Shown here piece by piece: positions 1-44,107 of a stretch of DNA of 44,107 nucleotides. Position 1 is the stretch's first letter; each line of letters starts with the position of its first letter. Source of the stretch: Chloroflexota bacterium (lineage in GTDB: Bacteria > Chloroflexota > Dehalococcoidia > Lucifugimonadales > Lucifugimonadaceae); NCBI GenBank assembly GCA_022564545.1, contig JADFLG010000007.1, positions 1-44,107 on the forward strand, written 5' to 3'. The notes under the pieces are model-generated. The model did no database searches. It worked only from the letters and a program-made list of their open reading frames with translations, and was not told where the DNA came from. A program made the translations under genes and the position numbers.

Positions 1-546
1 CTCGTAACCAAACCCCCGAATGTACTTGCGGACGTCTGGAAGGACCCGCATGCGGTCCGGGCGGAGCGGCCAGAGCTCGCTCACCGTCCCGTTGTCGTCC
101 CGCTCAATGCCAAGAAAGGCACTCCCCCATAACAGAAGGTTCGACTCGACAGCCCGGATCAGTTCCGCCCGGCTCCACGAGTTGTTCGGACGGTCGACCA
201 GACGTTGCAACGGGTGATCGACATCGACCGGTATCCATGACACCACGCCCCGTGCGTCGCCCGATTCCTCGACCCGTTTTTCAACCAGGAGGGGCGGACG
301 GCCTACCGCGTCGGCCCGTGTACGGACCGCAGCGTGCACCGCCGCTGAAGTGGCGTAATAGTCCCCGTATCTCGGGGCTGCCCACTCGCCGCCAATTCCA
401 TCTGTCAGATCGAACCGGTCGACCGTTATACGCGTAGACCGGTTCGCTTTTTCGCCAGTACGAAATCGTCCCAGCGCGAACCGTGCTGCCGCTTTCCCGG
501 CAATTCCAGTTCCAATCGACACAACGTCCCGCAACCCGAATTTCAT
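1..546 (-). CDS. Phage portal protein, HK97 type (N-terminal part, cut by window edge)
   Basis: The minus strand is open from an ATG at 546 to the left edge, giving 182 codons without a stop. A Shine-Dalgarno-like AAAGGAA lies a few bases upstream. The protein begins MKFGLRDVVSIGTG. It then shows the typical portal order: a segment YYATSAAVHAAVRTRADAVG near residues 65-85, then DHPLQRLVDRPNNSWSRAEL, then LLLWGSAFLGIERDDNG and ELWPLRPDRMRV. In HK97-type portals these segments form the start of the clip/stem fold. The portal is the dodecameric ring in the capsid vertex through which the terminase packs DNA. It follows the terminase gene on the same strand, the usual head-module order, but 431 bases separate them instead of a tight junction. 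The C-terminal part lies outside the window, so intactness cannot be judged. Confidence 0.85.
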   Translation of the reverse strand, partial: MKFGLRDVVSIGTGIAGKAAARFALGRFRTGEKANRSTRITVDRFDLTDGIGGEWAAPRYGDYYATSAAVHAAVRTRADAVGRPPLLVEKRVEESGDARGVVSWIPVDVDHPLQRLVDRPNNSWSRAELIRAVESNLLLWGSAFLGIERDDNGTVSELWPLRPDRMRVLPDVRKYIRGFGYE

Positions 547-977
547 TTTCGTTCCTTTCAACTCAACTAAATAACGACCGATGCGGAGGAATCCCATTGG
601 TCACGCAATTCCCCCCCTGCCACGGAGGGGGCTAGGTAGTTCCCATAGAGGTTGTTTACAGATTGCAGGTAAGCGAGTGACAGCGCGCGTCCCTGTGTCA
701 TTGCGAGGAGTTCTTAGCCTGCCCTGAGCGCAGCCGAATGGGACGTGGCAATCCTCGACAACGCGGTACGGACATCTTCGTCTTCGGCAAGGGCAGTGCT
801 GGCCGGCTCGGTATGTCATCCTGACTTGGACACTGATTGCCACGCCTGGCCTGAGCTGGTCGAATGGGTCGTCGTACTCCTCGCAATGACATTCTCGCCA
901 CAGAGGGCGGCAATATCCTCTCTCCACCTCCACCCCCACCTCATTCCTACCTCACCCATCACAAGCGCCCGCACAAT
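547..977. other. Repeat-filled intergenic stretch between portal and terminase genes
   Basis: I find no credible gene here. The region holds a short GC hairpin (CCCCCT at 613-618 pairing with AGGGGG at 626-631) and a long nested inverted repeat at 697-890, described separately. The small open frames that cross it translate to Arg/Cys-rich strings of the kind produced by dispersed intergenic repeats. A gap like this is unusual between terminase and portal genes, which normally touch, so insertion of repeat DNA is likely. Confidence 0.6.
697..890. repeat. Nested inverted-repeat element with 14-bp perfect ends
   Basis: GTCATTGCGAGGAG at 697-710 is matched by its exact reverse complement at 877-890. 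An inner pair, CGTGGCAAT at 744-752 and ATTGCCACG at 836-844, is also perfect, so the element can fold into a long interrupted hairpin. Twenty-two bases of its left end (TCATTGCGAGGAGTTCTTAG plus CC) recur at 18925-18946. It has no coding capacity. It resembles the dispersed TCATTGCGAGGAG-type intergenic repeats that often yield spurious frames in bacterial genomes. How it spreads is unknown; mobilisation in trans is inference. Confidence 0.7.
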
Positions 978-2522
978 CTACGACCCCGCCCATAACCTGT
1001 AGCCCCGCTCCGGCCTTTTCGCGAATGCCAGCATTAATGCGTCGGCAAGATCGGGGCTGCGTTCACCCCGCGCTCTCAAATCGTCCTTGTCCTCGATCCT
1101 CATTTGCCCGCTGCTTGTGAACGAATAGCGAATCGAAGCCAGCTGGCTTATCAACTCAGGGTCGCCCGGAATCGACATCCGCCTGTCCTGGAAACGCTCG
1201 CGAAGACCGTCGAACAACTCGGCCCTCAAGTTCGAGAAATGCTCCGGGTTGCCCGCACGCCGCGCCACGTTCACCCCCTCGACATGCGGAACTTTCAGTT
1301 CCCGGAGACGGTCGATCACACCGGCGCCAATCCCGATTTCATCGATCCTGATAGCCCCCGGCGAATACTTTCTCGAAACCCGCACGACCTGACCCGCTGT
1401 GTTCATCGTGTCCTGTCGACTGAAGGTCTCAAGCGAAATAACCTGGTCGCCCCGACGTACGCATATCGCCGTCTTATCGCTCCCAAACCTTGCAACGTCC
1501 ACCCCCACCTCGTAGTTCGCAGAGCTCGCTACTGCCGAGCCACCCTCGCCCTGGCGTGCCCCGCGGAGCTTCATATCGTCGCTTTGCTCACGCCAGTCAT
1601 CTGGCAAGTGCGCCTCGCACGCTCGGTGACTAACGCCGACAGCCTGTTCGATCAGCTTCAGGGGAATCAGCGTGTCTTCCGACTCGGTCGGAAAATCACC
1701 CAGCACCCGCACCTGGTACAGGTAACTTTCTGTACCCCAGTTCTTCTCCGCATCGGCCACCCATTTCGGTGTTACCAGCGACGGAATCCCGACGTTGTCC
1801 TGTTGCAGGTTCGGTGTGTCGAAAGCCGAAATGTGGATCGTCTTCCAGAGGCCTCGCCGCCTGTGAAACGCCTCGTAAAAAGTGCCTCGCAGTGAGGTCG
1901 GGTTCCCCAGAAGCAAAACCTTCGCATCAGCCGATGTCAACGAACCCTCGATCGCTTCGAAGATTCCCTCGCGCACCCCCGATGCCTCGTCCACGACGAA
2001 CAGAATGTGACCCTCGTGGAAACCCTGGAACCGCTCGGGCGTGTCAGTTGAAAGACCCAGCGCAAAGTGCTTGGCGCCCATGTCCAGCGATGTCCGCAAC
2101 AAATTGCCGCCGATGAGAAATTGGTTTTCGTTGTACGCCCTGCGAATCTCACGCCACAGGACGTCTTTTACTTGGTGCGCGGTCGGGGCCGTTGTGATCA
2201 CCACCGCGTCTGTATGACACATCAGCCACCACAACACGACATAAGCCGCAATATAGGTCTTGCCCGAACCGTTGCATGATCTTACGGCCACTCGGGAATG
2301 GTCGCGAATGGCCTCGATAATCTCGATCTGCTTAGACCACGGACTCGCACCTAACTGTTTGGAAACGAACCCGACCGGATCAACTGCCCAGGCTATCCGT
2401 ACGACTGCCGGAGTCGACAGAACTGCCAAAAGTAATTCACACTCTCCCTCGGTTAATAACGGTGGCGACGGTGTTTTTCTGCCATTTTCTAACCGATCGC
2501 CGTGCACTGACCGCCCGGTCAA
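978..2522 (-). CDS. Phage terminase large subunit (DNA-packaging ATPase/nuclease)
   Basis: This 514-residue protein has both halves of a terminase large subunit. The N-terminal ATPase has a Walker A motif RSCNGSGKT (residues 81-89) and a Walker B motif ILFVVDE (173-179), followed by LLLGNPTS as the coupling segment. The C-terminal RNase H-fold nuclease shows acidic residues in GVDVARFGSDKT (Asp342), RIDEIGIGAGV (Asp394) and SPDLADALMLA (Asp491/Asp494). In the family, the ATPase drives DNA into the prohead through the portal and the nuclease cuts the concatemer. The length is normal and no lesion is visible, so the gene looks intact. Its start overlaps the stop of the upstream zinc-ribbon gene by four bases, suggesting coupled translation. 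No small terminase subunit is recognised. A prophage, a degraded prophage or a gene-transfer-agent-like module are all possible. Confidence 0.9.
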   Translation of the reverse strand: MTGRSVHGDRLENGRKTPSPPLLTEGECELLLAVLSTPAVVRIAWAVDPVGFVSKQLGASPWSKQIEIIEAIRDHSRVAVRSCNGSGKTYIAAYVVLWWLMCHTDAVVITTAPTAHQVKDVLWREIRRAYNENQFLIGGNLLRTSLDMGAKHFALGLSTDTPERFQGFHEGHILFVVDEASGVREGIFEAIEGSLTSADAKVLLLGNPTSLRGTFYEAFHRRRGLWKTIHISAFDTPNLQQDNVGIPSLVTPKWVADAEKNWGTESYLYQVRVLGDFPTESEDTLIPLKLIEQAVGVSHRACEAHLPDDWREQSDDMKLRGARQGEGGSAVASSANYEVGVDVARFGSDKTAICVRRGDQVISLETFSRQDTMNTAGQVVRVSRKYSPGAIRIDEIGIGAGVIDRLRELKVPHVEGVNVARRAGNPEHFSNLRAELFDGLRERFQDRRMSIPGDPELISQLASIRYSFTSSGQMRIEDKDDLRARGERSPDLADALMLAFAKRPERGYRLWAGS

Positions 2523-2716
2523 TCACGCGGACTGAAAATATGGCCGCACGACCGGCACCGATAGCAGGTATTCGCCAGGGGGTCTGCCTTCTCCAGGCGC
2601 ACCGGAACTTCGTTTGAGCACCTGGGGCAGGGAGAAATCACACCAGTCTCTTCGCCAGCAGGCGGGCTCCCCGAATCCTCCACCGAAATCACCCTGGTCT
2701 GCATCTTCATAGTCAT
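2519..2716 (-). CDS. Small zinc-ribbon protein upstream of the terminase
   Basis: A 65-residue protein with two Cys pairs typical of a zinc ribbon: CPRC near residues 30-33 and CYRCRSC near 52-58, ending GHIFSPRD. The N-terminus MTMKMQ offers several possible Met starts; the first is used here. The gene overlaps the terminase start by four bases and is first in the minus-strand phage module. Small ribbon proteins at this position could act in DNA binding or as a stand-in for a small terminase subunit, but this is only positional inference. The promoter-like sequence and SOS-box-like palindrome just upstream (2734-2780) would control this gene and the terminase together. Confidence 0.7.
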   Translation of the reverse strand: MTMKMQTRVISVEDSGSPPAGEETGVISPCPRCSNEVPVRLEKADPLANTCYRCRSCGHIFSPRD

Positions 2717-2733
2717 CGCTTTCTACCAATACC

Positions 2734-2747
2734 AGAACATATGTTCT
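2734..2747. promoter_or_regulatory. SOS-box-like perfect 14-bp palindrome (probable LexA operator)
   Basis: AGAACATATGTTCT is a perfect palindrome. Its core GAAC-N4-GTTC is the DinR/LexA box known from Bacillus and other bacteria outside the Proteobacteria. It sits 17 bases upstream of the zinc-ribbon start and just downstream of a candidate -10 hexamer, where a repressor would block transcription. A related site lies at the lexA promoter in this same window (30723-30736). Binding is inferred, not shown. Confidence 0.7.
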
Positions 2748-2751
2748 TATC

Positions 2752-2780
2752 AATAAAGCGCATATCGGTCTGCCCGTCAA
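2752..2780 (-). promoter_or_regulatory. Candidate promoter of the phage-type module
   Basis: Read on the minus strand there is TTGACG (2780-2775), a 17-base spacer and TTTATT (2757-2752). These are acceptable -35 and -10 hexamers for the housekeeping sigma factor. The palindrome at 2734-2747 would cover the transcription start. Confidence 0.45.
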
Positions 2781-2909
2781 GCAGCAAATGGCACTCACAG
2801 GGTGATTTCAAGGAAAAGGAGGCCGGGCCTGTACACACCGCCAGGGTGGTCACGGGCGGTCCGAGACGGCCCGCTACCGCGGTCATATGCGCTGCCGGTG
2901 TCCCGGCCA

Positions 2910-2940
2910 TCGACACTTTTCGAGCGACGGCGGGTATCAT
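2910..2940 (+). promoter_or_regulatory. Candidate promoter of the catabolic cluster
   Basis: TCGACA (2910-2915) and TATCAT (2935-2940) each match five of six consensus bases. The 19-base spacer is longer than ideal. The site lies about 65 bases upstream of the first gene of the cluster. Confidence 0.3.
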
Positions 2941-3005
2941 CCCCAATCAGTAAAAACCGGAACAACTACGCCAGGGAAAACGCCAGAAAACAGGAAGGCC
3001 AAACC

Positions 3006-3764
3006 ATGAAAGTTCTCGTGACCGGCTCATCGGGGCTCATCGGGTCCATGCTGATCAGATCGCTGGCCGAAAGGTTCGATTTCTCCGGGCTCGATGTACG
3101 CGTGTCCGACAACACGCCCGATGTGCCGACACTGGTTGCCGATGGCTCGGACCTCGACGCAATAATGCCGGCGTTCAAGGGAATCGACGCGGTTGTGCAC
3201 ATGGCGGCAAATGCGCCGGTCGAAACTCCCTGGCCCGATGTTTTGAAGAACAATATCTCCACCACCCACAACGTGTACGAAGCGGCCCGCCAGCAGGGCG
3301 TGCAAAGGGTGATTTTTGCAAGCTCCAACCACGCCGTCGGGAACTTCGAGATGGACGAACCGTACAGCCGCATCAGGGTTGGCGACTACGAGGGTCTTAC
3401 TCCCGGCGAGTTCAAGCGGATCGACAACACGGTGCCCATCCGCCCTGATTCCGATTACGGCGTCAGCAAGGCATTTGGCGAAGCAACCGGGCGCTACTAC
3501 CACGAACACTTCGGACTCGAAGTTGCCTGCCTGCGCATCGGTACCGCGAACGCACAGGACAGCCCGGTCGGATCGGTGCGCACCTTCGCAACCTGGCTCA
3601 GTCACCGCGACCTGGCTCAACTCGTAAATCAGTGTCTGACGCAACCGCTCGGGTTCGAAATCTTCTACGGAGTATCAGACAACACCTGGCGGTTCTGGGA
3701 CAACGACTACGCCAAGAAAGTCATCGGCTACGCACCCCTCGACAACGCCGAGGATTACCGGTAA
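3006..3764 (+). CDS. NAD-dependent epimerase/dehydratase, uronate-dehydrogenase-like
   Basis: A 252-residue short-chain dehydrogenase/epimerase. It starts at the ATG preceded by AGGAAGG about seven bases upstream; the longer upstream open frame lacks family similarity. The dinucleotide site is TGSSGLIGS (residues 6-14). The catalytic Tyr-x3-Lys is YGVSK (Tyr151, Lys155), with the Ser in FASSNHAVG near 106-107. The run SSNHAVG, YGVSKAFGE, LRIGT, TWLSHRDLAQL and GVSDNTWRFWDN closely follows bacterial uronate dehydrogenase, which oxidises glucuronate or galacturonate to the aldarolactone using NAD+. The exact sugar acid is not certain. It is the first of four co-directional catabolic genes, 17 bases before the next. 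Confidence 0.8.
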   Translation: MKVLVTGSSGLIGSMLIRSLAERFDFSGLDVRVSDNTPDVPTLVADGSDLDAIMPAFKGIDAVVHMAANAPVETPWPDVLKNNISTTHNVYEAARQQGVQRVIFASSNHAVGNFEMDEPYSRIRVGDYEGLTPGEFKRIDNTVPIRPDSDYGVSKAFGEATGRYYHEHFGLEVACLRIGTANAQDSPVGSVRTFATWLSHRDLAQLVNQCLTQPLGFEIFYGVSDNTWRFWDNDYAKKVIGYAPLDNAEDYR

Positions 3765-3781
3765 CACGCCCCAAATAAAGA

Positions 3782-4639
3782 ATGCAAATCACGACGAATT
3801 CCCGAGCGCCGATCATCGACGCCGCGGCGCACGCCTGGGTGGTCAACAATCCTAAATTTCCCCTTGATCCAGCCATCGCAACCTGCCCGGAAAACATGCC
3901 GACCATCGACGAGTCTGCCGAACATCTGCTCGCCCGCATGGCCAGTTATGGCATCGATCAGACCGTCATTAGCCACGTCTGCTACTACGGGCGCGACAAC
4001 CGGTACACCGCGTACTGCGTGAACACCTATCCGGAACGATTCACCGGGGTCGGTCTGCTCGCGGGTTACCGGCTGCACCCGCCAGCCGACCGTGAGAACC
4101 CGGCGAGGCTTGAACGGCTAATGCGTGATGACGGCCTTTCGGGCCTGCGGCTGAGTCCGATCTACGACCCCGATGTAGAGTGGCTGAACGACCCCGTGTC
4201 ATACCCTCTATGGCGCAAAGCGGAGGAACTCGGAGCTGCGTTCAACATATTCGCGGCCCCTCACCAGGTAGGCCAGATCGGTGACATGGCAGCCCGTTTT
4301 CCCGGCGTGAACGTCGTCGTCGATCACTTTGCCATGATCGACATCACCCGGCCGGATTCAGAAGGCTTCGAACAGCTGTTGGACCTGAATCGTCACTCCA
4401 ACGTGTACATCAGGACATCGCTGCACAACCCCTCCCGCCAGAAACTGCCTCACAGGGACATGTGGCCTTACCTGGAGAGGGCGTACGATGCCTTTGGTCC
4501 GCGGAGACTGATCTATGCGACCGGCTACGAGTTGCTCGTAATCAAGGACCTGATTCCTTTTTTCACGCGCCAGGACAAAGAGTGGATCCTGGGCGGAAAC
4601 GCTCTCGCGGTCTACCGCCCTCCCAAAATCGAAAAATAA
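3782..4639 (+). CDS. Amidohydrolase-fold protein (amidohydrolase_2 type) with altered metal site
   Basis: A 285-residue TIM-barrel protein of the amidohydrolase_2 type, which includes lactonases and decarboxylases. Family landmarks are IIDAAAHAW (11-19), GLSGLRLSP (118-125), AAPHQVG (His161), VVDHFAMID (His182) and the closing WILGGNALAVYR. Two usual metal ligands are missing. The first His of the HxH motif is Ala15, and the Asp of the usual GSDYP-type motif is replaced in YATGYE (Gly248). It may therefore bind metal differently, work without metal as some lactonases and decarboxylases do, or be non-catalytic. Next to a uronate-dehydrogenase-like gene, opening an aldaro- or sugar-lactone is an attractive but unproven role. 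Confidence 0.75.
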   Translation: MQITTNSRAPIIDAAAHAWVVNNPKFPLDPAIATCPENMPTIDESAEHLLARMASYGIDQTVISHVCYYGRDNRYTAYCVNTYPERFTGVGLLAGYRLHPPADRENPARLERLMRDDGLSGLRLSPIYDPDVEWLNDPVSYPLWRKAEELGAAFNIFAAPHQVGQIGDMAARFPGVNVVVDHFAMIDITRPDSEGFEQLLDLNRHSNVYIRTSLHNPSRQKLPHRDMWPYLERAYDAFGPRRLIYATGYELLVIKDLIPFFTRQDKEWILGGNALAVYRPPKIEK

Positions 4640-4677
4640 ATCCACGTTCGACGAAAGCCAGGGGACACAAACAAGAA

Positions 4678-5787
4678 ATGGACTATCTTCCGCTGCCGGG
4701 CACGCCGGTCGAGGAAATCGACACCCCGGCGATCATCGTCGACCTCGACATCGCTGAAGCCAACATCGAGGCGATGAGCACCTTTGCCAGCCAAAACGGT
4801 GTGAGCCTGCGCCCGCACATGAAGACCGGCAAGAGTCCTTTCTGGGCGCTCAAGCAGATCGAAGCTGGTGCCATTGGTGTTTGCGCGGCCAAGGTGGGCG
4901 AGGCCGAGATGCTGGCTGAAGGCGGCGTCAATGAAATCTTGATCACCAATCAGATTGTCGGGCAAACCAAAATTCGGCGCCTGTTCGGGGTGGCGTCACG
5001 GGCCAACGTGACCGTCGCGGTCGATAGCCACGAGAACGTTGCCGAACTGTCGGAGGCCGCACAGGCCTTCGGTCGTGAACTGGGCGTCATCCTCGAGGTA
5101 GAAACCGGCATGAAACGGGCCGGGGTCGAGCCGGGCGAGGCCGCCACGACCCTGGCGAAAGCGGTCGACCGGGCACCCGGTTTGCGCTTTGACGGCGTCA
5201 TGGGCTACGAGGGTGGCGCTGTGTACACCGAGAATTTCGACCTGCGCAAACGACAGGCCCTGGAGTCGGTCGACAATCTTTTGAGGGCGGCGGACGATAT
5301 AGAAGCTTCAGGGCTGGAGGTCAAGATCATCAGTGCTGGCGGCACCGGCACATATGACATTACCGGCAAGGTCGACCGGATAACTGAACTGCAATGCGGC
5401 AGCTATCTGTTCATGGACGCCAAGTATCTCCAGGTGTTCGGAGATCACCCCCACCCGTTCCGGCCGGCGCTGACCGTGTCAGGGACAGTGACCAGCAGGC
5501 CAGCGCCGGGCCGGGCTATCGCCGACCCCGGCCAAAAGGCCATTTCTATCGATCAAGGTGTACCGGAAGTAATCTCTATCGAAGGTGCTATCGTCCAGGG
5601 CCTGTCCGAAGAGCACTGCGTAATGAAAACGGAAGGACCTGCCGACAACCTGAAAATCGGCGACAAAATCTCATTTCTTCCAACGCACTCCGATACCACC
5701 ATTGCCCAGCACGCATATTACTTCTGTGTTCGCGACGGCGTCCTGGAAACGGTGGTCGAGATCGCCGGGCGAGGCCGATTCACTTAA
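4678..5787 (+). CDS. D-threonine aldolase / alanine racemase-type PLP enzyme (fold type III)
   Basis: A 369-residue protein starting at MDYLPLPGTP, where homology begins; the open frame extends upstream without similarity. It has the N-terminal Ala-racemase-like barrel: DTPAIIVDLD near 15-24, then RPHMKTGK, where Lys49 should form the PLP Schiff base. A C-terminal D-serine-dehydratase-like domain has the metal-site segment FLPTHSDTT. GGTGTYDI is the PLP-phosphate loop. Family members cleave D-3-hydroxy-amino acids to glycine and an aldehyde, or dehydrate D-serine or 3-hydroxyaspartate. The precise substrate is unknown. It lies 38 bases after one amidohydrolase-like gene and 48 before another, so one transcript is likely. 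Confidence 0.8.
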   Translation: MDYLPLPGTPVEEIDTPAIIVDLDIAEANIEAMSTFASQNGVSLRPHMKTGKSPFWALKQIEAGAIGVCAAKVGEAEMLAEGGVNEILITNQIVGQTKIRRLFGVASRANVTVAVDSHENVAELSEAAQAFGRELGVILEVETGMKRAGVEPGEAATTLAKAVDRAPGLRFDGVMGYEGGAVYTENFDLRKRQALESVDNLLRAADDIEASGLEVKIISAGGTGTYDITGKVDRITELQCGSYLFMDAKYLQVFGDHPHPFRPALTVSGTVTSRPAPGRAIADPGQKAISIDQGVPEVISIEGAIVQGLSEEHCVMKTEGPADNLKIGDKISFLPTHSDTTIAQHAYYFCVRDGVLETVVEIAGRGRFT

Positions 5788-5835
5788 AGACGGAAATCCC
5801 TATTTGCGACACAGAACACACCGCGGTTCACGAAC

Positions 5836-6960
5836 ATGACACAGTACCCGGTCATCTTCGATGGTCACGCTTATTGCTTCCCGGACGTGCGAGGGTCGAT
5901 GGGCTGGGCGTCGCCGGAGGCTAAACGCGTCCACGTGCAGAAATCGATGGCGAACCACCACATACAACCGTGGCGTGCACGGGACCACGCACCCGGAAGC
6001 ACCAGCACGCTCATGGACGACGCAAAGTGGCCTGGAGACGATGCGTTACGCGACGTGAACTTCCGGCCCACGACTCACGGGCGCTACGAGTGGACCGTCG
6101 ACGGCGAAGATTACGTGAAGCAGTACTTCCCGCCGTCGATCGCAGACATGGCCTATCCGCCCGAGAACCTGATCGCCGAAATGGACTACGCTAACGTCAC
6201 CGGCACCCTCCTGCACCGCAACCCCTATTTGGGCATCGGCAACGATTTCATCGCCGACTGTGTCGAAAAATTCCCGGGGCGCATATTCGGCCTGGCGCAC
6301 GCTCCTGAATGGAGGGTGGAGGATGACCCGGAAGCGGCCGCCCGCACAGTGGAGGAAGCAGTGCGTGACAGGGGCCTCTCCGGTCTGCAGTTCCTGACGT
6401 CGCAACTGCACCTGTACGGGAAAAATCCGGATTGGGCCGGTGGTGGCTTCACACCGTTCTGGGATGGGGTCGCCCGGCTCGGAGTGCCGGTCTTCTTCTC
6501 ATTTGGCATCAACGAGCCAAAGCGCGAGCCAGTGGTCGACCATTACTTTCTCGAACTGCAAAGACTGACGAAGTGGATGGAGCAGTACCCGGATACGCCG
6601 GTGGTGATGACACACGGTTTTATGTGGAGACTGTTTGCCGACCAGGGTAAATTCCAGCTGCCGGATGAGCTGTGGCGACCGTTCGAAAACCCCAACCTGT
6701 CATTGCAACTCCTGTTCGCAATCGGCCTTGGCGACACGTGGGACTTTCCGCTGCCCCAGGGGATTCCGCTGATCAAGGAGCTAGTACAGCATATCGGCGC
6801 CGACCGATTGATCTGGGGGACGGACATGCCGATCGTCATGCGCCACTGGACCTACCAGCAGAACATCGACTTCATCGTGAAGTACTGCGATTTCCTATCG
6901 AAAGAGGACCTCGCCCTCATCATGGGCGGCACGATAAAGCGACTGCTGGGGCTGGGCTGA
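5836..6960 (+). CDS. Amidohydrolase family protein (amidohydrolase_2)
   Basis: A 374-residue metal-dependent-hydrolase-fold protein and the last gene of the catabolic cluster. It opens with VIFDGHAYCF: the first His of the usual HxH (His11) is present but the second is Tyr13. Later landmarks are PVVMTHGFMWRLF and RLIWGTDMPIVM, with the conserved late Asp, and it ends MGGTIKRLLGL, the usual close. Unlike its neighbour at 3782, it keeps the late Asp. Relatives include decarboxylases and 2-pyrone or lactone hydrolases. Two distinct amidohydrolase-like genes around an aldolase-type gene suggest successive steps on one compound, which is inference. Confidence 0.75.
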   Translation: MTQYPVIFDGHAYCFPDVRGSMGWASPEAKRVHVQKSMANHHIQPWRARDHAPGSTSTLMDDAKWPGDDALRDVNFRPTTHGRYEWTVDGEDYVKQYFPPSIADMAYPPENLIAEMDYANVTGTLLHRNPYLGIGNDFIADCVEKFPGRIFGLAHAPEWRVEDDPEAAARTVEEAVRDRGLSGLQFLTSQLHLYGKNPDWAGGGFTPFWDGVARLGVPVFFSFGINEPKREPVVDHYFLELQRLTKWMEQYPDTPVVMTHGFMWRLFADQGKFQLPDELWRPFENPNLSLQLLFAIGLGDTWDFPLPQGIPLIKELVQHIGADRLIWGTDMPIVMRHWTYQQNIDFIVKYCDFLSKEDLALIMGGTIKRLLGLG

Positions 6961-7134
6961 CCTCGTGCGCACCGCGACGATACGGTTACCGGGCAACGCG
7001 ACCCGAGCAACCAGATGACCCACCGCTGAATCGAGAGTTGCCGCCGGACTAAGAAATACTGTGGTGATGCCTGTCGCCAGGCTGCCGATGGCCATATTCG
7101 TGTCGCAGCCACCTGATGCTCTCCGGGTTTGGCG

Positions 7135-9588
7135 TCACCCGGAACCGGCGCCATTTTGCTGGTCGCGTCGACCGGTCAGGAAGTAGGTGTTCAGCATCCC
7201 GATCCCTTTCACGTCGACCTTGCCCCGCTCTTCGAAGATGTGCGAACCGGCAAGTTTCTCAGTCGTCGACTCAAGCACCTGGATGCGGTTCGGAACACCG
7301 TGAGATTCCATTCGACTCGCAGTGTTCACCGTTTCACCCCAAATGTCATAAATGAACTTCTTCAGTCCGACAACGCCCGCGACAGCCGGACCGGTGTGCA
7401 TGCCGATTCGAATCCGCAAGTCGGTACCTGTCTCCTCACGATATTTTGCGAGAAGTTCCAGCATTTCGAGACCCATGTCGGCCAGTCTTTCGGCGTCGCC
7501 CTGACCGTCTGTCCCGAGCCCGCCGGCGACCATGTAGGCATCGCCAATGGTCTTGATTTTTTCGAGTGCCAGCCGCTCCGCTACTCGATCAAACAGCGAG
7601 AAGACGTGGTTCAACATTTCGACCAGATCAGACGGGCTCATGTTTCGTGATATTTGAGTGAAGCCGACCACGTCTGCGAACAGGACGCTCATGTCTTCGA
7701 AGCGATCGGCGATCAGACCTTCGCCCTTCTTCAACCTATCGGCGATCGAAGCAGGAAGAATATTGAGCAGCAAAAGCTCGTTGGCCTTGTGTGCTTCTTC
7801 CAGCTCCAACGTAGCTGTTATCTCTGTCCCGTACAGGTTGATGAACCCGAACTCGAAAACGCCAACAACGAGCAGTGAGAACGTTCGACCCTCGGTTGAA
7901 ACCTCAACTGACTCAGAGGAACCGCTATCCGAGATTGCCTTGATTTTGGCGAAGAATTCCTCTGGCAGACTTTCACCGACCCTGGCCCCGATTGCTTTCA
8001 AGGTGAGTTCACTCGCGGGGTTTGCATACTCGACCACCTGGTCATTCGAAATACGCAGGACGGGATTGGGGTTTTGGTCCGGGAACTTGTTCATGGCGAT
8101 GCGAGCCGTAATGTCGTCGCCATAGATGTTCGTGATGTCGAACTCCCGGGTGTGCACAGGCGTCAACGAGTAGGTCCGGCCCTCACCGCTCACTTCGAGC
8201 GGATCAGATGATTTTCCCGACCTCAGCGCCTCGATCGTGCTCAGCATCTCGGGGCTGAACAGGTCGCCTACCTCCATGCCCATCGCTCTGACGACAGGCG
8301 CGCCCGCCGAGTTGGCGTACTCAAGCCGGCCTTCCGGCGACATGCGCATTACCGGGCTGGGGTTCAGGTCGGGAAACTTGTTCAGCACTTTCATCGCGGT
8401 AATGTCGGTACCGTAAATGTTGATGCAGTTGAACTCGAACACCGCGACCACCAACAATGAAAATACTCGATCATCGGCCTCGACTTCGATAGTTTCGGAC
8501 GATCCGCTATCCGCGATCTTCGAGAACTGCTGCATCAAAACGGCCGGCAGTTTTTCGCCTATCTCGATTCCCATGGCCTTGCAGATGGGCTCACTGGCAG
8601 GGTTGGCATATTCGAGGTTGCCGTCGATTGAAACCCTCAGCACCGGATTCGGGTTCTGGTCCGGGAACTTGTTCATGGCGATTCGCGCCGTGATGTCCAG
8701 GCCATAGATGTTGGTTATCTCGAACTCAGGTGTGTAAACCGGTTTCAGCGAATACGTCCGGCCATCCCCGCTCACCAGCAGTGGCTCGTCGGTCCGATCG
8801 TGGCAGATATCTTCGATCGACCTGATGATGTCGGGACTGAACTTGCCACCCACCACCATTCCCATGGCATCGACCACCGCGTCGGCAGCGGCATTGGCGT
8901 AATCCAGAGTTCCGTCCCCGGTCATTTTCATCACGGGGTTCGGGTTCAAGTCCGGAAACTTGTTCAATACTTTCATCGCCGTAATGTCGGTGCCGTACAC
9001 GTTTATGAAGTCGAGATCTCCGAAAAGAACCGGGAACAGCGAATACGTCTTAACGCCCGCCGGGACCTCGATCGAACCACTGAGTTCCTTTTCCACCTCG
9101 CTGGTCAGATTCTGAAACAGACTCGCTGGTAATCGGTCGCCTTCAGAAATGCCCAGGGCTGACGTGATTGGATCGCTTGCCGAGTTTGAGTAGAGAAGGT
9201 CCCCCGCCAACGAGACACGCATCACCGGGTTAGGGTTCATATTCGGAAACTTGTTAATGGCCTCGAGTTGATCTCGCAGCCGACCATGCGCAGCCGAATT
9301 CGCACGTCTTGCAGAACCGACAACCGTGGCGCTGGTGAGGAGAGAAACGGTGAAGGGCACCATGACGGTCAGCGGTATTTGCCAGGCCATCTGAGACGTA
9401 AATTCACCAGCCAGGATCGACGCACCCTGTGTGATTGCGACGAGCGTGATTCCAACTATGATTGCCGTTTTGATCGCCCGTCTGATCACCCGCCCCTCGC
9501 GTAGATCACCGAGCCAGATTCGCGTTTGCATCGTGAGTAACTTTGAACGATTATCCGTGTTCCGGATCAGAAGGTTACCGGAACTCAC
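7135..9588 (-). CDS. Membrane-anchored class III adenylyl cyclase with five tandem PAS-like repeats
   Basis: An 817-residue signalling enzyme. Two hydrophobic spans (about 41-60 and 69-91) anchor it. Five repeats follow from residue 112 to about 596, each exactly 97 residues, each beginning NKFPxxNPxPV and ending near YGxDIT, which suggests PAS folds. A helical linker (LELEEAHKANELLLLNILP) leads to the cyclase domain. VLFADVVGFT and IGDAYMVAGG carry the two metal-binding Asp residues. IKTIGDAYM has the purine-selecting Lys, and IYDIWGETVNTASRMES carries the adenine-selecting Asp plus the transition-state Asn and Arg. These choices favour ATP over GTP, so cAMP is the likely product. The gene stands alone and converges with the catabolic cluster. 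Ligand and effector are unknown. Confidence 0.9.
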   Translation of the reverse strand: MSSGNLLIRNTDNRSKLLTMQTRIWLGDLREGRVIRRAIKTAIIVGITLVAITQGASILAGEFTSQMAWQIPLTVMVPFTVSLLTSATVVGSARRANSAAHGRLRDQLEAINKFPNMNPNPVMRVSLAGDLLYSNSASDPITSALGISEGDRLPASLFQNLTSEVEKELSGSIEVPAGVKTYSLFPVLFGDLDFINVYGTDITAMKVLNKFPDLNPNPVMKMTGDGTLDYANAAADAVVDAMGMVVGGKFSPDIIRSIEDICHDRTDEPLLVSGDGRTYSLKPVYTPEFEITNIYGLDITARIAMNKFPDQNPNPVLRVSIDGNLEYANPASEPICKAMGIEIGEKLPAVLMQQFSKIADSGSSETIEVEADDRVFSLLVVAVFEFNCINIYGTDITAMKVLNKFPDLNPSPVMRMSPEGRLEYANSAGAPVVRAMGMEVGDLFSPEMLSTIEALRSGKSSDPLEVSGEGRTYSLTPVHTREFDITNIYGDDITARIAMNKFPDQNPNPVLRISNDQVVEYANPASELTLKAIGARVGESLPEEFFAKIKAISDSGSSESVEVSTEGRTFSLLVVGVFEFGFINLYGTEITATLELEEAHKANELLLLNILPASIADRLKKGEGLIADRFEDMSVLFADVVGFTQISRNMSPSDLVEMLNHVFSLFDRVAERLALEKIKTIGDAYMVAGGLGTDGQGDAERLADMGLEMLELLAKYREETGTDLRIRIGMHTGPAVAGVVGLKKFIYDIWGETVNTASRMESHGVPNRIQVLESTTEKLAGSHIFEERGKVDVKGIGMLNTYFLTGRRDQQNGAGSG

Positions 9589-9876
9589 TTGTCGTTGTGC
9601 CCATCGAGACGTTCATACGCGGCGTTGGGGCGGGTGGATAGACCGCCGTGTCGTCAAAACCGACGCGTAGATTCAGCGGTTACGAAAAAGGCGCGACGGG
9701 ATTATTCGAGGTGAGCGGCGGCAACTATTCCAGGGGAGGCACCATAGAAATGAGTGGCGCAATCAGGCCTCACTTTTTGTCGGCCGTCAGCGAACGTGGG
9801 GCGAATTCCTGACCTGAAATGAGAGAAAGATCGGCGGTTGTTTGCGGCCTGGACGAACACACCCGTTTCATTAAGA
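9589..9876. other. Upstream region of the cyclase gene, no gene recognised
   Basis: I see no convincing coding region or RNA gene between the cyclase start and the inverted-repeat element at 9877. It should hold the cyclase promoter, but no clear hexamer pair stands out. Confidence 0.4.
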
Positions 9877-10065
9877 AACTGTCCCAAAACACGTTAATAG
9901 GCGAAGTGAAATTCCTTCTCCCCGGGGAGAAGGCCAGGTTGAGAGGAATGTTTTCGACCGCGGTTCAGATGCTTTCGAACCGTATTTTCTACAGAACAGC
10001 TCCCCCCACCCGCGCCCACAAGTGGGCACCCGTCTTCCCAGAGGAGAGGGAGTTTTGGGATAGTT
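9877..10065. mobile_element. MITE-like inverted-repeat element, copy 1 (long form)
   Basis: The ends are AACTGTCCCAAAAC (9877-9890) and GTTTTGGGATAGTT (10052-10065), inverted with one mismatch. Next to the left end is the family core, ACGTTAATAGGCGAAGTGAA, followed by the 20-base palindrome at 9914-9933 seen also in copy 2. This copy carries roughly 115 extra bases before the right end, including a hairpin around CCCACAAGTGGG. It has no coding capacity. Confidence 0.75.
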
Positions 10066-10089
10066 ACTGAGTGCGCCGCTACGATGCGG

Positions 10090-10713
10090 CTATCGGTTTC
10101 CACGACCTGAGTAACGAGATGTCCCGCGACTGTCGCGAAAGCCGCCCCGTCCTGTCCCGCGCGGGGCACCGTAATCGGCGCGACCTGGGGATCGTGAACC
10201 GGGTCTCCGGTCGTCACGGTCCGGGTAGCGCGGTCCCCGCCGATCATCCCGATAGTCGCCTCTTCCGAATGACGATGGTCCGCCCCGCTCACGCTCTGGC
10301 GGCCTTGCCATCTCTTCGAGTTTTTCAAGCCCTGGCTCGGTCGCCATCGTCCGCCCGACACCCGTGTGACGCGCCAGCCCCTGCGTCACCAGCGCAGCCA
10401 TCTTGGCCCTTGCCGTTGCGGGGTCGATGTTCCGGAACCAGCGTGCAATCATCAGGTAGCTCAGCTCGCCGGGTGTAAGGCTCTCCTCGGTGCCGACCAA
10501 CACGTACAGCACCCGGTTCGATGCGTTCGGCATTTCCCGAAACGCCGGGGCGGTGGGAATCATTCCCGTCAGGTCCCAGGCCGTCAGCACCCACTCTTTT
10601 TCTTCGTCGGAAAGACGCGCCCAGGCGCGCTTGCGCTTCGGCTCAAGATCGGTCGACTGGCCTTGCCGGTGCGGTACCGACGATAGATCGATGTGATGTT
10701 CGAGGACCGGCAT
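10090..10713 (-). CDS. Winged-helix-like protein with RG-rich disordered tail
   Basis: A 207-residue protein if started at the ATG at 10713 (MPVLEHHIDLSS). The same frame runs further upstream, but that part lies antisense to the ROK gene and looks non-coding. Residues about 30-135 contain RAWARLSDEEKEWVLTAWDL and then LTPGELSYLMIARWFRNIDPATARAKMAALV with GLARHTG, which reads like a small helical winged-helix-type domain. The last 70 or so residues are a low-complexity tail of Arg, Gly, Asp, Ser and Tyr (RGDYRDDRRG, GRGGFRDSRG, YSGRGNR). Such tails are typical of RNA-binding or condensate-forming proteins. No family is recognised and no ribosome site is clear. It is divergent from the ROK gene. 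Confidence 0.6.
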   Translation of the reverse strand: MPVLEHHIDLSSVPHRQGQSTDLEPKRKRAWARLSDEEKEWVLTAWDLTGMIPTAPAFREMPNASNRVLYVLVGTEESLTPGELSYLMIARWFRNIDPATARAKMAALVTQGLARHTGVGRTMATEPGLEKLEEMARPPERERGGPSSFGRGDYRDDRRGPRYPDRDDRRPGSRSPGRADYGAPRGTGRGGFRDSRGTSRYSGRGNR

Positions 10714-10845
10714 CTTTGAATGATGAGCGCGACCGCGAGATACAACAAGCGTTTGGGCCGGGCACGCCAGAGCAATATCGTCACCTTGGACCTTTGGGGT
10801 GGGCCTCTGTGAACACGTGGCGCACTCGGTGCTACCATCTCGAAC

Positions 10846-11820
10846 GTGACTACGCCTGACTCTCGATACGTCCTGGCCGCTGATATCGGCGGCAGCAACA
10901 TGCGGGCCGCACTCGTCGATTCGCAAGGCCGAATTATCGGACGCGGTGCGATCGACACACTCCCCGAAAGTGGAATTGATAATGCCAGAATGCGACTCGC
11001 CCGCCTGCTGGAGTCGGCCCGGGCAACTGCGCCAGACGGCGCAGAAGTAGTTGGTGTAGGCGTGTCCACGGCTGGACCAATTCGGCCCGCAACCGGAACC
11101 TACAATCACCCCCCTAACCTGACCGGCTGGCACGGCAAGACGATGAAACCGTCACTGGCTGAATCGCTCGGCATCCCTGTGTGGATTGGACACGACGCCA
11201 CTCTCGCAGCCCTCGCAGAAACTCGCTTTGGCGATCACATCGGCGCCGAAAACCTCATCTATGTCACGATCAGTACCGGAGTGGGTGGCGGAATCATTGC
11301 GAACGGCGAAATGGTGACCGGTGCGACTGGTGGTGCCGGTGAGGTCGGCCACATTACCGTCCGACCGGGTGCCTATTCTTGCAACGTCGGCTGCGATGGG
11401 TGCTTTGAGGGCAACGCCTCCGGGCCGGCCATTGCCCGTGCGGCCCGCGACAGGTTTCAGAACGACGGACCGCTCGCCGTGCTCGCCGGAGGCGACCCGA
11501 TGAATATAACTTCACAGATGGTTTTCGATGCGGCAGATGAAGGCGACACCGTGGCGCAGGAAGTCGTCGATATCACTATTGAAAACATCGGTATTGGCCT
11601 TGGCGGACTGATGAACACGTTCGACCCCGAAGCACTCGTAATCGGTGGCGGAGTCGTACAGGGCCTGCAACGTCACTGGGAGAGGCTGAACGCATCGGTC
11701 GTCGAACACGCACTGCCCAGGTACGAAAATGGTGTTCCGCTGACTGCCACCCGGCTTGGCGATGATGTGAGCTTGCTGGGTGCTGCCCAGCTGGCTTTCC
11801 GCGAAGCCAGAAAGCTTTGA
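10846..11820 (+). CDS. ROK-family sugar kinase (glucokinase-like)
   Basis: A 324-residue kinase starting at GTG. The ATP-phosphate loop is AADIGGSNMRAAL near 13-24. The catalytic Asp is in GHDATLAALAE. The ROK zinc site is EVGHITV followed by CNVGCDGCFEG, which supplies one His and three Cys. IGGGVVQ is the adenosine-site motif. The length and complete motif set indicate an active enzyme phosphorylating glucose or a related hexose such as N-acetylmannosamine; the precise sugar cannot be read from sequence. The DNA-binding N-terminal domain of ROK repressors is absent. About 130 bases separate it from the divergent RG-tail gene. An inverted-repeat element lies 48 bases after its stop. Confidence 0.85.
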   Translation: MTTPDSRYVLAADIGGSNMRAALVDSQGRIIGRGAIDTLPESGIDNARMRLARLLESARATAPDGAEVVGVGVSTAGPIRPATGTYNHPPNLTGWHGKTMKPSLAESLGIPVWIGHDATLAALAETRFGDHIGAENLIYVTISTGVGGGIIANGEMVTGATGGAGEVGHITVRPGAYSCNVGCDGCFEGNASGPAIARAARDRFQNDGPLAVLAGGDPMNITSQMVFDAADEGDTVAQEVVDITIENIGIGLGGLMNTFDPEALVIGGGVVQGLQRHWERLNASVVEHALPRYENGVPLTATRLGDDVSLLGAAQLAFREARKL

Positions 11821-11868
11821 CGAAAACACCAAAACCCACGGGGACGCCGTTAGCCCCAACAGAAACAC

Positions 11869-11951
11869 TTAGAAACTATCCCAAAACACATTAATAGGTG
11901 AAGTGAAATTCCTTCTCCCCGGGGAGAAGGGAGTTTTGGGATAGTTACTAA
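11869..11951. mobile_element. MITE-like inverted-repeat element, copy 2 (short, best preserved)
   Basis: TTAGAAACTATCCCAAAAC (11869-11887) is matched at the other end (11933-11951) with one mismatch, giving 19-bp ends on an 83-bp element. The centre is a perfect 20-base palindrome, CCTTCTCCCCGGGGAGAAGG (11911-11930). It lies between the convergent ROK and HEAT genes. On RNA it would form a long hairpin and could act as a terminator for both, which is inference. Confidence 0.8.
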
Positions 11952-11990
11952 AACCCGACAAAGCCATCACACGCGACAAAATATTTAAAA

Positions 11991-13136
11991 TTAGTCGTGG
12001 TCCCACGGGTCTTGCGGGGGGAGGTCGACGTCGAAGGGGTCTCCCCGGTCGAGTCCCAGCTCCTCAGCTTCCTCGGTAACCCCCGTTCCAAAGTCGTCAA
12101 CCAGTCCAGGATCAGGCTGAGCGTTGGCCCAGCCCTCGAGTTCCGCGGCCTCGTACCCCTCCGTGTCGACACCGGGCAAAGTATCACCGGCCCCGAACAT
12201 CGAGCGGGCCATTTCGGGAGTAACGACCTCGTCCAGGTCCTCCTCCTCTTTCATTGCTTCGAGCGCCTGCTGCACGAGTTCTACGACCCGTGGTTCGGAG
12301 CTGACGAGCCGCAATTCGAGAAGAGATTTTGCGATGTCCCCGCCAATGCGCTCGACTGCCGATATTGCCGCCAGCTGCACCGTCAGGTCCTCATCGTCCA
12401 ACGGCCCTTCGAGCGCATGCAAATGGCTTTCATCGCCCAGTTCGCCGATTGCCATCGTCGCCTCGTACCGCACCGCCACCATATCGTGCTCAAGGTCCTC
12501 GACAACCCTGTCTGCCCATTTCGGATCAGACGTACGGCCCATCGCGTAGATACTGCTCTGCCGGGCCGACAGATCGCCCGACGACCAGGCAGCTTCCAGG
12601 AAAGGAGTAAGGCGGTCGCCACCGAACGCCGAAACCGCCTCCAGCGCCTTGAGTTTCACGGCGTCAAGCTCGTTCTCGTTCTCAAGAACTCCGAACAGCT
12701 CCCCGGCTATCGATTTCTCGTCCCTCGGCGCGAGCTTGCCTGCCTGGGCCAGCGATGCCAGGTGTACGAGAGTTTCCGCCGCCGCCGCACGAACTTCAGG
12801 CGACGGATCGCTCGTCATCATCCGGCACAGCGGTCTGATCAGTGTCCGGTCGTCACTCTCCTCCAAACCGGCGAGCGAACTCAACCGCACAGGGGGGCTT
12901 GGGTGAAGCAAACCCTGCTTGTGGATCGACTCGAACTCAACATCAGGCTGCTCTTCACACAGCGTAACCATGCGCCTGACCAGTTCGAGCACGCGTTCCT
13001 TCGGCCACTCCAGCCATAGTCGTCCGAACTCCTCGGCCTCGGGATTGGCGAGGCCCGACAATTCAGGCAGCGACGCGTAGTTGAGCGGAGCGCCATCGTC
13101 CTCGGGGAGGGCGTTGAGAAACTCGTCCAGTCCCAT
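11991..13136 (-). CDS. HEAT-repeat protein
   Basis: A 381-residue acidic soluble protein with no signal peptide. From about residue 85 to 290 it has successive HEAT-like helical pairs: SPPVRLSSLAGL, SPEVRAAAAETLVHLA, DAVKLKALEAVSAFG, DLSARQSSIYAMG, MVAVRYEATMAIGELG and DLTVQLAAISAVERIGG. These form scaffolds for protein contacts rather than active sites. The last 90 residues are very acidic and Pro/Gly-containing, ending DPFDVDLPPQDPWDHD, and probably disordered. It lies 41 bases after tldE on the same strand, so it is probably the third gene of a tldD-tldE operon. A scaffold or substrate-presenting role for the protease is possible but untested. Confidence 0.75.
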   Translation of the reverse strand: MGLDEFLNALPEDDGAPLNYASLPELSGLANPEAEEFGRLWLEWPKERVLELVRRMVTLCEEQPDVEFESIHKQGLLHPSPPVRLSSLAGLEESDDRTLIRPLCRMMTSDPSPEVRAAAAETLVHLASLAQAGKLAPRDEKSIAGELFGVLENENELDAVKLKALEAVSAFGGDRLTPFLEAAWSSGDLSARQSSIYAMGRTSDPKWADRVVEDLEHDMVAVRYEATMAIGELGDESHLHALEGPLDDEDLTVQLAAISAVERIGGDIAKSLLELRLVSSEPRVVELVQQALEAMKEEEDLDEVVTPEMARSMFGAGDTLPGVDTEGYEAAELEGWANAQPDPGLVDDFGTGVTEEAEELGLDRGDPFDVDLPPQDPWDHD

Positions 13137-13177
13137 TACTGCACCCTGTCTATCGTCGTTGGGCTGATACCGGGAGC

Positions 13178-14500
13178 CTATTCGTCTTTTGCCGCGACTT
13201 CAACGCCAAGGCACTGGATGGCCGGAGACCGCATCGACCCGAACACCCATTCCGATGAATCGGAAATCTGCTCCACCTGCGACAGCACCTTGTAAACATT
13301 GCCAGAGATCATCGTATCTTTCACCCGACCGACGATTTCGCCGTTCTCGATCCTGTAGCCGAGCGATACGTTGGCACGAAAATCGCCGCCTAACTCGTTG
13401 CCCTGACCAGCGCCGAGAAGAGCCTCGATAACAAGGCCGTCCTTTACCCCGGCGATCATGTCGTCGAAGCTCATGTCACCCGGAGCGATGTCGATCACCG
13501 ATGTTCCGGGCGAAGGCGAACTCGCCAGTCCGCGTCCTGCCGCGCCTGTCGATGATTTTCCCAGTTGACCTGCCGTCTGGAGGTCCAGCAGAGGGCCACC
13601 CGCAATACCATTTTCTATGAGTCCGTGTTTCCGGCTCGCAACGCCTTCGTCGTCGAACGGACGGCTGCCACTTGCTCCCGGAATCAATGGATCGTCGAAT
13701 ATGGATATGCGCCCGTCGACGATCTTTTCTCCCCAGCGGTCGGCGAGCGGCGAAGACCCGTTCGCCACATTCTTGCCATTGAATCCTGAAACAAGGGGGC
13801 GAAGCAGTGTCGCCGAGACACCGCGCGGTGTGAATATCACGGGAAGGTCGCCAGTGTTCGACGTTGCCTGGGCCGTGTTGGTAGCCCACCTGAGCGACCG
13901 CCTGACTGTTTGCAACAGCCGGTCCAGGTCCGCATCGCCGAACAACTTGCTCGACCCGTACCCGGCCCAGACATTCAGCATGTCGGTACCGCGGATCAAC
14001 TGCGCCCCGATGTGGCAGTAGTAGCTGGTCTGCTCGTACTCGGCGTCGACCCCGGCTGAATTCATGATCCGCCCGTGGCCGGTAGACCACCCCACACTGG
14101 CATCACAGAGCAGGTCGGGCCACTCGTCCAACAGTTGCTCGATCAGGCCCTGCCCGGTGTCGATCATCGATTGCTGCGAAACCTGTGGCACGGCCGGATC
14201 GAACGTTTCGACTTCTGGATATTCCGAAGGAGCGGGAAAATCGAACGAAGCCTCTGCGCCAAACTGTGCCAGCGACCCTGCCCGGTCCACCAACTCGGCT
14301 TCGCGGGCCGCATCGGTCGTCGAGGAGAACCCGATTCGACCGCCGTCGATAACCCGCAGCGCAACACCCGAAGTGTCCCGCCGCATTATTTCCTTGAGCC
14401 GGTTCGCCTCGAACGAAACCGGGTGACTCTCCGATTCGACGCGGTAGACCTCGGCCTGGTCGAACCTGGCCGTTGCGGCATTCAGCAACGCTTCGCTCAA
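13178..14500 (-). CDS. tldE: TldE/PmbA-type protease subunit
   Basis: A 440-residue member of the TldD/PmbA family that lacks the HExxH zinc motif, as expected of the TldE (PmbA) partner. The N-terminal half has the family pattern AEVYRVESESHPVSFEANRLKE. The C-terminal half has GRGLASSPSP and the late GNVYKVLSQVEQISDSSEWVFGSMRSPAI. In characterised systems TldD and TldE form a heterodimer that degrades unfolded peptides and matures peptide natural products such as microcin B17. Here tldD lies 58 bases upstream on the same strand. No RiPP precursor was recognised nearby, so a housekeeping role is the default. Confidence 0.85.
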   Translation of the reverse strand: MSEALLNAATARFDQAEVYRVESESHPVSFEANRLKEIMRRDTSGVALRVIDGGRIGFSSTTDAAREAELVDRAGSLAQFGAEASFDFPAPSEYPEVETFDPAVPQVSQQSMIDTGQGLIEQLLDEWPDLLCDASVGWSTGHGRIMNSAGVDAEYEQTSYYCHIGAQLIRGTDMLNVWAGYGSSKLFGDADLDRLLQTVRRSLRWATNTAQATSNTGDLPVIFTPRGVSATLLRPLVSGFNGKNVANGSSPLADRWGEKIVDGRISIFDDPLIPGASGSRPFDDEGVASRKHGLIENGIAGGPLLDLQTAGQLGKSSTGAAGRGLASSPSPGTSVIDIAPGDMSFDDMIAGVKDGLVIEALLGAGQGNELGGDFRANVSLGYRIENGEIVGRVKDTMISGNVYKVLSQVEQISDSSEWVFGSMRSPAIQCLGVEVAAKDE

Positions 14501-14558
14501 TCGATTTCCTCTCGAAATACCTGTTGCATGGCGTCTGGGGTGCCTGGCATTGGCCCGT

Positions 14559-15929
14559 TCAGGCTCCTGAAATCAGGCAGTTTTGAATACGGATATGCGG
14601 GCTTCCGTTCGAGACCGGCAGCGGCATTTGCCCTCCCTTTCCGCAACCACCGCCCTGGTTCATCCCCAGGTCGTTCCCGACACCATCGAGGTTCTTAAGC
14701 GTCTCGAACAGGTTCCCCGTCAGCATCACCGGTCGAACAGCTTCCTGTATCTCACCTTTGCGGATCATGTAAGCCTCACCCGACGAGAAAGTGAACATCT
14801 CGTGCTGTGTCATCCCCCCGTACCAGTTGCGCACATAAACACCGTCGTCCACACCCTCCAGCAGGTCATCAAGATTCGCCTCGCCCGCCTCGATGATCGT
14901 GTTGGTCATACGAACAATCGGCGGGAAGTTGTATCCGATCGCACGCGCATTTCCGGTCGGCGTCTCGCCCATCTTCGCAGCGGTCTCGCGTGAATGAAGC
15001 CTTCCAACGAGCACGCCCTCGCGGACCAGCGCAGTCCGAGTTGCGGGAGTTCCCTCGTCGTCGTACTTGAAACTTCCCCGCAGGCCCGGAATCGCTGCAC
15101 CATCGGTGAAGTTCAGGTGCTTGCCGCCGAACTTACGGCCCATGTACATGATTTCTCGAAGTTTTTCGTTCTCGTAAACATTGTCGCCCTCCGACAGGTG
15201 CCCGAACGCCTCGTGGACAAAAACGCCTGCCAGCACCGGGTCGAGGATCACGGTCCGCTCGCCGCCGTCAATGGATTTGGCGCTCAGCAGGGCCACCGCG
15301 CGCTTCGCGGCGTCAATCACGTCGTCATCGAGATCGCGCACAACGTCATAGTCACCCTGCGAGCCGAGGCTGAACCCCGCCTGCTGAACGTCTCCGCCGT
15401 CCCGGGCCTGGGCGGAAATGCGTGAAATCACGTGAACCTGGTGCTGTTCGATGTAAGCACCATCGGAATTGCCGAAAAAAGTCTTGCGTGAAGTATCGCC
15501 GTAAACGATGTCGGCGCTGTTGATCCCATCGACCGACCAGACGAGATCGTTGTAGTGGTCCATCAACCGTTTCTTCTCGTCGAGAGATATTTTGGCCGGG
15601 TCGTTCACGATATGCGCCGGCACGACATCGACGTGCGGTTCTACTTCGCCAAGCTCAGTCTTCACCCCACCGACCGCCCTGGCCTGCGCTACTGCCTCGG
15701 CAACCTTCGTTTTGAGATCGTCGAGGCTGTTGAAGCTCGCAAACCCCCAGCCGCCCTTGCTGACGGCCCTCACGTTCCCACCGAGACCGCTGGTTTGCGC
15801 AATCGTGTCGAGAGACTTGCCACGATAGGTCAGTCGTGTGTTATCGGTCTCTTCGAGCCGAATTTCGCAGTAGTCGGCCTTCCCGCCGGAACCATTCAGC
15901 GCACTCTCGATACGGTCGCGGTATTTCAC
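14559..15929 (-). CDS. tldD: TldD zinc metalloprotease
   Basis: This gene encodes the catalytic partner of TldE, 456 residues if started at the GTG at 15929 (first residues then KYRDRIESAL), which has GGAAG just upstream. The open frame continues about 98 codons further upstream, but that part is unlike TldD. The zinc site HEAFGHLSEGD is intact, followed by GSFKYDDEGTPA and the Gly-rich GMNQGGGCGKGGQ, which is conserved near the C-terminus of TldD. E. coli TldD is about 25 residues longer. First gene of the probable tldD-tldE-HEAT operon and divergent from folC. Confidence 0.85.
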   Translation of the reverse strand: MKYRDRIESALNGSGGKADYCEIRLEETDNTRLTYRGKSLDTIAQTSGLGGNVRAVSKGGWGFASFNSLDDLKTKVAEAVAQARAVGGVKTELGEVEPHVDVVPAHIVNDPAKISLDEKKRLMDHYNDLVWSVDGINSADIVYGDTSRKTFFGNSDGAYIEQHQVHVISRISAQARDGGDVQQAGFSLGSQGDYDVVRDLDDDVIDAAKRAVALLSAKSIDGGERTVILDPVLAGVFVHEAFGHLSEGDNVYENEKLREIMYMGRKFGGKHLNFTDGAAIPGLRGSFKYDDEGTPATRTALVREGVLVGRLHSRETAAKMGETPTGNARAIGYNFPPIVRMTNTIIEAGEANLDDLLEGVDDGVYVRNWYGGMTQHEMFTFSSGEAYMIRKGEIQEAVRPVMLTGNLFETLKNLDGVGNDLGMNQGGGCGKGGQMPLPVSNGSPHIRIQNCLISGA

Positions 15930-16192
15930 GAAACTTCCAGGCCTTCTTTTTCGGTCGTTTGCAAGATGCCGGGCACCAGATCGGGCCCGGATGGAGGGCC
16001 CACTGCGGGCGAACAGCGGGCAACCTGAGATCAGAACGACAATACTAGCAACCGAATTCATAGAGTCGCACCGCATGACAAGGGTGTCTGCGACGTTCGG
16101 TGTGTCTACGATATCGGGGCCATTTCGTGGTGACAGCCAAACCAGTTGGCGGTGATAATCGAAATACGTGCCTGCGGCGAGAACCTGAGCAA

Positions 16193-17596
16193 ATGACGCT
16201 GTCCTACCGAGAAGCAATAACACAACTGCTTTCGCTCGCCGACTTCGAGAGGAAATCTCGCGCCGGTGAGCCGCCAGATTTTCACCTCAAAAGAATCGAA
16301 CGTCTGCTCGATCACATCGGAAACCCGCATATCGGCCAAAAGTACGTTCACGTCGCTGGCACCAACGGCAAAGGCAGCACATCTGCAATGATCGCGGGGG
16401 CCCTCGCCGCCAGCGGACACAAGACGGGCCTTTTTACATCCCCATCCATTCACCGGATCACGGAGCGAATTCGTATAAACGGCCAGTCGGTCAGCGAGCG
16501 TGATTTCGCCCGGCTGGTGGAGAGACTCTGGCCCGCGGTCGAGCAAGTAACCGCCGATGGCGACATCGGGGTTGTATCGGTTTTTGAGCTTGAAACGGCA
16601 ATGGCGTTCTACCATTTCGCCGAGGAAAAAACCGATGTCAGCGTGATCGAAGTGGGCCTCGGCGGCAGGCTCGACTCGACCAACATAGTCACGCCTCTCG
16701 TTTCGGTCATCACCCCGATCAGCCTCGATCACGTGGCGGTCCTGGGCGACACGATCGAAAAGATCGCAGCCGAAAAAGCCGGGATCGTCAAACCAGGTGT
16801 CCCGGTCGTTTCGTCACCGCAAGAACCGGTAGCCATGGCGGTGATCCGATCTGCCGCCGAGACTGCGGGGAGCGAGTTGATCAAAAGCCATGAAACCGTG
16901 ACAATCCTCAATTCCACCGACCGTGGACTGGACGGCATCGAACTCGAATTGGGCATCGACGGCAGATCCCTCGATATGCACGTCCGCCTGCTCGGTGCGC
17001 ACCAGGTCGACAATGCCCGTACCGCGGTGGCGGCGCTGCAGCAACTTGCCAATATCGGTGTCTCAGTCGAGTCCGATGCGATTGGCGCTGGAATTGCGGG
17101 GGTAGAATGGCCCGCCCGGAACCAGCTGGTGACCCGCCGTCCAACTCCCGTATTCGTCGATGGGGCCCACAACGCCGCATCTGCACTCGCACTCCGTAAG
17201 ACGGTCGAACATCTATTCCCGGAGCGGCAAGGGATTATTTTAATCCTCGGCACGGTCCGCGGTCATGACCCGGCAGCCGTGGCGCGCGAACTGGCACCCC
17301 TCGGACCCCGGATTGTTGTAACCGAATCAAGGCACCCAAAAACACTCCCGGGATTCGAACTGGCAGATGTGCTGAGTGAATGTAAAATTACTGTCAACGT
17401 CAAAACCGCCAGCACGCGCAATGCTCTTGAAGAGGCCCGTGTGCTGGCAGTGGATGGCGATCTTATTCTTGCCACGGGTTCGCTGTTTGTAGCAGCGGAG
17501 ATAATCGAGATTGAGCACGGCATCGAACCCGAGTTGTACCCCGACATCAAACTCCCAACCCGACCTTCGGTAACGTCACCATCCCGGCCAAATTAA
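16193..17596 (+). CDS. folC: Folylpolyglutamate synthase / dihydrofolate synthase
   Basis: A 467-residue Mur-ligase-fold enzyme, started at the ATG giving MTLSYREAITQLL. The ATP loop is HVAGTNGKGST near residues 55-65. VIEVGLGGRLDSTN and ITPISLDHVAVLGDTIEKIAAEKAGIVKPG are signature segments for the metal and carbamylated-Lys region. The C-terminal glutamate-ligase domain has FVDGAHNAASALA. It adds glutamate to dihydropteroate and/or folate in the cytoplasm. fabF begins 20 bases downstream, suggesting co-transcription. Confidence 0.92.
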   Translation: MTLSYREAITQLLSLADFERKSRAGEPPDFHLKRIERLLDHIGNPHIGQKYVHVAGTNGKGSTSAMIAGALAASGHKTGLFTSPSIHRITERIRINGQSVSERDFARLVERLWPAVEQVTADGDIGVVSVFELETAMAFYHFAEEKTDVSVIEVGLGGRLDSTNIVTPLVSVITPISLDHVAVLGDTIEKIAAEKAGIVKPGVPVVSSPQEPVAMAVIRSAAETAGSELIKSHETVTILNSTDRGLDGIELELGIDGRSLDMHVRLLGAHQVDNARTAVAALQQLANIGVSVESDAIGAGIAGVEWPARNQLVTRRPTPVFVDGAHNAASALALRKTVEHLFPERQGIILILGTVRGHDPAAVARELAPLGPRIVVTESRHPKTLPGFELADVLSECKITVNVKTASTRNALEEARVLAVDGDLILATGSLFVAAEIIEIEHGIEPELYPDIKLPTRPSVTSPSRPN

Positions 17597-17616
17597 TTCG
17601 TAAACACACCAGTCCG

Positions 17617-18870
17617 ATGACAAACGACAACGGAAACCGAGTAGTAATCACCGGCATGGGGGCAATCACGTGCCTCGGAAACTCGGTCGATGAGTTCTGG
17701 ACCGGCCTGAAAAACGGTCGATCGGGCATCAGGGAAATTAGCCTGGTCAGCCCCGACGGCTTTCCGTGCAAGGTCTCCGGGGAGATCCGCAATTTCGACA
17801 CTGCGGACTACATGGAACGTAAGGAATCCCGCAGGATGGCCCGCTTCTCTCAGTTCGCCGTGGCCGCTGCCCACCAGGCGGTGAAAGACTCGGGAATAGA
17901 TTTCGAACGTGAAGATCTTGACCGCGTCGGCGTTTTGATCGGCAGCGGTTCCGGAGGACTGCCCGAAACCGACCAGCAAGCCGAAATACGTGTGACACGC
18001 GGTATCAGCCGCATGAGCCCTTACTACATACCGATGATGCTGGTAAACATGGCGGCTGCCAACATATCGCATACGTTCAACCTGACTGGCTACACCAATA
18101 CGTGCGTCACCGCCTGCGCTGCCAGCACACAGGCCATCGGTGAAGCCTCCGAGGTCATCCGGCGCGGCAGCGCCGACGTGATCGTTGCGGGCGGGACCGA
18201 GGCGGGTATTTGCGAGATCGGCATGGGCGGGTTCAGCACGATGCGCGCGCTCACCACATGGGAAGGCGACCCTTCGAAGGCAAGTCGCCCGTTTGACTCA
18301 GGCCGCGACGGATTTGCACCTGCCGAGGGCAGCGGTATGCTCATCATGGAAAGTCTCAAGCACGCGACGGCCAGAGGTGCGCATATCTACGCTGAAATCG
18401 CCGGATGGGGTGTTTCCGCAGACGCCTATCACCTGGTCCAGCCGCACCCTGAAGGCGCCGGGGCCGCAAAAGCTATGCAGCGAGCACTCGAAAACGCCGG
18501 GGTCGGTCTCGATGACATCGACTACATCAACGCTCACGGCACCTCGACTCCCATCAACGACAAGTCCGAGACGATCGCGATAAAACGCGTTTTCGGTGAA
18601 CGGGCTTACGATGTTCCGATCAGCTCGACCAAATCGATGGTCGGTCACTCCCTCGGGGCATCAGGCTCGCTGGAAGCTATCGCCTGCATTAGTAGCATCA
18701 TCGATGGAATCCTCCACCCGACGATCAATCAGGATGAGCCGGACCCGGACTGCGACCTCGACTACATTCCGAATGTTGCAAGGGAAGCCGATCTCAAAAT
18801 TGTCATGTCCAACAGTTTCGGATTCGGCGGTCAGAACGCCTGTCTTGTAATCAAGAAGTTCGCCGGCTAG
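17617..18870 (+). CDS. fabF: 3-oxoacyl-ACP synthase II
   Basis: A 417-residue condensing enzyme of fatty-acid elongation. The Cys-His-His triad is complete: the nucleophile in NTCVTACAAST, His in YINAHGTSTPINDKSE and His in STKSMVGHSLGASG. The end motif SNSFGFGGQNACLV is typical of FabF. Length is normal. It follows folC by 20 bases and no other fatty-acid genes adjoin it here. A related role in a specialised ketosynthase pathway is possible but nothing in the context suggests one. Confidence 0.92.
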   Translation: MTNDNGNRVVITGMGAITCLGNSVDEFWTGLKNGRSGIREISLVSPDGFPCKVSGEIRNFDTADYMERKESRRMARFSQFAVAAAHQAVKDSGIDFEREDLDRVGVLIGSGSGGLPETDQQAEIRVTRGISRMSPYYIPMMLVNMAAANISHTFNLTGYTNTCVTACAASTQAIGEASEVIRRGSADVIVAGGTEAGICEIGMGGFSTMRALTTWEGDPSKASRPFDSGRDGFAPAEGSGMLIMESLKHATARGAHIYAEIAGWGVSADAYHLVQPHPEGAGAAKAMQRALENAGVGLDDIDYINAHGTSTPINDKSETIAIKRVFGERAYDVPISSTKSMVGHSLGASGSLEAIACISSIIDGILHPTINQDEPDPDCDLDYIPNVAREADLKIVMSNSFGFGGQNACLVIKKFAG

Positions 18871-18924
18871 GCGTAATTGCCACGGACATTGGCAGCAGGC
18901 GAAGAGGAACTGTACCTGGAATTT

Positions 18925-18946
18925 TCATTGCGAGGAGTTCTTAGCC
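18925..18946. repeat. Partial copy of the 697-890 inverted repeat
   Basis: Twenty-two bases identical to 698-719 (TCATTGCGAGGAGTTCTTAG plus CC), without the matching right end. A short hairpin (TGCCTG at 18966-18971 with CAGGCA at 18981-18986) follows. It lies between the convergent fabF and ABC-transporter genes. Confidence 0.6.
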
Positions 18947-19005
18947 ACAGGGTGCCCCGCGGAGTTGCCTGCCGGGGGTCCAGGCAGATCGGTTACGCAC
19001 GGCGA

Positions 19006-20208
19006 CTAGACCCTGAACACGATCACTTCGGAGTTGTTCCTGGTCCGGACCTTTACCCGCTGGCCTTCCGCGAGACCGTTTGCGGCACGTCGCCGAACTC
19101 GAATCAGGACGCCTGAATCAAGCCGGATGCTGTACTCGGTAAATTCTCCCTGGAATTCCTTCGAATCCACAGTCGCGCTGGTCGAATCTGCGGTGTCCGC
19201 TGCTTCTATCTCCAGTTCGGACGCGCGCATTAGTGCGAGCACCTTCCTACTCTGGCTTTTGCTGTCGGTGGTCGTGTCAGACGAGTCGGCCGACCCGGAC
19301 GATCGCGCGGCGAAGATACCGGCCTCCGTTTCGACCCGGCCACCCTGATAGGTTCCGGGAATTAGCTCACACGGACCGACCAGTCTGGCAACAGACGCCG
19401 ATACCGGATTCAGATAGACCTCTTCCGGGGTGCCTGTCTGCTCGATATAACAGTCCCCCATCACCGCGATGCGGTCCGATGTCGCCAGCGCCTCTTCTCG
19501 ATCATGCGTCACCAGCAGCGTGGTCGCACCCGTCTCGGTGACGATTCGCTTTATGTCCCGCCGCAGCTCCGCCCTGAGTTGCCGGTCGAGGTTGCTGAAC
19601 GGTTCGTCCAACAGCAAGGCCACCGGATCAGGCGCAAGTGCCCGGGCGATCGCCACCCTCTGCTGCTGACCCCCCGACAATTCGTGAATGTAACGCGACT
19701 CGTAGCCGCTCAACCCGACCATCTCAAGCAGCGGGGCGATACGAGCTTTCTTTTCGTTTGACTGAAGGCCCTTCAGGCCGAACTCGACGTTACTGGCCAC
19801 TGTCAAATGGGGGAACAGGGCGTAATCCTGAAATACCAGTCCGACCCTGCGCTGATCGGGCGGGACGTGGATGAAAGATGAACCGACCAGCTGACCGCCA
19901 ACACGTACATAACCCTCGGACACCTGCTCGAACCCCGCTATTACCCGAAGTGCCGTGGTCTTTCCGGCCCCACTGCGACCCAAAATACTCACAAACTCGC
20001 CCGGACGCACCAGGAGGTCGAACCCCCTGATAGCTGGCTCGGCTGATCCCGGATAGCTGCAGACGACACCATCGAGATGGATTACGCCGGTCTCGAGTGA
20101 ACTCAAACCTCCGGTTCCGAGCCCTTCGGGTGAAAGCACCGCGGGCGATGGGCCCAGAGGTAACGGATTCGAATCCCCGGCAGGTTTCCGGTGCCACGGC
20201 ATCCTCAT
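19006..20208 (-). CDS. fbpC: ABC transporter ATPase, Fe3+/FbpC type
   Basis: A 400-residue ATPase with Walker A GRSGAGKTT, Q-loop VFQDYALFPHLTV, signature LSGGQQQRVAIARAL, Walker B VALLLDEPFSNLD and H-loop LLVTHD. The C-terminal third is a TOBE-like regulatory domain with a Ser/Thr/Asp-rich insert (SGSADSSDTTTDSKSQS), then EFTEYSIRLDSGVLIRVR. A 40-residue low-complexity N-terminal lead precedes the ATPase, so the true start may be later. It overlaps the permease gene by four bases, showing an operon. It would power ferric-iron import; a related anion such as thiamine or sulfate is less likely given the binding protein. Confidence 0.85.
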   Translation of the reverse strand: MRMPWHRKPAGDSNPLPLGPSPAVLSPEGLGTGGLSSLETGVIHLDGVVCSYPGSAEPAIRGFDLLVRPGEFVSILGRSGAGKTTALRVIAGFEQVSEGYVRVGGQLVGSSFIHVPPDQRRVGLVFQDYALFPHLTVASNVEFGLKGLQSNEKKARIAPLLEMVGLSGYESRYIHELSGGQQQRVAIARALAPDPVALLLDEPFSNLDRQLRAELRRDIKRIVTETGATTLLVTHDREEALATSDRIAVMGDCYIEQTGTPEEVYLNPVSASVARLVGPCELIPGTYQGGRVETEAGIFAARSSGSADSSDTTTDSKSQSRKVLALMRASELEIEAADTADSTSATVDSKEFQGEFTEYSIRLDSGVLIRVRRRAANGLAEGQRVKVRTRNNSEVIVFRV

Positions 20209-21869
20209 CGGTCAGCCCTGCTTAATCCGGGCGCGCGGGTTGGCGGGTCCGATACGTCCGGTCGGGCACCGTAACCACGCAGAGTCAGGTACGCCGTGGG
20301 AACCCCGGCCACCAGCACGAGCAACAGGGCAGCAGCAGCTGTTATTGCGAAGTAGGCCTCGGATGCTGCGGACCAGATCGAAGTCGACAACGTCCGGTAG
20401 CCTATTGGCGAAAGGATCAGGGTCGCGGGAAGCTCTTTCATAGTAAGTAAAAACACCATAGCCCCACCTGCAAACGCACCCGGCATAACAAGAGGAATTG
20501 TGACCGAGAAAATCACTCTCCACTGGGACCGCCCGAGACCCTGGGCTGCCTCCTCAATCCTGGGGTTGACTTGCAACAACGAACTTCGCAGCGCACCGAT
20601 ACTCGCTGGCAGGAACAGCACCCCGTAGGCGAACACCAGCAGCCATATCGACTGGTACAGCGGGCGCGCAACGTTGATTCCAAAAAACACCAGTGAAAGC
20701 GCAACGACCACGCCCGGCAATCCAAACCCGATGTAGGTCGATCGCTCGATGAACCGGCTTAGCCTGCTTCTGAACCTCACCGCCAGAATCACAACAGGCA
20801 GGGCCGCTGCGACCGTCGCCAGCGCCGCAAGCAACGAAACGAAAAGTGAATTTCTCGCCGGAATCAGAAGGGGCAAGAGCTGCTGATCGTTGATCAGGCC
20901 CCTGGCCAGCCAGTGGACGAGCACACCGACCGGAACTACCAGTCCGATCAACACCGGAAACGCAACAACCGCGACTCCGGCCCAGCGCCAACGTCCAAGG
21001 TCAATTCTCCTGGCAGCCCGCACCACGCCGACGGTGCTCCGGTGATATGCCCCGCTCCCGCGTGTAAAGCCTTCACCCAGAAGGAGCAACACGGCCACGA
21101 CTACAAGCACCAGCGACAGAACCGCCGCCAGCGTCCGGTCTATCGACGACTCGTACTGAATCATGATGGTCGAGGTGAACGTCTGGTAGCGGAGCAGAGC
21201 GACGCCGCCGAAATCGCTCAGCGTGTATAACGCCACCAGCAGCGACCCCCCCGCAATGGCAGGACGCAGCATCGGCAATGTGACGGCCCTGAAGGTGTGA
21301 ACCGGGCCGTAGCCCATGGCGCGGGCAGCCTCTTCAAGCGCCGGGTCCATTCTGCGCAGCGCACCACGAACCGTCAGCAAAACGTAGGGGTAGGTCATCA
21401 GGACCAGCACAAGAGTCGCACCGCCCAGGCCGTAGATATCGGGAAGCCTTTCAACTCCAAACATCGATAGCCACCCCTGTAGCACGCCACGTGGCGAGTA
21501 CATCTCGATGACCGTCGTTGCCATCACGAAACTGGGCAACACGAGTGGCAGCACCGAAGCGACCGATAGCACGCGGCGAAGTGGGATGTTCGATTTAACC
21601 GTGAGCCAGGCCACCGGGACCGCGACCGCAACTGAGATCGCCGTCACAACCGCGATCAGTAAAAATGTCCGTCCGAAAACCGCAGCGGTGTTGGCCCGCC
21701 AGAGAATGTCGGTCCATTCCGATCCCGCACCCGCGGAACGAACGACCAGATAGACCACCGGGATCAATGCCGCAAGCGCGACGGCAGCCGCCGAGGCCAC
21801 CAGGAACACCGGCGGCCGCTTTCCGTCGCCTGAAATCCAACCGGCCGACATGACGCCGGAGAAGGTCAT
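20205..21869 (-). CDS. fbpB: ABC transporter permease, Fe3+/FbpB type (fused two-domain)
   Basis: A 554-residue inner-membrane protein with about twelve hydrophobic spans and two copies of the permease domain. The conserved EAA-type loops are EEAARAMGYGPVHTFRAVTLPMLRPAIAGG in the first half and EEAAQGLGRSQWRVIFSVTIPLVMPGAFAGG in the second. Both contact the ATPase. The fused layout is typical of ferric-iron and thiamine importers. It lies between the binding-protein gene (108 bases upstream) and the ATPase gene (4-base overlap). Confidence 0.88.
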   Translation of the reverse strand: MTFSGVMSAGWISGDGKRPPVFLVASAAAVALAALIPVVYLVVRSAGAGSEWTDILWRANTAAVFGRTFLLIAVVTAISVAVAVPVAWLTVKSNIPLRRVLSVASVLPLVLPSFVMATTVIEMYSPRGVLQGWLSMFGVERLPDIYGLGGATLVLVLMTYPYVLLTVRGALRRMDPALEEAARAMGYGPVHTFRAVTLPMLRPAIAGGSLLVALYTLSDFGGVALLRYQTFTSTIMIQYESSIDRTLAAVLSLVLVVVAVLLLLGEGFTRGSGAYHRSTVGVVRAARRIDLGRWRWAGVAVVAFPVLIGLVVPVGVLVHWLARGLINDQQLLPLLIPARNSLFVSLLAALATVAAALPVVILAVRFRSRLSRFIERSTYIGFGLPGVVVALSLVFFGINVARPLYQSIWLLVFAYGVLFLPASIGALRSSLLQVNPRIEEAAQGLGRSQWRVIFSVTIPLVMPGAFAGGAMVFLLTMKELPATLILSPIGYRTLSTSIWSAASEAYFAITAAAALLLVLVAGVPTAYLTLRGYGARPDVSDPPTRAPGLSRADR

Positions 21870-21977
21870 GACGGCGCCACCAGTTTTCCAGGCGATATCC
21901 GACCGAGCCTCCCCGAGGTGTATGAGTCAAACCAGTGAACGGTCATCTGGAATGCAGACCAGGTCTGCTCCGTACCC

Positions 21978-23006
21978 CTACGGCAGGGCACCAACCTCCC
22001 TCATCAGATCCTGTGTTCCCTGGAGATCTGTGAGATCGCCCAGGTCGATACTGGGCTTCGTAATGTCGTCCAGTGCTGGCAGTAAATTGTTCGGCTTCGC
22101 CTGATCGTTCAACGGGAACTCGTACGTCTGCGATGCAAAAAATTGCTGACCCGAAGCACTCAGCAGAAACTTGATGAACTGAATGGCGAGTTCCCTGTTG
22201 TCTGACCTTTCCAAAAGCCCGACGCCTGCAACGAGTATCACAGAACCGGGGTCGGCGGCTCGGGTGTAGTAGTTGCGAGCGGCGAACGACTCGCCCTCTT
22301 CGGCTATGAACCGGTGCAGGTAGTAGTGGTTCACAAAGCCCACGTCGACCTCGCCCGCGGCAACTGCAGCCACGGTCGGTGTGTTCTTCGCATAGATTTT
22401 TGGCTTGTTGGCAACAATGCCCTCCAGCCAATCACGGGTGCGGTCCTCGCCCCACACCTGTCGCATCGCCGTGACCATTGCGAGCAGGGAACTGTTGGTC
22501 GGGGGCCATCCAATACGGCCCCGCCACTCGGGTTTTGCGAAATCCTCGATCGAATCGGGCAGGTCCGCTTCTGTCAGTGCGTCGGTGTTGTAAACAATCA
22601 CACGTGCACGCCCGGACGTGCCCACCCACTTGTTCTCGGGGTCACGGGCCCAGTCAGGTACTGAACCCAGCACATCTGATGGGAGCTCCGAAAGCATCGA
22701 ATCGACAGCGCCGAGACCACCCGGGTCCTGTGCGAAAAAAATGTCTGCCGGTGTGTTATTGCCTTCTTCCAGAAGGGTGGCCGCCAGCGGACCTGTCGAT
22801 CCGTAGTTCACCTTCACCTTTGCACCCGTCAGCTCTTCAAAATCTTCGATCAGCGGCCCGATCAGCGACTCACTCCGCCCTGAGTAGATCACCAGCGGCT
22901 TCGACTCGTCCCCGCCTGCCGCACATGCCGCGCCGGCAACGGTCAACACACACAGGGCAGCAACACCAACCGATGCGCGCCAGAACCTGGCGGCGTGCTC
23001 CCACAT
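21978..23006 (-). CDS. fbpA: Fe3+-type ABC transporter substrate-binding lipoprotein
   Basis: A 342-residue exported protein. The signal peptide (RASVGVAALCVLTVAGAAC) ends in a lipobox-like AGAAC with Cys28, so it is probably a lipoprotein on the outer face of the membrane. The mature part begins KPLVIYSGRSESLIGPLIEDFEELTGAKV, standard for FbpA/FutA-type proteins. NHYYLHRF carries the adjacent Tyr pair that binds ferric iron in this family. It is the first gene of the three-gene importer. The 450-base upstream region contains a 24-base palindrome that could be a metal-dependent operator. Confidence 0.85.
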   Translation of the reverse strand: MWEHAARFWRASVGVAALCVLTVAGAACAAGGDESKPLVIYSGRSESLIGPLIEDFEELTGAKVKVNYGSTGPLAATLLEEGNNTPADIFFAQDPGGLGAVDSMLSELPSDVLGSVPDWARDPENKWVGTSGRARVIVYNTDALTEADLPDSIEDFAKPEWRGRIGWPPTNSSLLAMVTAMRQVWGEDRTRDWLEGIVANKPKIYAKNTPTVAAVAAGEVDVGFVNHYYLHRFIAEEGESFAARNYYTRAADPGSVILVAGVGLLERSDNRELAIQFIKFLLSASGQQFFASQTYEFPLNDQAKPNNLLPALDDITKPSIDLGDLTDLQGTQDLMREVGALP

Positions 23007-23455
23007 TTGATTCTTCTCCCGGTCGGTGTCACAAGGAGCCGGCGGTCACGTCCTGCTGTTCGCCAGTGCGTCCTGAAGTGTTCGTATATAGAAATGCTTA
23101 CCTTTAGAATACACAATTAATTTCGAGCCGCAATACAGGACTGTGAAAAAAATATGAGGAACTGTCTCAGAGGGGACCGTTCTCACGTTCACTCAGGACG
23201 TACGGCGTTCCTCGATACGAATATTATTATTCGTATCTAAAAACTACACGCGCGTATCCAGGCTCGACGAGGACATCAAGTGCGATCTAAATATTTTCTG
23301 CGGTATTCGCGAAATTGGTCGCACATGAATAAGGCGCACATGGCACCCGAGCACCTACAATTTATTTTGTTGGGCCACGCCGGTGGAACCAACTGGCGGC
23401 CAGACACGACACTTTTACCTTTTTAGCCTGGCACCCGCTCACAGAACTCCGCCGT
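23007..23455. other. AT-rich divergent regulatory region, no gene seen
   Basis: This region separates fbpA (minus) from an exported-protein gene (plus). It is clearly more AT-rich than its neighbours and contains a 24-base palindrome at 23214-23237. A weak minus-strand promoter pattern (TTGCGG, 16 bases, TATTCT near 23108-23135) could serve fbpA. I recognise no small RNA or gene. Confidence 0.5.
23214..23237. promoter_or_regulatory. 24-base palindrome, candidate operator
   Basis: GATACGAATA and TATTCGTATC form perfect 10-base arms around four bases (TTAT). The AT-rich palindrome recalls Fur- or DtxR-type operators but does not clearly match either consensus. It sits roughly midway, just over 200 bases from each of the two divergent gene starts. 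There is no strong T-run, so a terminator is less likely. Confidence 0.5.
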
Positions 23456-24283
23456 ATGGCACAGCCCAAGAAAAGTTCCCGACCGACGTCACGGCTCAGT
23501 GCCGTCGCTTTCGCCGTGTTGTTCGCTCTCCTGGGGGCCGCATGTGAAGGTTTCTACAGCGATTCCCTGCCAACGCCACAAATTGCATTGCCGACCCCGG
23601 CCAATCTTCAGGAGGGAGATCCTGAGGATTTAGTCGAAGCCGGGGCAAGGACTGCCATGGCAGCCGCGCTGGGCATTAGCGCGGACGCTCCAAGAAAAAT
23701 ACTGTTGCAGCACGCAACGTGGACCGATCGTGCGCCGGGCTGTTACCCGCCGCCGTCGGGTGTGTCGGGCCCTTATCTCGTGCCCGGGTATCGGCTGTTG
23801 ATGCAGTATGAGGGCGTCTTCTACGAATACGACGCTGATCTTGGTGGCGAAACCGGTGCACTCTGCGACTTCACGACGCAATGGGTTTCTGTCGAACCGG
23901 CCCTCGACATTGTGACGGTAAATCTGGAAGGTTCAGCCAGACCAGATTTCTTCACTGTGTACATCCTCCGTTCGGAAGAGGACGTCGCTGCGTTCAACTC
24001 AACGAACTCCGAAATCGCAACAATTGCGGCCGGTGTGGTCGATTGGACTGTGGAATTGCTGGTCGGCGGATGGGTCAATACCGGTCCATACACCGAGGCC
24101 GTCAGGGCCTACCACTTGCCAGCCGGGCCTCAAGCCGGAATTGACGCAGCGCCAATATTCATCGAGGTAGCGGTTCCCGAAAATCTGGCTGATACTGCCA
24201 ACGATATCCCTTCACAAACCTGGGCCCTGATCGACATCACCAAGCCTGATTCAACTTATCAATTCATAGGCATGAGGCAGTGA
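23456..24283 (+). CDS. Exported lipoprotein of unknown function
   Basis: A 275-residue protein. Its signal peptide ends in lipobox LLGAAC (Cys30), followed by a short Pro/Thr-rich spacer (LPTPQIALPTPAN). The central part (about 60-140) has LLQHATWTDRAPGCYPPP, then VPGYRLLMQYEGVFYEYDADLGGETGALCDF. This pattern (aromatic, Asp, GC, Pro, PGY, YEY, Cys) also occurs in the next gene, so the two share a domain, probably disulfide-bonded. The C-terminal half (DFFTVYILRSEEDVAAF...) has no recognised match. It probably sits on the outer face of the membrane. Function unknown. Confidence 0.75.
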   Translation: MAQPKKSSRPTSRLSAVAFAVLFALLGAACEGFYSDSLPTPQIALPTPANLQEGDPEDLVEAGARTAMAAALGISADAPRKILLQHATWTDRAPGCYPPPSGVSGPYLVPGYRLLMQYEGVFYEYDADLGGETGALCDFTTQWVSVEPALDIVTVNLEGSARPDFFTVYILRSEEDVAAFNSTNSEIATIAAGVVDWTVELLVGGWVNTGPYTEAVRAYHLPAGPQAGIDAAPIFIEVAVPENLADTANDIPSQTWALIDITKPDSTYQFIGMRQ

Positions 24284-24393
24284 TTAGCCCCCGGCCTCAC
24301 ATCACCATCCGGCGCAACCAGGCGAACCGCCAACATCTAAACTCGAGAACAGCAAAATAATGCCGGTAAATCCAGGCACAGAAAGAGTCCCAA

Positions 24394-25308
24394 GTGAATA
24401 GCCCGTTACGAATTGCCGTCTTCGCAGTCGGCGCCATCGCTGTAGTCGCCATAATCGTCGCGTTTGCTCTCTTTGGCTCCGACTCCGGCACCGACGAGGT
24501 ACTGGTAACCAACCCAACGGCAACCACACAACCATTGGCAACAGCACGCCCCACTGTTACGCCCGTGCCGCCACCCACGCCTACGCCGGAACCCACCTCT
24601 ACACCCGAACCGACACCGACACCACCGCCACCACCGACCGCGACGCCGACTCCACCGCCACCTCCTTCACACGCACAGGAAATGGCCCGGTTGATATTCG
24701 AACACGGTGTCGAAGGCGGAAATCTGTCGGTTATCTCGGTCGGCGCGGCCCAGTGGCCCGACGAATCGCTGGGGTGCCCCGAACCGGGCATCTTTTACGA
24801 GTCGGAAAACGCCCCTTACGCCGGGTTCATCTATGTGTTGAGTGACCGCTCGGATACCTGGGAATACCACACGAATGAAGACGACTCGGTGATCGTTCGG
24901 TGCGATGAAATCGAACCCTTCACCGGGCCGAAAGTAAACATTGCGCAGGCAGCGGGGTTGCGCGGTTCGACCGGTGTCACGTTGATGCGCCGGGATTTTT
25001 CGACTGGTCAGTTCGAGAAAATCGATCCCATGACTCAGGACGAGCTCATTCGCCTGATCGATATCTTCGACCGCGATATCCCGTTGTCAGACACAATCAA
25101 CTGCGAAACGGTATTCCGTCTCGATTTCGAAACCCCGAGCGGCCTCCAGAGCATTGAATGGTTATGCGAGGAAGATAAGAACCTCGCCACGGGAACGCAG
25201 GGTTTTTGGATCGGTATGACCGGGACCGTACCGGTGCAGGTAGGCGACCTCGTTGGCCCTTACCTTACCGGTGGCCAGCCCCCGGAACCGCCGGGATTCC
25301 GACCGTAA
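24394..25308 (+). CDS. Membrane-anchored exported protein with Pro/Thr linker, unknown function
   Basis: A 304-residue protein starting at GTG. One N-terminal membrane span (about 4-25) is followed by a Pro/Thr/Glu linker (about 47-90) built of TPTPEPT-like units. The first outer domain has SVGAAQWPDESLGCPEPGIFY, WEYHTNEDDSVIVRCDE, the same motif set as the preceding gene. A second domain (about 190-300, with INCETVFRLDFETPSG) is unrecognised. It lies 110 bases after the related lipoprotein gene and two bases before the HypE-like gene. Confidence 0.7.
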   Translation: MNSPLRIAVFAVGAIAVVAIIVAFALFGSDSGTDEVLVTNPTATTQPLATARPTVTPVPPPTPTPEPTSTPEPTPTPPPPPTATPTPPPPPSHAQEMARLIFEHGVEGGNLSVISVGAAQWPDESLGCPEPGIFYESENAPYAGFIYVLSDRSDTWEYHTNEDDSVIVRCDEIEPFTGPKVNIAQAAGLRGSTGVTLMRRDFSTGQFEKIDPMTQDELIRLIDIFDRDIPLSDTINCETVFRLDFETPSGLQSIEWLCEEDKNLATGTQGFWIGMTGTVPVQVGDLVGPYLTGGQPPEPPGFRP

Positions 25309-25310
25309 CA

Positions 25311-26378
25311 GTGACCGGCGATCTCACTGACAGGCGACTGCGAGCGGGCAAGCTCCCGCCAGACCTCCTCGCCAGTTTTCTCGGCGAACTGGGCACCCCG
25401 GAAAAGCGCATCTTGCTCGGGCCCGGTGTAGGCGAGGACGCTGCGTTCATATCGTTCGGCAGCACCACGCTCATCGCAAAGTCCGACCCCATAACGTTCG
25501 CCACCGACCGCATCGGCTGGTACGCAATACAGGTCAACGCCAACGACATCGCAGCCTCCGGCGGAACTCCGAAGTGGTTCCTGGCAACACTCCTGCTCCC
25601 GGAGAACGAACCCGCCTCGACCGCGAAAGAAATCTTTGGGCAGCTGCACCGGGCGGCACAGGAACTCGGCATCACGCTCATCGGCGGACATACCGAAGTT
25701 ACGGTCGGACTGCCCCGTCCGATCATTGCGGGAACGATGCTCGGCGAGGCAGCGCCGTCGGAGACCGTGAGCACTTCAACCGCGGCACCGGGGGACGACG
25801 TGATCCTCACCACGGGGATCGCAATCGAAGGAACGGCCATCATTGCCAGGGAGAGCAAATCACAGCTAACGGGTGCCGGGCTATCGGAAACCGAGATCGA
25901 AGACGCAGCTGCGCTGCTGGACTCGCCCGGAATATCGATCGTCAGCGCTGCCCGTATAGCCGGCGCTACCGGCCATGTAACCGCGATGCACGATGCAACC
26001 GAAGGCGGGCTCGCCGGTGCACTCGAAGAACTGGCCCTGGCTTCCAACACTGGAATAACCGTTGACGCCGCCCGGGTAACGGTCCTTCCAGAGACCCAAA
26101 AAGTTTGCGATGCTCTCGACCTCGATCCGTGGGGCCTGATCGCTTCAGGGGCACTACTCATCACCAACAGGCCCGCCGGGACCCAGGACATCATCACAGC
26201 GCTGTCGGACAACGGGATTCCGGCCAGTGTGATCGGCGCCGTTACCGAGTATGAAACCGAGTCTGGCCCGAACCAGGACCCACACGATCGCCTGCAACGA
26301 ATTGTGGATGGAATCGCCGGGCCGCTGCCCAGATTCGACCGAGATGAGATCGCACGCCTGTACGGTGCCGACAATTGA
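25311..26378 (+). CDS. PurM/HypE-like AIR-synthase-related protein
   Basis: A 355-residue protein if started at the GTG two bases after the previous stop; the frame also runs upstream inside that gene. The PurM-like fold is shown by LGPGVGEDAAFISFG (nucleotide loop), QVNANDIAASGGTPKWFLATLLL, GGHTEVT and MHDATEGGLAGALEELA. HypE, in the same superfamily, makes the CN ligand of NiFe hydrogenases and ends in a Cys. This protein ends LYGADN without Cys, and no hydrogenase or hyp genes adjoin. It is therefore more likely an AIR-synthase-related protein of unknown substrate than a true HypE. Confidence 0.75.
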   Translation: MTGDLTDRRLRAGKLPPDLLASFLGELGTPEKRILLGPGVGEDAAFISFGSTTLIAKSDPITFATDRIGWYAIQVNANDIAASGGTPKWFLATLLLPENEPASTAKEIFGQLHRAAQELGITLIGGHTEVTVGLPRPIIAGTMLGEAAPSETVSTSTAAPGDDVILTTGIAIEGTAIIARESKSQLTGAGLSETEIEDAAALLDSPGISIVSAARIAGATGHVTAMHDATEGGLAGALEELALASNTGITVDAARVTVLPETQKVCDALDLDPWGLIASGALLITNRPAGTQDIITALSDNGIPASVIGAVTEYETESGPNQDPHDRLQRIVDGIAGPLPRFDRDEIARLYGADN

Positions 26379-26567
26379 CAACGAGCACCGCGTATGTTCC
26401 TTCAGCGCCTCAGTGTCTGCCCCTCGGAGCTTCCTGTGCGCCCAATTGGCGGATGCACGCCCGGCGCTAAACGTTCATGCAAGGCTTAGAATGAAGTGAG
26501 CGGCACGCTGTAGCGTGTTCAGCAGAGTCGCTAAAAAAATGGCAAATTAGCGGCACGCCGACTGTCC

Positions 26568-28823
26568 ATGACCATTAGCCAAAAGAGCGGTTCGTCTAAA
26601 GCGCTTCTCAAAACGATTGGCGCGTACCTGTCTGCGGACCGGGCCGATGCTGTTGAAAACGCCCTGAACTTCGCGATCGACTCGCACCACGGTCAACTGC
26701 GAGATTCCGGCGAGCCATTTATCGAGCACCCCATAGCCACCGCGCTGTGGCTGGCCGAAATGCGGCTCGACACCACCACTATCCAGGCTGCGCTGCTCCA
26801 CGACGTGATGGAAGACTGCGGGGTTACCTTCAAGGAACTTGAGACCGACTTCGGAACCGACGTTGCAAAACTCGTAGACGGCGTCACAAAACTTAAGCGC
26901 CTCGACATGATCTCGGAGAACAGCGCAATGCGCCGGCAGGCCTCGACGCCTGAGGCAACACGTGCCGCGTCGATCCGCAAGATGCTCGTTGCAATGGCCG
27001 AAGACGTGCGTGTCGTCCTTATAAAGTTGTCCGACCGCCTGCACAACATGCGGACACTCAAACACTTGCCAGTACCCAAGCAACAGCGGATTTCGAGAGA
27101 GACGCTGGACATCTATGCACCACTTGCTCACAGGCTCGGGATGAACGAAATCAAGTGGCAGCTCGAGGACGAGGCTTTCCGGTACCTTATGCCACGGCAG
27201 TACAAGTCGATTTCTCGCCTGGTGAACCGCAAACGTGCTGAACGCGAGATATACACCGAAGCCGCGATAAAGGCTATTCAGAGACCTCTCCAGAAGGCGG
27301 GACTCAAGTGCTCGGTAGAAGGGCGGGTCAAACACCTCTACAGCACCTACAACAAGTTGCAGCGATACGAGCGCATAGGTCGCAAGTTCGACGAGATCTA
27401 CGATCTGATCGCAATCCGTGTAATTGCCGAATCCGTCGGCGACTGTTACTCAGCGCTCGGCGTGGTGCATTCAAAATGGCGACCGGTGTCCGGACAGTTC
27501 GACGACTATATCGCCAGCCCGAAAGAAAACATGTACCAGTCGCTGCACACTTCGGTACGTGGGCCCGGCAACTACCCGATCGAAGTGCAAATCCGCACCC
27601 AGGATATGCACGATATAGCTGAAGAGGGTGTGGCATCGCACTGGATGTACAAGGGCGACGACGACGGCTCCCCCCGTATCGACAACTTCGACCAGAAGAT
27701 GTCGTGGCTCCGGCAACTGGTCGACTGGCAGCGCGAACTTTCAGGCGACGACGAATATCTCGCCACGGTCCGCACCGATATTCTCCAGGACCAGGTGTTC
27801 GTCTACACGCCGCAGGGCGACGTCAAAGACCTGCCGGCCGGGGCAACGCCAATCGACTTTGCGTACCGCATCCACACCGACCTCGGTCACAACACCGTGG
27901 GGGCGGTCGTAAACGGCAAACTCACTGCGCTCAATACTCAACTTCAAAACGGAGATGTCGTCGAGATTCGAAAGGCCAGGATCCCGCGCGGGCCCAGCCT
28001 CGACTGGCTCAACCCCGACCTTGGATACCTGGTGACCGGCAGTGCGCGAACCAAGGTTAAACAATGGTTCAGGAAGCAGGAACGTCAGAGCAATATCCGC
28101 CGTGGCAAAGACCTGCTCAGAAAGGAAATGCGTCGCCTCGGGCTGAACAAATCTGAAAAAGAAATCGTGGCAATCATGGACTACGAAAGCCTGGACGAAC
28201 TCGCAGAAGCGCTTGGTGTCGGCCAGATTTCCATTGCCAGGGTCGCCGAAACTATCAGCCCCGAGCCCGATGAGGTCTTCACTCCAGAGTTCACACCCGG
28301 GCAACCGCCTGCCGATCAGACCAGGGGCCTTGTGGTGATGGGCGAGCCTGGCCTCATTACCCGAGTCGCAAAATGCTGCAGCCCGGTTTACGGAGACGAG
28401 ATAACGGGGTACCTGACCCGCGGCCGAGGCGTAACGGTCCACCGGCGCAACTGCCCCATTCTGAGGGACGCCAAAGACCCCGAGCGCCATACCCCTGTTG
28501 CGTGGGGACACCATGAAACGACCTATGCATCGAGACTTCAGATCGAGGCATTCGACCGCGTGGGCCTGATTCGCGACATCACGAATGTGGTCTCGTCGGA
28601 AAACGTCAATATCCACTCGCTCACATCTGAAGAAGATGAAAAGACCAACGCATGTACGGTGTCCCTCACGGTGTACACTACAGGTGTAGAGCAGCTAAGC
28701 AGGCTCTTCTCCCGCGTGGAAACAATCCCGGGCGTAAGCAGCGTCTTCCGGGTAACCGAGGCGCAGGATCCCAAACAGAAAGAACTTCGCGAACCCCGCA
28801 AGCCGCGTAATTCATCTTCATAA
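26568..28823 (+). CDS. rel: Bifunctional (p)ppGpp synthetase/hydrolase
   Basis: A 751-residue Rel/SpoT enzyme with all domains. The HD hydrolase has HHGQLRDSGEPFIEHP and ALLHDVMEDCG (His78-Asp79, Glu82-Asp83), so the hydrolase looks active. The synthetase has YDLIAIRV, DYIASPKENMYQSLHTSV and VEVQIRTQ-like VQIRTQDMHDIAEEG. The TGS domain starts VFVYTPQGDVKDLPAGATPIDFAY. A zinc-finger-like segment (CCSPVYGDEI...RRNCP) and a C-terminal ACT domain follow. It makes and degrades the stringent-response alarmones in response to amino-acid starvation at the ribosome. rpsT follows 82 bases later. Confidence 0.93.
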   Translation: MTISQKSGSSKALLKTIGAYLSADRADAVENALNFAIDSHHGQLRDSGEPFIEHPIATALWLAEMRLDTTTIQAALLHDVMEDCGVTFKELETDFGTDVAKLVDGVTKLKRLDMISENSAMRRQASTPEATRAASIRKMLVAMAEDVRVVLIKLSDRLHNMRTLKHLPVPKQQRISRETLDIYAPLAHRLGMNEIKWQLEDEAFRYLMPRQYKSISRLVNRKRAEREIYTEAAIKAIQRPLQKAGLKCSVEGRVKHLYSTYNKLQRYERIGRKFDEIYDLIAIRVIAESVGDCYSALGVVHSKWRPVSGQFDDYIASPKENMYQSLHTSVRGPGNYPIEVQIRTQDMHDIAEEGVASHWMYKGDDDGSPRIDNFDQKMSWLRQLVDWQRELSGDDEYLATVRTDILQDQVFVYTPQGDVKDLPAGATPIDFAYRIHTDLGHNTVGAVVNGKLTALNTQLQNGDVVEIRKARIPRGPSLDWLNPDLGYLVTGSARTKVKQWFRKQERQSNIRRGKDLLRKEMRRLGLNKSEKEIVAIMDYESLDELAEALGVGQISIARVAETISPEPDEVFTPEFTPGQPPADQTRGLVVMGEPGLITRVAKCCSPVYGDEITGYLTRGRGVTVHRRNCPILRDAKDPERHTPVAWGHHETTYASRLQIEAFDRVGLIRDITNVVSSENVNIHSLTSEEDEKTNACTVSLTVYTTGVEQLSRLFSRVETIPGVSSVFRVTEAQDPKQKELREPRKPRNSSS

Positions 28824-28849
28824 ACGTTTCGAATATTCAACCAGTCGCA

Positions 28850-28869
28850 CACCCCGTGGGGTGCACCCC
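28850..28869 (+). promoter_or_regulatory. Overlapping hairpins in the rpsT leader
   Basis: CACCCC-GT-GGGGTG (28850-28863) and the perfect palindrome GGGGTGCACCCC (28858-28869) share the GGGGTG strand, so only one can form at a time. They lie 37 bases upstream of the S20 start. They could be a regulatory or attenuation element, or simply processing structure after rel. Confidence 0.35.
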
Positions 28870-28905
28870 AATCGCGCACACCGTGGCGCTCACCAAGGAA
28901 TATCA

Positions 28906-29163
28906 ATGCCCGCCGCCAAAACTCTGCGCGCTCAGCAACGCAAAGCCGCCAGAAACCGATCGACCCGATCGTTCACTCGCAGCCGAGTAAAGACAGCGAC
29001 CGCGGCCATTGCCGAAGGCACGAAGAACGACGACTCCGATGCCGCGCTAAAAAGCGCGGTTTCTGCCCTCGACAAGGCAGTCACCAAGGGCGTTCTGCAC
29101 CGAAACACCGCCGCTCGCAAGAAGTCACGGCTCACCAGGCAGTACAACAAGATTTCTGGCTAA
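28906..29163 (+). CDS. rpsT: Ribosomal protein S20
   Basis: An 85-residue basic helical protein: MPAAKTLRAQQRKAARNRSTRS, then KTATAAIAEG, and KGVLHRNTAARKKSRLTRQYNKI, the S20 hallmark. The start is placed at the ATG with AAGGAAT eight or so bases upstream; the frame extends further up without similarity. S20 binds 16S rRNA early in 30S assembly. Length is normal. Confidence 0.95.
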   Translation: MPAAKTLRAQQRKAARNRSTRSFTRSRVKTATAAIAEGTKNDDSDAALKSAVSALDKAVTKGVLHRNTAARKKSRLTRQYNKISG

Positions 29164-29177
29164 CCTGGTACTGACCT

Positions 29178-29765
29178 TTGACCCAGGGTACAGATCAATC
29201 CCACGACCACGCAGCCGAAACCCATCGGCCAGGGCCGTCGCCACAGTCCGACGGCACCCAGTACAACTGGCGCATTCACCACCCTTTCGAAGGTGTTGAA
29301 GACCGCGTTGCCGTCGAGGTCGCACCCTGGAAAGGCCTGCTGCCCCGCTGGCGGTTCGTTGTGCCTGGCGATTTCAAAGGCGTCGCCCGATGGGGAATCG
29401 GGCCCGCGGGCACCGGCGAAATAGACGAAGACGTAAAAAGACCCGCGAAAGAGGGCCCAATTCAAATGGTCAACGGCCCCATCGTCGTATGGTTCGGCGG
29501 TCATGAGCCGCTATCGACAAAACAGTCGGCGTACCTCGTCTTCGAAGGCGAAGTACCGCACTATGTGGCTTTCGGTCAGGCCGAAAACGTCGGGGGGCCG
29601 CCTGGCAACCTCGAAGGCATTTCGTTCGGCGACGACCACCCGGTCCATCCTGGCGGTCCAACTCTTGATCCCGCCCATAATCACGAGCATGGCCCGCCTG
29701 AGGCGGCGCACGACCACGCCGGGCCAGACCACGCGGCGCACGACCACGCGGGGCACAACCACTAG
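29178..29765 (+). CDS. Hypothetical protein with His-rich termini
   Basis: A 195-residue protein started at TTG (29178), 14 bases after rpsT; no ATG is available until mid-gene, so the start is uncertain. The N-terminus contains HDHAAETH. The core (about 29-165) has NWRIHHPFEGVEDRVAVEV, WGIGPAGTGEIDEDVKR and YVAFGQAENVGGPPGNLEG, for which I know no family. The last 30 residues are His repeats (HNHEHG, AHDHAGPDHAAHDHAGHNH), typical of metal-binding or metal-storage tails. No signal peptide is evident. The tail-coding DNA is a short tandem repeat that also encodes the N-terminus of the next gene in another frame. Confidence 0.6.
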   Translation: MTQGTDQSHDHAAETHRPGPSPQSDGTQYNWRIHHPFEGVEDRVAVEVAPWKGLLPRWRFVVPGDFKGVARWGIGPAGTGEIDEDVKRPAKEGPIQMVNGPIVVWFGGHEPLSTKQSAYLVFEGEVPHYVAFGQAENVGGPPGNLEGISFGDDHPVHPGGPTLDPAHNHEHGPPEAAHDHAGPDHAAHDHAGHNH

Positions 29766-30555
29766 AAGACGCCTGGGTGGAATCGTTATTCCAGCCGTGG
29801 TTACGCTGCTCGCGCTAACGGCATGTGACTCTGAGTCGGTGCCGCCAGTCACAGCTCCAGTTGCATCCCCAACTGTGGTTACAGTGCCGACTTTTACGGC
29901 AACACCGGTCGTGATATATGTGACTGTGATCGTGACCGCCACCCCAACCCCCGCAGTGCAGGCGCCAGGGCAAGTGAACGAGGCAAGCAGTACCGCAACG
30001 TCCTCTGCGTTCGGATCTGGCGGGTCTGGCGGGTCTGGCGACTCTGGTTCAAGCGCGACATCGACTGCTCAACAGCCGATCCCCGTGCTCATCCCAACTG
30101 TAGTGGTCACAACACCCACCGGTCCGACGGCAACGCCGACCTCGACTCCAGCCGCGGAGCCGGTGCCGACCGCGTCGCCTGTTCCGCCCCGGGCTCCGGC
30201 ACCGACCACAACATCGGCGCCGGGACCCGCCCCAACGGCAATGTCGACGGCAATGCCAACTCACACGCCGGCGCCAACCTTAACACCGACCCCGACTGCC
30301 ACGCCGACGCCGACCCCGCTCCCAACTACGTCTCCTGCTCCGCCCGTGTCTCCAACATCCGTGGCACCAACGACAACGGCAACAGCGCTGACAGGGTTCG
30401 ACCCATTTGGCCCCGACAAAAATTGTGGAGACTTCGAAGACTGGGCATCAGCAAATGCTTTCTTCATCGCTGCGGGCGGACCCGCCGATGATCCTCACGG
30501 GCTGGATGGGAACAACGACGGCGTACCCTGCCAATCTCTTCCCGGAGCTCCCTGA
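29689..30555 (+). CDS. Excalibur-domain lipoprotein with long Pro/Thr/Ala linker
   Basis: A 288-residue protein starting at the only in-frame ATG before its signal sequence. This start lies inside the previous gene, giving a 77-base overlap in a different frame. An Arg/Thr-rich lead (RRRTTTPGQTTRRTTTRGTTTRRR) precedes a signal peptide with lipobox LLALTAC. Then comes about 180 residues of Pro/Thr/Ala/Ser repeats, a likely extended surface stalk. The end (about 245-288) is an Excalibur domain: KNCGDFEDWASANAFF and DPHGLDGNNDGVPCQSLPG, with the Asp-rich calcium-type loop and two Cys. Excalibur domains occur on extracellular proteins and nucleases. It is probably displayed on the cell surface. 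Confidence 0.75.
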   Translation: MARLRRRTTTPGQTTRRTTTRGTTTRRRLGGIVIPAVVTLLALTACDSESVPPVTAPVASPTVVTVPTFTATPVVIYVTVIVTATPTPAVQAPGQVNEASSTATSSAFGSGGSGGSGDSGSSATSTAQQPIPVLIPTVVVTTPTGPTATPTSTPAAEPVPTASPVPPRAPAPTTTSAPGPAPTAMSTAMPTHTPAPTLTPTPTATPTPTPLPTTSPAPPVSPTSVAPTTTATALTGFDPFGPDKNCGDFEDWASANAFFIAAGGPADDPHGLDGNNDGVPCQSLPGAP

Positions 30556-30691
30556 CCCGGGTGTGCCTCAACCTGTGCACGCCACCCGATGAATACTTCA
30601 GAATTTCCCAATTCCGGGTTCACACCGGTCTCCCCTGCTTCGTTTTCACGGGTGAATCCGAACTGATGATCGCAAACGGTGCCATTTTTCA

Positions 30692-30719
30692 TTGACTTTT
30701 CAGAGCGAGCACTGATAAT
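30692..30719 (+). promoter_or_regulatory. lexA promoter
   Basis: TTGACT (30692-30697), a 16-base spacer and GATAAT (30714-30719) form a good promoter. A second -10-like TATAAT lies at 30739-30744 but lacks a matching -35. The SOS-like site begins four bases after the first -10, over the expected start of transcription. Confidence 0.6.
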
Positions 30720-30722
30720 TTC

Positions 30723-30736
30723 CGAACATTAGTGCG
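30723..30736. promoter_or_regulatory. SOS-box-like operator at lexA
   Basis: CGAACATTAGTGCG matches GAAC-N4-GTTC with one base change (GTGC for GTTC). It is embedded in an 18-base imperfect palindrome (30721-30738). Its left half, GAACAT, is identical to that of the perfect site at 2734-2747. Autoregulation of lexA through such a site is the rule in bacteria. Confidence 0.6.
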
Positions 30737-30799
30737 GATATAATGCGACCACCAGATGTTCTGGAGGGCCGCTCAGGGCAAAGAGTAAGGGCAAGGCAG

Positions 30800-31456
30800 A
30801 TGAAAACACTCTCAGAACGCCAGCAGTTGATCCTGTCGTTCATCGAGGAGTTCATTGAAGAACACGATTACCCGCCAACCGTTCGCGACATACAGCACGG
30901 CTGTGGTATCAGCTCCACGTCGGTCGTCTCGTACAACCTGGACCGTTTGAAAGACAGCGGCGCTCTAAGCCGTGACTCCGAAGTCTCGCGTGGTCTGAAA
31001 CTGGCAGGCCAGAAGGGCGGTTCGTCTGGACCCGTCAGTATCGATACTGTAGCGGTGCCGTTACTCGGCACCATCGCCGCTGGATCGCCGTTTCCGATGC
31101 CAGAGAACGACACCTGGTCTGACCTGACCGGCCAGGAACTCATCGACCTGCCACAGGCAATTATTGGTACCGGCGACGGCCTGTACGCACTGAAGGTGCG
31201 CGGCGAGTCGATGATCGACGCCCTGATTTGCGATGGCGACCTGGTAATCATGGAACAGACCTCTACTGTGCGGAACGGGCAAATGGCCGCGGTCCGAATA
31301 AAGTCTGACAACTCGACGACTCTCAAGCACTACTACGCCGAAGGACCGCGGACCCGGCTCGAGCCGGCGAATCCGCTAATGGAAGCGATGACATTCAATT
31401 CCGACGACGTGGAAGTGCTCAGCAGGGTTGTCGGAGTATGGCGCTATCTCGGGTAA
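30800..31456 (+). CDS. lexA: LexA SOS repressor
   Basis: A 218-residue repressor. The start is placed at MKTLSERQQLILSF, where LexA homology begins; an in-frame ATG at 30743 would overlap the operator/promoter region and add 19 unrelated residues. The N-terminal winged helix has PPTVRDIQHGCGISSTSVVSYNLDRL (about 25-50). The self-cleavage site is the Ala94-Gly95 bond in TIAAGSP. The catalytic dyad is Ser137 (VRGESMID) and Lys176 (TTLKHYY). On RecA activation it cleaves itself and derepresses SOS genes. Its operator-like site upstream and the perfect site at the phage module suggest one regulon in this window. Confidence 0.93.
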   Translation: MKTLSERQQLILSFIEEFIEEHDYPPTVRDIQHGCGISSTSVVSYNLDRLKDSGALSRDSEVSRGLKLAGQKGGSSGPVSIDTVAVPLLGTIAAGSPFPMPENDTWSDLTGQELIDLPQAIIGTGDGLYALKVRGESMIDALICDGDLVIMEQTSTVRNGQMAAVRIKSDNSTTLKHYYAEGPRTRLEPANPLMEAMTFNSDDVEVLSRVVGVWRYLG

Positions 31457-31602
31457 TCGCCCGGAACAATAGCCGACTGGCCCACAAATATTCACAATTT
31501 GACGATAAATGATCGTTTCACACTGGCGTATAATGGCTGGTGGACCTCGGTCCTTTTCAACAGGCCCCATAGAACATAACGGGGTAACTCGGAGCTTTTT
31601 CT

Positions 31603-31806
31603 GTGTTCCAAAACATCGGTCCACTCCAAGTCATCATCGTCCTGGTAATCGTCCTGCTCCTTTTCGGAGTCGGCAAACTGCCGCAGGTCGGCAGAGGGAT
31701 GGGTCAGGCGATCAACGAGTTCAAATCGGCAATCGGCAGTAAGACCGACACCCCCGACTCGGACGACACGACCGCCGACAATAGCGCCGACTCCAAGGCT
31801 TCCTAA
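31603..31806 (+). CDS. tatA: Sec-independent translocase subunit TatA
   Basis: A 67-residue protein starting at GTG with GGAG upstream. It has one N-terminal membrane span (PLQVIIVLVIVLLLF), the hinge FGVGKLP, an amphipathic helix GRGMGQAINEFKSAIG and an acidic disordered tail. TatA oligomers form the pore for folded proteins with twin-Arg signals. It lies downstream of lexA, facing tatC end to end. A -10-like TATAAT occurs at 31529-31534, but its only good -35 (TTGACG, 31499-31504) is 24 bases away, so the promoter is unclear. Confidence 0.9.
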   Translation: MFQNIGPLQVIIVLVIVLLLFGVGKLPQVGRGMGQAINEFKSAIGSKTDTPDSDDTTADNSADSKAS

Positions 31807-31857
31807 TCGGCGTGCGGCGTCGTTAAGTCAACGCCCCGGGCCCAGGCAAGGACAACA

Positions 31858-31880
31858 CCGACGCTGCTATGCAGCGTCGG
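31858..31880. terminator. Hairpin shared by convergent tatA and tatC
   Basis: CCGACGCTGC and GCAGCGTCGG form a perfect 10-base stem with a three-base loop. The structure covers the tatC stop codon and lies 52 bases after tatA. Strong T-runs are missing on both sides, so termination in both directions is plausible but not certain. Confidence 0.5.
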
Positions 31881-32607
31881 GCTCGGTTTGACCGCGCTCA
31901 ACCAGCTTCACGAGCAGCATCCCGACCTCGAACAACAGCATTACCGGGACCGCCACGATGACCTGCGATACCGGGTCGGTGGGCGTAACGATGGCGCCGA
32001 ACACGAACGCGATCAGGATCATCCAGCGACGCTTGGTCTTTAGCCAGCCCGAATTGATCAACCCGATCTTCGCCAGCAGGAACATCACGATTGGAATCTC
32101 GGCGATGATCCCCAGCCAGAAAATGATGCTGACCATCAAAGAGACGACGTTAGCGGCGGTAATCTGGGGGACCGCCAGGTTGCCCTGGAATCGCAGCATG
32201 AAGCCGAAAAGGCGCGGAATCAGGACCAGGTAGGCAAACGACGCTCCAGCCACGAACATTACAAGCCCGCCGGGCACCAGAAAATAGATGTATTTGCGTT
32301 CGCTCGGCTTCATTCCTGGCCTGAAGAACATCGACATTTCCCACATGAAATAAGGCAGCGATACTGCCAGTGCAGCCAGGATCGCCAGTTTAGCTGCGGC
32401 AACCCAGGCATCGGTAAGCCCGAGTTGAATAATCTCGCCCCCTTCAGCAACGATGAGGCGCTTCGTTTCACGAGTGAACAGCTCGAAGATACGCGAGAAA
32501 TTCGCCAGCGCGATCCCGATGAGAATCGCGGCGAGAATCGCGACACGGATCAGCCGCTTTTTCAGCTCGTCGAGGTGTTCGAGCACTGACATGGCGTCGT
32601 CTCTCAC
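31867..32607 (-). CDS. tatC: Sec-independent translocase subunit TatC
   Basis: A 246-residue integral membrane protein with about six spans. The N-terminus MSVLEHLDELKKRLIRVAI carries the LxELRxRL-type signature that reads the twin-Arg signal. FMWEMSMFFRPGMKPSERKYIY and the later GIIAEIPIVMFLLAKIG plus FVFGAIVTPTDPVSQ are characteristic. TatC with TatB forms the substrate receptor. The gene overlaps tatB by four bases and is the last of a coupled operon. Confidence 0.93.
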   Translation of the reverse strand: MRDDAMSVLEHLDELKKRLIRVAILAAILIGIALANFSRIFELFTRETKRLIVAEGGEIIQLGLTDAWVAAAKLAILAALAVSLPYFMWEMSMFFRPGMKPSERKYIYFLVPGGLVMFVAGASFAYLVLIPRLFGFMLRFQGNLAVPQITAANVVSLMVSIIFWLGIIAEIPIVMFLLAKIGLINSGWLKTKRRWMILIAFVFGAIVTPTDPVSQVIVAVPVMLLFEVGMLLVKLVERGQTEPDAA

Positions 32608-33056
32608 GACTTCACCTCGTCCACGTCAGGTCCTTTTGCCGAAGAGCTCTCCGCTTCGCTCGCGGCCGAACCGGACAGCTTCAAATCCGGTATCCCGGCC
32701 CGCACATCGTCGTTGCCCTTTACCGGCGGGCGGTTCAATTGCCGACTCCTTGATACGGACCCGGAGTTGATGTCAGCAGCGTTCTTTACGTCCTCTGCGA
32801 TCTGGTCAAGCGCCAAATCCTCCCGCAAGGCCGCAGCTTCTTTTGCCAGGCCCTCACTGTCGACCTGCTTTTTGATCTCTTCGAGGTCGATTGCCTCGGT
32901 GATCATCGACTGTAGTTCTGCCCGCTGCCGCCTCAGATTGGAGTACAACCGGCGACCCTCGCGAATGCCCTCAAGCAACCGCTTTGGCCCCAGCACAAAC
33001 AGTGCAACGGCCCCGAGCAGTAGAAACTCAAGACCACCAATACCGAAAAAATTCAT
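32604..33056 (-). CDS. tatB: TatA/TatB-family translocase subunit, probably TatB
   Basis: A 150-residue protein: MNFFGIGGLEFLLLGAVALFVLGPKRL gives the single span and the GP hinge typical of TatB rather than TatA. A long amphipathic helix (EGIREGRRLYSNLRRQRAELQ) follows, then about 100 hydrophilic residues. The first residues lack the Glu-8-type acidic position of E. coli TatB but have Glu10. Four-base overlaps with maf before it and tatC after it indicate translational coupling. Confidence 0.85.
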   Translation of the reverse strand: MNFFGIGGLEFLLLGAVALFVLGPKRLLEGIREGRRLYSNLRRQRAELQSMITEAIDLEEIKKQVDSEGLAKEAAALREDLALDQIAEDVKNAADINSGSVSRSRQLNRPPVKGNDDVRAGIPDLKLSGSAASEAESSSAKGPDVDEVKS

Positions 33057-33709
33057 CTCAGGAACTTTGCCCCGACACAGTCTGGACGAGCATGCCCGTG
33101 GCAGATGATGTTGCCCGGTGGCAGCAGTCCCGTATTTTCAAGCAGCTCACTCGTCACGCACATTGGAAGCCCTACAACGTTTAAGTAGCATTCATCGTAA
33201 CTCGCTACGGGAGCGAACGAACTGTCTTGAATTCCATACCCGCCCGCCTTGTCGAGCGGCGAGCCGGTTGCGACATAGTCAGCAATCTCGCCAGCTTCAA
33301 GTTCGCGCAGTAAAACCAACGTGCTGACGAAATCTGTATGAGATTCGCCATCGGGCCCAACGACAGCCACCCCGGAAATCACATCATGCGCCCGGCCGCT
33401 CATACGCCGCAGCATATCGACAGCATGAACCGGCGATTCAGGTTTGCCGAGTATGTGTCCGTCCAGAACGACTATCGTGTCTGCACCAAGTACAAACGCA
33501 CCGGGCGTTAGTTCGGCAGCCGTTCTCGCTTTTTCAAGCGCCAGCCGCTGAACAGCATCATCAAGAGCGCCCGGTCCTGATAACAGCCTGTCTTCGTCGA
33601 TATCGGTGGAAACAACTTTGAACTCGATGCCTGCCTCACCAAGAATCTCAGCCCGACGCGGCGATCTGCTGGCAAGTATCAACGCTCTGTTGTGGTCGGA
33701 GCCCATCAA
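33053..33709 (-). CDS. maf: Maf-family nucleoside triphosphate pyrophosphatase
   Basis: A 218-residue protein. ILASRSPRRAEIL is the family N-terminal motif. VLGADTIVVLDG has the catalytic Asp, then KPESPVHAVDMLRRMSGRAHDVISGVAV and GSPLDKAGGYGIQ. The enzyme removes pyrophosphate from non-canonical or modified nucleotides (dTTP/UTP or m7GTP subfamilies). The family core ends near GLPMCVTSELLENTG. A tail of about 25 residues, LPPGNIICHGHARPDCVGAKFLR, contains two Cys and two His and is unusual. It overlaps the methyltransferase and tatB genes by four bases each. Confidence 0.9.
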   Translation of the reverse strand: MMGSDHNRALILASRSPRRAEILGEAGIEFKVVSTDIDEDRLLSGPGALDDAVQRLALEKARTAAELTPGAFVLGADTIVVLDGHILGKPESPVHAVDMLRRMSGRAHDVISGVAVVGPDGESHTDFVSTLVLLRELEAGEIADYVATGSPLDKAGGYGIQDSSFAPVASYDECYLNVVGLPMCVTSELLENTGLLPPGNIICHGHARPDCVGAKFLR

Positions 33710-35031
33710 CCCGTCTGGCCCTGGAGCGTCAGTAAACTGATCGCCTCGACGTGGCGGGTTTGCGGAAACATGTCGATCGGGCGGACGACCTCCAACCTGT
33801 AAACACCCTCGCTGCAGAGCAGGTCGAGGTCCCGCGCCAGTGCAGCCGGTTCACACGAAACCATAAGCACTTTCTTCGGCTTCAGTTTCTTGACTGAAGC
33901 CAGCACGTCGGGATGACATCCGACCCTCGGTGGGTCGAGCAACAGCACGTCCACAACCCCATCACCAGCACCATGCCCGGTATGGGACCCAGCGCCGGGC
34001 CAATTCTCAGGCCGGTTGCCCCAGTTGCCCCAGCCGCCGAGCACTACCTCGGTCTTTCCGTGGATGAACTCGACGTTCTCAACGCACTCAGAATTGAGTT
34101 TCGCATCTTCGATGGCTGACGCCGACTCTTCGATTCCGATCACCCGTCGAACGTACGGTGCGAGGAGAACCGCGAACACGCCGACTCCGGAGTAAGCGTC
34201 GATCATCAATTCGCTGCCGTTGAGGTCGAGCAGTTCACGGACCTCGTCAACCGCTCGTGACAGTTGCCCGGTGTTCACCTGAAAAAACGACGAGGCTGCA
34301 ACCCTGAAGCGAGCACCTCTTACTTCTTCCTCGTAATGTTGCCTGCCGGTAACAACACCAGGTCCAGAAATGTTCATGCGCGGCTGAACCAGAATCGAAC
34401 CGGTGTTGGACCCGACCCTGATCGTCATTTGGGTTTGTCCCGCCATGCGGTCTTGCACGAGCTTCAGAGTGTCGTTGATCGGCCCGTCCATCAACAGGCA
34501 CTCTTCGATCCGCAAAAACCGCCGGGTCACCGCGTTTACATAACCGACCTGCCCCGCATCATCTCGTTTGCCGATCGTGAAACGACCGTGATTGCGATAC
34601 CCGAGCCGTTTAGCACTCTCGACTGTAGCGTCGACTTCCACATGTGAAAGGCTCTCGTACCTGTTTATCTCGAGTTGAACCCGATTTCGCTTCAGTTCGA
34701 GTTGATGGCCATACGAAACGTGCTGCCACTGACATCCACTGCAGGTCAGAAAATACCGGCACTCGGCCTCAACGCGCTCGGCCGCCGGTTGGAGCACCTG
34801 AACGACCTTTGCCGCAATCCGTTCGGGAAACCGCCTCTGCACCTCGGCTATTACCACCTCGCCCGGCAGGCCGCCGGCGACCACAATCGGGGCCCCTTCG
34901 ATATCGGCTGTCGCAGCTCCGGTATCGTCGATCTCACCGAGCGTGATTTCGAACCGGTCACCGGGATTAAGATCGACATGTTCGGTCAGATCCGGACCCG
35001 TGTAGCGTTTCCGGTGCCTTCGTTTTGCCAT
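33706..35031 (-). CDS. TrmA/RumA-type (uracil-C5) RNA methyltransferase
   Basis: A 441-residue SAM-dependent enzyme, probably modifying 23S rRNA (RlmD/RlmCD-like) or tRNA. An N-terminal TRAM domain (about 20-80) is followed by Cys residues for a 4Fe-4S cluster (CRYFLTCSGCQW). SSFFQVN, MIDAYSGVGVFA (SAM loop) and LLLDPPRVG are present. The catalytic Cys is in MVSCEPAALARD. Between VVLGG and VVDVLLLDPP there is a Trp/Gly/Asn-rich insertion (WGNWGNRPENWPGAGSHTGHG) not usual for the family. First gene of the operon leading to maf, tatB and tatC, divergent from lipA. Confidence 0.88.
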   Translation of the reverse strand: MAKRRHRKRYTGPDLTEHVDLNPGDRFEITLGEIDDTGAATADIEGAPIVVAGGLPGEVVIAEVQRRFPERIAAKVVQVLQPAAERVEAECRYFLTCSGCQWQHVSYGHQLELKRNRVQLEINRYESLSHVEVDATVESAKRLGYRNHGRFTIGKRDDAGQVGYVNAVTRRFLRIEECLLMDGPINDTLKLVQDRMAGQTQMTIRVGSNTGSILVQPRMNISGPGVVTGRQHYEEEVRGARFRVAASSFFQVNTGQLSRAVDEVRELLDLNGSELMIDAYSGVGVFAVLLAPYVRRVIGIEESASAIEDAKLNSECVENVEFIHGKTEVVLGGWGNWGNRPENWPGAGSHTGHGAGDGVVDVLLLDPPRVGCHPDVLASVKKLKPKKVLMVSCEPAALARDLDLLCSEGVYRLEVVRPIDMFPQTRHVEAISLLTLQGQTG

Positions 35032-35220
35032 GTAGTAAATCGAACCTCACCAGTAAATAACCCGGTAAATAACAGGGTGCCGAAGTCATCACTCCGCACA
35101 CTGGAATAATTGCGCTGTCTGCTATTCTGAACCAGTTCAGGGCCAGTTGCGCCCGCCCCCCGGTTGTGTGCAGCAACGTATTGGTCCGTAAATCGTCTGT
35201 TTCGAATCGAAATAAATCTA

Positions 35221-36141
35221 TTGGTATCAAAGTCAGAAAATCCAGGCTCCCTGACCATCGAACGAAGATTGCCCGATTGGTTTAAGGTCAGGGCACCGGG
35301 AGGCGAAAACTTCCTTGAGATTCGCAAGAAGATCAAGGGAGCGGGGCTGAACACGGTTTGTGAAGAAGCCGCCTGCCCGAACATCGGCGAATGCTGGGAC
35401 CGGGGCACGGCAACTTTCATGATCCTCGGCAACACGTGCACTCGGGCCTGTTCGTACTGTAACGTCAAAACCGGTTGGCCAAGTACGGTCGACTTCGCAG
35501 AGCCGTTCAGAGTCGCCACGACCGTGAAACAGATGGGGCTGAACTACACCGTGATTACATCGGTTGATCGCGACGACCTGCCCGACTACGGTTCGGGCAT
35601 TTTCGCACAAACGATTAACCAGGTGAAACGGGTCACGCCCAATTGCAAGATCGAAGTGCTTATCCCCGACTTTGAAGGCGATTACGAGTCGCTCGAACGG
35701 GTCGTGAAGGCCGGGCCCCATGTTCTCAACCACAATATCGAGACCACACGACGTGTGTTCAGGAAAGTTCGCCCGCGTGGCAACTACGATCTGTCGCTCG
35801 AATTGTTGAAGCGAGTGAAAGAGATCAACCCGTATATGCCGTCGAAGTCGGGGATGATGGTCGGACTCGGCGAGACGAAATCGGAACTCCTCGAAACGAT
35901 GGCCGACCTGCGGGCGATCGACTGCGATCTTCTCACGATCGGCCAGTACCTGCGTCCGTCCAAGCGACACCACCCGATCATCCGGTATTACCATCCGGAG
36001 GAGTTCAAGGAACTCGAACAGGCTGGCCTCGAAATGGGTTTCAAGCACGTGGCGTCAGGACCTCTTGTGCGCAGCTCTTACCACGCCGACGAACAGCACG
36101 ACGCGGCTATCGATAAAATCCTCGAAGCGGCACATTCATAA
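35221..36141 (+). CDS. lipA: Lipoyl synthase
   Basis: About 306 residues. There is no ATG; TTG at 35221 is chosen because it lies 16 codons before the conserved RRLPDWFKVRAPGG. A TTG at 35164 is the alternative and no clear ribosome site decides. The auxiliary cluster Cys set is CEEAACPNIGEC, and the radical-SAM CxxxCxxC is CTRACSYC. GLGETKSELLETM, DLLTIGQYLRPS and the closing GPLVRSSYHADEQ complete the family pattern, with the RSSY Ser as cluster ligand. It inserts two sulfurs into octanoyl groups on 2-oxo-acid dehydrogenases. No lipB is visible nearby. Confidence 0.93.
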   Translation: MVSKSENPGSLTIERRLPDWFKVRAPGGENFLEIRKKIKGAGLNTVCEEAACPNIGECWDRGTATFMILGNTCTRACSYCNVKTGWPSTVDFAEPFRVATTVKQMGLNYTVITSVDRDDLPDYGSGIFAQTINQVKRVTPNCKIEVLIPDFEGDYESLERVVKAGPHVLNHNIETTRRVFRKVRPRGNYDLSLELLKRVKEINPYMPSKSGMMVGLGETKSELLETMADLRAIDCDLLTIGQYLRPSKRHHPIIRYYHPEEFKELEQAGLEMGFKHVASGPLVRSSYHADEQHDAAIDKILEAAHS

Positions 36142-36200
36142 TTTGATCTGACGCATTCTTGGCCTGGCTAACTCGAATCAGAGCCAGAGAGCAGCGAATA

Positions 36201-37019
36201 ATGTCGACCCTGTACGTTGTCGCAACGCCCATCGGGAATCTTTCCGACCTGACCGTGCGTGCTACAGAAATTCTGTCGACCGTTCCGACCGTTGCAGCCG
36301 AGGACACCCGGGTCACCCGAAAACTTCTCAATCACATTGGGACGTCACCCCGGCTCGAAAGCCTGCACGAGCACACAACACCAGACCGCCTGAAAAGCAT
36401 CGTTGCAAAACTCGAATCGGGCGACATAGCCCTGGTTACCGATGCCGGAACTCCCGGCATTAGCGACCCCGGTGCGGCACTCGTGCGAGAGGCGGTCGCA
36501 GCCGGACACGACATAGTCCCGCTGCCCGGACCCTCCGCAGTCAGCACTGCCCTGTCAGTAACGGGCTGGACGTTTGCAAGGTTCCTGTTCCTGGGATTCC
36601 TGCCCCGTAAGCAAAACGACAGGGTCTCGACACTAAAAAGCGTCGCTGCCGAGCCGGGCCCGATCATCCTCTACGAATCACCGCATCGCATAACGGTCGT
36701 CCTGGCCGACATTCACGCAGTGCTCCCTGATCGTCAGCTGGTAATTTGCAGGGAGTTGACGAAACTTTACGAAGAGATATTCAGGGGCACGGCCTCTGAA
36801 GCCGCGCTGCACTTCGGAGAACCCCGCGGCGAATTCGTGATCGTGATCCAGGGACTCGGCGAGCAACCAGCAGAAGCAATATCGGACGACTGTATCGTCG
36901 AATCACTCCGCGATCTCGGTTTACAGGGCCTCAAAGGTCGCAGCCTTGTCGACCGGGCTGTAGAACTCACAGGGGCACCGAAAAACAGGGTGTATCGCCT
37001 ATCGCTGGACAGTGACTGA
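36201..37019 (+). CDS. rsmI: 16S rRNA (cytidine-1402-2'-O)-methyltransferase
   Basis: A 272-residue protein starting MSTLYVVATPIGNLSDLTVRA, the family N-terminus; the frame extends 14 codons upstream without similarity. AEDTRVTRKLLNH, LVTDAGTPGISDPGAALV, PLPGPSAVSTALSVTG and FLGFLPRK are signature blocks of the SAM-binding tetrapyrrole-methylase fold. With RsmH it makes m4Cm1402 in the decoding centre. It lies 59 bases after lipA. Confidence 0.94.
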   Translation: MSTLYVVATPIGNLSDLTVRATEILSTVPTVAAEDTRVTRKLLNHIGTSPRLESLHEHTTPDRLKSIVAKLESGDIALVTDAGTPGISDPGAALVREAVAAGHDIVPLPGPSAVSTALSVTGWTFARFLFLGFLPRKQNDRVSTLKSVAAEPGPIILYESPHRITVVLADIHAVLPDRQLVICRELTKLYEEIFRGTASEAALHFGEPRGEFVIVIQGLGEQPAEAISDDCIVESLRDLGLQGLKGRSLVDRAVELTGAPKNRVYRLSLDSD

Positions 37020-37267
37020 CCATCGTTATGCCTGTGTTTTACTGGCATTCAGCCGCTATTTTCCTGCCACCTCGAACCACCAGAAATTGTTCTGATTCCA
37101 GTTGGGCCGTAGCTATAATGAATCCCGGTAAGCAACTGTGTATGTGACCGCCGCCGACGCTGAAAATTCCTTCGACTAACGGATGAAACGTCGCGTTTCC
37201 GGCGTCAGACCCCTGATCGACCACCGGCCAGTAATAGCCAGAGCCGGCCAGAGTTCGGAATTCCCAC

Positions 37268-38935
37268 TTGCCTCGCAAAATTCTCGTCGCCGTCGCCTGG
37301 CCGTATGTGAACGGCGAGCCTCACCTCGGCCACATCGCAGGCATGAACGTACCTGCCGACATCTTCGCCCGGTTCCACCGGATCATCGGCAACGATGTGG
37401 TGATGGTCTCCGGCTCCGACATGCACGGTACCCCGACCGTACTGAAGGCCATTGACGAAGGCGTGACGCCTGAAGAAATCGCAGGTCGCTACCACGAGAT
37501 CTGGAAAACATCTCTGGAGGAAATGAACTTCTCCTACGACCTCTACACCCACACTCACACAGACCGTCACCGTGAGATCGTCCAGGACCTCTTTACCACG
37601 ATCAAAGAAAAGGGCTACCTCGTTGAAGCGACTCAGTCGATGCCGTTTTCGGAAACGGAACAACGCTTCCTCTCAGATCGGTTTGTCGTGGGGACCTGCC
37701 CGCACTGCGGATATGATTCTGCGCGGGGTGATCAGTGCGACAACTGTGGCCGAACACTCGACGCGGTCGATCTGATCGACATCCGAAGTCGCAGGGACGG
37801 GTCGACTCCCGTTTTCAAGGACACCACTCACCAGTTCTTTACGCTTGGCGCGTTCCAGGAGCAACTTCAGGAATGGGTGATGGGCAAAGACGACTGGCGC
37901 CTGAACGTCCGCAATCAAACCCTCGGCATGCTCCGGGAAGGGCTGCACGACCGGGCAATGACCCGCGACATCGAGTGGGGCGTGCCGGTTCCTCTCGAAG
38001 GGTACGAATCGAAGCGAATCTACGTCTGGTTCGAAGCCGTGACTGGCTATCTGTCCGCAACACGGGTGTGGGCCGAGCAGCAGGGCACGCCCGACGCCTG
38101 GAAAAAATGGTGGGTCGAACCAGACGGTGAAACCTACTACTTCCAGGGCAAGGACAATGTCCCATTCCACACGATCATCTGGCCGGCGCTCTTGCTCGCT
38201 TATGGCGGCCTCAACCTCCCGACAGATGTCGTCGCGAACGAATACCTAAATCTTGGAGGCGTCGACTTCTCCAAGAGTCGCGGACACGCTGTGTGGCTGC
38301 CGGATTTCCTCACTCGCTACGAGCCAGACCCACTGCGGTACTACCTTTCCTCGATCATGCCGGAAACCTCCGATTCCGAGTTCACCTGGGAGGGTTTCGT
38401 AGCCGCAAACAACAACGAACTGGTCGCGACTTTCGGAAACTTCGTACACCGCGTACTGACCATCACAACCCGCAACTTCGATAACGCCGTGCCAGAACCG
38501 GGTGACCTCGACGAAATCGATAATGGAGCCCTCGCCGCATGCGACAGGGCGCTCGATGAAGTGGCTGCGGCGATAGAAGCGCGCCGATTCCGCGATGGCC
38601 TGCGTGCCGCAATGAGACTCGCTCAGCACGGCAACAGGTACGTCGACTCGAAGCAACCCTGGAAGGTCGTTAAGGACGACAAGGGGGCTGCAGGCACGAC
38701 TTTATGGATAGGACTGAACATCATCTCCACTTTGCGAACGTTGTTCTATCCATATCTGCCGACTTCTGCCGGTAAGATTCACAGTATGCTATTCACCGAA
38801 AGCGACACGCTTGCCGACGGTTGGACCCGCAGGGACATCGTTCCGGGGTCGCCAATCGAAGAGCCAAAGCCGCTGTTCCGCAAGCTCGACGACTCGGTGG
38901 TTGAAGAAGAAAACCGCCGGCTCACCGGCGAATAA
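37268..38935 (+). CDS. metG: Methionyl-tRNA synthetase
   Basis: A 555-residue class I synthetase starting at TTG (PRKILVAVAWPYVNGEPHLGH); no better start is seen because homology begins at once. HLGH is the HIGH motif. CPHCGYDSARGDQCDNCGRTLD is an intact four-Cys zinc knuckle. The KMSKS motif appears as FSKSRGHAVW. It has an anticodon-binding helical domain but no C-terminal tRNA-binding domain. A 248-base leader precedes it, with a -10-like TATAAT at 37114-37119 lacking a good -35. I see no clear T-box. Confidence 0.93.
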   Translation: MPRKILVAVAWPYVNGEPHLGHIAGMNVPADIFARFHRIIGNDVVMVSGSDMHGTPTVLKAIDEGVTPEEIAGRYHEIWKTSLEEMNFSYDLYTHTHTDRHREIVQDLFTTIKEKGYLVEATQSMPFSETEQRFLSDRFVVGTCPHCGYDSARGDQCDNCGRTLDAVDLIDIRSRRDGSTPVFKDTTHQFFTLGAFQEQLQEWVMGKDDWRLNVRNQTLGMLREGLHDRAMTRDIEWGVPVPLEGYESKRIYVWFEAVTGYLSATRVWAEQQGTPDAWKKWWVEPDGETYYFQGKDNVPFHTIIWPALLLAYGGLNLPTDVVANEYLNLGGVDFSKSRGHAVWLPDFLTRYEPDPLRYYLSSIMPETSDSEFTWEGFVAANNNELVATFGNFVHRVLTITTRNFDNAVPEPGDLDEIDNGALAACDRALDEVAAAIEARRFRDGLRAAMRLAQHGNRYVDSKQPWKVVKDDKGAAGTTLWIGLNIISTLRTLFYPYLPTSAGKIHSMLFTESDTLADGWTRRDIVPGSPIEEPKPLFRKLDDSVVEEENRRLTGE

Positions 38936-38956
38936 CAGGTCCGGGCTGTTCAAATC

Positions 38957-39961
38957 ATGGTCGAAGCCATTACACAGGAAAGCATCTACGAACCGGTTGC
39001 CGACGGTCTTCAAGCCGTGGTCGACGAGATCGCCAGCATCGCGGAGAGAACGCCTGAAAATACACCCGAAAACGCCGAGGACCTCGACGCTCAATTAGGG
39101 CATGTTCTTGCCACTCCTGGCAAGCGCGTCCGGCCTGCCCTCACCCTGTTGGCCTCCCGCCTTTGGGGACATGGCATTGATGAACGGGCAATCAAGATGG
39201 CGACTGCAGTCGAACTGCTGCACATCGCGACACTCGTGCACGACGACACGGTAGACCATGCCGACACCCGGCGGGGTCGCCAGACAGCCAGCAATCTCTG
39301 GGGCCGAAACGTAGCGGTCCTTATTGGCGATTTCATATTCGCTACCTCGGCAATGTACGTCTGCGACACGAACAACATCAGGTTGGTCCGTCGCTTCGCC
39401 GAGACAATAACTGAACTGGCCCGTGGCGAACTGAACGAGATATATACAGCCTGGCGGCCGGGTGTGACGCTTGCAGATTACAACCAGCGGATTTACGACA
39501 AGACCGCTTCACTGTTCTGCACGGCCGCCGAAAGCGGAGCCGTCCTGGGCGAAGGCGATGACGAGTCGGTCGAAAACCTGCGCGGCTATGGCTATAGCAT
39601 CGGCATGGCCTACCAGGTCTACGACGATCTGCTCGACTACCGCTCGACCAGTGAAGAACTTGGAAAGCCAGCTGGTCACGACCTCGGTGAGGGAATTCTC
39701 ACGCTCCCGGCGATTATCGCAGCCAGGAACGGCGCCGCAGACGAAATCTACGGGTTCCTCGACGCACCCGAAGAAGCCAGGGGAGATCTGCTCCCGCTTG
39801 CGGTCGATGCAATCAAGCAAACTGGCGCGATGGAAAAGACTCTCCAGGTGGCCAACGACTACATAGAAACCGCTGTGCGCTCGCTCGACCGCATCCCGCC
39901 GTCCGATTCGCTCGACTCGCTGCTGGCACTCGCTGAGTACGTTCAGACCCGCAACTACTAG
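38957..39961 (+). CDS. Polyprenyl diphosphate synthase
   Basis: A 334-residue trans-prenyltransferase. The first Asp-rich motif is HIATLVHDDTVDHADTRRGR and the second is YQVYDDLLDYRST, followed by GKPAGHDLGEG. GKRVRPALTLLASRLWG is the substrate-diphosphate region. It adds isopentenyl units to make a long-chain side chain, probably for menaquinone or ubiquinone. Chain length cannot be fixed from these motifs alone. It follows metG by 21 bases and precedes nth by seven, so the three form an operon. Confidence 0.88.
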   Translation: MVEAITQESIYEPVADGLQAVVDEIASIAERTPENTPENAEDLDAQLGHVLATPGKRVRPALTLLASRLWGHGIDERAIKMATAVELLHIATLVHDDTVDHADTRRGRQTASNLWGRNVAVLIGDFIFATSAMYVCDTNNIRLVRRFAETITELARGELNEIYTAWRPGVTLADYNQRIYDKTASLFCTAAESGAVLGEGDDESVENLRGYGYSIGMAYQVYDDLLDYRSTSEELGKPAGHDLGEGILTLPAIIAARNGAADEIYGFLDAPEEARGDLLPLAVDAIKQTGAMEKTLQVANDYIETAVRSLDRIPPSDSLDSLLALAEYVQTRNY

Positions 39962-39968
39962 CCAAAAT

Positions 39969-40697
39969 ATGCCAGCAAGGGCCGCCAAACGACTTCCCAG
40001 GCGTCGCAAGACGCCATCGCCAACAGTAGAGATTACGCTTGTACAGGAGCGTCTGAACAGCATCTACGGCCCGATCGAGTGGCGACCCCGTATGGCCGCT
40101 CTCGAAGAGCTGATATTCACTGTCCTCACTCAGCACACGTCCGATCTCAACGCCGGACGGGCCTACGAATCTCTCCGCAAGCGCCTGCCGACCTGGGGTG
40201 AAGTAATTGAGGCCGACACAGTTACGGTCGCCGACGCGATTCGGCATGGCGGGCTTGCAAATCAGAAGTCGGCGCGAATCCAGAAGATCCTCGCTGAAAT
40301 CCTGAAGCGACTCGGTCATTTCGAAATCGAATTTCTTGCCACCCTGCCTATGGAGGAGACGCGTGCGTGGTTTACATCGCTGCCGGGTGTCGGACCCAAA
40401 ACCGCGGCGGTCGTGATGGCGTTTTCGCTGAATATGCCGGCGTTTCCCGTCGATACGCACGTTCACCGCGTGTCGAGGCGATTGGGGCTCATTGGCCGGA
40501 AAATTACCGCCGACCAGGCGCACCCGATCATGGAAGCAATGATCCCGGAAAACGACCGGTACGTCCTGCACGTGCTGCTCATCACACACGGCCGCCAGAT
40601 CTGCAAAGCCCGGATTCCACAGTGCGATGAATGTCCGCTGGCCATCGAATGCCCTGCCAGCACAGCCGATTCGATCGACACCGGCTCCACCACTTAG
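39969..40697 (+). CDS. nth: Endonuclease III-type DNA glycosylase/AP lyase
   Basis: A 242-residue base-excision repair enzyme. The helix-hairpin-helix is LPGVGPKTAAVVMAFS, with the catalytic Lys in GPKTA, and the catalytic Asp in VDTHVHRVSRRLG. The C-terminal 4Fe-4S ligands are C-x6-C-x2-C-x5-C (CKARIPQCDECPLAIEC). The N-terminal lead (ARAAKRLPRRRKTPS) is basic and longer than in E. coli Nth. The stop codon TAG falls inside the terminal bases of an inverted-repeat element (40694-40776), so the original C-terminus may have been altered by insertion. The closing residues DTGSTT are not part of the conserved core. Confidence 0.9.
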   Translation: MPARAAKRLPRRRKTPSPTVEITLVQERLNSIYGPIEWRPRMAALEELIFTVLTQHTSDLNAGRAYESLRKRLPTWGEVIEADTVTVADAIRHGGLANQKSARIQKILAEILKRLGHFEIEFLATLPMEETRAWFTSLPGVGPKTAAVVMAFSLNMPAFPVDTHVHRVSRRLGLIGRKITADQAHPIMEAMIPENDRYVLHVLLITHGRQICKARIPQCDECPLAIECPASTADSIDTGSTT

Positions 40698-40776
40698 GGA
40701 CTATCCCAAAACACATTAATAGGCAAAGTGAAATTCCTTCTCCCCAGGGAGAGGGGGTTTTGGGATGGTTACTTAA
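40694..40776. mobile_element. MITE-like inverted-repeat element, copy 3
   Basis: Left end GACTATCCCAAAAC and right end GTTTTGGGATGGTT are inverted with few mismatches, flanked by TTAG and CTTAA. The core ACATTAATAGGCAAAGTGAA matches the other two copies. The central palindrome is degraded (CCTTCTCCCCAGGGAGAGGG at 40737-40756). It begins within the nth stop codon. Confidence 0.75.
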
Positions 40777-40920
40777 CGACGACTTCTCGAATTATCTCGA
40801 ACGAAATTAATTCTGGCGGCCCGCACAAATGGCCGTTTTCGCCGACGCTAAGGTATGCTGATATTTGGTGCCTGAACCAATGGGGCTGAGAAGCGGTCCG
40901 GTTTTCAGAATCAGGCGCAT

Positions 40921-40996
40921 GGCCCCATCGTCCAGTGGCCTAGGACATCGCCCTTTCAAGGCGGGAACGGGAGTTCGAGTCTCCCTGGGGCTACCA
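40921..40996 (+). tRNA. tRNA-Glu (anticodon TTC)
   Basis: The cloverleaf is complete. The acceptor stem GGCCCCA pairs with TGGGGCT (one G-U). The D stem is GTCC/GGAC, and the anticodon stem TCGCC/GGCGG encloses loop CTTTCAA with TTC at 40955-40957. The T arm is CGGGA-GTTCGAGT-CTCCC-like. The 3' CCA is encoded (40994-40996). Confidence 0.95.
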
Positions 40997-41006
40997 TCTC
41001 GCCAGT

Positions 41007-41036
41007 AAAAGACCCCGATTAACTCGGGGTCTTTTT
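41007..41036. terminator. Intrinsic terminator after tRNA-Glu
   Basis: AAAAGACCCCGA (41007-41018) and TCGGGGTCTTTT (41024-41035) form a perfect 12-base stem with a five-base loop, and the T-run continues to 41036. The run of A on the left gives a T-run on the other strand, so it can also end transcription coming from the minus-strand genes. Confidence 0.9.
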
Positions 41037-41072
41037 GAGTTTTTATGGATTCGGTAAACCTGTCCGGTTCGC

Positions 41073-41405
41073 CTAATGCACAGTAATTTGATCAGGAGCA
41101 TCGACCTGGCCTGCTGCCAGGGTCCCGCCAGAACTACCGGCAGTGGTAAATACCACAGACGCGATTGCACCAGGACCTCCCGCTGTGTGAACGATGGGGG
41201 GTATGAGATCTGTGTGTTCGGTGAGTGCACACTCGCGCATGTACGTCGAAAGTTTGCGGCCAGCATCGCTCGCCAGGATCGAGATTCGATCGTAGTCCTT
41301 CCGGCTCAGTGACACGGAAACGATGACTCGCTTCACTTTGTCCACGGGCTCGCGGAGTTCGGCGTTCTCGAAATCCCACTGGCCCATCTGAGTGTCTTCT
41401 GTCAT
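41073..41405 (-). CDS. Probable antitoxin, ribbon-helix-helix-like
   Basis: A 110-residue protein. Its middle, KVKRVIVSVSLSRKDYDRISILASDAGRKLSTYMRECAL (about 24-62), has the strand-helix-helix spacing of RHH/CopG DNA-binding domains. The C-terminal part is Gly/Ala/Thr-rich and unrecognised, perhaps where a toxin is bound. Its ATG overlaps the stop of the upstream small gene by four bases. A toxin-first pair of this kind resembles BrnT/BrnA-type modules. Naming it an antitoxin is inference from size, fold and coupling. Confidence 0.6.
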   Translation of the reverse strand: MTEDTQMGQWDFENAELREPVDKVKRVIVSVSLSRKDYDRISILASDAGRKLSTYMRECALTEHTDLIPPIVHTAGGPGAIASVVFTTAGSSGGTLAAGQVDAPDQITVH

Positions 41406-41692
41406 TTTTTACCTTTGGCTTTCACTAGTGCCGTTGCCTCGCCCTTCCCGCACAACCAGGCGGTAACAGGGCGCCACACGTCGTCTTCGTTTGTGGGTTC
41501 GATAGGGATTGAAATACAGTGTCCACTGTTATCCGTCCCGATCACAAGGTGGCTGGAACGATGTTTTTTCTTGTTCCGTACAACCAGATAAGGACCATCA
41601 AGCACTTGAATTATTTGATCCACGGAGTGTGTGTGTGACCAGAATTTCTCCTCGTTGTCATCGTCGATTAGGAACGTAGATATAACGGCCAT
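41402..41692 (-). CDS. Probable toxin of a toxin-antitoxin pair
   Basis: A 96-residue protein if started at MAVISTFLIDD; an ATG 16 codons upstream (41740) is possible. The sequence FWSHTHSVDQIIQVLDGPYLVVRNKKKHRSSHLVIGTDNSGHCISIPIEP, then DVWRPVTAWL, resembles small BrnT-like toxin proteins, in which a basic stretch and a late Trp-Arg-Pro-Val-Thr-Ala segment are conserved. Many are RNases, but activity here is unproven. It is followed, with overlap, by the RHH-like gene. A divergent gene starts about 65 bases away. Confidence 0.6.
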   Translation of the reverse strand: MAVISTFLIDDDNEEKFWSHTHSVDQIIQVLDGPYLVVRNKKKHRSSHLVIGTDNSGHCISIPIEPTNEDDVWRPVTAWLCGKGEATALVKAKGKK

Positions 41693-41721
41693 TGACTTGT
41701 CTGTACGACAGAGCTTACTAT
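41692..41721 (+). promoter_or_regulatory. Candidate promoter of the DUF6941-like gene
   Basis: TTGACT (41692-41697), 18 bases and TACTAT (41716-41721) give a plausible promoter. A small inverted repeat, TGTC and GACA, lies in the spacer. It overlaps the start of the divergent toxin gene. Confidence 0.45.
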
Positions 41722-41758
41722 GTATTACATTATCATACAAGAGTCAAAGGGCAGTGTG

Positions 41759-42217
41759 GTGGACGAACAAAACATAGATATTGAATTCCTGATTCTGGCC
41801 GATCTCGCTCAAGTAATTGGCGGAAAACTTCACATGATGGGTGGAGGTTGGGACCGAATTAACGTCCAGAATTTTCCACATATCCAGTCATTCTCAATTG
41901 CCACAGCGATATCCGTTCCGTGGGCGCACACAAACGAGAAGCACAACATCATGATCACGATGGTGGACGAGGACGGCCAGCAAGAACTGTTTAAGATCGA
42001 AGGGGAATTTGAGGTCGGGAGAGCGCCAGGAATCAAGCCAGGGTCGTCTCAGCGGTTAATGATGGCCTTCACCGTAAACAGCTTGAAATTTTCCGAGCCC
42101 AAGGTGTATTCGATCATCTCTTTCATTGACGGACAAGAAATTAGGCGCCTTGAGTTCAACGTCATCCCAACTCCAGTGCTTCAAGCCAAAATGTCGAATC
42201 AGCAACAGTCTGCGTAA
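41759..42217 (+). CDS. DUF6941-like protein
   Basis: A 152-residue protein starting at the GTG at 41759, chosen because AAAGG lies eight bases upstream and because the upstream ATG (41720) falls on the likely -10. The pattern IEFLILADLAQVIGGKLHMMGGGWDRI, then HIQSFSIATAISVPW, fits DUF6941, a family of unknown function with a beta-rich fold. FLILAD and GGKLHMMGG are the most recognisable parts. It stands alone on the plus strand between a toxin-antitoxin pair and a minus-strand operon. I do not know its role. Confidence 0.65.
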   Translation: MDEQNIDIEFLILADLAQVIGGKLHMMGGGWDRINVQNFPHIQSFSIATAISVPWAHTNEKHNIMITMVDEDGQQELFKIEGEFEVGRAPGIKPGSSQRLMMAFTVNSLKFSEPKVYSIISFIDGQEIRRLEFNVIPTPVLQAKMSNQQQSA

Positions 42218-42405
42218 TTCGATGGTAGATAAAACCGGCCCTTACTTGCATTCAGCGACACACAACTGAACGGGCTTTTTCGTTCCAGATTTTGGTCAAT
42301 TGGCGCTGCCCATGCTGTCGCTGAAACTGTCTGTCTGATGGAAACGCTTGCCACCAGCAGGAAGTCGCGTCAGAGCCAACAGGCAATCCATTCCCCCACC
42401 CGAAA

Positions 42406-42975
42406 CTAACCCTCGATGGCGGCTGCATCGGCGGCGGCCTGCCACAGCTCTGCGGCGTGCACAAGTTTCGCCTCTGCTGTTGCGGCCCGGATCTGGTCGG
42501 CGACCAATGTGTCGAGGGAATTCTGGAAATATTCCTCGAACAGGATCAACCCGTCCTGCATTGCCATCAGCGCCTCAAGACCCAGCAGATACGAACTCAA
42601 GTGCTCGTCCGGCACATCAATCTCTTTCCACCGATTGATCACTGCCTGCGAATCAGTAATCAAATCGTGCACTGAACCCAGGCTGAGCGTAAACAAAGTG
42701 ACATGCTCGCCCTGTGAGAACACAATCGTGTCGTTGAACGTGTCGACCGTCTCGTTCCAGCGCACCGTGATGTCGTTTTGCATCGACACCACCTCGATGG
42801 CCTGCTTTTCGTACTCAGACACACTATTGTTGCTCGCGTAAGTGACCGCAACAATTATCGCGACTGCCAGCAGCGCGACAGTCGGGCTGAACACCGCCAG
42901 TAAAAAAGCACGACCGAGCCGGTCGCTGGATCCAGGCATTTTCTTTTCTGATATTACGTCCGTCATTCGGGTCAT
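42406..42975 (-). CDS. Membrane-anchored helical protein, unknown function
   Basis: A 189-residue protein with one N-terminal span (about 23-46, AFLLAVFSPTVALLAVAIIVAVTYA). About 140 mostly helical residues follow that should lie outside the cytoplasm. Segments such as ITVRWNETVDTFNDTIVF, LLGLEALMAMQDGLILFEEYFQ and IRAATAEAKLVHAAELWQAAAD suggest a four-helix bundle like those of sensor domains, but there is no signalling domain. Several Met codons near the N-terminus make the start uncertain. It is nine bases after the Ig-like protein gene, so they are co-transcribed. Confidence 0.65.
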   Translation of the reverse strand: MTRMTDVISEKKMPGSSDRLGRAFLLAVFSPTVALLAVAIIVAVTYASNNSVSEYEKQAIEVVSMQNDITVRWNETVDTFNDTIVFSQGEHVTLFTLSLGSVHDLITDSQAVINRWKEIDVPDEHLSSYLLGLEALMAMQDGLILFEEYFQNSLDTLVADQIRAATAEAKLVHAAELWQAAADAAAIEG

Positions 42976-42984
42976 ACACCAGGG

Positions 42985-43569
42985 TTACTCAACAAGCACA
43001 ACAGAAAGGGTCGACCGCGAATTCCCTTCGGAATCAGTCGCCATAGCCAGGACCGTGTGCATGGTACCCGAGGGGACGGTTGCACTGTCCCACATCGCCT
43101 CGTAGTAGCCAGACGACAGTCCGTAAATTGCGGTGATCGTCGTAGTCCCATCGATCAGTATTTCGACCGACAGGCTTCCGATAGGGTCGAAATCGTCGAC
43201 GGCGTCCACCCCAATAAACACAGGACCGCTAACGGTCGAGTCGTACGCCGGAGTCACAATTCGAATCAACGGATATGCAATATCAGGACCGTTGTACGCA
43301 GCCGTGTTCCCTGCCACGATGGTCGTCATCACGTTGTTGGTCAGCTTGCCGTAGAAGTCGGCAATCCCCGGATCCTGAATTTCTGTCCCAGCGGAAGTAA
43401 AAATGTCCCGGATAGCATCATCCATGATTTGCTTGATATCGGGAATCCAGGACGTGAGCGGGTTCTGCGACCCTGCATCACCTTCAGCTGCCCGGCCAAT
43501 CCCGCTCATGCTGATAAACGTGATTCCGATGACGATTCCGGCTACCAGACCAATAAGTGTTCGGCGCAC
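42985..43569 (-). CDS. Exported protein with Ig-like C-terminal domain
   Basis: A 194-residue protein starting at GTG (43569), preceded by AGAGG. A signal peptide (RRTLIGLVAGIVIGITFISMSGIGRAA) is followed by a helical region (TSWIPDIKQIMDDAIRDIF) and then a probable bacterial Ig-like domain: IRIVTPAYDSTVSGPVFIGVDAVDD, SLSVEILIDGTT, YYEAMWDSATVPSGTMHTVLAMATDSEGN. Such domains mediate adhesion or assembly. The gene starts two bases after the stop of the receiver-domain gene. Function unknown. Confidence 0.7.
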   Translation of the reverse strand: MRRTLIGLVAGIVIGITFISMSGIGRAAEGDAGSQNPLTSWIPDIKQIMDDAIRDIFTSAGTEIQDPGIADFYGKLTNNVMTTIVAGNTAAYNGPDIAYPLIRIVTPAYDSTVSGPVFIGVDAVDDFDPIGSLSVEILIDGTTTITAIYGLSSGYYEAMWDSATVPSGTMHTVLAMATDSEGNSRSTLSVVLVE

Positions 43570-43571
43570 CT

Positions 43572-44107
43572 CTATACCTCTGTCGAGCCCGGAGCAACTC
43601 CGAACTCTGAAGTTTCGGAATCGTCTTCGATCTGGAAGGTCTGGACCCGGCCGTTCCATCGAAACATCCGGCCGCGGTTCTCCTGCGCGACGCTCTCACG
43701 CTCGTTCGTAGAGCCTTCAAGGATTCGGTCGAGGATCACATCAACAGAGTTCTCGACCACCCCCAGCAGAGAACGGTCGATCCGTTCATCAATGTACGGA
43801 ATGCCCCATGACGCACTCTGGATAGCCCTGGCAAGGAGTTCGGGAGTACGCGCGGTGGCGGTGAGAAGGTATGACCACTCAAGGCCAAGACCAGTTGGAA
43901 TCATTGCCAGCCGCTCGGGGTCTGAGTAAGGCGATACGATCACGATTCCGACAGTTGGGTTGATCTTGCGCAGTGCGAACGCAGTGTCGATACCACCAAG
44001 GTCGTAATCAAGGTCAATGTCGATAACGATAACGTCCGGACGCAGCAGAACCGACCGCTCTACAGCGGTGTCCCGGTCCTGCGCACCACCGATGGTCGCA
44101 GTGCGGG
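43572..44107 (-). CDS. Response-regulator receiver-domain protein (partial, cut by window edge)
   Basis: The frame is open to the right edge, so the N-terminus is missing; 178 codons are visible. RPDVIVIDIDLDYDLGGIDTAFALRKINPTVGIVIVSPYSDPERL matches the central and later strands of a CheY-like receiver, with the phospho-acceptor Asp in VIDIDL. The C-terminal part (PYIDERIDRSLLGVVENSVDVILDRILEG, then REPSV-like acidic tail EDDSETSEFG) is not a helix-turn-helix I recognise. It may therefore be a signalling protein with an unusual output, or a receiver used for protein contacts. It precedes an exported Ig-like protein and a membrane protein on the same strand. Confidence 0.7.
   Translation of the reverse strand, partial: RTATIGGAQDRDTAVERSVLLRPDVIVIDIDLDYDLGGIDTAFALRKINPTVGIVIVSPYSDPERLAMIPTGLGLEWSYLLTATARTPELLARAIQSASWGIPYIDERIDRSLLGVVENSVDVILDRILEGSTNERESVAQENRGRMFRWNGRVQTFQIEDDSETSEFGVAPGSTEV

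Follow-up and report, generated by a model that had tools for sequence, protein, structure and literature searches.

What signal could set the activity of a predicted cAMP-making enzyme in marine SAR202 bacteria (Chloroflexota)? For many bacterial membrane cyclases we know of no established input. In the window, by which we mean the whole stretch of 44,107 nucleotides that was analysed, one open reading frame of Ca. Lucifugimonas encodes a predicted membrane-bound class III adenylyl cyclase whose membrane part belongs to a family for which the class of substrate is known, and this allows a direct, testable guess at the ligand. The guess concerns a widespread ocean clade of which a cultivated member exists. 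The features are the following, in coordinates of the window.

7135..9588, minus strand: whole open reading frame, 817 amino acids from GTG, best described as NrtS-P1-(P2-P3)-(P2-P3)-cyclase
9529..9531, minus strand: likelier start, ATG (Met20), giving a 798-residue product (ATG conservation)
9340..9477, minus strand: NrtS-like two-helix membrane domain, residues 38-83 (NF038050, stand-alone-NrtS HMM, hhalign)
8965..9255, minus strand: PAS repeat 1 (R1), residues 112-208, class P1 or P2, never P3 (alignment, tree, class HMMs)
8674..8964, minus strand: PAS repeat 2 (R2), residues 209-305, class P2 (alignment, tree, class HMMs)
8383..8673, minus strand: PAS repeat 3 (R3), residues 306-402, class P3 (alignment, tree, class HMMs)
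8092..8382, minus strand: PAS repeat 4 (R4), residues 403-499, class P2 (alignment, tree, class HMMs)
7801..8091, minus strand: PAS repeat 5 (R5), residues 500-596, class P3 (class HMMs, PAS-fold model)
7711..7800, minus strand: helical linker from the last PAS repeat to the cyclase, residues 597-626 (structure model)
7174..7710, minus strand: class III adenylyl cyclase catalytic domain, residues 627-805 (PF00211, Foldseek)
7672..7674, minus strand: Asp639, D in 28/28 aligned cyclase domains
7552..7554, minus strand: Lys679 (KTIGDAYM), K in 28/28
7540..7542, minus strand: Asp683, D in 28/28
7345..7347, minus strand: Asp748 (FIYDIWG), D in 27/28

The ATG at 9531 (residue 20) is invariant in all five aligned loci, which come from four genomes, and the DNA upstream of it is less conserved. 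A second cyclase copy, in genome G014, had been taken as broken by a stop; its frame is open up to the contig end (356 aa), so the apparent break is a contig-edge effect.

The catalytic domain matched PF00211 at E=5.9e-58 (195.9 bits against a cut-off of 21.9) and, by Foldseek, the structures 5o5l (E 3.9e-21) and 5o5k (E 1.2e-20). The 28 aligned cyclase domains comprise five from the genus and 23 from relatives, a set distinct from the 28 class relatives considered below. Lys679 and Asp748 correspond to the ATP-selecting residues, and Asp639 and Asp683 to the metal-binding aspartates 1 and 2; the sole exception at Asp748 is L054, whose frame there reads as unrelated sequence. The Asn and Arg of adenylyl cyclases are also present, as N755 and R759. 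A reading made earlier from the sequence alone had proposed a cyclase with ATP-type Lys and Asp; both residues are indeed there. By computation from the sequence, the domain carries every residue type looked for in an adenylyl cyclase: the metal-binding aspartates, the Lys/Asp pair and the Asn/Arg pair. Ten proteins were excluded from the cyclase tree, either by pattern or as truncated, and two of its entries, L062 and L066, are one gene twice.

NrtS is a small stand-alone transporter family for nitrate and nitrite, and the window's NrtS domain is part of an 817-residue protein. The curated cut-off of the family model NF038050 is 25 bits; the domain scored 25.9 when the genome was searched, 25.5 and 26.4 when N-terminal slices were scored, and 21.3 when the whole protein was. 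With an HMM built from 24 stand-alone NrtS proteins it reached 51.1 bits. The best non-NrtS frame among 4,456 scanned reached 10.1, and shuffling the hairpin 5,000 times gave no score above 14.7; all NrtS and NrtS-cyclase frames scored at least 43.9, the 24 by construction. Profile-profile comparison (hhalign) aligned the fused domain with stand-alone NrtS over 61 columns at a probability of 99.6% (E 1.3e-24), and all 12 fused N-termini given to NF038050 matched it at E<=0.1 (best 2.3e-10). These computations show that the predicted N-terminal hairpin belongs to the NrtS family. The Asn of the I-N-[QH] turn is present in 24/24 aligned stand-alone proteins (24 of 26, with L087 and L096 left out); the window protein and four other genus copies have Thr there, as do both f56 copies having the domain, and 7/14 fused NrtS domains retain Asn. 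This membrane domain went unnoticed in the sequence-only reading.

That reading had described five 97-residue repeats running through residues 112-596, and the alignment confirms them, without gaps. Scored with BLOSUM62 and no gaps, every pair of repeats reached 167 or more, compared with a mean of -86 and a maximum of -6 for 20,000 shuffled pairs. The period is also exactly 97 in L007, L008 and L009, the remaining complete copies of the genus, and ranges from 95 to 106 among more distant relatives. The motifs given for repeats 2 and 4 are present, and repeat 5 reads INLYGTEIT, not TDIT as had been stated. The proposed PAS fold also held: since the repeat profile had no match to PDB sequences at E<=1, a fold search was needed, and repeat 5 modelled alone adopted a PAS fold (pLDDT 93.1, pTM 0.85) with 11 PDB matches at E<=0.001 (TMq 0.59-0.64). 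Seven are titled PAS domains, and the remaining four (2jhe, 3fc7 twice and 2ykh) are presumably sensor or regulator chains holding PAS. Pfam PAS_4 exceeded its cut-off in one stretch, 504-539 (25.3 bits against 23.1), and single repeats were mostly missed, 8/68 matching PAS_4 at E<=0.01. In the single-repeat alignment, which used 68 of 82 listed repeats, F3, P8, R13, N24, N85, Y87 and others are near-invariant, and no column has Cys, His or Trp above 30%, making canonical haem or LOV-type cofactors unlikely.

Within the array, amino acid identity is 63% for R2-R4, 61% for R3-R5, 52% for R1-R3 and 40% for R1-R5, and 34-44% for the six odd-even pairs. A recent tandem duplication at the DNA level is rejected: DNA identities are 67% (R2-R4) and 64% (R3-R5), and the tandem-repeat finder listed no 291-base period, its 500-base limit being too short to show the two-repeat unit of 582 bases.

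In relatives within the phylum the same cyclase is preceded by as many as three distinct repeats, P1-P2-P3, and in the tree the repeats of three-repeat relatives outside the genus form three position-specific classes. This tree used 50 of 94 repeats: it excludes the genus fragments L010 and L014, the third repeat of L029, which was masked, all proteins with two repeats and a further six with three, and L028 and L066 had been removed beforehand as near or exact duplicates. R3 and R5 grouped with P3 to the exclusion of R1 (support 97/96; 95/89 without the last 15 columns), R2 grouped with R4 (100/99), and R1 was unplaced beside the first repeats of relatives. Class HMMs, which gave 30/30 in a leave-one-protein-out control, assigned R3 and R5 to P3 in 5/5 each and R1 in 0/5. 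Whole R1 repeats went to P2 in 4/5 and P1 in 1/5; without the last 15 columns they went to P1 in 3/5 and P2 in 2/5, by small margins. Because of this split and the unplaced position in the tree, we do not call R1 a clean P1. The tail of repeat 3 (its last ~13 residues, ..YGTDITAMKVL) resembles repeat 1.

These results bear on the alternating A/B pattern that the sequence-only reading had proposed, in which repeats 1, 3 and 5 form one class and the two classes keep two roles, as two ligands or as alternating dimer contacts. The even class stands as R2+R4, a branch of 83/96 sets P2 off from P1+P3 as the pattern would have it, and a single clade of R1, R3 and R5 remained acceptable in an AU test on whole repeats (p=0.13). 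The odd class fails for R1-R5, because their 40% identity falls inside the odd-even range; R1 lies outside the R3/R5/P3 group in the tree and the HMM assignments, and without the last 15 columns the single clade has p=0.017. We consider the alternating model very improbable and set it aside, with the whole-repeat AU test not excluding it, for an array best described, from these class assignments, as P1-(P2-P3)-(P2-P3), in which R1 and R5 as classified are not one class. The tree and the class HMMs agree with the earlier suggestion that a two-PAS unit was duplicated, and the five repeats are accounted for by doubling one P2-P3 pair of an NrtS-P1-P2-P3-cyclase. In another Chloroflexota class, seven proteins (L021, L022, L023, L029, L050, L054 and L055) have this domain order and the repeat classes P1-P2-P3, with three PAS repeats compared with five here and a spacing of 95-98. 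The order P1-P2-P3 is not universal: among 10 two-repeat relatives, the second repeat is P3 in L031 only, and those of the others score as P2 or P1.

The in-depth search for the fusion covered Chloroflexota. The NrtS-PAS-cyclase order recurred in 9/28 relatives of the other class, indicating that the fusion is old, or spread and was kept; 18/28 have the PAS-cyclase with no recognisable NrtS, and one more (L051) ends at a contig edge. When the window was compared with seven stretches of 18-19 kb taken around the cyclase in three genus genomes, the only shared gene was the cyclase itself (frames of at least 100 aa, E<=1e-15; two further rows were its antisense shadows), and the other genus loci have neighbours in common with one another. 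Of the 10 window frames scanned, none suggests nitrate, and the genome from which the window comes has no NapA above cut-off. Across genomes, NapA exceeded its cut-off in 2/5 with the cyclase compared with 1/14 without, a distribution that is not informative; napA was found in genome G013. The cultivated relative L. marina is reported to encode NapAB and NosZ (PMC10444878). A PF00027 protein was over cut-off in 4/5 genomes with the cyclase and 2/14 without (Fisher p=0.017, post hoc and uncorrected), the one in G005 being of another kind. The window genome has a single cNMP-domain sensor kinase, its gene beside a receiver/thioredoxin-reductase fusion.

With a membrane end made of an NrtS module and a middle of five PAS domains, the protein might detect nitrate or nitrite directly. 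Our preferred reading, to which we give a probability of roughly 45%, is a receptor cyclase in which nitrate or nitrite at the hairpin, an inferred ligand, would act through a PAS spine to set how much cAMP is made. The protein would be a homodimer; within the membrane its hairpin would associate into a dimer or oligomer and sense the anion from outside or in transit. A change in helix packing would then pass down the PAS stack and, by way of the short helical linker, reach the cyclase dimer, altering cAMP synthesis; in the model of the 798-aa chain, the linker region contains helices at 572-591 and 594-601. The stack would serve as a dimer spine and possibly as a second, cytosolic input, the extra P2-P3 pair making it longer by two domains with no new ligand required, and the single cNMP-domain sensor kinase may be a receiver of the cAMP. 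NrtS homology, the recurrent fusion, the PAS fold, the repeat classes, the cyclase residues, NapAB/NosZ of L. marina and the cNMP-domain kinase speak for this receptor; against it stand Thr for Asn, the whole-protein score of 21.3 bits, the 18/28 relatives, the absence of shared neighbours and of a nitrate frame in the window, the NapA distribution and the full-protein model (pTM 0.33), in which the helix from NrtS to PAS has low confidence. That such a receptor arose by capture of a two-helix NrtS transporter, converting external nitrate or nitrite straight into cAMP through a spine extendable two domains at a time, is a more tentative proposal.

The main rival holds that NrtS merely anchors and dimerises the protein and that the cyclase is controlled by the PAS stack, which would sense redox state or a metabolite of the cytosol. 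Retention of PAS repeats and cyclase in relatives with no recognisable NrtS, Thr in place of the invariant Asn in the genus and near-invariant repeat residues such as a pocket might have all argue for it. Yet a mere anchor need not remain recognisable as NrtS, and it has done so in two classes of the phylum; with no repeat column above 30% Cys, His or Trp, canonical haem or LOV-type cofactors are unlikely, and no ligand is suggested. We regard this anchor as a serious possibility, short of an even chance. A bifunctional transceptor, in which the NrtS part still moves nitrate or nitrite across the membrane, with the cyclase gated by that flux, would draw on the 61-column alignment with stand-alone NrtS proteins, which, as Maeda et al. 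reportedly found in 2019, form oligomers and work as transporters of nitrate/nitrite. The Thr in the genus and f56 copies tells against retained transport, and we consider the transceptor improbable.

If the receptor reading is right, it would add a further route, besides the NarX/NarQ kinases, from nitrate or nitrite to a bacterial signal, and the array would be a natural case of a PAS spine extended by a whole P2-P3 pair. We found no report of an NrtS-adenylyl cyclase fusion in the open-licence literature, as judged by title and start of abstract, and no paper there on adenylate cyclase in SAR202. Like NrtS (NF038050), the window domain is a two-helix hairpin, with a profile alignment over 61 columns and a score around the curated cut-off; it differs in its fusion to PAS repeats and cyclase and in its Thr. 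The sensor of NarX and NarQ is not known to be an NrtS hairpin. The likeness to these kinases (reviewed in PMC8199190) would lie in a membrane receptor, the same anions and a helical signal path; their output is phosphotransfer, whereas that of the window protein is predicted to be cAMP. In its main text, this review of nitrate/nitrite-sensing kinases does not contain the word NrtS. The catalytic domain is 44-45% identical to the bacterial class III cyclases 5o5l and 5o5k (222 and 215 columns), and the catalytic residues checked are present. Rv1625c (4p2f, 7yzk) is another such cyclase, and its membrane domain has six helices; in contrast, the membrane part here is an NrtS hairpin, with five PAS domains between it and the cyclase.

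The cyclase ORF carries, N-terminal to its repeats, a transporter-family domain that would give the PAS-cyclase its membrane input, and we regard this predicted arrangement as more interesting than the repeats themselves. The features, all on the minus strand, are as follows.

7135-9588, minus strand: cyclase ORF, 817 residues counted from GTG
9529-9531, minus strand: ATG at codon 20, candidate start
Residues 38-83, minus strand: NrtS-like membrane domain, matching the NCBIfam NrtS family of nitrate/nitrite transporters
Residues 112-596, minus strand: five 97-residue repeats in an ungapped alignment
Residues 627-805, minus strand: class III nucleotidyl cyclase domain (PF00211, E 5.9e-58)

The ATG is likelier than the GTG to be the true start, because it is invariant in five aligned loci from four genomes and the DNA 5' of it is less conserved. 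An antisense ORF overlying the cyclase (7117-7647, plus strand), with similar antisense ORFs in three loci of the genus, is a shadow of the conserved cyclase coding strand. An alanine-racemase-N/D-serine-dehydratase-like gene lies between two Amidohydro_2 genes (3782-6960, plus strand); the three converge with the cyclase and may form a catabolic cluster.

The NCBIfam NrtS score was borderline against a cut-off of 25 bits (whole protein, 21.3; N-terminal slices, 25.5 and 26.4; genome search, 25.9), and the domain was therefore tested separately. All 12 fused N-termini given matched NrtS at E ≤0.1 (best 2.3e-10), and an alignment of 12 fused domains compared with one of 24 stand-alone NrtS domains gave 99.6% probability over 61 columns. 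A profile built from 24 stand-alone NrtS proteins alone scored the window protein at 51.1 bits; the hairpin shuffled 5,000 times reached at most 14.7. Across 4,456 ORFs, all matches of at least 43.9 bits to this profile were NrtS proteins or NrtS-cyclases, a level that the 24 proteins used to build it reach by construction, and the next score was 10.1. Among 28 relatives from one other Chloroflexota class, nine have the NrtS domain, 18 have no recognisable one and one (L051) is cut at a contig edge, with no intermediate NrtS scores in this set. The sequence-only reading was right that the repeats are real but overlooked the membrane domain before them.

Maeda et al. (Plant Cell Physiol. 2019) reportedly found NrtS proteins to be oligomers that transport nitrate and nitrite. 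We favour a reading in which the NrtS-headed cyclase responds to nitrate or nitrite, with the ligand itself hypothetical. Both hairpin ends presumably lie on the basic, cytosolic side, judging from flanking Arg and Lys, and in the full-length model the second hairpin helix continues toward the first PAS domain, with low confidence at model residues 77-94. Nitrate or nitrite at the hairpin would alter helix packing, and the PAS spine and helical linker would relay this change to the dimeric cyclase. Helices that carry signals from sensor to cyclase domains are established (PMC1592074).

The window's genome is classed in the same genus as Candidatus Lucifugimonas marina JH1073 (G013). PMC10444878 places Candidatus Lucifugimonas in SAR202, class Dehalococcoidia, and reports that L. 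marina encodes NapAB and NosZ. The cyclase lies ∼29 kb from napA in L. marina (G013), as does the cyclase fragment on contig C155 of G014. These two cyclase-napA intervals (G013:C1 1,832,938-1,866,928 and G014:C155 219-32,388) have many genes in common in the same order. No NapA over the cut-off was found in the window's genome, where the cyclase neighbourhood differs from both regions. The sole PF00027 match in each of the window's genome (L107, G000:C131) and L. marina (L106) is a cNMP-domain histidine-kinase-like protein adjoining a receiver-domain/thioredoxin-reductase fusion, kinase and reductase being named by eye. This protein is a possible cAMP receiver, which the four further cyclase matches in the window's genome, two of them strong, could also feed.

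The repeats align without insertions or deletions, as had been claimed; the lowest-scoring pair reached 167, compared with a mean of -86 and a maximum of -6 for 20,000 shuffled pairs, and they are thus real and far above chance. The full-length model (798 residues, 23 aligned sequences; mean pLDDT 78.5, pTM 0.33) predicts the single domains and not their mutual arrangement. Each repeat is modelled as strand-strand-helix-helix-strand-strand-strand followed by a closing helix. Repeat 5 modelled alone with 68 aligned repeats (pLDDT 93.1, pTM 0.85) had 11 PDB matches at E ≤0.001 (best 2.9e-4; query TM-score 0.59-0.64), all PAS domains by title or sensor/regulator chains with a PAS domain, in agreement with the proposed PAS fold. 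Pfam mostly misses these repeats, since PAS_4 covers part of only one repeat in the whole protein and matches 8 of 68 single repeats at E ≤0.01. A canonical haem or LOV cofactor is disfavoured, because no column of the 68 aligned repeats has Cys, His or Trp in >30%.

An alternating A/B pattern had been proposed, with the odd repeats as one class and the even repeats as the other. The even half of this proposal held, as did the duplication of a two-PAS unit; the odd half was not supported. A tree built from 50 repeats placed R2 and R4 among the repeats at the second position of three-repeat relatives and R3 and R5 among those at the third position (97/96), with R1 outside. Class profiles trained on the relatives alone, one each for the first, second and third position, assigned R2 and R4 to class 2 and R3 and R5 to class 3 (5/5 each); R1 fell, with small margins, in class 2 (4/5) or class 1 (1/5) and never in class 3. 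Leaving out one protein at a time placed 30/30 relatives' repeats in their own position, and six three-repeat relatives kept out of training gave 16/18, with L053 and L062 each missed at the third position. Two-repeat relatives were less clear, with class 3 in 1 of 20 repeats (the second of L031). In L062, an otherwise diverged three-PAS cyclase, repeats 2 and 3 begin with the same 24 residues, as if copied by gene conversion. We infer that the Lucifugimonas order is 1-2-3-2-3 rather than A/B.

An AU test on whole repeats did not reject R1, R3 and R5 as one clade (p=0.132); without the last 15 columns, a cut picked only after the repeat ends had been inspected, this clade was rejected (p=0.017). 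The weight of these columns comes from the end of R3, which resembles that of R1 (YGTDITAMKVL) and not that of R5: over the last 13 residues in four genomes, R1-R3 identity is 0.77-0.92 versus 0.62 for R3-R5. Such an end could result from a crossover close to it, or from selection acting on the segment that links the repeat to the PAS domain after it. R3 and R5 form a single clade at 85/76 only, and a grouping of R5, without R3, with the third repeats of the relatives was not rejected (p=0.295). The simplest history would be an NrtS-P1-P2-P3-cyclase ancestor (P, PAS repeat) whose P2-P3 unit was duplicated; the duplication would predate the divergence of the four sampled genomes, across which each of the five repeat positions forms one clade (R4 weakly, 72/90).

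Of the 19 genomes of the genus, four (G000, G007, G013 and G014) had the complete five-repeat protein, with contig-end fragments in G012 and, as a second occurrence, in G014. The contigs of the two fragments L014 (start of G014 C155) and L010 (start of G012 C6) break inside repeat 3, probably because repeats disrupt assembly; the fragments overlap in protein sequence, and bins SI053_bin67 and SI053_bin14 may share a strain. No match was found in the 18 other genomes of the family, and three of 23 order-mates gave weak single-PAS matches in ORFs resembling sensor kinases. In a sample of 400 genomes from across the phylum, the array profile found matches in 25, the window's own among them; the strong matches outside the genus fell in the one other class, in which 28/177 genomes carry the array at E ≤1e-20. 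Three repeats occur in 16 of these relatives (L051 beginning at a contig edge) and two in 10; the remaining two end at a contig end after two repeats. The cyclase tree groups the genus copies with L023 (f68) and L024 (f56) of that class (85/92), and in the repeat tree R2/R4 cluster with repeat 2 of L023/L057 (87/81). Taken with the absence of the protein elsewhere in the family and in the order sample, these groupings suggest, with moderate support, that the genus gained the cyclase from that class by horizontal transfer.

The cyclase domain resembles known enzymes: its closest solved structures, 5o5l and 5o5k, are bacterial adenylyl cyclase domains with 44-45% identity. Among 28 aligned domains (five from the genus and 23 relatives), Asp639, Lys679, Asp683 and Arg759 are kept in all, and Asp748 and Asn755 in 27, the sole exception both times being L054, whose frame is unrelated sequence at these positions. 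Lys679 and Asp748, which we take to select ATP over GTP, are thus present, as had been proposed. The membrane domain differs from its known counterparts. An Asn invariant in 24 aligned stand-alone NrtS proteins (two odd proteins of 26 left out) is present in 7 of 14 fused domains and is replaced by Thr in both f56 copies and in the Lucifugimonas copies; the fused domain is accordingly not a standard NrtS.
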